From Nitrososphaerota archaeon (GTDB lineage: Archaea > Thermoproteota > Nitrososphaeria > Nitrososphaerales > Gagatemarchaeaceae), in contig JAPCJO010000018.1 in the NCBI GenBank assembly GCA_027886905.1, forward strand, positions 1 through 32,443: 32,443 nucleotides of DNA. Reading direction: 5' to 3'. The stretch's first letter is position 1, and every line of letters starts with the position of its first letter. This document shows, piece after piece, positions 1-32,443 of this stretch. The notes beneath the pieces were generated by a model. That model was not told where the DNA came from, searched no databases, and saw only the letters and a program-made list of their open reading frames with translations. The position numbers were made by a program, and so were the translations under genes.

Positions 1-1
1 G

Positions 2-55
2 CTGAGGCGTTACAATGTTAAAATAGAGGAAGGAAGCATTTTCGTGGAGATTTAG
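2..55 (+). CDS. C-terminal end of an upstream gene (partial), possibly a SufB/SufD-type protein
   Basis: The first bases read open in frame 2 and end at a TAG at 53-55, giving the 17-residue tail LRRYNVKIEEGSIFVEI. The stop lies 21 bases before the sufS start, on the same strand, so it is probably the preceding gene of the same operon. In archaeal suf clusters sufS commonly follows sufB/sufD, which makes a SufD or SufB tail the natural guess, but 17 residues are too few to identify a family. The call rests on the open frame and context only. Confidence 0.4.
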   Translation: MRRYNVKIEEGSIFVEI

Positions 56-76
56 AGGCACCGAGAGTAGAAAGAC

Positions 77-1321
77 TTGCTCGAATCTACAAAGACGGTC
101 GACGTGGAGAAGGTCAAGAACGACTTCCCCATCCTGAACAGGAAGGTCAACGGGAAGCGCCTGGTCTACCTGGACAACGCGGCGACCACCCAAAAGCCGA
201 AGGTCGTCATAGAGGCGTTGGTCGACTACTACTCGAGATACAACGCCAACGTGCATCGGGGCGTGCACCAGCTGAGCATCGAGGCCACGGAGACGTACGA
301 GAACTCGAGGAAGAAGGTGGCCAAGTTCATCAACTCCCCCTCTCACCAGCAGGTGATCTTCACGAGGGGGACGACCGAGTCGATAAACCTGGTGAAGTTC
401 GCCTGGGGCTCGAAGTTCGTCAAGGAGGGCGACGTCATCGTCCTCACGCTTATGGAGCACCACAGCAACATGGTCCCCTGGCAGCTCCTCGCAAAGGAGA
501 AGGGAGCGAGGATAGAGTACGCCCCCATCACCGCCGAGGGCAAGCTCGACATTGGGGAGTTCGAGAGGCTGCTCGCGCTCTCTCCCGCGCTGGTGGCGTT
601 CACCCACTGCTCCAACGTCCTGGGGACGATAAACGACGCAGAGAAGCTCTGCTCCATGGCCAAGAGCGCCGGCGCCGTGACGGTGGTCGACGCGGCGCAG
701 TCCATCCCCCACATGCCGCTCGACGTGCAGACGATGGGTTGCGACTTCCTCGCGTTCTCGGGGCACAAGATGCTCGGGCCGACGGGGATAGGCGCGCTCT
801 ACGGGAGGAAAGATCTGCTGGACTCGATGGACCCGTTTCAGTCGGGCGGCGACATGATCAAGGAGGTCCACCTGGACGGAGCGAGGTGGAACGACGTCCC
901 CTACAAGTTCGAAGCCGGGACGACGAACATCGCGGACGCCATAGGGCTCGGCGTGGCGGTCGACTACCTCGCCGCGCTCGGCATGGAGAACGTCAGGAGG
1001 CACGAGGTCGAGCTCCTCAGGTACGCGTTCGAGAAGATGTCGCGCATCCCCAACATAAAGATCTACGGGCCCATGGACCTCGAGGCGAGGGGAGGCGTGA
1101 TCTCCTTCAACCTCGCTGACATCCATCCCCACGACATGGCATCGATCCTCGACGAGGAGGGCGTCGCGATAAGGTCCGGGCACCACTGCGCGCAGCCCCT
1201 CATGGAGCACCTCGACGTCCCCGGGACGAGCCGCGCGAGCTTCTACGTCTACAACTCGACCGCGGACATCGACGTGTTCATAGGCGCCCTCCTAAAGGCC
1301 AAGAGCGTGTTCTGTGTTTGA
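77..1321 (+). CDS. sufS: Cysteine desulfurase SufS (PLP enzyme, class V aminotransferase fold)
   Basis: This enzyme takes sulfur from L-cysteine as an enzyme-bound persulfide, releasing alanine, and supplies it for Fe-S cluster assembly in the cytoplasm. The 414-residue length is normal for the family. The PLP-binding lysine is K231 in SGHKMLGPTG, and the persulfide-carrying cysteine is C371 in RSGHHCAQP, the short-loop type characteristic of SufS rather than IscS/NifS. The N-terminal YLDNAATTQKP and the MEHHSNM motif are also SufS-like. The start is a TTG; it is the first in-frame start after the upstream stop and gives the usual N-terminus. The gene overlaps sufU by four bases (TTGA), so the two are likely translated together, and SufU is the expected sulfur acceptor. 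Confidence 0.97.
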   Translation: MLESTKTVDVEKVKNDFPILNRKVNGKRLVYLDNAATTQKPKVVIEALVDYYSRYNANVHRGVHQLSIEATETYENSRKKVAKFINSPSHQQVIFTRGTTESINLVKFAWGSKFVKEGDVIVLTLMEHHSNMVPWQLLAKEKGARIEYAPITAEGKLDIGEFERLLALSPALVAFTHCSNVLGTINDAEKLCSMAKSAGAVTVVDAAQSIPHMPLDVQTMGCDFLAFSGHKMLGPTGIGALYGRKDLLDSMDPFQSGGDMIKEVHLDGARWNDVPYKFEAGTTNIADAIGLGVAVDYLAALGMENVRRHEVELLRYAFEKMSRIPNIKIYGPMDLEARGGVISFNLADIHPHDMASILDEEGVAIRSGHHCAQPLMEHLDVPGTSRASFYVYNSTADIDVFIGALLKAKSVFCV

Positions 1322-1725
1322 GCAGCGACTTTTATCGCGAGCTGATCCTCGACTACTACAGGAACCCGAGGAACTTCGGGAAGCTCGACCCCCACGACAT
1401 CGACGCCAAGGACCTCAACCCGCTCTGCGGCGACGAGGTGGAGATGCAGATCCGCGTGTCCCCGGACAAGGACAAGATCGAGGAGATAAGGTTCATCGGC
1501 AAGGGCTGTGCCATAAGCCAGGCGTCGGCCTCGATGCTCACGGAGATGGCCAAGGGCAAGCCGCTCGAGTGGGTGAAGGGGCTCTCCAGGGACGACATCC
1601 TGAAGATGCTGGGGACTTCGGATCTCGGCCCCGCGAGGATAAAGTGCGCCATGTTGTCCGTGAAGGTCCTGAAGACCGGCGTCTACACCTACCTGGGCGC
1701 CCAGTACTCCGAGCCGACCGAGTGA
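1318..1725 (+). CDS. sufU: Fe-S scaffold / sulfur-transfer protein SufU
   Basis: This is an IscU-fold protein of 135 residues that accepts sulfur from SufS. The three conserved cysteines are C37 (NPLCGDE, with D39 as partner), C64 (GKGCAISQAS) and C110 (ARIKC). In classical IscU the residue before the third cysteine is His; here it is Lys, as in SufU proteins, which are generally zinc-dependent sulfurtransferases acting on SufS. The SufU-specific insertion before the third cysteine is short, so assignment to SufU over IscU rests on K109 and the sufS neighbour. The start is TTG within the TTGA overlap with sufS. The gene ends three bases before the convergent sdhB stop, with no obvious terminator between them. 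Confidence 0.93.
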   Translation: MSSDFYRELILDYYRNPRNFGKLDPHDIDAKDLNPLCGDEVEMQIRVSPDKDKIEEIRFIGKGCAISQASASMLTEMAKGKPLEWVKGLSRDDILKMLGTSDLGPARIKCAMLSVKVLKTGVYTYLGAQYSEPTE

Positions 1726-1728
1726 GCG

Positions 1729-2526
1729 CTAGTCTTTCCTCAGCAGGTCCTCGTTGGGGTTGGGGAACACCTTCGCCCCCTTGCGCTCTCTTCGTCGCCT
1801 GAATGGCGACCTGGCCGCCATCACGTGCCGCTTGAGGAGCTGGATTCCCAGCGCCGGGTCCACCCCCTTCGGGCAGACAGCGGAGCACGTCCCCGCGAAG
1901 TGGCACCTCCAGACCCCGTGTTCGGTGTCCACCAGGTCGAGCCTCTCCTCTCTCGCCTCGTCTCTGGGGTCCTGAAGGTACCTGAACTCCTGAGCGAGCG
2001 CCTGGGGGCCGGGGAAGAGCGAGTCGGTGGAGCCGGTGGGGCACGACGAGCTGCACAGACCGCACTTTATGCAGTAGGTGAACTGGACGAGGGAGTCCAG
2101 CTCCTGGGGGGTCATAAGGTACTCTCCCGTCGGCGACTCCTGCTCCTTCTCGTCCCCTTTCCTCACGAGGTGAGGGGACACCGACCTGTGCTTCGAGAAG
2201 AAAGACTCCAGGTCGACGACGAGGTCCCTCACTATGGGGAAGTTGTCCATCGGCTGGACCGTCACCGTCGAGGAGCGGAGGTCCTTGAGCTGGGTCTCGC
2301 AGGCGAGACGCGGCCTTCCGTTGATCTTCATCCCGCAGGACCCGCACGAGGCCATCCTGCAGGAGAACCGCATCGCTATCCCGTGGTCGAGCGTGTCCTT
2401 CGCGTAGATCAGGGCGTCGAGGACGGTCATCCCGTCCTTGAGGGGTATGGCATATCGCTCGAGGTGGGGGCGTTCCTCCATGGAAGGGTCGAACCTCTGG
2501 ATCCTCAGCGCGAGCTCGTCGGCCAA
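1729..2526 (-). CDS. sdhB: Succinate dehydrogenase iron-sulfur subunit SdhB
   Basis: SdhB carries electrons from the flavin of SdhA to quinone in the membrane subunits. The N-terminal plant-ferredoxin domain has the 2Fe-2S ligands C56, C61, C64 and C76. The C-terminal domain has C152-x2-C155-x2-C158-x3-C162-P and C208-x5-C214-x3-C218-P, the usual ligand set for one 4Fe-4S and one 3Fe-4S cluster. This is the bacterial/mitochondrial-like ligand pattern, not the Sulfolobus-type variant with an extra cysteine. Length is 265 residues. The start is a TTG that directly follows the sdhD stop with no spacer, consistent with translational coupling. It is the last gene of the sdhA-C-D-B set and converges on sufU. 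Confidence 0.97.
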   Translation of the reverse strand: MADELALRIQRFDPSMEERPHLERYAIPLKDGMTVLDALIYAKDTLDHGIAMRFSCRMASCGSCGMKINGRPRLACETQLKDLRSSTVTVQPMDNFPIVRDLVVDLESFFSKHRSVSPHLVRKGDEKEQESPTGEYLMTPQELDSLVQFTYCIKCGLCSSSCPTGSTDSLFPGPQALAQEFRYLQDPRDEAREERLDLVDTEHGVWRCHFAGTCSAVCPKGVDPALGIQLLKRHVMAARSPFRRRRERKGAKVFPNPNEDLLRKD

Positions 2527-2859
2527 TCAGCTCACCTGGCCCGTCGCCGCGAGAATCACGGTCCGAGTCCCGTAGGAGATTGCCACGAGCGTGACCAGGA
2601 GCACCGCCCAGTTCACCCCCCGGGTCCACCTCGCAGACTGCCTCCACTCTAGCAGAATGATCCTGAGACCGTTGAACCCATGCGCGAGCACGACTACGAG
2701 GAGGACCTCTAGCAGCGCCCCGTCTACCGCGTCCCTGTAGACGGAGAGGACGCGCTGGAAGGAGACGGCCTCCCCGTAGGGGACCAGCACCCCCTGCATC
2801 AGGAGGTGGACCGTTACGAGCCCTATCGCGAGTATCGCCGTGCCGTACTGAAGCTGCAT
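2527..2859 (-). CDS. sdhD: Succinate dehydrogenase membrane anchor subunit (SdhD-like)
   Basis: This is a small, three-helix membrane protein (110 residues from the chosen start). Helices are visible near residues 4-24, 46-68 and 82-104. The helix-2 motif AHGFNGLRIILLEW matches the motif of the adjacent SdhC (YHGINGIRLILSEY), so the two anchors look like paralogues. H60, and H18 in the first helix, are candidate heme ligands. I chose the ATG at 2859 because GGAG lies nine bases upstream; an in-frame TTG at 2877 would add six residues and cannot be excluded. The gene lies between sdhC and sdhB and abuts the sdhB start. Confidence 0.88.
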   Translation of the reverse strand: MQLQYGTAILAIGLVTVHLLMQGVLVPYGEAVSFQRVLSVYRDAVDGALLEVLLVVVLAHGFNGLRIILLEWRQSARWTRGVNWAVLLVTLVAISYGTRTVILAATGQVS

Positions 2860-2883
2860 GATAGTTGACTCCCTCAAGCTGTC

Positions 2884-3327
2884 TCACCCAAACAGAGTCC
2901 CCCCGGTGTAGAGGGCTGCGAGTATCGCCGCGATTATCGCCACCCAGATGAGGTGCTTCTGAACGGTCCTCAGGGACTTGGCCTTGTAGGGGTAGTCGGG
3001 CCTCGAGGGCTTCGCGAAGATCATCCCGTACTCGGAGAGTATCAGCCGGATCCCGTTGATCCCATGGTAGACGACCACGAGGACGACCATCACGAGGACG
3101 ACGTGCCCGAACGCGTTCTCCGTGACCGACAGGTCAGAGGACCAGCTCGAGGGACTCGGGCCTTCCCCGAACGGCCCTCCCACGAAGAAGCTGGTGTCGC
3201 CGATGTGCCCTAGGACGTACGCGAGGACCGCAAGGCCCGTGACCCTCTGAAAGACATAGGCCCACCGCTCGATGTTGAGATGGAGCGGGTCCAGCCACCC
3301 TGCGACGCCCCTCTTGTTCGTGGCCAT
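2884..3327 (-). CDS. sdhC: Succinate dehydrogenase cytochrome b subunit SdhC
   Basis: This is the larger membrane anchor of succinate dehydrogenase, 147 residues with three hydrophobic helices (about 24-44, 73-93 and 122-142). The opening RWAYVFQRVTGLAVLAYVLGH is the family signature, with R28 and the candidate heme ligand H41; H88 in YHGINGIRLIL is the second. It starts at ATG. The upstream 54 bases on this strand contain no visible TATA box, and the tnpB stop lies just beyond, so sdhC-sdhD-sdhB probably depend on transcription entering from sdhA or tnpB. The direct neighbour should have been sdhA; a transposon gene now separates them. Confidence 0.95.
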   Translation of the reverse strand: MATNKRGVAGWLDPLHLNIERWAYVFQRVTGLAVLAYVLGHIGDTSFFVGGPFGEGPSPSSWSSDLSVTENAFGHVVLVMVVLVVVYHGINGIRLILSEYGMIFAKPSRPDYPYKAKSLRTVQKHLIWVAIIAAILAALYTGGTLFG

Positions 3328-3381
3328 CTCCGCGCCTGGGTCGTTCTGGGCGCCCTCCCCGTGCTCTTCCAGCTCGCCAGC

Positions 3382-4668
3382 TCACCTGTCTGGGTCGCCG
3401 CGCGCATTTTCTACGTGACATCCTTCCGTGGGCTTATTGCCACGGACTTCCAGCGCCTTCTGCGCGCCTATAGTTCCTGCATCTTTGACCTCGCTTGCCC
3501 GCCTGGTGGTCCAGACGAGTAGAGGCCAGGTCTCCGCAGGCTTGAGTTCGGGCATGCCCTGCCCTACCTTTGCGATTGCTCGCTTCAGCACGATTCGAGA
3601 TGCGTTAAGGTCACGATTCAGTATTCTTCCGCAGCCGCTACAGACAAAATCTCTTTCGCCGAGATTAATTCTGTTCAGAGTACCGCAGTGGAAGCATTCC
3701 TGGGTTGAATACGACCCATCAACCTTGACGAGGCGCGTCCCCTTCAAGGCTGCCTTGTATTCTGTGAACCTGACGAGCTGACCCCAAGCGGCATCATGAA
3801 TCGACTTGGATAAGTTGTGGCTCTTTACCATATTTTTAATCTGAAGGGCTTCAAATCCGATGAGATCGTGTTCTTTGACAAGATTTGCTGAAAGTTTGTG
3901 GTTGAGGTCTGCTCTCTGGCGCGCAACCTTGGCATGACATGATGCAACCCTCCGACGCGCTTTGACCCTGTTTTTCGAATCCTTCTTTTTTCTGGAGAGG
4001 GTCTTCTGGAGGTGCTTCAACCTCTTCTCCGCCTTACGAAGAAATCTGGGGTGCGGCACTTCCACGCCGTCGCTAGTCACAATGAGGGACTTCAGGCCCA
4101 GGTCAACTCCGAGAGGCGATGTTATATGACGAGCGATGACATTCTGCAGAGGCATAATGTCTTCGTAGACAAGCGATGCGTACCATTCGCCGCACGGCTC
4201 TCGAATCACAGTGCATGTTTTCAGCAAAGCTTCCTTTGGAAGCATTCTGTGGAAGACAACCTTGACGTTCCCAATCTTTGATAAGTACAATCTTCCTCTG
4301 AGCACATCAGGCCTCACGGAACCGTTGTAGCACTGAGGGTAGGTCAACGAGCCTGAAGTCGTGAATCTCTTGAATCTTGGGTGCCCGGCTTGATGTTTGA
4401 AAAATCTCTGAAATGCCTTGTCAAGGCGACGCAGAACGTCCTGAGCGACCTGAGAATGCAATGCGGCAAGCTCGGAATTCGCACGACGCTCTTGCGTTAG
4501 CATCCACTGTTGGTGGTTATATGATGTCGACTTGCGCCCCTTCTGCCACCTCTCTTTTCTTTGAGCGAGAGCTTCATTCCAGAGGTGCCGGCAAGAGCCA
4601 ATAGCTGTAAGCATCTTAGCCTCCTGCCTGTTCGACGGATAGAGGCGGAAACGGAGCGTCGAGGGCAC
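3382..4668 (-). CDS. tnpB: TnpB RNA-guided nuclease (IS605/IS1341 family), catalytically intact
   Basis: TnpB is the RNA-guided DNA nuclease ancestral to Cas12; it uses an RNA made from the 3' end of its element and favours transposon retention. The 428-residue protein has an N-terminal domain beginning LRFRLYPSNRQ, then the split RuvC domain: D189 in GVDLGLKSLIV (RuvC-I), E273 in IGFEAL (RuvC-II) and D353 in LNRDLNASRIVL (RuvC-III). The zinc ribbon C325-x2-C328 ... C343-x2-C346 is complete. The start is GTG at 4668, with a TATA box about 26 bases upstream, so the mRNA is probably leaderless. The C-terminal about 60 residues after RuvC-III are variable and likely overlap the guide-RNA scaffold and element end. 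Confidence 0.95.
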   Translation of the reverse strand: MPSTLRFRLYPSNRQEAKMLTAIGSCRHLWNEALAQRKERWQKGRKSTSYNHQQWMLTQERRANSELAALHSQVAQDVLRRLDKAFQRFFKHQAGHPRFKRFTTSGSLTYPQCYNGSVRPDVLRGRLYLSKIGNVKVVFHRMLPKEALLKTCTVIREPCGEWYASLVYEDIMPLQNVIARHITSPLGVDLGLKSLIVTSDGVEVPHPRFLRKAEKRLKHLQKTLSRKKKDSKNRVKARRRVASCHAKVARQRADLNHKLSANLVKEHDLIGFEALQIKNMVKSHNLSKSIHDAAWGQLVRFTEYKAALKGTRLVKVDGSYSTQECFHCGTLNRINLGERDFVCSGCGRILNRDLNASRIVLKRAIAKVGQGMPELKPAETWPLLVWTTRRASEVKDAGTIGAQKALEVRGNKPTEGCHVENARGDPDR

Positions 4669-4688
4669 AATTATCTACAACGATTTTT

Positions 4689-4698
4689 CATATAAAAG
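4689..4698 (-). promoter_or_regulatory. TATA box of tnpB
   Basis: On the minus strand the sequence reads CTTTTATATG. Its centre lies about 26 bases before the GTG start of tnpB, which places the predicted transcription start at or beside the start codon (leaderless mRNA). The element thus carries its own promoter, directed toward sdhC. Confidence 0.65.
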
Positions 4699-4758
4699 CG
4701 TGCCCGCTCGCTTCGTCGGGGCGGAACAAGCACCTGAGTTTCCTTCGATACGCGCAGG

Positions 4759-6486
4759 CTAGTAGTGCCTCTCCGCAGGCTGGTACTTGGTTATCTTGAC
4801 CGGGGAGTAGGCAAGATTCACGTGCCCCCCCTCGGTCTCCTCCGCGGAGAAGACGGCAAGGCTGTGCCTTAGCCAGCCCACGTCGTCCCTCCTCGGGTAG
4901 TCCCTCCTCGCGTGGGCGCCGCGGCTCTCCCGCCTTGCGAGGGCGCTGGCGAGTATCGCCTCCGCCGCCATGAGCATCGCCTCGACCTCCAAGACGTTCG
5001 TGAGGTTGGTGTTGTAGCGCCTGCTGCGGTCGTCGCAGTGAAGAAAGTCTGTCTTACGCAGCGCCCTCACCGTCCTCAAGGCCTCCGCGATCCCGTCTTC
5101 CGTCCTATACACGAAGGCGCCCTTGTCCATCGCCCTCTGGACGGAGTCTCTCACGTCGTATGGGTTCGTGCCCCCGCGCCCATGGAATATCCCGTCGAAG
5201 ACTCGCTTCTCCTCCGCTCTGGCCGCCTCCGCGGGCACAGGGCTGACGCCCCTACGGGCAGCGTATCGGGCGGCCTCCGCCCCGGTTATCCTCCCCCAGA
5301 CGAGGCACTCCGCAGTCGAGTTCGCCCCGAGCCTGTTAGCTCCGTTGATGCTGACGCAGGCCGCCTCGCCAGCGGCCCAGAGCCCCTTCACATTTGTCGC
5401 CCCGTCGATGTCCACGTCGAGTCCCCCCATCATGTAGTGGCAGACTGGCCTCACAGGGAGGGGCACCTTCACCGGGTCGATTCCGCTGAACTTCATGGCT
5501 ATCTCCCGGATGCCGGCCAGCCTCTCCTTCACCTTCTCCGCGCCGATCCCTGTGAGGTCGAGCTGGACGTAGTCGTATCCGCTCTTCTCGTCTTTGAGCC
5601 CCCTTCCAGCCTCTATCTCGGTGATTATCGCGCGGGAGACCACGTCGCGCGACGCGAGCTCGAGCTTCTCCGGAGCGTACTTTCCCATGAACCTCGCGCC
5701 GTCCTTGTCGAGCAGCACGCCTCCATCCGCTCGCGCCCCCTCGGTGATGAGTATCCCTGAGGGGATGAGGCCGGAGGGGTGGAACTGCACGAACTCCATG
5801 TCCTTGAGCGGGACTCCCGCGCGATAGCCCATCGCGATCCCGTCGGGGGTGGAGCTGTGTCCGTACGTCGCGAAACTGTAGAGCCTTCCGGCGCCGCCCG
5901 TCGCGATTATCCCGGCCTTCGCCGAGATGGAGAGCAACTCCCCGGTCTTCATCTCCAGCGCGGTGAGCCCCCTGAACTCGCCCTGCTCCACCACCAGCGA
6001 GGTCGCGAACCATTCCTGGTAGAAGGTGATGTTCGAGTACTTGGTGCAGGTGTCGTAGAGCGTCTGCATCTCGTGGAACCCCACCTTGTCTTCGGCGAAG
6101 GTCGCCCTGGGGTAGCTGTACCCGCCGAACCAGCGCTGCGCTATCCTCCCGTCCTCCCGTCTCGACCACGGCATCCCCCAGTGCTCGAGCTGGTAGATTT
6201 CCGCGGGCATCATCTCGACGAGGCGCTGGATCGCGTCCTGGTCCCCGAGATAGTCGGACCCCTTGACAGTGTCGAAGACGTGCGACTCAAGAGAGTCCCC
6301 GAGCTCCGGGTAGAGCACCGCAGCCGTCCCTCCTTCCGCGCTCACCGAGTGCGAGCGCATCGCCTGAAGCTTGGTGACCACCGCTACGTCCGCCTTCCCT
6401 TCGCCCACCCGAGCGGCCTCTATCGCCGCGCGGAGGCCTGCAATCCCTGAGCCGATGATGACCACGTCGTGGCCGCTGCGGTCCAG
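4759..6486 (-). CDS. sdhA: Succinate dehydrogenase flavoprotein subunit SdhA
   Basis: SdhA oxidises succinate to fumarate with covalently bound FAD. Numbered from the proposed start, the dinucleotide motif GSGIAG is at 12-17 and the flavin-linked His is H46 in MRSHSVSAEGG. QFHPSGLIPSGILITEGARA and the C-terminal RPVCHYMMGGLDVD are catalytic-domain signatures. The protein is 575 residues, normal for the family. The start is debatable. TTG codons at 6519 and 6510 lie at or upstream of the transcription start predicted from the TATA-like AAGTTTAAC (about 6523-6534). A strong GGAAGGAGGG at 6493-6502 lies seven bases before a CTG at 6486, giving a typical short N-terminus. I use the CTG; the TTG at 6519 adds 11 residues. 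sdhA is separated from sdhC by the TnpB element. Confidence 0.95.
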   Translation of the reverse strand: MDRSGHDVVIIGSGIAGLRAAIEAARVGEGKADVAVVTKLQAMRSHSVSAEGGTAAVLYPELGDSLESHVFDTVKGSDYLGDQDAIQRLVEMMPAEIYQLEHWGMPWSRREDGRIAQRWFGGYSYPRATFAEDKVGFHEMQTLYDTCTKYSNITFYQEWFATSLVVEQGEFRGLTALEMKTGELLSISAKAGIIATGGAGRLYSFATYGHSSTPDGIAMGYRAGVPLKDMEFVQFHPSGLIPSGILITEGARADGGVLLDKDGARFMGKYAPEKLELASRDVVSRAIITEIEAGRGLKDEKSGYDYVQLDLTGIGAEKVKERLAGIREIAMKFSGIDPVKVPLPVRPVCHYMMGGLDVDIDGATNVKGLWAAGEAACVSINGANRLGANSTAECLVWGRITGAEAARYAARRGVSPVPAEAARAEEKRVFDGIFHGRGGTNPYDVRDSVQRAMDKGAFVYRTEDGIAEALRTVRALRKTDFLHCDDRSRRYNTNLTNVLEVEAMLMAAEAILASALARRESRGAHARRDYPRRDDVGWLRHSLAVFSAEETEGGHVNLAYSPVKITKYQPAERHY

Positions 6487-6522
6487 CGCTAGCCCTCCTT
6501 CCGGAAGCAAGCGCCGCAAGGG

Positions 6523-6536
6523 CGTTAAACTTTAGC
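6523..6536 (-). promoter_or_regulatory. Probable TATA box of sdhA
   Basis: The minus strand reads TAAAGTTTAACG here. A start of transcription about 25 bases downstream would fall near 6504, just before the GGAAGGAGGG ribosome-binding site and the proposed CTG start at 6486. Confidence 0.5.
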
Positions 6537-6614
6537 TCTGCGGCAAAAAAAGCCCGACCAAAATCAAGGGCATCCGCTAGGAAAACTACTACTACCAACC
6601 CCTGAGTGAGTTAG

Positions 6615-6622
6615 CTTTATAT
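6615..6622 (+). promoter_or_regulatory. TATA box of the ribosomal protein operon (before rpl22)
   Basis: CTTTATAT is a good archaeal TATA element. Transcription should begin near 6644, leaving a leader of about 18 bases before the GTG of rpl22. It is divergent from the sdhA promoter in the 176-base space between the two genes. That space also holds a run of seven A (plus strand), which I do not assign. Confidence 0.65.
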
Positions 6623-6662
6623 CCACTACGGAATCCCGGTCGGAAGGAACCGGTAGACGCTA

Positions 6663-7127
6663 GTGCCTCACTTCGAATACACAATGGAGGGTTACGACCC
6701 TGCTATTCACGTAAGGGCTAGCGGAAGGGAGCTCAACATCTCGCCGAAAGCCGCGAGGGAGATTTGCAACACGTTACAAGGGATGACACTAACCAAGGCG
6801 ATTGAGCTCGCGGAGACGGTCGAGGCGAAAGAAGCACCCATCGCGTTTAGGAGGTTCAAGAAGAAGGTCGGGCACAGGAGCGAGCTGGTCGGGTTCCCGA
6901 CGGGCTCCTACCCAGTGAAGGCCGCTGCGAAGATCCTTGCAGTGCTCCAGAACCTGAGAGGGAACTGCGAGTTCAAGGGCCTCGACCCTGACAGGGTGCA
7001 CCTCATCCACGCTTCCGCGAAGGCGGGGCGTGTGATCAAGGACTACGTCCCGAGGGCGCACGGTCGAAGCAGCCCGAACTTCCACGTGCTGGTCCACGTC
7101 GAGTTCGTGGCGAGGGAGGCTCAGTAG
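6663..7127 (+). CDS. rpl22: 50S ribosomal protein L22 (uL22)
   Basis: L22 lines the peptide exit tunnel of the large subunit. The 154-residue protein shows the archaeal pattern: the start EYTMEGYDPAIHVRASGREL, then KAAREICNTLQG, FRRFKKKVGHRSEL and the C-terminal RAHGRSSPNFHVLVHVE. The GTG start at 6663 gives the usual N-terminus; an internal ATG at 6684 would remove conserved residues. It is the first gene after the operon promoter and precedes rps3 by six bases. rps19 and rpl2, which often precede rpl22, are not here, so this promoter separates the spc part from any S10-type cluster. Confidence 0.97.
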   Translation: MPHFEYTMEGYDPAIHVRASGRELNISPKAAREICNTLQGMTLTKAIELAETVEAKEAPIAFRRFKKKVGHRSELVGFPTGSYPVKAAAKILAVLQNLRGNCEFKGLDPDRVHLIHASAKAGRVIKDYVPRAHGRSSPNFHVLVHVEFVAREAQ

Positions 7128-7133
7128 GTCGGC

Positions 7134-8084
7134 ATGTCTCAGGTAGAAAAGAGCGCCGTGAAGAGCCTGCTCTCGATGCACAGGACGTACGCCGACCTCG
7201 ACGAGTATCTAGAAGCCCAGCTCAAGGAGGCGGGCTACGCGGGCGTCGACATCCAGAGGAACCCAGTCGGGACGAGGATAACCGTCTTCGTCACGAGGCC
7301 CGGTCTCGCGATAGGGAGGCGTGGCACGGGGATCAAGGAGCTCACGGAGAGGGTCGCCGAGAAGTTCAACCTGCCCAACCCGCAGATCGCAGTCTCGGAA
7401 GTCGAGAGGCCAGAGCTCAACCCGAGGATCATGGCCCAGAGGACGGCGCAGATAGTCGCAAGGGGAACGGCATTTCGGCGCGCAGCCAACTGGACCATGA
7501 CCACGATAATGGAGGCCGGGGCGATGGGCTGCGAAATCGGCGTCGCCGGAAAGCTGAGAAGCGACAGGGCGCACAAGGAGAAGTACAGGATGGGCGTGGT
7601 CCCCAAGAGCGGGGAGACCGCCGACGAGATTGTCAGGTCGGCGACGACTGACGTTCTGCTAAAGCTCGGATTGTTCGGGATCAAGGTGAAGATAGCCATA
7701 CCCGACGCACTTCCCCCGCCAATAGAGTTCAGCGAGATTACAGAGGCCCAGCAGGCGCCGGCAGCAGCTGCCCCCGCCGCCGCGGCTCCGGCTCCCGCGC
7801 CGGCACCCGCTCCAGCTCCGGCGCCTCACGCGCCGGCCCAGAGAGTGGTCGTAGCAGAGGCCGCGGTCGCAACCCCGGCGGCTGCCGTGGTCGACGCGCC
7901 CGCGCCGCAGATAGCGGCAGCCCCAGCGGCCCCCGCCGCGGAACCTGAAGCTCCAAAGGCGAAGAAGGTGCGAGCCAAGCGCGCGACCAAGGCGACGGCG
8001 GGAACCCGGAAGCGCGCCACGAAGAAGAAGACGGACGAGAAGGAAGCGAAGGAGGACAAGCAAATTGCCAAGAGTGAAAGCTAA
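7134..8084 (+). CDS. rps3: 30S ribosomal protein S3 (uS3) with long Ala/Pro and Lys-rich tail
   Basis: S3 lies at the mRNA entry of the small subunit. Residues 1-200 form the conserved part: a KH domain with the loop G61-R-R-G64, then the C-terminal S3 domain including GCEIGVAGKLRSDRAHKEKY. Residues about 205-316 are a low-complexity tail, first Ala/Pro-rich, then strongly basic (Lys/Arg/Thr/Ala). Archaeal S3 proteins often have tails, but about 110 residues is long. The start is ATG, and the 3' end overlaps rpl29 by 20 bases. Confidence 0.97.
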   Translation: MSQVEKSAVKSLLSMHRTYADLDEYLEAQLKEAGYAGVDIQRNPVGTRITVFVTRPGLAIGRRGTGIKELTERVAEKFNLPNPQIAVSEVERPELNPRIMAQRTAQIVARGTAFRRAANWTMTTIMEAGAMGCEIGVAGKLRSDRAHKEKYRMGVVPKSGETADEIVRSATTDVLLKLGLFGIKVKIAIPDALPPPIEFSEITEAQQAPAAAAPAAAAPAPAPAPAPAPAPHAPAQRVVVAEAAVATPAAAVVDAPAPQIAAAPAAPAAEPEAPKAKKVRAKRATKATAGTRKRATKKKTDEKEAKEDKQIAKSES

Positions 8085-8271
8085 GGCGCTGAGACAGCAG
8101 GAGCCTAATCAGCTCAAGGACAGGCTCTTCGAGCTCCGCGGGGAGCTTGCGAGGTTGAGGAGCCTCACAGCGAGGGGAATGATTCAGAAGCAGAGCGGCT
8201 CCGTGAAGCGCGTGAAGCGAGACATCGCGAGGCTTCTGACGATAATGAAGGAGAAGGGTGCGGTCGAATGA
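8065..8271 (+). CDS. rpl29: 50S ribosomal protein L29 (uL29)
   Basis: This is a 68-residue helical hairpin protein at the tunnel exit of the large subunit. The sequence LKDRLFELRGELARLRSLTARGM is typical of the family. The start is TTG at 8065 inside the end of rps3, with GGAGG ten bases upstream. The end overlaps the next gene in an ATGA, so the two are likely translated in coupling. Confidence 0.95.
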   Translation: MPRVKAKALRQQEPNQLKDRLFELRGELARLRSLTARGMIQKQSGSVKRVKRDIARLLTIMKEKGAVE

Positions 8272-8537
8272 GCTTCATCATAGGGGAGGACGTCAGGGTG
8301 GCGGCCGCCAGGGACGCGGTCCTCCTGGGGCTGAAGGGTAAGGTCGTCCTAGAGACAATGCACACGCTCACGATCAGGACTGACGGGAAGCGGAACGTCA
8401 TCCTTCCGAAGATGGGGAGCGCACTGCAGCTCTCCACCGGGACGATAGTCATCGGCGACGACCTGGAAGGAAGGCTCGAGGACAGGATCGCCGCCAGCGG
8501 AAGGCCGGCGAGGCGAGGAGCGGGGCGGACGAGATGA
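8268..8537 (+). CDS. rnp1: RNase P protein component 1 (Rpp29/Pop4)
   Basis: This is a protein subunit of archaeal RNase P, which matures the 5' ends of tRNAs. The 89-residue protein has the Sm-like fold signature: IGEDVRV at the start, GLKGKVVLETMHTLTI, KRNVILPKMGSALQL and the ending VIGDDLEGRLEDRIAASG. It is normally found between rpl29 and rps17 in archaea, exactly as here. It starts at an ATGA overlap with rpl29 and ends in another ATGA overlap with rps17. Confidence 0.95.
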   Translation: MSFIIGEDVRVAAARDAVLLGLKGKVVLETMHTLTIRTDGKRNVILPKMGSALQLSTGTIVIGDDLEGRLEDRIAASGRPARRGAGRTR

Positions 8538-8860
8538 ACTCCGCAGGCCTAGACTTGGCTCCGCCGAAGCGCGGATGCGAGGACGCCCGCTGCCCGTTCC
8601 ACGGACACCTGAAGGTGAGGGGAAAGATGCTCGTCGGGACCATAGTCTCGGTTTCGAACAAGCAGACCGTTGTCATCCAGAGGGAGCTCCTGCAACGCGT
8701 CCCCAAGTACAATCGTTACGAGAGGAGGAGGAGCAAGGTCCACGCCCACCTCCCGCCCTGCGTAGAGGCGAAGGAGGGAGACACGGCGACGATCGCCGAG
8801 TGCAGGCCGCTCGCGAAGACCGTCTCGTTCGTGGTCGTCCAGACGAAGGGAGTTGTCTAG
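8534..8860 (+). CDS. rps17: 30S ribosomal protein S17 (uS17)
   Basis: S17 binds helices of 16S rRNA in the body of the small subunit. The 108-residue protein has the archaeal N-terminal extension with CEDARCPFHGHLKVRGK, followed by the OB-fold with VGTIVSVSNKQTVVIQRE and PKYNRYERRRSKVHAHLPPC. It starts at an ATGA overlap with rnp1 and ends three bases before rpl14. Confidence 0.96.
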   Translation: MNSAGLDLAPPKRGCEDARCPFHGHLKVRGKMLVGTIVSVSNKQTVVIQRELLQRVPKYNRYERRRSKVHAHLPPCVEAKEGDTATIAECRPLAKTVSFVVVQTKGVV

Positions 8861-8863
8861 AGC

Positions 8864-9298
8864 ATGTCCACCAAGTCCAGAGCAGTTTCGGCGAAGGGGG
8901 TCGAGGAGTTCAAGACGTACATCACGCGCTCCATTCCACTCAACGCGGTCATCACCTGCGCCGACAACACCGGCGCCAAGACTCTGAAGGTCATCATGGT
9001 GACGCGGGCCAAGACCAGGCTTGCGAGGTACCCCGCGGCCTCCGTCGGAGACCACATCCAGTGCACCGTGAAGCGGGGCCCGCCCGACCTGAGGAACCAG
9101 GTCTGGGGGGCAGTCGTGATCAGGCAAAAGTACGCAGTGCGCAGGGTGAGCGGCCAGAGGATCTGCTTCGAGGACAACGCCGCGGTGCTCGTGACCCCGG
9201 AGGGGGAGATGAAGGGGACGGACATCAAGGGGCCTGTCGCGAGCGAGGCAGCGGAGAAGTGGCCGAGGATCGCCAACCTGGCCTCCGTGGTGGTATGA
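8864..9298 (+). CDS. rpl14: 50S ribosomal protein L14 (uL14)
   Basis: L14 sits at the subunit interface. The 144-residue protein contains the signature ITCADNTGAKTLKVIMV, the central VGDHIQCTVKRGPPDLRNQV, and FEDNAAVLVTPEGEMKGTDIKGPVA. An N-terminal SAKGVEEF stretch is typical of archaeal members. The start is ATG. The next gene is in the same frame after a short spacer. Confidence 0.97.
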   Translation: MSTKSRAVSAKGVEEFKTYITRSIPLNAVITCADNTGAKTLKVIMVTRAKTRLARYPAASVGDHIQCTVKRGPPDLRNQVWGAVVIRQKYAVRRVSGQRICFEDNAAVLVTPEGEMKGTDIKGPVASEAAEKWPRIANLASVVV

Positions 9299-9322
9299 GC
9301 AAAGGAGAATGATGATAACAAG

Positions 9323-9643
9323 ATGAAGAAGTTTGGCGCGTCCTTGTCAAAGGAGCTCCGCGAGAAGCACACCCTGAAGGCCGTCAGGCCCGTGAAGGGA
9401 GACGGAGTAAGGATAGTCAGGGGAGGGTTCAAGGGAATCGAGGGAAAGATAACGAGGGTCGACCCCAAGGAGGGGAAGATATTCGTCGAGGGCGTAACTC
9501 GCGAGAAGATCGCCGGAGGGAAGACCGGGGCGATCCCCATCGACACCTCCAAGGTGATCTTGACCAGCCTCAACCTGGAAGACAAGATCAGGAAGGCTCA
9601 CGTGGAGAAGGGCGCCGCAGCGGCGGCGGAGGCGGAGGGGTAG
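9323..9643 (+). CDS. rpl24: 50S ribosomal protein L24 (uL24), short N-terminus
   Basis: L24 is an early assembly protein near the tunnel exit. The 106-residue protein has GASLSKELREKH, then the KOW motif in VKGDGVRIVRGGFKGIEGKI. Archaeal L24 proteins normally carry about 20 further N-terminal basic residues before the LSKELR motif. Here they are missing, and the frame upstream is closed by the rpl14 stop eight codons before the ATG. The ribosome-binding AAGGAG is unusually far (about 15 bases) from this ATG. The C-terminus is an Ala/Glu run. Confidence 0.94.
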   Translation: MKKFGASLSKELREKHTLKAVRPVKGDGVRIVRGGFKGIEGKITRVDPKEGKIFVEGVTREKIAGGKTGAIPIDTSKVILTSLNLEDKIRKAHVEKGAAAAAEAEG

Positions 9644-9646
9644 AAC

Positions 9647-10372
9647 TTGGGCAAGAAGAGCGGACGGACGAAGATGAAGCGCATCTCTGCCCCAGCCTCG
9701 TGGGACATCGCCCGCAAGGATGCCCGGTTCATCACAAAGCCGCGCCCCGGCGGTCACGCGGTCGACAAGTCGTACTCTCTCGCAGTGGTCCTGCGCGACA
9801 TCCTCGGTATGGTTGCGACCCAGAAGGAAGTGATGCAAGTGCTCACGGCCAGGCAGGTGCTCGTGGACGGGGTCCCGAGGCGCGACCCAGGGTTCCCTGT
9901 AGGCCTCTTCGACGTCGTCAGCGTCCCGAAGGAGGGGAAGGCCTTCAGGCTGGTGCCCTCTCCGGACGGACTGGTCCCCGTTGACATCGTCTCAACTGAG
10001 GCGGGGATGAAGCTCTGCCGCGTCAGGTCGAAGGTCAAAGTGACGGGAGGCCACATTCAGTACGGGTTCCACGACGGCCGGTCGATGCTAGATGACAAGC
10101 TCGAGGCCTCGTGCGGTGACACGGTTGTCATGAAGGTCCCCGCCCAGTCGGTGATGGACAGCGTGAAGCTGGCGAAGGGCTCGACCGGCATGGTCGTCTC
10201 AGGCGAAAGAGCGGGGCAGGTCGGAAGGATAATCAGCGTGAAGAAGGGGACGAGCACACGGGAGAAGATGGTGGCGCTCTCCCTCCCGAGCGGAGAGACA
10301 GAGCTGCCCGAGCGGCTGATCTTCGCGGTCGGGACAGACAAACCAGCTATGGAGGTCCAGGCGAAGAGTTGA
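9647..10372 (+). CDS. rps4e: 30S ribosomal protein S4e (eS4)
   Basis: This is an archaeal/eukaryotic-only small-subunit protein of 241 residues. It combines an S4-type RNA-binding domain (MQVLTARQVLVDGVPRRDPGF) with a central S4e domain (KVTGGHIQYGFHDGRS) and a C-terminal KOW motif. The TTG start at 9647 gives the usual MGKKSGRTKMKR beginning. Its stop overlaps the rpl5 start by one base (TGATG). Confidence 0.96.
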   Translation: MGKKSGRTKMKRISAPASWDIARKDARFITKPRPGGHAVDKSYSLAVVLRDILGMVATQKEVMQVLTARQVLVDGVPRRDPGFPVGLFDVVSVPKEGKAFRLVPSPDGLVPVDIVSTEAGMKLCRVRSKVKVTGGHIQYGFHDGRSMLDDKLEASCGDTVVMKVPAQSVMDSVKLAKGSTGMVVSGERAGQVGRIISVKKGTSTREKMVALSLPSGETELPERLIFAVGTDKPAMEVQAKS

Positions 10373-10908
10373 TGGCCAGCACGGAGACAGAAGCCACGGA
10401 CGCAGGCATGCGCAAGATCTCAATCGGGAAGGTAGTGATAAACATCGGAGTGGGCAAGTCTGGCGAGGCGGTGGAGAGGGCCAGGAAGGTCCTCGAGCAG
10501 ATAACCTCCCAGAAGCCCAGCGCACGCAAGGCGAAAAAGTCCATCAGGGACTTTGGGACGCATCAGGGCGAGCCCATCGGCCTCGTGACCACCACCAGGG
10601 GACAGGAGAGGTGCAAGGAGCTGATCTCGCGGTTGCTCATAGCGAGGGAGAAGAAGATGAACTCGTCCTCCTTCGACGAAAGAGGGAGCGTCTCCTTCGG
10701 GCTGAAGGAGCACATAGAGATCCCAGGCATCCGGTATGACCCGGAGATAGGCATCTGGGGGATGAACGTCTCAGTCCTCCTTGAGCGCCCGGGGTACAGG
10801 GTCTCCAGGAGGATGCGCAAGTCCAGCAGCGTCGGCAAGGGCCACGTCGTGAGCAAGGAAGAGGCGATGGAGTTCTTCAAGCGCCAATTCGAGGTAACAA
10901 TAGAGTGA
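10372..10908 (+). CDS. rpl5: 50S ribosomal protein L5 (uL5)
   Basis: L5 binds 5S rRNA in the central protuberance. The 178-residue protein shows [28 protein letters not shown], the family motif [23 protein letters not shown] and a C-terminal [15 protein letters not shown] use the ATG at 10372, which overlaps the rps4e stop; a TTG one codon earlier is possible. The end overlaps rps14 in a GTGA. Confidence 0.96.
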
Positions 10909-11066
10909 AGGAGCGACACCCTAAGGTAAGAAAGTACGGCAAGTCGACGAGATACTGCCGAAGGTGCGGTCAGTATGGGGCGGTCATAAGGAGCTACGAC
11001 CTCTTCCTTTGTAGACAGTGTTTTAGAGAGGTCGCTGAGAAGCTCGGGTTCAGGAAGTACGACTGA
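10905..11066 (+). CDS. rps14: 30S ribosomal protein S14 (uS14), zinc-binding type
   Basis: This 53-residue gene lies between rpl5 and rps8. It starts with GTG in a GTGA overlap with the rpl5 stop and ends with TGA at 11064-11066. The translation starts [18 protein letters not shown] and contains a four-cysteine zinc ribbon, C18-x2-C21 and C36-x2-C39, as in all archaeal S14 proteins. The end LGFRKYD is also typical. Its small size means it is easily missed by length-filtered ORF calling, but position, frame and motif are unambiguous. Confidence 0.96.
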
Positions 11067-11084
11067 GAGAGTGATGGAAAGAGA

Positions 11085-11477
11085 ATGCCAGTAACCAACA
11101 TCCTCGCGAACCTGTTCATCTCACTTCAGAACTCAGAGATGAGGCACAAGAAGGAGTGCGTCGTCATCCCAGCGTCAAACCTCGCGAGCGAAGTGATGCG
11201 CGTCCTCCAGAAGAGGAGGTACATCGGAGAGTTCGAGTTCATAGACGACGGCGTCACGGGCAAGCTGCGCGTCCAGCTCTTGGGGAGGATAAACAAGTGC
11301 GGCGCGGTCTCTCCGCGTTTCCCGATAAAGGCGAAGGAGTTCCAGAAGTGGGAGTCGAGGTATCTCCCCGCGGTGGGTGTCGGGATGCTCGTCGTCTCGA
11401 CGTCGAAGGGAATACTCTCTCACACGGAAGCCCAGGAGAAGAACCTGGGCGGGAGGCTACTGGGGTATGTCTACTAG
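11085..11477 (+). CDS. rps8: 30S ribosomal protein S8 (uS8)
   Basis: S8 binds the central domain of 16S rRNA. The 130-residue protein starts MPVTNILANLFISLQNSEM and ends with the conserved STSKGILSHTEAQEKNLGGRLLGYVY. It starts at ATG, 18 bases after rps14, and its last 11 bases overlap rpl6. Confidence 0.97.
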   Translation: MPVTNILANLFISLQNSEMRHKKECVVIPASNLASEVMRVLQKRRYIGEFEFIDDGVTGKLRVQLLGRINKCGAVSPRFPIKAKEFQKWESRYLPAVGVGMLVVSTSKGILSHTEAQEKNLGGRLLGYVY

Positions 11478-12036
11478 CGTCGCCGCAAAGGCGGCCCAGA
11501 GGAAGGAGAGCGGGTCGCGGACCGTCGAGCTCCCTGAGGGCGTCAGCGCGAGCGTCAAAGGCCGGGAGCTCTTCATGAAGGGGCCCAACGGGAGCGCCGC
11601 GAAGGTCTTCCAGAGGATACCCGTCGACGTCGAGGTGAAGGGGAACCAGGTCACGATCAAGCCGTTCACCGGGAAGAAGAAGGACGTCATCTCCGCGAAC
11701 ACGGTCTCTTCGATAGTGAGGGGGCTCGTCCACGGGGTCACCAAGGGCTACGAGTACAAGATGAAGGTCGTCTTCGCCCACTTCCCCGTGACCGTGAAGA
11801 TAAAGGACGACACGGTCGTCGTGGAGAACTTCATGGGCGAGAGGTCGCCCAGGCTCGCGAAGATCCTCGCGGGCTGTAAGGTCACGACAGAGGGAGACGA
11901 TATCATAATAAAGGGAACCTCTCTCGAGCAGATAGGACAGACTGCCGCGAACGTGGAGCAGGCCACGAGGATAAAGCGGAAGGACCAGCGCATCTTCCTG
12001 GACGGAGTCTACGTCTACGAGAAGAAGAGGAACTGA
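11467..12036 (+). CDS. rpl6: 50S ribosomal protein L6 (uL6)
   Basis: L6 lies near the factor-binding site of the large subunit. The real start is the ATG at 11467, giving 189 residues beginning MSTSVAAKAAQRKES; the frame stays open further upstream inside rps8, but that part is rps8 read in another frame. The protein shows VELPEGVSASVKGRELFMKG and the second L6 domain ending in the archaeal pattern ANVEQATRIKRKDQRIFLDG. It overlaps the end of rps8 by 11 bases. Confidence 0.96.
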   Translation: MSTSVAAKAAQRKESGSRTVELPEGVSASVKGRELFMKGPNGSAAKVFQRIPVDVEVKGNQVTIKPFTGKKKDVISANTVSSIVRGLVHGVTKGYEYKMKVVFAHFPVTVKIKDDTVVVENFMGERSPRLAKILAGCKVTTEGDDIIIKGTSLEQIGQTAANVEQATRIKRKDQRIFLDGVYVYEKKRN

Positions 12037-12044
12037 CGACAAAG

Positions 12045-12488
12045 ATGGGAACCACCAAGCAAGGCACGAAGGCCAGTTCGGCTAGGAAAGAGCTCCTCGA
12101 GCTCCTAGAGCTCAGGAAGAGCGTAGCGGACGCTCGGCCCCGGTTCGTCCGTCCGGAGAGCTGGAGATACGTCCGGCTGCACCCGGAGTGGAGGAAGCCC
12201 AAGGGGCTGGACAACAAGATTCGCAAGTCGTTCAAGGGATACCCTAAGCGGGTGAAGATCGGGTACGGCGGGCCGGCAAAGGCCCGGGGATACCACCCCA
12301 GCGGGCACCTTGACGTGCTGGTGCACAACCCCGCGCAGCTCGACGAGCTCATCCCGGAGCGCGACGCAGTCAGGATCGGGAGGCGCGTCGGCGCGAAGAA
12401 GAGGGCGGCGATCTTGAAGAGAGCGACCGAGCTAGGCCTGCGGGTACTGAATCCGACGAGGTTGAGGAACATTGAACCTAAGAAGTAA
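12045..12488 (+). CDS. rpl32e: 50S ribosomal protein L32e (eL32)
   Basis: This is an archaeal/eukaryotic-only large-subunit protein. The 147-residue sequence has the L32e core: RPRFVRPESWRYVRLHPEWR, KPKGLDNKIRKSFKGYPKRV and KIGYGGPAKARGYHPSG. It starts at ATG and overlaps rpl19e by 17 bases. Confidence 0.96.
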   Translation: MGTTKQGTKASSARKELLELLELRKSVADARPRFVRPESWRYVRLHPEWRKPKGLDNKIRKSFKGYPKRVKIGYGGPAKARGYHPSGHLDVLVHNPAQLDELIPERDAVRIGRRVGAKKRAAILKRATELGLRVLNPTRLRNIEPKK

Positions 12489-12906
12489 GAGGCGGCTGGC
12501 GGCGGACGTCCTCGGCGTCGGCCAAGACAGGATACGCTTCGACCCCGAGGCAGAGGACTTCATCCAGGACGCGATCACGAGGAGCACGATCCGCGGGCTC
12601 GTGGGGCTAGGGGCGATCAAGGTCGCCCCGGTAAAGGGAAACTCGAGGGGGCGGTTCCGGACCAAGCACCGCAAGGGCAAGATCAGGCACCAGGGCTCTC
12701 TCAAGGGGGCGAAGAAGGCGCGCAGCCCCAAGAAGACGGCGTGGGTGCACAAGGTCAGGGCCCTGAGGTGGAGGCTCACGGTGGCCCGCGACAGGAACGA
12801 ACTGACGAAGGAGAGCTACACCAAGCTATACAGGCAGATAAAGGGCGGCCAGGTGAGGGACGTCAAGAGGCTCCTCGAGATGATCAAGGAGTCCAGGGTG
12901 AAGTAG
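12472..12906 (+). CDS. rpl19e: 50S ribosomal protein L19e (eL19)
   Basis: This 144-residue protein is archaeal/eukaryotic-specific and contributes to an intersubunit bridge. It begins MNLRSKRRLAADVLGVG, followed by IRGLVGLGAIKVAPVKGNSR, a basic region with the family motif RFRTKHRKGKIRHQGSLKG, and RWRLTVARDRNELTKESYTKLY. The TTG start lies within rpl32e and gives the normal N-terminus. Confidence 0.96.
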   Translation: MNLRSKRRLAADVLGVGQDRIRFDPEAEDFIQDAITRSTIRGLVGLGAIKVAPVKGNSRGRFRTKHRKGKIRHQGSLKGAKKARSPKKTAWVHKVRALRWRLTVARDRNELTKESYTKLYRQIKGGQVRDVKRLLEMIKESRVK

Positions 12907-12909
12907 AAC

Positions 12910-13503
12910 ATGGTTAGCACCAAGCAAAAGTACGTCCCGATATACCGGCGCAGAAGGATGGGCGCGACCGACTACCGCGCGCGCAAGAAGATCATCACGT
13001 CCTCGGTCCCTCTCTTGGCAGTGAGGGTCTCCTCGAAGAACGTGACGGCCCAGTTCATCAGGCCGAAGGCGCAGGGCGACGAGGTCGTGTCTTCCGCTCA
13101 CTCACGGAACCTCAAGAAGCTAGGCTGGAAGGGCTCGAGCAAGTCGGTACCCGCGTGCTACCTCCTGGGGCTGCTCGCGGGGAAGAGGGCGAAGGACCAG
13201 GGGATAGAGAAGGCCTACCTCTACAACGGGCTCGCCTCGTTCGTCAACGGCTCCAGAGTCTCGGCGCTCGTCAAGGGCGTGAAGGACGCGGGCGTGGACG
13301 TCCCGATGTCGGACGAGGTCGCTCCCTCGCAGGACAGGATAACCGGAAAGGCGACCGCCGAATACGCAAAGTCGCTCCTCGCCGAGGACAAGGAGAAGTA
13401 CTCGAAGGTCTTCTCTGGTCTCATAAAGACCGGCTTCAAGCCAGAGGAGTACGAGGAGAACGCCAGCGCGCTGAAGCAGGCAATACTCAAGGGAGCAAAG
13501 TGA
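12910..13503 (+). CDS. rpl18: 50S ribosomal protein L18 (uL18)
   Basis: L18 binds 5S rRNA with L5. The 197-residue protein is of the long archaeal type: KYVPIYRRRRMGATDYRARK at the start, SVPLLAVRVSSKNVTAQFI, then CYLLGLLAGKRAKDQGIEKA and LYNGLASFVNGSRVSALVKG. It starts at ATG, three bases after rpl19e. Confidence 0.96.
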   Translation: MVSTKQKYVPIYRRRRMGATDYRARKKIITSSVPLLAVRVSSKNVTAQFIRPKAQGDEVVSSAHSRNLKKLGWKGSSKSVPACYLLGLLAGKRAKDQGIEKAYLYNGLASFVNGSRVSALVKGVKDAGVDVPMSDEVAPSQDRITGKATAEYAKSLLAEDKEKYSKVFSGLIKTGFKPEEYEENASALKQAILKGAK

Positions 13504-13510
13504 TAAGATA

Positions 13511-14146
13511 ATGTCGCAAGGTAGAGGTTATCGCAGGCGCGAGGAAGAGAAGCAGATCCCCTGGGTCCCGCGCACGAAGCTAGGGAGCATGGTCGCAGAG
13601 GGCAAGATCACCTCGCTGGAGGAGATATTCCAGCAGGGTTGGAAGATCCGTGAGCCGGAGATGGTGAAGAAGCTCGTCCCCGAACTCACCTCGGAGGTCG
13701 TCTACGTGGGCATCGTCCAGAAGCAGACCGACGCAGGAGAGTTGACCCGCTTCGGGGCGGTGGTGGCGGTGGGGAACGGGAACGGCTGGTTCGGCGTTGG
13801 CAAGGGCAAGGCCGCGCAGATGAAGTCCGCCATCGACAAGGCGACAAACGACGCGCTGCTAAACATAATCCCCGTCAAGCTCGGGTGCGGAAGCTGGGAG
13901 TGCAAGTGCGGCACGACCCACTCTGTGCCCTACAGGATCAGGGGCAAGGCGGGAAGCGTGACGGTTGAGCTCCTTCCGGGGCCCCGCTCGCTCGGAAGGG
14001 TCGCGGGCCCTGCCTTGACGAACCTCCTGGCGCTCGCGGGCGTCAAGGACGTCTGGGTCAGGACATTCGGCTCGACGAACACGCTCTCCTCGTTGGCCAA
14101 CGCGGTCTACGACGCGTTCTCAAAGTCGCACGGGCTGAACGTATAG
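13511..14146 (+). CDS. rps5: 30S ribosomal protein S5 (uS5)
   Basis: S5 works in decoding accuracy. The 211-residue protein has the archaeal N-terminal region IPWVPRTKLGSMVAEGKITS, the double-stranded-RNA-binding S5 motif FGAVVAVGNGNGWFGVGKGK, and the C-terminal domain beginning PYRIRGKAGSVTVELLPGPR. It starts at ATG. Confidence 0.97.
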   Translation: MSQGRGYRRREEEKQIPWVPRTKLGSMVAEGKITSLEEIFQQGWKIREPEMVKKLVPELTSEVVYVGIVQKQTDAGELTRFGAVVAVGNGNGWFGVGKGKAAQMKSAIDKATNDALLNIIPVKLGCGSWECKCGTTHSVPYRIRGKAGSVTVELLPGPRSLGRVAGPALTNLLALAGVKDVWVRTFGSTNTLSSLANAVYDAFSKSHGLNV

Positions 14147-14165
14147 GAGAAATGGTGAAGAGACA

Positions 14166-14654
14166 ATGGGCAAGCTACTCGTCGTAAACCTCCACGGGCT
14201 GATAAACGTCCCCCGGGGCACGAGAGAGACTCTCATCCAGCTGGGCATAGGGAAGCGCTTCGCCGCCGCCGTGGTGGGAGACGATCCCGTCTCTTGGGGC
14301 TCCGTCCACCTCTGCAAGGACTACGTCGCGTGGGCGCCGCTCGACGCCGAGCTACTTACCTCCCTTCTCCAGTCGAGAGGCAGGGTGAGCAACTCGAAGA
14401 CCCTCGACGAGGAACAGTTGAAAGCCTTGGGTTTCAAGACCTACGCGGACTTGGCCGACGCGATACTAAAGGGAGAGACCACCAGCACGCTCTCCTCGAT
14501 AAAGGGCCCGGCCGACGGGCTCGGGCTCAAGCCGTTCTTCGGGCTCTCTCCGCCAAAGGGCGGATTCAAGCGGTCCTCGCGGCGGGCGTTCCGAGAGGGC
14601 GGGATCCTGGGGGAGAACCCGCTGCTCCCGGAGATAGTCAGGAGGATGATCTGA
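14166..14654 (+). CDS. rpl30: 50S ribosomal protein L30 (uL30)
   Basis: This is the long archaeal form of L30, 162 residues, with LLVVNLHGLINVPRGTRETL, then ALGFKTYADLADAILKGE, and a glycine/proline-rich segment FGLSPPKGGFKRSSRRAFRE. It starts at ATG. Its final codons include GGAGGATGAT, which also serves as ribosome-binding site for rpl15 starting two bases after its stop. Confidence 0.95.
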   Translation: MGKLLVVNLHGLINVPRGTRETLIQLGIGKRFAAAVVGDDPVSWGSVHLCKDYVAWAPLDAELLTSLLQSRGRVSNSKTLDEEQLKALGFKTYADLADAILKGETTSTLSSIKGPADGLGLKPFFGLSPPKGGFKRSSRRAFREGGILGENPLLPEIVRRMI

Positions 14655-14655
14655 G

Positions 14656-15072
14656 CTGCCCACCAGGATACGCAAGGTGAGGAAGCAGCGCGGCTCGCGC
14701 ACCCACGGCTACGGACAGATAGGCCAGCACAGGCACTCGGGCAAGCAGGGCGGGCACGGCAACGCCGGCCTTCACAAGCACAAGTGGTCGTGGCTCACGA
14801 TCAACGACCCCGACCATTTCGGGCGCGACCCGTTCAAGCCGCCGAGCTGGCACAAGGTCTCAAAGTGGGCCAACGTGGGCGACCTCAGCTCGTTCGCCGA
14901 GGACGGACAGAGCAAGGGAGGGACTGTCGTCATCGACCTCGATGCCAAGGGCGTCGAGAAGCTCCTGGGTGCCGGCGACGTGACCCGCGCTTTCAACGTG
15001 AAGGTCTCTTCATATACCGAGAGGGCCAAGCAGAAGCTCGAGGAAGCAGGTGGCAAGATACTTTCAGAGTGA
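14656..15072 (+). CDS. rpl15: 50S ribosomal protein L15 (uL15), CTG start
   Basis: L15 is a late assembly protein of the large subunit. With initiation at CTG 14656 the protein is 138 residues and begins MPTRIRKVRKQRGSRTHGYG, the standard archaeal/eukaryotic L15/L27a N-terminus (compare MPTRLRKTRKLRG). No ATG, GTG or TTG gives this N-terminus; the next GTG at 14677 would remove seven conserved residues. GGAGGATGAT at 14641-14650 puts the GGAGG core ten bases before the CTG. The body shows GQHRHSGKQGGHGNAGLHKH and a C-terminal VDL/GAG-type L15 fold (VVIDLDAKGVEKLLGAGDV). The CTG call is well supported by homology and ribosome-binding site. Confidence 0.94.
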   Translation: MPTRIRKVRKQRGSRTHGYGQIGQHRHSGKQGGHGNAGLHKHKWSWLTINDPDHFGRDPFKPPSWHKVSKWANVGDLSSFAEDGQSKGGTVVIDLDAKGVEKLLGAGDVTRAFNVKVSSYTERAKQKLEEAGGKILSE

Positions 15073-15093
15073 GAGCGGAGTTCGCAAGTAGCC

Positions 15094-16512
15094 TTGGTAT
15101 CATTACGCAACTTTGTCAAGAGCGTTGCGACCGTCCTCCCAGAGATTCCTAAGCCTGTCAAGAAGCCGAGCCTCTCAGAGAAGTTCATCTGGACCGGCGG
15201 CGCGCTGATTCTCTACATGATAATGGGGATAACTCCCCTGTTCCACTTCGGCAACCAGGCAGACCAGTTCGCTTACCTCAGGATCATCTTCGCGTCCTCG
15301 CAGGGGACGCTTACGGAGCTTGGCATAGGCCCGATCGTCACGGCGGGCCTAATCCTCCAGCTGCTTCAGGGGAGCGACATCCTGAGGCTCGACCTCGGCG
15401 AGACGGAGGACAGGGCAATCTTCGGAACGGCGACGAAGCTGCTCACATTCGTCGTCATCACGGTGGAGTGCGGGGCATACATCCTGGGAGGCGCACTTGG
15501 CACCCTCCAGAGCGCGCAGGCCGTCGTCATCTTCTTCCAGCTCTTCGGGGCGAGCGTCATCATCCTGCTTCTCGACGAGATGATCCAAAAGGGATGGGGT
15601 ATCGGGAGCGGGATCAGCCTCTTCATCCTTGGGGGCGTCGCGCAGACACTTTGGTGGGATACCCTGTCCCCGTACCAGGTGTCGGCGGCGCAGGGCGTCC
15701 CCCCTGTAATCTACGGCTTCATCCCGGCGCTGATCAACTCGCTCTTCCCGGGAGGCGGAGGCGTGGCATCGGTCTTCATCAGGGCGAACGAGTTCCCTAG
15801 CATGTTCACGTTCGTCATGACGGTCGCCGTCATCCTCTTCATCACCTACATAGAGGGCATAAGGGTCGAGGTCCCCATCACTTCGGTCAAGTACAGGGGG
15901 TTCCAGGGAGTCTACCCGATCAAGCTCCTCTACGTCTCGAACATCCCGGTCATCCTCGTCTCAGCGCTCACCGCGAACGTCTCGTTCTTCACGCGAATCC
16001 TCTCGAACTACGTCGGGAAGACTCCGCCGTCGTGGATGCACTACCTGGTCACGTACGACACGAACAACAACCCGACCGGCGGGCTGGTGTACTACATCAC
16101 GCCGCCCAACGGCATCGAGCAGACGGCCGCGGACCCGCTCCACGCAGTGATCTATACCGGCTTCCTGATGGTGCTCGCCGTGATGTTCGCCAGGATATGG
16201 GTGGAGATAGGAGGGCTCTCTTCCCGGACGGTCGCGAAGAACCTCATGAACGCCGACGTCCAGGTGCCCGGGTTCAGGAGGGCGGGGCTGTCCATAGAAC
16301 AGGTCCTCAACAGGTACATCCCTCCCATCACGGTCATAGGTGGCCTCATCATCGGGTCCGTCGCGGCCGTCTCTGACGTCTTCGGCGTCTTCGGGACTGG
16401 CGTGGGCCTGCTGCTGGGCGTCGACATCGTGCTCCAATACTACCAGATGCTCGTCAAGGAGCAGCTCGAGGAGTTCTCCCCGAGGCTCGCTGGAGTCCTC
16501 GGGCAGGCGTAG
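15094..16512 (+). CDS. secY: Protein translocase subunit SecY
   Basis: SecY is the channel-forming subunit of the Sec translocon in the cytoplasmic membrane. The 472-residue protein has about ten hydrophobic helices and family motifs: a plug/TM2 region near ITPLFHFGNQADQFAYLR, GTLTELGIGPIVTAGLILQL and EGIRVEVPITSVKYRG in the cytoplasmic loop. The C-terminal part contains VQVPGFRRAGLSIEQVLNRY and a final helix pair. The TTG at 15094 is the start; the 21 bases before it hold no stronger alternative. As usual in archaea, secY follows rpl15. Confidence 0.97.
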   Translation: MVSLRNFVKSVATVLPEIPKPVKKPSLSEKFIWTGGALILYMIMGITPLFHFGNQADQFAYLRIIFASSQGTLTELGIGPIVTAGLILQLLQGSDILRLDLGETEDRAIFGTATKLLTFVVITVECGAYILGGALGTLQSAQAVVIFFQLFGASVIILLLDEMIQKGWGIGSGISLFILGGVAQTLWWDTLSPYQVSAAQGVPPVIYGFIPALINSLFPGGGGVASVFIRANEFPSMFTFVMTVAVILFITYIEGIRVEVPITSVKYRGFQGVYPIKLLYVSNIPVILVSALTANVSFFTRILSNYVGKTPPSWMHYLVTYDTNNNPTGGLVYYITPPNGIEQTAADPLHAVIYTGFLMVLAVMFARIWVEIGGLSSRTVAKNLMNADVQVPGFRRAGLSIEQVLNRYIPPITVIGGLIIGSVAAVSDVFGVFGTGVGLLLGVDIVLQYYQMLVKEQLEEFSPRLAGVLGQA

Positions 16513-16528
16513 GGATAGGAGCGCCAGC

Positions 16529-17101
16529 ATGGGACTCAGAATAGTGATCGTCGGGGTCGCCGGAGTCGGGAAGAGCACCGTCGTGGCCAAGGCCAACGAG
16601 GCGGTCGCGGGCTCCGCCGTCCAGGTGTTCGGCACCGCGATGTTCGACGAGGCGCTGAGGCTGAAGTGGGTGAAGCACCGCGATGAAATGCGCAAGCTCC
16701 CCGTGAAGAAGCAGGAGAAGCTGCAGGAGGCGGCAGCAGCGCGCATCAGCCGCGGGAAGGGCAAGGTCGTCTTCATCGACACCCACCTCTTCATCAGGAC
16801 GCCGGAGGGCTTCTGGCCGGGCCTCCCACTCAGGGTGATCGAGCCCATGAAGCCGACCCACCTGCTCCTGGTGGAGGCGTCTCCCAAGGAGATACTCGCA
16901 CGCCGAAAGAACGACACGACCAGGTACCGGGACGAGATCACCGAGGAGGAGGTCAGCGAGGAGCTTGAGCTGGCCAGGAGCTTGCTCACCGCCGCCTCGC
17001 TCGTCAGCGGAGCGCCCATGACCTTCATCCACAACGAGGAGGGCAGGTCGGAGCAGGCCGCGAGCAAGATTGCCGCACTTGTGAGGGGTGCGAGAGCCTG
17101 A
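16529..17101 (+). CDS. adkA: Archaeal-type adenylate kinase AdkA
   Basis: This enzyme interconverts ATP + AMP and 2 ADP. The 190-residue protein belongs to the archaeal AdkA family rather than the bacterial one. It has the P-loop GVAGVGKST at 9-17, then the family patterns FGTAMFDEA, HRDEMRKLPV, VFIDTHLFIRTPEGFWPGLP and RRKNDTTRYRD. The real start is the ATG at 16529; the open frame extends upstream into secY but that part is antiparallel coding noise. The stop overlaps the DUF106 gene in a CTGA. Confidence 0.94.
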   Translation: MGLRIVIVGVAGVGKSTVVAKANEAVAGSAVQVFGTAMFDEALRLKWVKHRDEMRKLPVKKQEKLQEAAAARISRGKGKVVFIDTHLFIRTPEGFWPGLPLRVIEPMKPTHLLLVEASPKEILARRKNDTTRYRDEITEEEVSEELELARSLLTAASLVSGAPMTFIHNEEGRSEQAASKIAALVRGARA

Positions 17102-17586
17102 ACGTTGCGATCCCAGACTCGACTCTGATAATCACGCTCACGGCCATCTTCCTCGGCTTCATGTCCAACGTCGCGACGAGGCTCCTGGTCGACCTCAAGC
17201 GGGAGAGGCGGATGCGGGCTGAGGTGGCGGCCTTCGACAAGGAGCTGAAGGAGGCCACCGCGAGCAAGGACAAGGAGAAGCAGGAGAAGCTCAAGAAGAA
17301 AAAGCCGCAGATGGACCAGATGAGGCTCAAGGCCTCCTCGGGGCGGTTCAAGGTGGTCCTCGTGACCTGGCTCCCGTTCATCGCGGTCTACTACCTGATG
17401 GGCGACTTTGTGAGCGGCTGCAAGTTCCCCAGCATCTGCGTCTCCGGAGTCGTCGCCTACTCGCCGATACCCATCCCGTACATCGTCGTCGGCGGGCATA
17501 TGGTCCTGATCTGGTGGTACTTCCTCTCGTCGCTCTCGTTCTCGACGCTGATGACCAAGCTGCTGGGCACGTCCCAGACGATGTGA
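17098..17586 (+). CDS. DUF106 / EMC3-TMCO1-like membrane insertase homologue, CTG start
   Basis: Archaeal DUF106 proteins belong to the Oxa1 superfamily and are thought to help insert membrane proteins; the gene commonly follows secY-adk. Starting at CTG 17098 the protein has 162 residues: TM1 at about 9-29 (STLIITLTAIFLGFMSNVAT), a charged coiled-coil region at about 35-80 rich in Lys/Glu, then two hydrophobic segments (about 86-104 and 125-150). Starting at the first ATG, 17161, would delete TM1. No ATG, GTG or TTG occurs in frame upstream. The CTG sits in a CTGA overlap with the adkA stop, and a GAGGGGTG seven bases upstream can serve as ribosome-binding site. Confidence 0.9.
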   Translation: MNVAIPDSTLIITLTAIFLGFMSNVATRLLVDLKRERRMRAEVAAFDKELKEATASKDKEKQEKLKKKKPQMDQMRLKASSGRFKVVLVTWLPFIAVYYLMGDFVSGCKFPSICVSGVVAYSPIPIPYIVVGGHMVLIWWYFLSSLSFSTLMTKLLGTSQTM

Positions 17587-17609
17587 CCGCCCGAGGTGCC
17601 GCGTGGGAC

Positions 17610-18206
17610 ATGAAGGCGATAATACTCTGCGGGAGCCCGGCGGTAGGGAAGACCACGGTCGCGAAGATCCTGGCCTCGAAGCTCAAGCTCAAGCTCGTGG
17701 GCGGAGGGGACATCCTGAAGGAGATAGCGCTGGAGGAGGGCTACAACGCGGTCGGGGACGACTGGTGGGACACGAAGGAGGGGATGAAGTTCATGGAGGA
17801 GCGAGCGGGCTCGCCCGAGTTCGACCGGGAGGTCGACAGGCGCCTACTCGCCAGAGCCGAGAAGGGCGACGTGGTGATCACCAGCTACACCCTGCCTTGG
17901 CTGGCCAAGGACGGAGTGAAGGTCTGGCTCGCGGGGAACAAGAAGAGCAGGGCGGAGAGGATGGCGAAGCGCGACTCCTCCTCTCCCGAGGAGTGCGCCA
18001 AGGTCATAGAGGATAGGGACCGCGAGAACTTTGCGCTCTACAAGAAGCTCTACGGGATCCGATTCGGGAAGGACCTCGCCCCGTTCTCGATCATAGTGGG
18101 GACGGACGGCGTCCCAGCCGCGGAGGTCGCCGGGGCAGTGCTCAAGCAGCTCCCGCGCCCGGCGAAGAAGCCGAAGGGGGCCAGCGGCAGAAGACGACCC
18201 ACTTGA
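17610..18206 (+). CDS. cmk: Cytidylate kinase (CMP/dCMP kinase), archaeal type
   Basis: This enzyme phosphorylates CMP and dCMP. The 198-residue protein has the P-loop GSPAVGKT at 8-15, ILASKLKLKLVGGGDILKEIA as in archaeal cytidylate kinases, PEFDREVDRRLL and VKVWLAGNKKSRAERMAKRD, followed by RDRENFALYKKLYGI. The start is ATG at 17610, about ten bases after GAGGTG. In archaea cmk lies next to adk/DUF106 and cbf5, as here, though often with rpl34e and rpl14e, which are absent. It ends in a TTGA overlap with cbf5. Confidence 0.88.
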   Translation: MKAIILCGSPAVGKTTVAKILASKLKLKLVGGGDILKEIALEEGYNAVGDDWWDTKEGMKFMEERAGSPEFDREVDRRLLARAEKGDVVITSYTLPWLAKDGVKVWLAGNKKSRAERMAKRDSSSPEECAKVIEDRDRENFALYKKLYGIRFGKDLAPFSIIVGTDGVPAAEVAGAVLKQLPRPAKKPKGASGRRRPT

Positions 18207-19243
18207 CCCTCCAGACAGGCGGCGGAGCCCCAGAGATGGTGACGATCAGCGAGGAGCCTACAGACCCACGCCACGGATGGGAGCCGACGAAGAGGCCAAT
18301 CAAAGAGCTCCTCAACTACGGTCTCATCCCTCTCGACAAGACCTCCGGGCCGACCAGCCACGAGGAGGTCTCGTGGGTGAGGCGGCTCACCGGGATCGAC
18401 AAGGCGGGGCACAGCGGCACCCTCGACCCGGGAGTAACCGGGATGCTCCCCATAGGCCTGGGCAGGGCAACCAAGGCCCTCGGCCTGCTGCTCATCTTCC
18501 CCAAGGAGTACGTGGGGATAATGCGCATACACTCCTCCGTCCCGAGGGCGGAGGTAGACCGCGTCGTCGCCGAGTTCACAGACGAGATATACCAGCGGCC
18601 GCCCCAGCGCTCCTCCGTCAAGAGGGAGACGCGCACGAGGAGGGTCTACGAGCTCGAGGTCCTCGAGCAGAAGGGGAACCTTTTCCTCCTCAGGTGCCTC
18701 TGCCAGGCGGGAACCTACATCAGGAAGCTCTTCTATGACATCGGGGAAGTCTTGGTCGTGGGCGCGACCATGGTCGAGCTCCGGAGGACCAAGGTGGGCC
18801 CGCTCGACGAGAGCCGGGGGATCGTCACGCTCACCGAGCTTGACATCGCCATGCAAAAGTGGAAGGAGACCGGGGACGAGACGGAGCTACGCAAGGTCGT
18901 CTGGCCGATCGAGTCCTGCCTCGACGGAATAAAGAAGGTCGTGGTGAAGGACTCCGCAGTCGACGCTGTCTGCCACGGCGCGATGCTCGCCATCCCCGGG
19001 GTGGTCTCCCTCTCCAAGGGGATCGCCAAGGGCGAGACGGTCGTCCTCCTCACCTCGAAGGGGGAGCTCATAGGCATCGCGGAGGCCTCGATGACCACAG
19101 AGGAGGTCCAGGGGCAGCCCAAGGGGATAGCCTTCCCAGTGAGGCGGGTGATAATGGACCAGGGGACATATCCGAAGATGTGGAAGAAGCAGGACAAGCC
19201 CGCGGCGGAAGACGCCGCCGTGGAGCCCGCGAAGAGCCCTTGA
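18203..19243 (+). CDS. cbf5: tRNA/rRNA pseudouridine synthase Cbf5 (TruB family)
   Basis: Cbf5 is the catalytic subunit of archaeal H/ACA ribonucleoproteins and also modifies U55 of tRNA. The catalytic aspartate is D75 in GHSGTLDPGVTG. Further TruB motifs are LDKTSGPTSHEEV, RPPQRSSVKRETRTR and CQAGTYIRKLFYDIG; residues about 255-330 form the C-terminal PUA domain, then a low-complexity tail. Length is 346. The TTG start makes a TTGA overlap with cmk. An ATG at 18236, nine bases after GGAG, would shorten the protein by 11 poorly conserved residues and is an equally good candidate. It ends one base before the convergent GNAT gene. Confidence 0.95.
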   Translation: MTLQTGGGAPEMVTISEEPTDPRHGWEPTKRPIKELLNYGLIPLDKTSGPTSHEEVSWVRRLTGIDKAGHSGTLDPGVTGMLPIGLGRATKALGLLLIFPKEYVGIMRIHSSVPRAEVDRVVAEFTDEIYQRPPQRSSVKRETRTRRVYELEVLEQKGNLFLLRCLCQAGTYIRKLFYDIGEVLVVGATMVELRRTKVGPLDESRGIVTLTELDIAMQKWKETGDETELRKVVWPIESCLDGIKKVVVKDSAVDAVCHGAMLAIPGVVSLSKGIAKGETVVLLTSKGELIGIAEASMTTEEVQGQPKGIAFPVRRVIMDQGTYPKMWKKQDKPAAEDAAVEPAKSP

Positions 19244-19244
19244 C

Positions 19245-19748
19245 CTAGCCGGGCGCTGAGTCTAGGCGCTTCCCCAAAAGGAGCTCCCCCGGGACGACCG
19301 TCATCTCCCGGTACATCAGCAGCGACCGGAGGCGGCCGTACCTCTTCGCCATCTCCGACCCGTCCACCCTCTCGAAGCCCCTGGAGCCGAAGAGCGTCTT
19401 GGACTCGAGGTTGTCCTCCTCGACGCTCGCGTAGACGTCCCGCAGTCCCATCTTCACGAAGCGGGAGAGCGCGTCGTCCAATAGCCTTCCACCCACCCCC
19501 TGCCTCCTGAAGTGAGGGGGCACCGCGACGTAGTAGACATATCCCGCGCCCTCGGCCAGCACCTTCAGCATGATGAGGCCCGCGTCCTCGCCTTCGGCAG
19601 TGCGAGCGGCCCGGACGACGTCGATGCTATGGAGCGTCCGCCTCGCGTGCCAGAGGTAGAGCCCCTCGAAGCTCTCCTCAAGTATCGGCAGGAGCCTCTC
19701 CCTGTCTCCCTCGGGGACGTCCGCGACCTCGATGCCGGGGCGCGTCAG
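19245..19748 (-). CDS. GNAT-family N-acetyltransferase, CTG start
   Basis: This is a single-domain acetyltransferase of 167 residues if it starts at CTG 19748. The acetyl-CoA-binding motif is R81-R-Q-G-V-G-G87 in VAVPPHFRRQGVGGRLL; the family strand beta-4 precedes it (GYVYYVAVPP), and LFGSRGFERV follows. Substrate is unknown. The first ATG, 19571, would begin inside the fold and delete the N-terminal 59 residues. The frame has no ATG, GTG or TTG upstream of that in this gene. The CTG forms a CTGA overlap with the amidohydrolase stop, with GAGGT ten bases before it. The gene is probably co-expressed with the amidohydrolase. Confidence 0.86.
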   Translation of the reverse strand: MTRPGIEVADVPEGDRERLLPILEESFEGLYLWHARRTLHSIDVVRAARTAEGEDAGLIMLKVLAEGAGYVYYVAVPPHFRRQGVGGRLLDDALSRFVKMGLRDVYASVEEDNLESKTLFGSRGFERVDGSEMAKRYGRLRSLLMYREMTVVPGELLLGKRLDSAPG

Positions 19749-20566
19749 ATAGAGTACAACCTCGAGGCGTTGCGCCAGAGTATCCTCTCCTTGTCCAACT
19801 GACTGACCGCGAGCAGCGATACGAGCGAGAGGCCGCTCTCGTGCGTCTCCACGGGGTAGTCCGTCCCGAAGACGATCTTCTCCGCCCCGCCCGCGTAGTA
19901 GACCGCCTCGCTTATCCTCCTCGCGAGCGTCCGCGCGTACTCCTCGGAGTAGCCCCCGCCCCCGACCATCAGCCCCGAGATGTCGGCGAAGACGTTCGGG
20001 TGCTTGTAGAGCAGCTCGGCGGTGTCGAGGATCCAGGGGTTGCCCATGTGGCAGACGACGATCTTGAGGCCATCCCTCTCGTTCGCGACCTCGTCGAGGG
20101 TGAGCGGGTGGGCGTGCGTCAGGCTGCCCGTGCTGGTCGCGGTGTCGCCCGTGTGGAAGAGGACGGGCAGGTCGTGCTCCTCGGCATAGTCGTAGAGCGG
20201 GGCGAAGACCTCGTCCCGGGCGAAGACCTTCCTGTACCCGAGCCAGACCTTGAAGGCCTTCACGGACCCTCTGTGCTTGCCCGCCAGCCTGAGGGCCTCC
20301 TTCACGGCACCCTTCTCAGGCTCAACGGTGAAGACCGGAAAGAGCGCGTCGCCGCTCCTCTCGCAGAGCCTCACGACCTCGGAGTTCGGCAGCGGCTCGC
20401 CTCCCGCCATCGGGGGGCTCAGCAGCAACCCCCTCCCGACCCCGTTGCTCTCCATCCGCTCAAGGAGCTCCTCCAGGTCATAGCGCAGGCCGTTGAGCTT
20501 GGCGTAGGGCCTGAGCATGTCGTCCTTCCTCCTGCCGGAGCAGTGGATGTGCGCGTCGATTATCAA
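19745..20566 (-). CDS. Amidohydrolase family protein (amidohydrolase 2, TIM-barrel metal hydrolase)
   Basis: From the TTG at 20566 the protein has 273 residues. Metal-binding positions of the amidohydrolase superfamily are present: H6 and H8 in IIDAHIHCSG, H138 in VLFHTGD, H173 in VVCHMGNPW and D236 in FGTDYP. The family includes decarboxylases and hydrolases of ring compounds, but the substrate cannot be read from the sequence. I reject an upstream TTG at 20623 because it lies at or before the probable TATA box (GCTTTAAC, 20596-20603). Transcription should start near 20575, giving a leader of about nine bases. The GNAT gene follows in a CTGA overlap. Confidence 0.88.
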   Translation of the reverse strand: MIIDAHIHCSGRRKDDMLRPYAKLNGLRYDLEELLERMESNGVGRGLLLSPPMAGGEPLPNSEVVRLCERSGDALFPVFTVEPEKGAVKEALRLAGKHRGSVKAFKVWLGYRKVFARDEVFAPLYDYAEEHDLPVLFHTGDTATSTGSLTHAHPLTLDEVANERDGLKIVVCHMGNPWILDTAELLYKHPNVFADISGLMVGGGGYSEEYARTLARRISEAVYYAGGAEKIVFGTDYPVETHESGLSLVSLLAVSQLDKERILWRNASRLYSI

Positions 20567-20595
20567 GCCGGTGCGAAAGTCTTGGGACCGGCGGG

Positions 20596-20603
20596 TTAAA
20601 GCC
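20596..20603 (-). promoter_or_regulatory. Probable TATA box of the amidohydrolase-GNAT pair
   Basis: The minus strand reads GCTTTAAC. The expected transcription start is close to 20575, about nine bases before the TTG start at 20566. Confidence 0.5.
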
Positions 20604-20660
20604 CTTGTTCGCCCGATACGCAAAGTCGAAATACGCTAAAGCTACTGGCGCCTCCGCCGG

Positions 20661-20748
20661 GCCGGCGTATGGGTAACCTGGTAACCCAGCAGCCTGGAAA
20701 GCTGCCGCTCGAAAGGGCTTGCAAGTTCAAATCTTGCCGCCGGCGCCA
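20661..20748 (+). tRNA. tRNA-Ser (anticodon GGA)
   Basis: The acceptor stem is GCCGGCG (20661-20667) with CGCCGGC (20738-20744), then discriminator G and an encoded CCA (20746-20748). The D stem is GGG/CCC with GG in the loop. The anticodon stem GCAGC/GCTGC (20689-20693, 20701-20705) encloses CTGGAAA, giving anticodon GGA, which reads serine UCC/UCU. The long variable arm has a four-pair stem (GCTC with GGGC), and the T arm is GCAAG/CTTGC around TTCAAAT. Discriminator G and the long variable arm confirm serine. No intron is present. A weak A/T-rich promoter element occurs about 25 bases upstream. Confidence 0.97.
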
Positions 20749-20766
20749 CCAATCCTCCTGCGCGGC

Positions 20767-21489
20767 TCAGGCTCGCTGGAGGCCCAGGTACAGCCTGCCG
20801 AGCTCCTCGTGGTCCAGGAGCTCCCTGCAAGTGCCGCTGAAGACGGTCTTGCCGCTGACTAGGAGGAAAGCCTTGTCCCCCATCTCGAGGGCGCGCTTCG
20901 CGTTCTGCTCGACGAGCACCGTCGTGAGGTTCATGCTCTTGGTTATCGAGCTGATCGTCTCGAGCACCTGGGTGGCTATCTTCGGGGCGAGGTTCGCGGT
21001 GGGCTCGTCGAACATCACGACGGTGGGTTTCCTCATCATGGCCATCGCCATCGCGACCATCTGCCTCTCCCCCCCGCTGAGGTTCGAAGACCTCGTCCTC
21101 AGGTACTTGGAGAGCTGCGGGAAGAGCTCTAGCGCGGAGCCGAACCTCTGAGGGAAGTCCTTCTCGCTCACCGTGTATCCGGCCAGGCGCAGGTTCTCCT
21201 TCACCGTGAGGACAGTGAAGACGTTGTCGGTCTGGGGGAGGTATGCCACGCCCGACCTCGCTATCTCCGTCGGGGACTTGTCCCTGAGCGAGACCCCGTC
21301 CAGCTCGATGGTCCCCTGCGAGACCGAAGCGATGCCTGAGATCGACTTTAGGAGCGTGCTCTTGCCCGAGCCGTTCGGGCCGACTATGACCGTGATCTCC
21401 CCCTGCGCGGCCTCGAACCTCACGCCGTTTAGTATCTGCAGCTTTCCATAGCCCGCGTAGAGGTCTCGGACTGCGAGCAACCTAGGCAC
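20767..21489 (-). CDS. livF: Branched-chain amino acid-type ABC transporter ATP-binding protein LivF
   Basis: This is one of the two ATPases that power the importer encoded here. The 240-residue protein has Walker A GPNGSGKST at 37-45, the signature LSGGERQ, Walker B VVMFDEPTANLAP and the H-loop region (here VLVEQNAK, as typical of LivF). The length and the short PQTDNVFTVLTVKENL segment are LivF-like. The GTG start at 21489 overlaps the end of livG by eight bases. It ends 18 bases from the tRNA gene on the opposite strand. Confidence 0.94.
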   Translation of the reverse strand: MPRLLAVRDLYAGYGKLQILNGVRFEAAQGEITVIVGPNGSGKSTLLKSISGIASVSQGTIELDGVSLRDKSPTEIARSGVAYLPQTDNVFTVLTVKENLRLAGYTVSEKDFPQRFGSALELFPQLSKYLRTRSSNLSGGERQMVAMAMAMMRKPTVVMFDEPTANLAPKIATQVLETISSITKSMNLTTVLVEQNAKRALEMGDKAFLLVSGKTVFSGTCRELLDHEELGRLYLGLQRA

Positions 21490-22249
21490 CGATGTAGGCC
21501 TCGATCACCCGTGGGTCGCTGATCACCGCGTCGGGGCTCCCGGAGACGATGAGCTTCCCGTACGCCATGGCTATCACGTTGTCCACGTACCCGAGGGCGA
21601 TGTCCAGCCTGTGCTCTATTATCAGGAAGGTCACGCCGAGCTCTTCGCTGAGTCGGACGACCGTGTTGAATATCTCGTGCGCGAGGGTCGGGTTGACGCC
21701 GGAGATTGGCTCGTCGAGGAGCAGCAGTTCCGCGCCGCTCATGAGGGCACGTCCCATCTCGAGCAGCTTCATCTGGCCCCCGCTCAGCGTGCTCGCCCGC
21801 TTGTCCCAGAGCTTGGAGAGGCCCAGAATCTCGAGTATCTTGGCGGCGCGCTCGGTAGAGGCTTCCTCCGGGGCCTTCCAGAGCCGCTCCAGCGGGGCTC
21901 GAAGGAAGCCCTCTCCGGGGTTGTGCTTCTCCGCGACCAGGACGTTCTCCAGGACATTCAGCTTCGAGAAGAGAGCCGGGATCTGGAACGTCCTCGCGAT
22001 GCCCGCCCGGTACACCCTGTGCGGCGCCCATCCGGTGATCCGCTTCGACTTGTAGAAAACGTCGCCGCTGTCGGGCTTGTAGAAGCCCGAGATCAGGTTG
22101 ACCAGGGTCGTCTTGCCCGAGCCGTTCGGGCCTATGAGGATCGTGATCTTCTTCGCCTCGAGCACGAAGGAGATGCCGTCCACGGCCTGCAGCCTGCCGA
22201 AGGACTTGCTGAGCTCCCTGACCTGCAGAATGTCTCCTGCTGCGGCCAT
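21482..22249 (-). CDS. livG: Branched-chain amino acid-type ABC transporter ATP-binding protein LivG
   Basis: This is the second ATPase, 255 residues. Walker A is GPNGSGKTT at 40-48, the signature is LSGGQMK, and Walker B is LLLLDEPISGVNP. GIARTFQIPALFSKLNVLENV and the C-terminal GSPDAVISDPRVIEAYIG are LivG hallmarks. The ATG lies about 26 bases after a TATA box that overlaps the livK stop codon, so livG-livF probably have their own near-leaderless transcript besides any read-through from livK. Confidence 0.95.
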   Translation of the reverse strand: MAAAGDILQVRELSKSFGRLQAVDGISFVLEAKKITILIGPNGSGKTTLVNLISGFYKPDSGDVFYKSKRITGWAPHRVYRAGIARTFQIPALFSKLNVLENVLVAEKHNPGEGFLRAPLERLWKAPEEASTERAAKILEILGLSKLWDKRASTLSGGQMKLLEMGRALMSGAELLLLDEPISGVNPTLAHEIFNTVVRLSEELGVTFLIIEHRLDIALGYVDNVIAMAYGKLIVSGSPDAVISDPRVIEAYIGA

Positions 22250-22252
22250 CGA

Positions 22253-22258
22253 AAAAAC
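22253..22258 (-). terminator. Possible U-tract terminator of livK
   Basis: A run of six T on the minus strand lies 19-24 bases after the livK stop and directly before the livG start. Archaeal terminators can be simple U-tracts. No stable hairpin precedes it, so this is tentative. Confidence 0.3.
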
Positions 22259-22273
22259 GAGGAGCTGGCGAGT

Positions 22274-22281
22274 CTTTTAAG
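22274..22281 (-). promoter_or_regulatory. TATA box of livG, overlapping the livK stop codon
   Basis: The minus strand reads CTTAAAAG and includes the TAA stop of livK (22277-22279). Its centre is about 28 bases from the livG ATG, placing the transcription start just before that codon. Confidence 0.55.
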
Positions 22282-23605
22282 GCATTCCGGGCTGCCAAGT
22301 TATCGCGTCGGTCCCGGAGGAGTAGGTCGCTTCCAATACCCACTGCGTCGTCCCGCCCACGGTTGCCACTCCGTAGACGTCGTAGCCGACGGGTGCTTCG
22401 TCGTGGCTTGCGCCGAGCTGCCCTTGGGGCTGCAGCTCAGTCCAGCCCGAGGCCCCGTAGTAGTTGTCCGCCACGCTGGGGAGCGCCTTTGAAATCGCCT
22501 GTCCCGTGTTGCTGCCAGCCGCCAGGATGGACAGGGCGGCTATCCACGTCGCATCATAAGCGTTGGTCGCGTAGGAGACCGGCGTGGTGTGCGCTGTTGC
22601 GTTGAACTCCGAATAGAACGCCACGGTCTTCGCCGATGGAACCGGCGACTGGCCGATGGTGCTAAGGAGCTTCACCTGCGCGGCCACCGGTGCCGCAGCG
22701 CTCGTCGAGTTGGTGAAGTCGGTGTTCTGGGACTCGCCGTCAGAGCCGTACCAGGTAGCCGAGAGAAGGCTCGGGAAGCTGCTCTTCATCTGCACTAGCA
22801 TCTGTCCCACCTCCTGGAAGCCGATCGCGACCACCGCGACGTGGCTAGCACCGTAGGTTGACACCGCGGATTGGTACTCGCTCTGCGCCGTCGTCAGAGT
22901 GGGCGTAAAGTCCGAGACGGTAGTGGCGTACTGGATCTCCGCGGATGCGTGGCCGCCGAGCGCGACGAACCTGTTGATCGTTGCGTTGGCTAGGCCGGTG
23001 CCGTACACGCTCTGCTGGTTTATCGGGATGATGTCCGTCACGTTCTGGCTCACGAGCGCACGAGCGATGGCAAAGCTCTGGGCCGCGTCGTTCGGCACGT
23101 CCCTGAACAGATAGGGGCTCGCGCCGGCCAAGCTGATGGCGGTCGATGACGGGCTGATCAGCACTATGTGATTGCTCTCGGAATACGAGAGGACGTTGCT
23201 CACCTCGGAGCTCGTGAGAGGCCCGATGACCACTTGGACTCCGTCCGAAGACAGGGTCTGGAGGTCGGTGAGCGCGGTGGCCGGATTCGAGCCCGTGTCC
23301 TCCGAAATCGAGGCGAACTTGACGTTGGTCACTCCCACCGTAGGCAGGTACGCGTTGATGTCGGTGATCGCAAGGCCCACTGCTATCTTCGCTTGGGAGC
23401 CGATGGACGAGAGCTCTCCGGAGAGGTCGGTCAGCTGGCCTATGGTTATCGTCCCTGAGAGACCGCCGGTCGCGGTAACGGTGGTGGTGGACTTTGAGCC
23501 AGAAGAGGTCGCCGCGTAGGTCACCCCTGCGCCGACGAGCAGTCCGACGACAAGCAACGCCGCCGCCGTGGCGCTAGAGGCGCCCTTCCTTCTCAATAGT
23601 CTCAT
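22277..23605 (-). CDS. livK: ABC transporter substrate-binding protein LivK-like (Peripla_BP_6 fold)
   Basis: This is the extracellular receptor of the transporter, 442 residues from the ATG at 23605. The N-terminus has RRKG followed by a hydrophobic segment (about 9-29), which fits a class III (prepilin-like, KG/A cleavage) signal and also, less well, a Sec signal ending at TYA. A Ser/Thr/Gly-rich linker (about 32-48) precedes the ligand-binding domain starting ITIGQLTDLSGELSSIGSQ, with VQVVIGPLTSSEV and HIVLISPSSTAISL as family landmarks. The ligand may be an amino acid or another small molecule. The ATG coincides with the predicted transcription start (leaderless); a TTG at 23614 is upstream of it. 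Confidence 0.92.
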   Translation of the reverse strand: MRLLRRKGASSATAAALLVVGLLVGAGVTYAATSSGSKSTTTVTATGGLSGTITIGQLTDLSGELSSIGSQAKIAVGLAITDINAYLPTVGVTNVKFASISEDTGSNPATALTDLQTLSSDGVQVVIGPLTSSEVSNVLSYSESNHIVLISPSSTAISLAGASPYLFRDVPNDAAQSFAIARALVSQNVTDIIPINQQSVYGTGLANATINRFVALGGHASAEIQYATTVSDFTPTLTTAQSEYQSAVSTYGASHVAVVAIGFQEVGQMLVQMKSSFPSLLSATWYGSDGESQNTDFTNSTSAAAPVAAQVKLLSTIGQSPVPSAKTVAFYSEFNATAHTTPVSYATNAYDATWIAALSILAAGSNTGQAISKALPSVADNYYGASGWTELQPQGQLGASHDEAPVGYDVYGVATVGGTTQWVLEATYSSGTDAITWQPGMP

Positions 23606-23627
23606 GCGCCACAATAGTCGTAGGAAA

Positions 23628-23637
23628 CTATTTAAGA
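23628..23637. promoter_or_regulatory. Shared near-palindromic TATA box for livK and livH
   Basis: The plus strand reads CTATTTAAGA and the minus strand TCTTAAATAG. Measured leftward, the expected transcription start falls on the ATG of livK (23605). Measured rightward, it falls near 23658, before the livH coding region. No other good TATA element lies in the 63 bases between the transcription starts, so one element may serve both directions. Confidence 0.55.
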
Positions 23638-23704
23638 CTTGACAGGAATTTTGACCTTGGTGTAGGCGATCTTCGCTCTACCGCCGTACGTCATAAGCGC
23701 GATT

Positions 23705-24601
23705 GTGTACGGGTCCCTGTTCGCTCTTATGAGCGTCAGTCTCACCCTCACCTACATCACCACGAAGGTGCCCAACTTCGCCCAGGGCGCTCTCGTGACC
23801 GCGGGCATGTACACGGGCTTTGCGCTCTTCAGCATCAACAAGATCAACCCGTACGAGTCGCTGCCTGTCTCCTTCTTGGTTGGGGGGCTCATCGCTATCG
23901 GCATCTACCTCCTCGTGCTGAGGCCTCTCTCCAAGAGAGGGGCCCCGATCATCTCTCTGATGATCGCGACCCTGGCGGTCGACATCATCTTCGTGGGGAT
24001 CTTCGGGATATACTCGGACTACCTCTACCAGGTGAAGGAGGTCTACGACGCGAAGCTGTTCTACGCCCTCACGGGGGCGGACTTCACCCTGTTCGGCGTG
24101 AACGGCGTGGCCTACGCGGCCCCGACGGCGCTCGCGCTCACGACGGTCATCCTCTACCTGGTCCTGACCAGGACTCGCTTCGGCCTCGCCATGAGGGCCA
24201 CGGTGGAGAACTCCAACCTCGCGAAGGTGATCGGGATCAACACCGAGGTGGTCTACGTCACCTCGTGGTTTATCGCGGGAGGGGTAGCGGCCATCGCGGG
24301 GGTGTTCTACTCTTTCTGGCTTGGAGGAGAGCCGGACATCGGCTCAATCCTCCTGATTTCCATGTTCGCGGGCAGCATCCTCGGGGGGCTCAAGAGCATC
24401 TACGGGGCGGTCTTCGGGGGGCTCGTCGTCGGGGGGAGCGAGATTATCGTCACGACACTGGGGGCGCAATACGTGGGGTCTTGGGTGACCGCCTACGAGC
24501 CCGGCATCCCGCTCCTCGTGATGGTAGTGACGCTGCTCGTCCTCCCGGGAGGGATAACCTCGCTTGACTGGAGACGGCTCTTCTCGAGGGGGAGGCAGTG
24601 A
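23705..24601 (+). CDS. livH: Branched-chain amino acid-type ABC transporter permease LivH
   Basis: LivH is one of two membrane-channel subunits. From the GTG at 23705 it has 298 residues and about eight hydrophobic helices, with the LivH patterns VPNFAQGALVTAGMYTG, MRATVENSNLAKVIGIN (the coupling loop) and GSILGGLKSIYGAVFGGLVV. The start is uncertain: the frame is open back to a TAG at 23663-23665, and the 12 residues before the GTG (FALPPYVISAIV) complete a first helix like that of other LivH proteins. The only codons that could begin there are near-cognate (for example ATC at 23669). The GTG at 23705 has no ribosome-binding site. It ends in a GTGA overlap with livM. Confidence 0.93.
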   Translation: MYGSLFALMSVSLTLTYITTKVPNFAQGALVTAGMYTGFALFSINKINPYESLPVSFLVGGLIAIGIYLLVLRPLSKRGAPIISLMIATLAVDIIFVGIFGIYSDYLYQVKEVYDAKLFYALTGADFTLFGVNGVAYAAPTALALTTVILYLVLTRTRFGLAMRATVENSNLAKVIGINTEVVYVTSWFIAGGVAAIAGVFYSFWLGGEPDIGSILLISMFAGSILGGLKSIYGAVFGGLVVGGSEIIVTTLGAQYVGSWVTAYEPGIPLLVMVVTLLVLPGGITSLDWRRLFSRGRQ

Positions 24602-25677
24602 CGCGGATGGTCTTCCTAGGAATAGCAGACTGGAGCACTTTTCTCAGCGGGCTACTCGCCTTCTTCGCACTCTATCTGATAATCAGCATAAGCCTGAACA
24701 TCGAGATGGGGTACGCGGGGATACCCAACTTCGGGAAGGTCCTCTACTTCATGGGAGGGGCGGCGTTCTCCGGAAGCGTCGCAATCCGTGCGGCGGCGTG
24801 GATAATGCACATCTCCGGCAACGTCGTCGGCCTTGACAATTTCCTCATAGCCGGCAAGCTCACCTCGATGCTCCAGTCGGACATCCCCGCCTCGCTGGCC
24901 CTGATAGCCATCACCGTGGCTGTGGGGGGTGCCGTAGGGGGAGTCCTGGGGTACATCTCAATCTTCCCGGCGATAAGGCTCCGCGAAGACTACCTGGCGA
25001 TGCTCCTCCTAGGGTCAGCCGCGTTCTTCCAGATATTCCTGGGCAACTACACCCCGATCATCAACGGGACGTTGGGCATCGGGATCCCGAACTTCTTCGC
25101 GTGGGCAGGGTCCTACTCCACGGTGGGCGCGACTCTGCTCATCGCAGCCTTCGCGGTCGTCGTCTACGTGTACGCGGAGAGGTTGGTCAGGTCCCCGCTC
25201 GGGAGGACGCTAAGGGCCTTGAGGGACAACGAGGCGGCTGCGGAAGCGCTCGGGAAGGACACGGTCGCCATCAGGAGGAACGTCTTGATAATCGCCTCGA
25301 TCATCACAGGGGTGGCAGGGGCGCTCTACACGATATACACGGGGGACACCAACCCTGCCATCTACGACAGGGTCACCTGGACTTTCTGGCCGTGGCTCAT
25401 CGTGATACTCGGCGGAGTGGCCAGCAACTCCGGGGTCGCCCTGGGGACGTTCGTATTCGTCTTCCTCCTCCAATACATCGACGCGACGAAGTTCTACCTG
25501 CAGAATGTGCTGCCCTTCGACGTGACCTGGCTGGAATACCTGCTCTTCGGGTCGCTCTTGATCGTCGTGCTCCTCCTGAGGCCGCAGGGGGTCCTGCCGG
25601 AGAAACCTAGCCATACCCTCGCCAAGTCGGAGATCTCGAAGATCATCGAACGCCCCGACGGCGAGAAGGAAGGATAG
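24598..25677 (+). CDS. livM: Branched-chain amino acid-type ABC transporter permease LivM
   Basis: This is the second permease, 359 residues with about nine hydrophobic segments. Family landmarks are ISISLNIEMGYAGIPNFGKV, IFPAIRLREDYLAMLLLGSA, the coupling loop SPLGRTLRALRDNEAAAEAL and GGVASNSGVALGTFVFVFLL, followed by a charged C-terminus. The GTG start lies in a GTGA overlap with livH. The gene is followed by a hairpin and T-run. Confidence 0.95.
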   Translation: MTRMVFLGIADWSTFLSGLLAFFALYLIISISLNIEMGYAGIPNFGKVLYFMGGAAFSGSVAIRAAAWIMHISGNVVGLDNFLIAGKLTSMLQSDIPASLALIAITVAVGGAVGGVLGYISIFPAIRLREDYLAMLLLGSAAFFQIFLGNYTPIINGTLGIGIPNFFAWAGSYSTVGATLLIAAFAVVVYVYAERLVRSPLGRTLRALRDNEAAAEALGKDTVAIRRNVLIIASIITGVAGALYTIYTGDTNPAIYDRVTWTFWPWLIVILGGVASNSGVALGTFVFVFLLQYIDATKFYLQNVLPFDVTWLEYLLFGSLLIVVLLLRPQGVLPEKPSHTLAKSEISKIIERPDGEKEG

Positions 25678-25680
25678 CAG

Positions 25681-25702
25681 GGGCGGCTGGCCCGGTTTTT
25701 TT
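25681..25702 (+). terminator. Terminator after livM
   Basis: GGGCGGCTGGCCC can form a short GC-rich hairpin (GGGC with GCCC) and is followed, two bases later, by a run of seven T. It lies four bases after the livM stop and before the purA promoter. Confidence 0.6.
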
Positions 25703-25708
25703 CGTATA

Positions 25709-25717
25709 GAGTTAAAT
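25709..25717 (+). promoter_or_regulatory. TATA box of purA
   Basis: GAGTTAAAT, with its centre near 25714, places the transcription start about 25740, next to the TTG start codon of purA at 25742. Confidence 0.55.
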
Positions 25718-25741
25718 GCGGCTCGGCGAAGAAGGCGCGGT

Positions 25742-26986
25742 TTGCGCAACCTTTGCATCGTGGGCCTCCAGTGGGGCGACGAAGGCAAAGGGAAGATAGT
25801 AGACTACTACGCGGACCGGTTCCACTCTGTCGTGCGCTACAACGGCGGCAGCAACGCTGGGCACACCATCGTAATTGGCAAGAAGACGTACGTCTTTCAC
25901 CTTCTCCCTTCGGGCCTCCTGAAGGGGAAACGGCTCCTCATAGGGCCGGGGGTGGCTGTCGACCCGCAGACGCTCCAGGAAGAGGTCGAGATGATAAGGC
26001 GGGAGGGGCAAAAGCCCAACCTCCTCGTCGACGGGAGGTGCACCATAGTCACCCCGCTGGAGAAGGAGATGGACTCGTTCATCGAGAAGCTCAGGGGGGA
26101 CAGGGCCATCGGGACCACGAAGAGGGGGATAGGCCCATCGTACGCGATGCGGGCGCTGCGCCTCACCCCCAGAGCGGGCGACCTGGAGAGGGGCACCTTC
26201 GACCTCAGCTCGGCGATGGCGTTCTACCGCACGTTCCTGAAGAAACTCCCCTCCATGGAGGGGTGGACCGACTCAGCGAAGGCCTCGCTCAAGGGGGTGG
26301 TCGGCGACGTCGGCGAGGAAATCACGGAGACCAACGAGGCCGGGCACTCCGTCCTCTTCGAGGGGGCCCAGGGAGTCCTCCTCGACCTCATACACGGGAC
26401 CTACCCATACGTCACGGGGACGCACACACTGGCTAGCTATGTCCCCGCAAGCTTGGGGATTCCCGCAACCTCTCTCGGGGACGTGATGGGGGTGGCAAAG
26501 GCCTACGCCACAAGGGTCGGGGAGGGCCCCTTCCCCACCGAGATACACGGGAAGCTCGAGACGCTCATCAGGGAGACCGGGAGGGAGTACGGCGCCACGA
26601 CCGGAAGGCCGAGAAGGGTCGGCTGGCTGGATCTGGTGGCGCTCAAGTACGCGGTCAAGATGAACGGCGTCTCCACCCTCGCGCTCACCAAGCTCGACAT
26701 CTTGACGAAGCTCAAGGAGTTCAAGGTCTGCACCCATTACAACGTGCGGGGGACAGAGACGGACGTGTTCTCGCGAGCCCTACCAGAGCTCGACTCGGTC
26801 AAGCCGGTCTATCTCGACCTCCCGCCACTCTACGGCGCGGAGCTGACAACGGCGCGGCTCCACAGGCCCATGGAGAAGTTCGTGGAGTTCCTGGAGGACG
26901 AAATGAAGGTGAGCGTGAGCATCGTCTCGATGGGAGAGGAGAGGACCGCGACGCACCAGCGCGCGGCCCGGCAGGCGCGAGCCTAG
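25742..26986 (+). CDS. purA: Adenylosuccinate synthetase PurA
   Basis: PurA joins IMP and aspartate using GTP, the first committed step to AMP. The 414-residue protein has the catalytic D13 and the P-loop in QWGDEGKGK, and the catalytic H41 in GGSNAGHTI. Other family motifs are TTKRGIGPSYAMRALR, LFEGAQGVLLDLIHGTYPYV and TGRPRRVGWLDLVALKYAV. The TTG start gives the normal N-terminus (MRNLCIVGLQWGDEGKG) and sits at the predicted transcription start, so the mRNA is likely leaderless. No partner genes of purine synthesis are nearby. Confidence 0.97.
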   Translation: MRNLCIVGLQWGDEGKGKIVDYYADRFHSVVRYNGGSNAGHTIVIGKKTYVFHLLPSGLLKGKRLLIGPGVAVDPQTLQEEVEMIRREGQKPNLLVDGRCTIVTPLEKEMDSFIEKLRGDRAIGTTKRGIGPSYAMRALRLTPRAGDLERGTFDLSSAMAFYRTFLKKLPSMEGWTDSAKASLKGVVGDVGEEITETNEAGHSVLFEGAQGVLLDLIHGTYPYVTGTHTLASYVPASLGIPATSLGDVMGVAKAYATRVGEGPFPTEIHGKLETLIRETGREYGATTGRPRRVGWLDLVALKYAVKMNGVSTLALTKLDILTKLKEFKVCTHYNVRGTETDVFSRALPELDSVKPVYLDLPPLYGAELTTARLHRPMEKFVEFLEDEMKVSVSIVSMGEERTATHQRAARQARA

Positions 26987-26990
26987 CAAA

Positions 26991-27000
26991 ACTTTCATAA
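26991..27000 (+). promoter_or_regulatory. Possible TATA box of the coxL-like gene
   Basis: ACTTTCATAA, a weak TATA-like element, has its centre about 26 bases before the GTG start at 27023, matching a leaderless transcript. Confidence 0.4.
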
Positions 27001-27022
27001 CCGCCCGAGCGCTCTCCTACGC

Positions 27023-29395
27023 GTGTCAAGGCGGCCCAGGACTCAACGCTCCGCGGTGCGGGTCGTCAACAAGCCAGGTCTGCTCGTCGGCCAACCCATC
27101 AGGAGGGTAGAGGACAGGAAGTTCCTCACGGGAAAGGCGAACTATCTCGACGACGTAAAGCTGGCCGGGATGCTCCACGCCACTTTCGTAAGGAGCACTC
27201 AGCCCAACGCCAAGGTCGTGAAGATCGACACCTCGGAGGCCACCGCTTCCCCGGGCGTCGTCGCTGTCTTCACGGCGGCGGACCTAGAACGGCACGTCAA
27301 GCCGCTCCTTGGCGGCGGAGGAGAGTCAGAGGGCGCGGAAGAATGGGGTGCCGACACGAGCGGAGTAGTCTGGAACGCTTTGGCCGCAGGAACGGTGAGC
27401 TACGTCGGCGAGGCAATCGCGGTAGTCATCGCTGAAGACGCCTATGCGGCGGAGAACGGTGCGGAGCTCGTCTCTGTCGAATACGACTCCCTGGCCGCGG
27501 TGATTGACCCTGAGGGTGCTCTGAAGCCAGGCGCCCCGAAAGTCCACGACTACCTGCCGGGCAACCTCGGGTCGCACGTCTCGTTCGCTTCGGGCAACAT
27601 CTCTAAGGCATTCAAGAACGCCGACGACATAATCAAGATCAAGCTGTATAACCAGCGCTTGAGCCCCACCCCGATGGAGCCCAGGGGGACCGTGGCCCAA
27701 TACGACGAGGGGACAGGGTCGCTCACGGCCTACCTGTCTACGCAGGACCCCCATGGTGCGAGGGACGAGATCGCTGAGATTCTCTCGATGAAGCCCGAGG
27801 ACGTGAGGGTGATTGCGCCAGACGTGGGGGGAGGGTTCGGCGGCAAGGCCGGCATCTACCCCGAGGACCCCGTAGTCTGCTTCGCGGCCAGAGCCCTTCG
27901 CAGGCCTGTGAAGTGGGTGGAGACAAGAAGGGAGAACCTGCTCACGATGAAGCACGGGAGGGGGCAGGTCCAGTTCGCAGAGCTCGCGATGTCCCGAGAC
28001 GGGCGGATTCAGGGGCTGAGGGTCAGGTTGATAGTCGACGGAGGTGCCTACGGGGCCCAAGGAGAGATGGCGGAGATCACGCTCAAGATGGGGCCTGGGG
28101 TGTACGACATCCCGAACTATGAGGCCTCGGCGGACGTTGTCATGACCAACAAGGTCCCGCTGGGGGCGTACAGGGGTGCCGGGAGGCCCGAGGCGTCGTA
28201 CCTGATAGAGCGGGCCATCAACATCGCCTCTGCGAAGCTACGACTAGACCCGGTCAAGGTGAGGCAGCTCAACTACATCAAGAAGGAGCGCTTCCCGTTC
28301 CAGACTTCGGGAGGGCACACCTACGACTCTGGGGACTATCACGCCAACCTCCAAAAGGCGCTGAAACTCTCCGACTACGAAGGGCTCCTCGCCGAGCGGA
28401 GGCGAGCCAGGCAGGAGGGAAGGCTCGTGGGGATAGGCCTCGCGACCTGGGTCGAGGTGTGCGCCTTTGGGCCGTCCTGGCCGCAGACAGCCTCGATCTC
28501 CGTGAGCGAGGAGGGGCGCGTACAGGTGAGCCTCGGCGGGCACTCTCACGGGCAGGGGCACGCGACGACCTTCGCCCAGGTCGTGGCGGACGAGCTCGGG
28601 GTCGCCATGGACGACATCACGGTCCGCGACGGGGACACCTCGGTCCTCCCGTGGAGCAGCCTGACCGCGGGCAGCAGGTCGGCCGCGCTGTCGGGCAGCG
28701 CGGCCCTTCTCTGCGCGAGGAAGATCCGAGAGAAGATGTCGGCCATAGCCGCCCGGAAGCTCGGCGCGAGGTCGGCAGCGAAGATGGTCTTCAACAAGGG
28801 CACCGTCTACAGGGAGGACCAGCCTTCGAAGAAGCTCAAGTTCTCCGAGGTCGCCGCCCTCGCCTATGACCCGTTCGCGCTGCCCCCAGGGGTGGAGCCG
28901 ACGCTCTTCGTCTACAGCGCATACGCCCCGAAGAGCAACACCTACCCGTTCGGAAACCACGTCGCCCTCGTCGAGGTGGACAGGGAGTCGGGCGCCGTCA
29001 AGGTGCTCAAGTACTTCGCCGTGGACGACGGCGGCAAGATCCTGAACCCTCTGGTAGTGGAAGGCCAGGTGCACGGAGGCGTCGTTCAGGGGATAGGCCA
29101 GGCGCTCATCGAGGACGTGGTCAGCGACGAGAACGGCCAGCCGCTCTCCACGACCCTCGCGGACTATCTCATCCCCTCGGCGGACATGCTCCCCAACATC
29201 GTATGGGGCACGACCGAGACGCCGACTGATTCCAACCTTCTAGGGGTGAAGGGGATGGGAGAGGCGGGTACAATAGCAGCGACCCCGACGATAATGAACG
29301 CCATCGAGGACGCCCTCTCGAGCTTCCGCGTCGTAGTGGACAGGATGCCTGCTTCGCCGAGCTACCTGAAATCCCTCATGGATGGCGGCGGCTAG
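27023..29395 (+). CDS. Molybdenum hydroxylase large subunit, CoxL-like form II (xanthine dehydrogenase family)
   Basis: This 790-residue protein binds the molybdenum-cytosine-dinucleotide or related cofactor and catalyses hydroxylation of an aldehyde, purine or similar substrate. It starts with the aldehyde oxidase a/b hammerhead domain (GQPIRRVEDRKFLTGKANYL), followed by the Mo-binding domain with VRVIAPDVGGGFGGKAG. The active-site loop reads A382-Y-R-G-A-G-R388, the form II type, not the AYxCSFR loop of true aerobic CO dehydrogenase. The catalytic glutamate is E747 in GMGEAGTIAATPT. The CoxS and CoxM partners expected for electron transfer are absent here. The GTG start fits a leaderless mRNA. 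The stop shares CTAG with the convergent CoxG-like gene. Confidence 0.93.
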   Translation: MSRRPRTQRSAVRVVNKPGLLVGQPIRRVEDRKFLTGKANYLDDVKLAGMLHATFVRSTQPNAKVVKIDTSEATASPGVVAVFTAADLERHVKPLLGGGGESEGAEEWGADTSGVVWNALAAGTVSYVGEAIAVVIAEDAYAAENGAELVSVEYDSLAAVIDPEGALKPGAPKVHDYLPGNLGSHVSFASGNISKAFKNADDIIKIKLYNQRLSPTPMEPRGTVAQYDEGTGSLTAYLSTQDPHGARDEIAEILSMKPEDVRVIAPDVGGGFGGKAGIYPEDPVVCFAARALRRPVKWVETRRENLLTMKHGRGQVQFAELAMSRDGRIQGLRVRLIVDGGAYGAQGEMAEITLKMGPGVYDIPNYEASADVVMTNKVPLGAYRGAGRPEASYLIERAINIASAKLRLDPVKVRQLNYIKKERFPFQTSGGHTYDSGDYHANLQKALKLSDYEGLLAERRRARQEGRLVGIGLATWVEVCAFGPSWPQTASISVSEEGRVQVSLGGHSHGQGHATTFAQVVADELGVAMDDITVRDGDTSVLPWSSLTAGSRSAALSGSAALLCARKIREKMSAIAARKLGARSAAKMVFNKGTVYREDQPSKKLKFSEVAALAYDPFALPPGVEPTLFVYSAYAPKSNTYPFGNHVALVEVDRESGAVKVLKYFAVDDGGKILNPLVVEGQVHGGVVQGIGQALIEDVVSDENGQPLSTTLADYLIPSADMLPNIVWGTTETPTDSNLLGVKGMGEAGTIAATPTIMNAIEDALSSFRVVVDRMPASPSYLKSLMDGGG

Positions 29396-29838
29396 GAAGA
29401 AGCGAGCTTCTCTTTCAGCGAGCCGATTATCTCAGTGACGTACTTCTGCGCCGCGGCGTCTATGAGCCTCGAGCCGACGCTCGCCATCAGGCCGGCGATC
29501 TTGGCGTCAGCGGCCCACTTGACGACGGTGCCCGTCCCCCCGGGGACGTCCTCCATCGTGAATGTGTTTTCGAGCTCCACAGAGCTGCTGAGCCCGTTCC
29601 CCTTCGCCTTCATCTTGGCAAACGTGGGCGGGGTCCTCTCCGCGATGGTGAGCTTGACGTCCATCATCCCCCTGATGAAGGAGATGCCGACCTTCGCCTT
29701 CAGCGTGAAGTTGTTCGCGTCGACCACCTTGACGTCCTGGACGTCCGGGAAGATGGAGGTAATCTTGACGGGGTCCATCACGAAGTCATAGACCTTCTGC
29801 TTCGGCACGGGGACCTCGAAGGAGCCGTCATAGTGCAT
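29392..29838 (-). CDS. CoxG-like SRPBCC-fold protein
   Basis: CoxG proteins accompany molybdenum hydroxylases and are implicated in their membrane attachment or assembly. From the ATG at 29838 the protein has 148 residues: MHYDGSFEVPVPKQKVYDFV begins the START-like fold, followed by DPVKITSIFPDVQDVKVVD and the C-terminal AGLMASVGSRLIDAAAQKYV typical of CoxG. I reject a longer start near 29928 because a TATA box (GGATTTATCC, about 29872-29881) predicts transcription from about 29850. It lies tail to tail with the CoxL-like gene, so the two are functionally linked by neighbourhood but not co-transcribed. Confidence 0.87.
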   Translation of the reverse strand: MHYDGSFEVPVPKQKVYDFVMDPVKITSIFPDVQDVKVVDANNFTLKAKVGISFIRGMMDVKLTIAERTPPTFAKMKAKGNGLSSSVELENTFTMEDVPGGTGTVVKWAADAKIAGLMASVGSRLIDAAAQKYVTEIIGSLKEKLASS

Positions 29839-29871
29839 ACTCTGGAACCTGAGCGAGCCCGCCGTAGGCCG

Positions 29872-29881
29872 GGATAAATCC
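29872..29881 (-). promoter_or_regulatory. TATA box of the CoxG-like gene
   Basis: The minus strand reads GGATTTATCC; the predicted transcription start near 29850 leaves about 12 bases before the ATG at 29838. Confidence 0.5.
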
Positions 29882-29905
29882 TTTGGCGGGTGAAGGACAT
29901 GGCCG

Positions 29906-29915
29906 CCTAAATATC
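29906..29915 (+). promoter_or_regulatory. TATA box of the pilin-signal propeller gene
   Basis: CCTAAATATC has its centre about 25 bases before the ATG at 29934, predicting a leaderless mRNA. It is divergent from the CoxG-like promoter, about 25 bases away. Confidence 0.6.
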
Positions 29916-29933
29916 GCGCGAGCATCAAGTCCC

Positions 29934-31589
29934 ATGAAGGCCGCGCGGCCGAGCGGGCGCTCCGGACGGAGGAGGAGAGGCGGGCTTAGCTCAGTCTATG
30001 GTTTCATCATGATCTACCTTCTCGTCATCGCATCGCTCCAGGCGGTCTCCTCGGCGCTCTCCTCGGGCGAGAATGCCGACGCGGCCGCGCAGCAGGCCGG
30101 GCAGGTCGCCCAGATGCGGTCCCTCGAGCACCTCAATGTGGGGATGTCCGGCGGGAACGTGACCGTTACCAACAACGGCCTCATCCCGTCCCGGCTCTCC
30201 TTTCTCCTGCTCCAGAACTCGACACTCTCGAAGGAGCTCCCGGTCGACGACTCGCTCCCGGTCGGGTCCTCGGTCGTGATCGAGGCAGCTTCGAGTGGCG
30301 CGTTCCCGTCCTCCGTCGCCGTGGTCACGAGCCTCGGGGACGTCTTCGCCACCGCGCCTTCGAGCGCCCCTTCCGGGGGGAGCTGGAAGACGCTCGAGGC
30401 GGGCGTGGGCGGGCCGGGCATAGACATGCAGGTCTACCAGAACCCGAGCGACCCGACGCGCTTCTTCGTCTCTGAAGGGTCCTCCGCGCACGCCTATTCC
30501 AGCCTCACGGCGGCTCCCATCTGGTCGTTCGACGCAGGGGAGGGCGAGGTCACAGACGTCCTACCGCTCTCGGACGGGACAACCTACGTCTCCGACGGCT
30601 ACTTCGGCGACCAGTTCACGTCGAACCTCTTCGAGCTGACCGCTTCTGGCGTGTCCGCGGCGAGCTATTCGATGAGGCTCCTCCGCCTCTACACCACGAT
30701 CGAGGTCCAGTATCCCAACAACGGCCAGCCTCCCTACCCGGTTGGCTCGCAACCCGTGCAGAAGGGGACGGACGGTCTCTACGCATACTACGACGGCTGG
30801 TTCCTCGCGTCCAGCGGGCCTTCCCCTATCACCGTCCCCTCGGACACCTACAACCTTGCCACCTCTGACGCTACGCAGTTCTACGTGTACACCGCGAGCG
30901 CCAACCCGGGAGGGTTCAACTGCACACAACCTAGCGGCAACGAGGTGACCATCTACGCCTACTCAGCCGTCTCCCAGGGCGTGGAGACCGCATGGTCGAC
31001 CCCTGTCTACTTCAACTTCTGCAACCTCTACCCGAACGACCTGCTCGCGTCCTCCGCGGGTTCGGGCGTGGTGACGGCGCTCTTCTCGAACACGTACTGG
31101 ACCCAGCCAAACTACTACGGCGGCCCTTACGAGGGCTCCAACCCATACCTCGCTGTGCTCTCCGCGTCGTCGGGGGCTCTCCTCAGGGACGGAATGCTCG
31201 ACTCGAACGGGTACACGAGCGTCGCCACGAACGGGGAGGGCGTCTACCTCTCCATCCCCTCCTCCGACGAGGTGGAGGTCCTGAGCGCCACTGGGAGCGG
31301 CCCGGGGACGTTCTACAACGTTGGGATCCCCGCGTCCTCGCTGGTCTGGGCGGACGGCTCCCTCTTCGCCATCTCGGCGAGCCAGGTGAACGTCTACACG
31401 TCCTCCATGACCCTGGAGAAGTCCATCGACTTTTCGCCCCTCGCCTTCTACTCTCTCACGAACTCAAAGCCGCTCGAGGAGCAGCTGGTCCAGCCCTCCT
31501 TCCTAGTGCTGAACTCCACGAGCTATTTGGCTCTCCTGAGGAACTCCACTGGCTACGGTGACCTCGTCGTCGGGGACTATGCCCCCTGA
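29934..31589 (+). CDS. Large secreted protein with class III (pilin-type) signal and probable beta-propeller domain
   Basis: I do not recognise the family as a whole. From the leaderless ATG at 29934 the protein has 551 residues. A basic stretch RRRRGG (12-17) followed by a hydrophobic segment LSSVYGFIMIYLLVIASLQA (18-37) is a typical archaeal prepilin signal, with cleavage probably after G17. Residues about 70-125 resemble the beta domain of archaeal pilin/flagellin-like proteins (GNVTVTNNGLIPSRLSFLLL). Residues about 145-545 contain repeated strand-rich units (for example TYVSDGYFGDQ, GVYLSIPSSDEVEVLSA, SLFAISASQVNVYTSS), suggesting a PQQ/WD-like beta-propeller. Two cysteines lie in GFNCTQ and FNFCNL. 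It may be a surface adhesin or an appendage tip protein. An upstream ATG at 29899 is out of frame and irrelevant. Confidence 0.75.
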   Translation: MKAARPSGRSGRRRRGGLSSVYGFIMIYLLVIASLQAVSSALSSGENADAAAQQAGQVAQMRSLEHLNVGMSGGNVTVTNNGLIPSRLSFLLLQNSTLSKELPVDDSLPVGSSVVIEAASSGAFPSSVAVVTSLGDVFATAPSSAPSGGSWKTLEAGVGGPGIDMQVYQNPSDPTRFFVSEGSSAHAYSSLTAAPIWSFDAGEGEVTDVLPLSDGTTYVSDGYFGDQFTSNLFELTASGVSAASYSMRLLRLYTTIEVQYPNNGQPPYPVGSQPVQKGTDGLYAYYDGWFLASSGPSPITVPSDTYNLATSDATQFYVYTASANPGGFNCTQPSGNEVTIYAYSAVSQGVETAWSTPVYFNFCNLYPNDLLASSAGSGVVTALFSNTYWTQPNYYGGPYEGSNPYLAVLSASSGALLRDGMLDSNGYTSVATNGEGVYLSIPSSDEVEVLSATGSGPGTFYNVGIPASSLVWADGSLFAISASQVNVYTSSMTLEKSIDFSPLAFYSLTNSKPLEEQLVQPSFLVLNSTSYLALLRNSTGYGDLVVGDYAP

Positions 31590-31598
31590 GAGACCCAC

Positions 31599-32443
31599 TC
31601 ACGCGTTCTTGAAGACCCATCCCAGGTCGGGAGGGTCCTTCCTCGAGCTCACCTTCTCGTTCATCGCGTGCGCGATGAGGGGTAGCGCGAGCGTCGCGTC
31701 GCAGTAGACGACGCTCCTCTTGGAGTCCGCCGCAATCTTCCCCCAGCTTATCGCCTCCTCCAGGGTGCATCCTGAGAGCCCTCCCCACTGCGGCGAGTCT
31801 GTTGTGATCTGGATGGCATAGTCGTGCGGGGTCGACTCCTCCCCTCCCTCCGCGAGGGACTTGATTATCGTCGCGAGCTGGATCGTGTCCTTGGGCACCC
31901 CGCCCCCGATGTAGACGACGCCCGTCCTCTTCGTCCGTTCGGCGATTTGCCCGAGCTCCTCCATATCCTGGGTCTGGTCGAGCCTGATCATCTTCCCCTC
32001 GCGCTTAAGCAGGCTCAGCGCGACGCCGTATCCGCTGTCGATGAGCCCCGGCGAGTACACCGGCACCTTGTTCCTCCACGCGGCCGCCGTTATGCTCCTT
32101 ATTCCCCTCTCGAACTGGTACTTGCCGAAGAGGTTCAGGAACTCCCTCGTGGAGTATGGCCTGCTCGCATCAAGGGTGGACGCGAAAGTCTTGATGAGGG
32201 ACTCGAGCTCGCGGTAGTCGTACTCGTCCGCGTATATGTCGTAGAACCTGTCTATCTTCGCGTCGAGGAGGGCCTCGTCGTTCGCCATCCAAGTCCCCTG
32301 ATAGTAGTTGTGCCCCATGGCCTCGAAGATGTCCTCCGAGACGTTGGCGCCCGTGCTCACGAGGACGTCGATGTACCTGTTCTCGATCAGCCACCTCACT
32401 ATCTTCCACTGCCCCGTGGTGCTCATCGACCCAGCGTAGCCCA
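31599..32443 (-). CDS. dhs: Deoxyhypusine synthase (partial, 5' end beyond the window)
   Basis: This enzyme transfers an aminobutyl group from spermidine to a lysine of initiation factor aIF5A. The frame remains open to the window edge, reading GYAGSMSTTGQWKIV, so the N-terminus is missing; the ATG at 32426 is internal (AGSM motif). About 280 residues are seen. STGANVSEDIFEAMGHNYYQ, the NAD-binding DSGYGVALSLL and the catalytic lysine in IGGGVPKDTIQL (position 179 counted from M of the internal ATG) are present, as are TTDSPQWGGLSGCTLEEAIS and VVYCDATLALPLIAHA. The gene is convergent with the propeller gene, nine bases between the stops. Confidence 0.94.
   Translation of the reverse strand, partial: GYAGSMSTTGQWKIVRWLIENRYIDVLVSTGANVSEDIFEAMGHNYYQGTWMANDEALLDAKIDRFYDIYADEYDYRELESLIKTFASTLDASRPYSTREFLNLFGKYQFERGIRSITAAAWRNKVPVYSPGLIDSGYGVALSLLKREGKMIRLDQTQDMEELGQIAERTKRTGVVYIGGGVPKDTIQLATIIKSLAEGGEESTPHDYAIQITTDSPQWGGLSGCTLEEAISWGKIAADSKRSVVYCDATLALPLIAHAMNEKVSSRKDPPDLGWVFKNA

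Follow-up and report, generated by a model that had tools for sequence, protein, structure and literature searches.

At which codon does translation of the DUF106 gene downstream of adkA begin? The window, that is, the whole stretch of DNA analysed (32,443 nucleotides), is a contig of a MAG from the Gagatemarchaeaceae (group I.1c Nitrososphaerota), uncultured soil archaea. The source genome, G000, is an incomplete MAG (1.61 Mb, 77% complete) in which the window is contig 42, and the genus comparison comprised eight genomes (G000 to G007), all of them MAGs. Those relatives that bear names are Thaumarchaeota / Candidatus Gagatemarchaeum MAGs and thus belong to group I.1c. The original prediction placed the start at a CTG that overlaps the adkA stop codon and treated DUF106 as a single odd gene. 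From the comparisons below, CTG 17098 is very probably the start of DUF106, with re-initiation taking place there and CTG recurring in the genus as a minor start codon. The view of DUF106 as a lone case had to be given up, as comparison pointed to several CTG-started genes in the genus.

Start position of DUF106 at the adkA junction

The gene order secY-adkA-DUF106-cmk-truB was recognized in the window from ORFs and Pfam matches. adkA, which encodes an AMP kinase-like AAA_17 NTPase (Pfam AAA_17, E=2.5e-32), occupies positions 16529 to 17101 of the plus strand, begins with ATG 16529 and terminates with GCC TGA, the stop codon being located at 17099–17101. Together with the CTG at 17098–17100 (plus strand), this stop codon forms a 4-nt CTGA stop-start overlap at 17098–17101 (plus strand). 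The 5′ end of DUF106 reads CTG AAC GTT GCG ATC CCA GAC TCG ACT CTG ATA ATC, and the CTG is the sole start-like codon in frame upstream of the first membrane helix (TM1). This frame stays open between the stop codon at 16966–16968 and 17586, with 129 nt open upstream of the CTG, and ATG, GTG and TTG were absent from it between that stop and the ATG at 17161. The latter (17161–17163, plus strand) is the first in-frame ATG and an internal Met codon, which many homologues lack or do not have in a start-like form. The TM1 core (STLIITLTAIFLGF, 17119–17160, plus strand) sits between CTG and ATG 17161 and would be lost with a start at the ATG. A putative Shine-Dalgarno segment, GAGGGGTG, was located at 17083–17090 of the plus strand, 7 bases upstream of the CTG. 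It also encodes adkA residues, and most of the eight congeners have a purine-rich stretch here. The overlap, the lack of conventional upstream starts, the place of TM1 and the seven-base spacing were all as originally predicted.

The overlap had also been likened to ATGA overlaps elsewhere in the window, and these do occur with equal geometry at 8268 and 8534, as do GTGA at 24598 and TTGA at 1318, 10369 and 18203. The CTGA at 12033 was set aside as incidental, an ATG being present 12 bases on. Both Haloferax volcanii and E. coli have been shown to use termination-reinitiation at overlapping gene pairs (PMC6728339). adkA and DUF106 have the arrangement of such pairs, with a 4-nt stop/start overlap and both genes in one transcript direction. 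Like the ATGA and TGATG overlap pairs of Huber et al. 2019 (PMC6728339), they show the same four-base register and a downstream start within or close to a purine-rich stretch, but differ from them by the CTG start; a term search of the main text of that paper found no mention of CTG.

The position of the start was compared in related genomes. Each of the eight genomes compared within the genus had a four-base NTGA overlap at the DUF106 junction, with CTGA in G000 and its sister species G004, GTGA in the next relative, G007, and ATGA in G001, G002, G003, G005 and G006, so that CTG, GTG or ATG stands at the same place in every congener. G000 and G004 represent separate species and separate assemblies, and their DUF106 proteins are 88% identical. 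The TM1 segment was kept in every relative read at its 5′ end, of which 22 were aligned, and homologues beginning at the position of ATG 17161 and lacking TM1, which would speak against the original prediction, were not found among them. P6 and T9, which immediately precede TM1 or mark its beginning, were at least 90% conserved across the 22 aligned relatives. Mismatches among G000, G004 and G007 were counted by codon position in the DUF106 frame. They were 0.45/0.20/0.20 for the 60 bases before the start and 0.15/0.10/0.33 from the CTG to ATG 17161. The variable base was the adkA third position upstream of the start and the DUF106 third position downstream, a pattern indicating that coding constraint switches frame around CTGA.

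A start at ATG 17161 would have in its favour that this is the first conventional in-frame start codon. Such a protein would lack TM1, which all relatives read have kept and which the family fold needs; the CTG position holds ATG or GTG in relatives; and third-position variation points to a constrained DUF106 frame already between the two codons. The NTGA starts of the relatives, the retention of TM1 and the change of constrained frame therefore lead us to reject the ATG 17161 start, which we consider extremely improbable.

A different junction was observed in G012, a single MAG of genus g6 (L007, about 1953–1990, minus strand). It contained no ATG, GTG, TTG or CTG, only ATC and TTA after GGGAGGTGG, the TTA lying in a TTAG overlap with the TAG stop codon of adkA.

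Probable CTG starts in other genes of the genus

CTG starts were checked against relatives in DUF106 and at least four other genes, in which no in-frame ATG, GTG or TTG gives the conserved protein. For DUF106, GNAT, DHQ synthase II and UbiA, the CTG aligned with canonical starts of orthologues. The GNAT acetyltransferase gene lies in the window itself (19245–19748, minus strand, 167 aa) and has its CTG in a CTGA overlap (19748–19745) containing the stop codon of the upstream Amidohydro_2 gene (19745–20623, minus strand; Pfam PF04909, E=5.3e-33). The next canonical start of GNAT is at +177 nt, and a conventional start list yields only a 108-aa fragment. CTGA was found at this junction in six species (G000, G007, G001, G003, G005, G006) and ATGA in G004, while the G002 copy, located elsewhere, has an ATG start. 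The gene of 3-dehydroquinate synthase II (DHQ synthase II) has CTG in seven of the eight congeners and ATG in G002, in the same 14-nt overlap. Its start context is GGAGGTCATGAGCG CTG; an in-frame TGA is present two codons 5′ of the CTG in G000 and G007, and the G000 gene offers its next canonical start only 96 nt after the CTG. ThpR (LigT/ThpR 2′-5′ RNA ligase-like) has CTG in both species compared, G000 and G004, in the context GGGGGAGGAGCAAGAGAAG CTG CGAGCC. UbiA has CTGA in G000 versus ATGA in G004. Candidates seen in G000 only were genes for an ABC ATPase (C17), a protein with an MGMT DNA-binding domain (C78) and a small protein (C24), a Kef-like gene (C28) and the mevalonate kinase gene (C6), which reads TGA GCG TCC CTG and is probably CTG-started outside a 4-nt overlap. 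The CTGA of a hydroxyacyl-CoA dehydrogenase-like gene (C19) was set aside, as a canonical start 69 bases on could serve.

Gene starts were surveyed in 1.26 Mb of G000 and 0.56 Mb of G004, genes being called with a codon model blind to start codons. Among 206 G000/G004 gene pairs with alignable 5′ ends, 189 had a canonical start in both genomes and seven in neither; in three of these seven (DUF106, ThpR and DHQ synthase II) CTG stood at the same aligned position. The third codon base in G000 is C in 47% of codons (GC3 about 88%), and because C ends so many codons the CTGA string alone was not beyond chance. The test therefore was whether a canonical start was missing near the coding boundary. 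G000 gene pairs without a canonical start amounted to 7/22 for in-frame CTGA versus 7/196 for the other registers (Fisher P=8.8e-5). With DUF106 left out the figure was 6/21 (P=4.4e-4), and with the ambiguous C19 also left out P was 0.002. G004 alone gave 2/10 versus 7/103, the same direction but not significant (P=0.18), and the two genomes pooled gave P=7.6e-5. Beyond chance, then, are this shortage of alternative starts and, for DUF106, the CTG, GTG or ATG that relatives carry at the equivalent position. The Shine-Dalgarno signal is weak genome-wide, and so was the Shine-Dalgarno-based enrichment of CTG over all genes (51 versus 39.8 expected at threshold 5). In genes without a canonical start, CTG occurred 8 times versus 3.0 expected and CTC once versus 4.2, which is suggestive only. 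From these sequence comparisons, the genus probably makes minor but regular use of CTG as a start codon, both at stop-start overlaps and elsewhere.

Three other readings of the DUF106 junction were weighed against initiation on CTG. A programmed -1 frameshift on reaching the adkA stop could yield an AdkA-DUF106 fusion, as the two frames overlap and that of DUF106 is already open well ahead of the CTG. By inspection the site (GCGAGAGCCTGA) has no slippery heptamer, six congeners have ATG or GTG at the junction, and the exchange of CTG and ATG recurs at unrelated genes, which leaves a frameshift very little probability. Still less can be said for the CTG being a sequencing or assembly error from ATG or GTG. 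The window does come from a 77% complete MAG, but CTG is present at the junction in the MAG of a second species, and the GNAT and DHQ synthase II starts were found in six and seven species, respectively. Since G004 is a separate species with a separate assembly, sequencing error is contradicted.

Somewhat less remote, but still unlikely, is a start at a nearby non-canonical codon such as ATC 17110 or GTT 17104, where position would guide the re-starting ribosome and the codon would matter little. ATC 17110, only a few codons on, would keep TM1 as well; the G012 junction offers just ATC and the TTA of TTAG, and a QueC-like gene starts in the ATAG register. In five genes, however, the CTG aligns with ATG, GTG or CTG of relatives, which points to the codon itself, and among the other TGA-register cases ATG and TTG were over-represented compared with third-base usage. 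Initiation on CTG 17098 is thus the reading that we retain.

The QueC-like gene (G000 contig 70, about 3343–3376, plus strand) was seen in one assembly. It has no canonical start before the P-loop, and its frame starts with ATA in an ATAG overlap with the upstream stop. At their expected 5′ ends, Trm5-like, RimK/LysX-like and nucleotidyltransferase-like genes in G000 showed no canonical start and no clear CTG either (contig 77, minus strand, 18699; contig 61, minus strand, 12081; contig 63, plus strand, 1447). As a few genes have neither, some noise from boundary calls or assembly is to be expected.

A proposed route to initiation on CTG

We propose that ribosomes ending adkA would restart one base back on the CTG, as at ATGA and GTGA overlaps. 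The overlap, and probably GAGGGGTG too, would hold the terminating ribosome near the stop codon. CUG, like GUG and UUG, differs from AUG at the first base only. Initiation on CTG would use the ordinary Met-initiator tRNA, making Met the presumed first residue; a scan aimed at this tRNA recovered just a few tRNAs. The ancestor of the CTGA site was probably an ATGA or GTGA overlap. The last adkA codon is Ala (GCN) in seven of eight species, and its third base doubles as the opening base of the start codon; ATGA, GTGA and CTGA are therefore synonymous in adkA, and a mutation to C is silent there. The high GC3 would favour C at the overlap, and initiation in the genus would tolerate CTG. The exact geometry is not required, since DHQ synthase II, ThpR and mevalonate kinase lie outside four-base overlaps. 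Loss of the fidelity factor aIF1 was considered as a cause of the tolerance and rejected, since each of the eight genomes compared within the genus contains SUI1 (PF01253). It is conceivable, though we hold it rather doubtful, that initiation in the genus, perhaps in the family, is relaxed more widely, with CTG as a regular fourth start codon that some genes have conserved across many species, and re-initiation at overlaps guided mainly by position, even onto NTA codons (TTAG, ATAG).

In bacteria and archaea, switches to CUG were almost absent in the survey of Belinky et al. 2017 (PMC5622118), which counted AUG to CUG in 2 of 61,358 ancestral AUG starts, GUG to CUG in 1 of 5,080 and UUG to CUG in 1 of 2,468. 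The rare prokaryotic CUG starts of that study likewise differ from AUG at the first base. In contrast to it, we found several conserved CTG starts in one genus and ATG/CTG exchanges among eight species. A review of archaeal initiation names AUG, GUG and UUG as start codons (PMC7531240), and a term search of it found no mention of CUG. Conserved CTG starts in archaea were not described in the literature searched, which was thin on subscription journals.

If CTG is a conserved start in these archaea, which are abundant in soil, gene finders that do not accept CTG would truncate or miss proteins there. The loss would be 59 residues for GNAT and the first membrane helix for DUF106, and such annotations would also bias the start-codon statistics drawn from them. 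With the CTG/ATG exchanges between sister species, start choice by archaeal ribosomes at coupled genes could be tested on naturally occurring variants.

The DUF106 protein

The DUF106 gene (17098–17586, plus strand) encodes a predicted membrane protein of 162 aa that is, by its sequence, an ordinary member of the EMC3_TMCO1 family and a predicted insertase homologue, as had been proposed; the start codon alone is unusual. PF01956 matched at 58.1 bits (E=1.3e-15), above the curated cut-off of 27.1, over profile positions 16–167 of 169. Profile searches also matched the archaeal insertase homologue MJ0480 (5c8j, E=1.3e-20), whose alignment opens at profile position 6, close to where TM1 starts. 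A further match was TMCO1 (6w6l, 'calcium load-activated calcium channel', E=3.7e-11). TMCO1 was also the best Foldseek match of the structure model (TM-score 0.65–0.67, E=1.8e-5), the pLDDT of the model being only 67, with helices at 7–30, 33–55, 59–105 and 137–155. The family layout of TM1, coiled coil and two more helices was seen in both the alignment of relatives and the model. With archaeal MJ0480 and eukaryotic TMCO1 (PF01956) the protein shares TM1, the cytoplasmic coiled coil and TM2-TM3, and it differs from the family by the start codon only.

The DUF106 proteins of genus g7 are longer at the N-terminus by about 150 residues (L027:1036–1962 and other loci). The L027 extension matches a TIG (IPT) domain, apparently an extracellular fusion to the insertase homologue, and the g7 protein, though fused behind this ectodomain, still keeps TM1. 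In G015, G017 and G062, DUF106 matches were found in two adjacent pieces separated by a short gap, perhaps a coiled-coil insertion.
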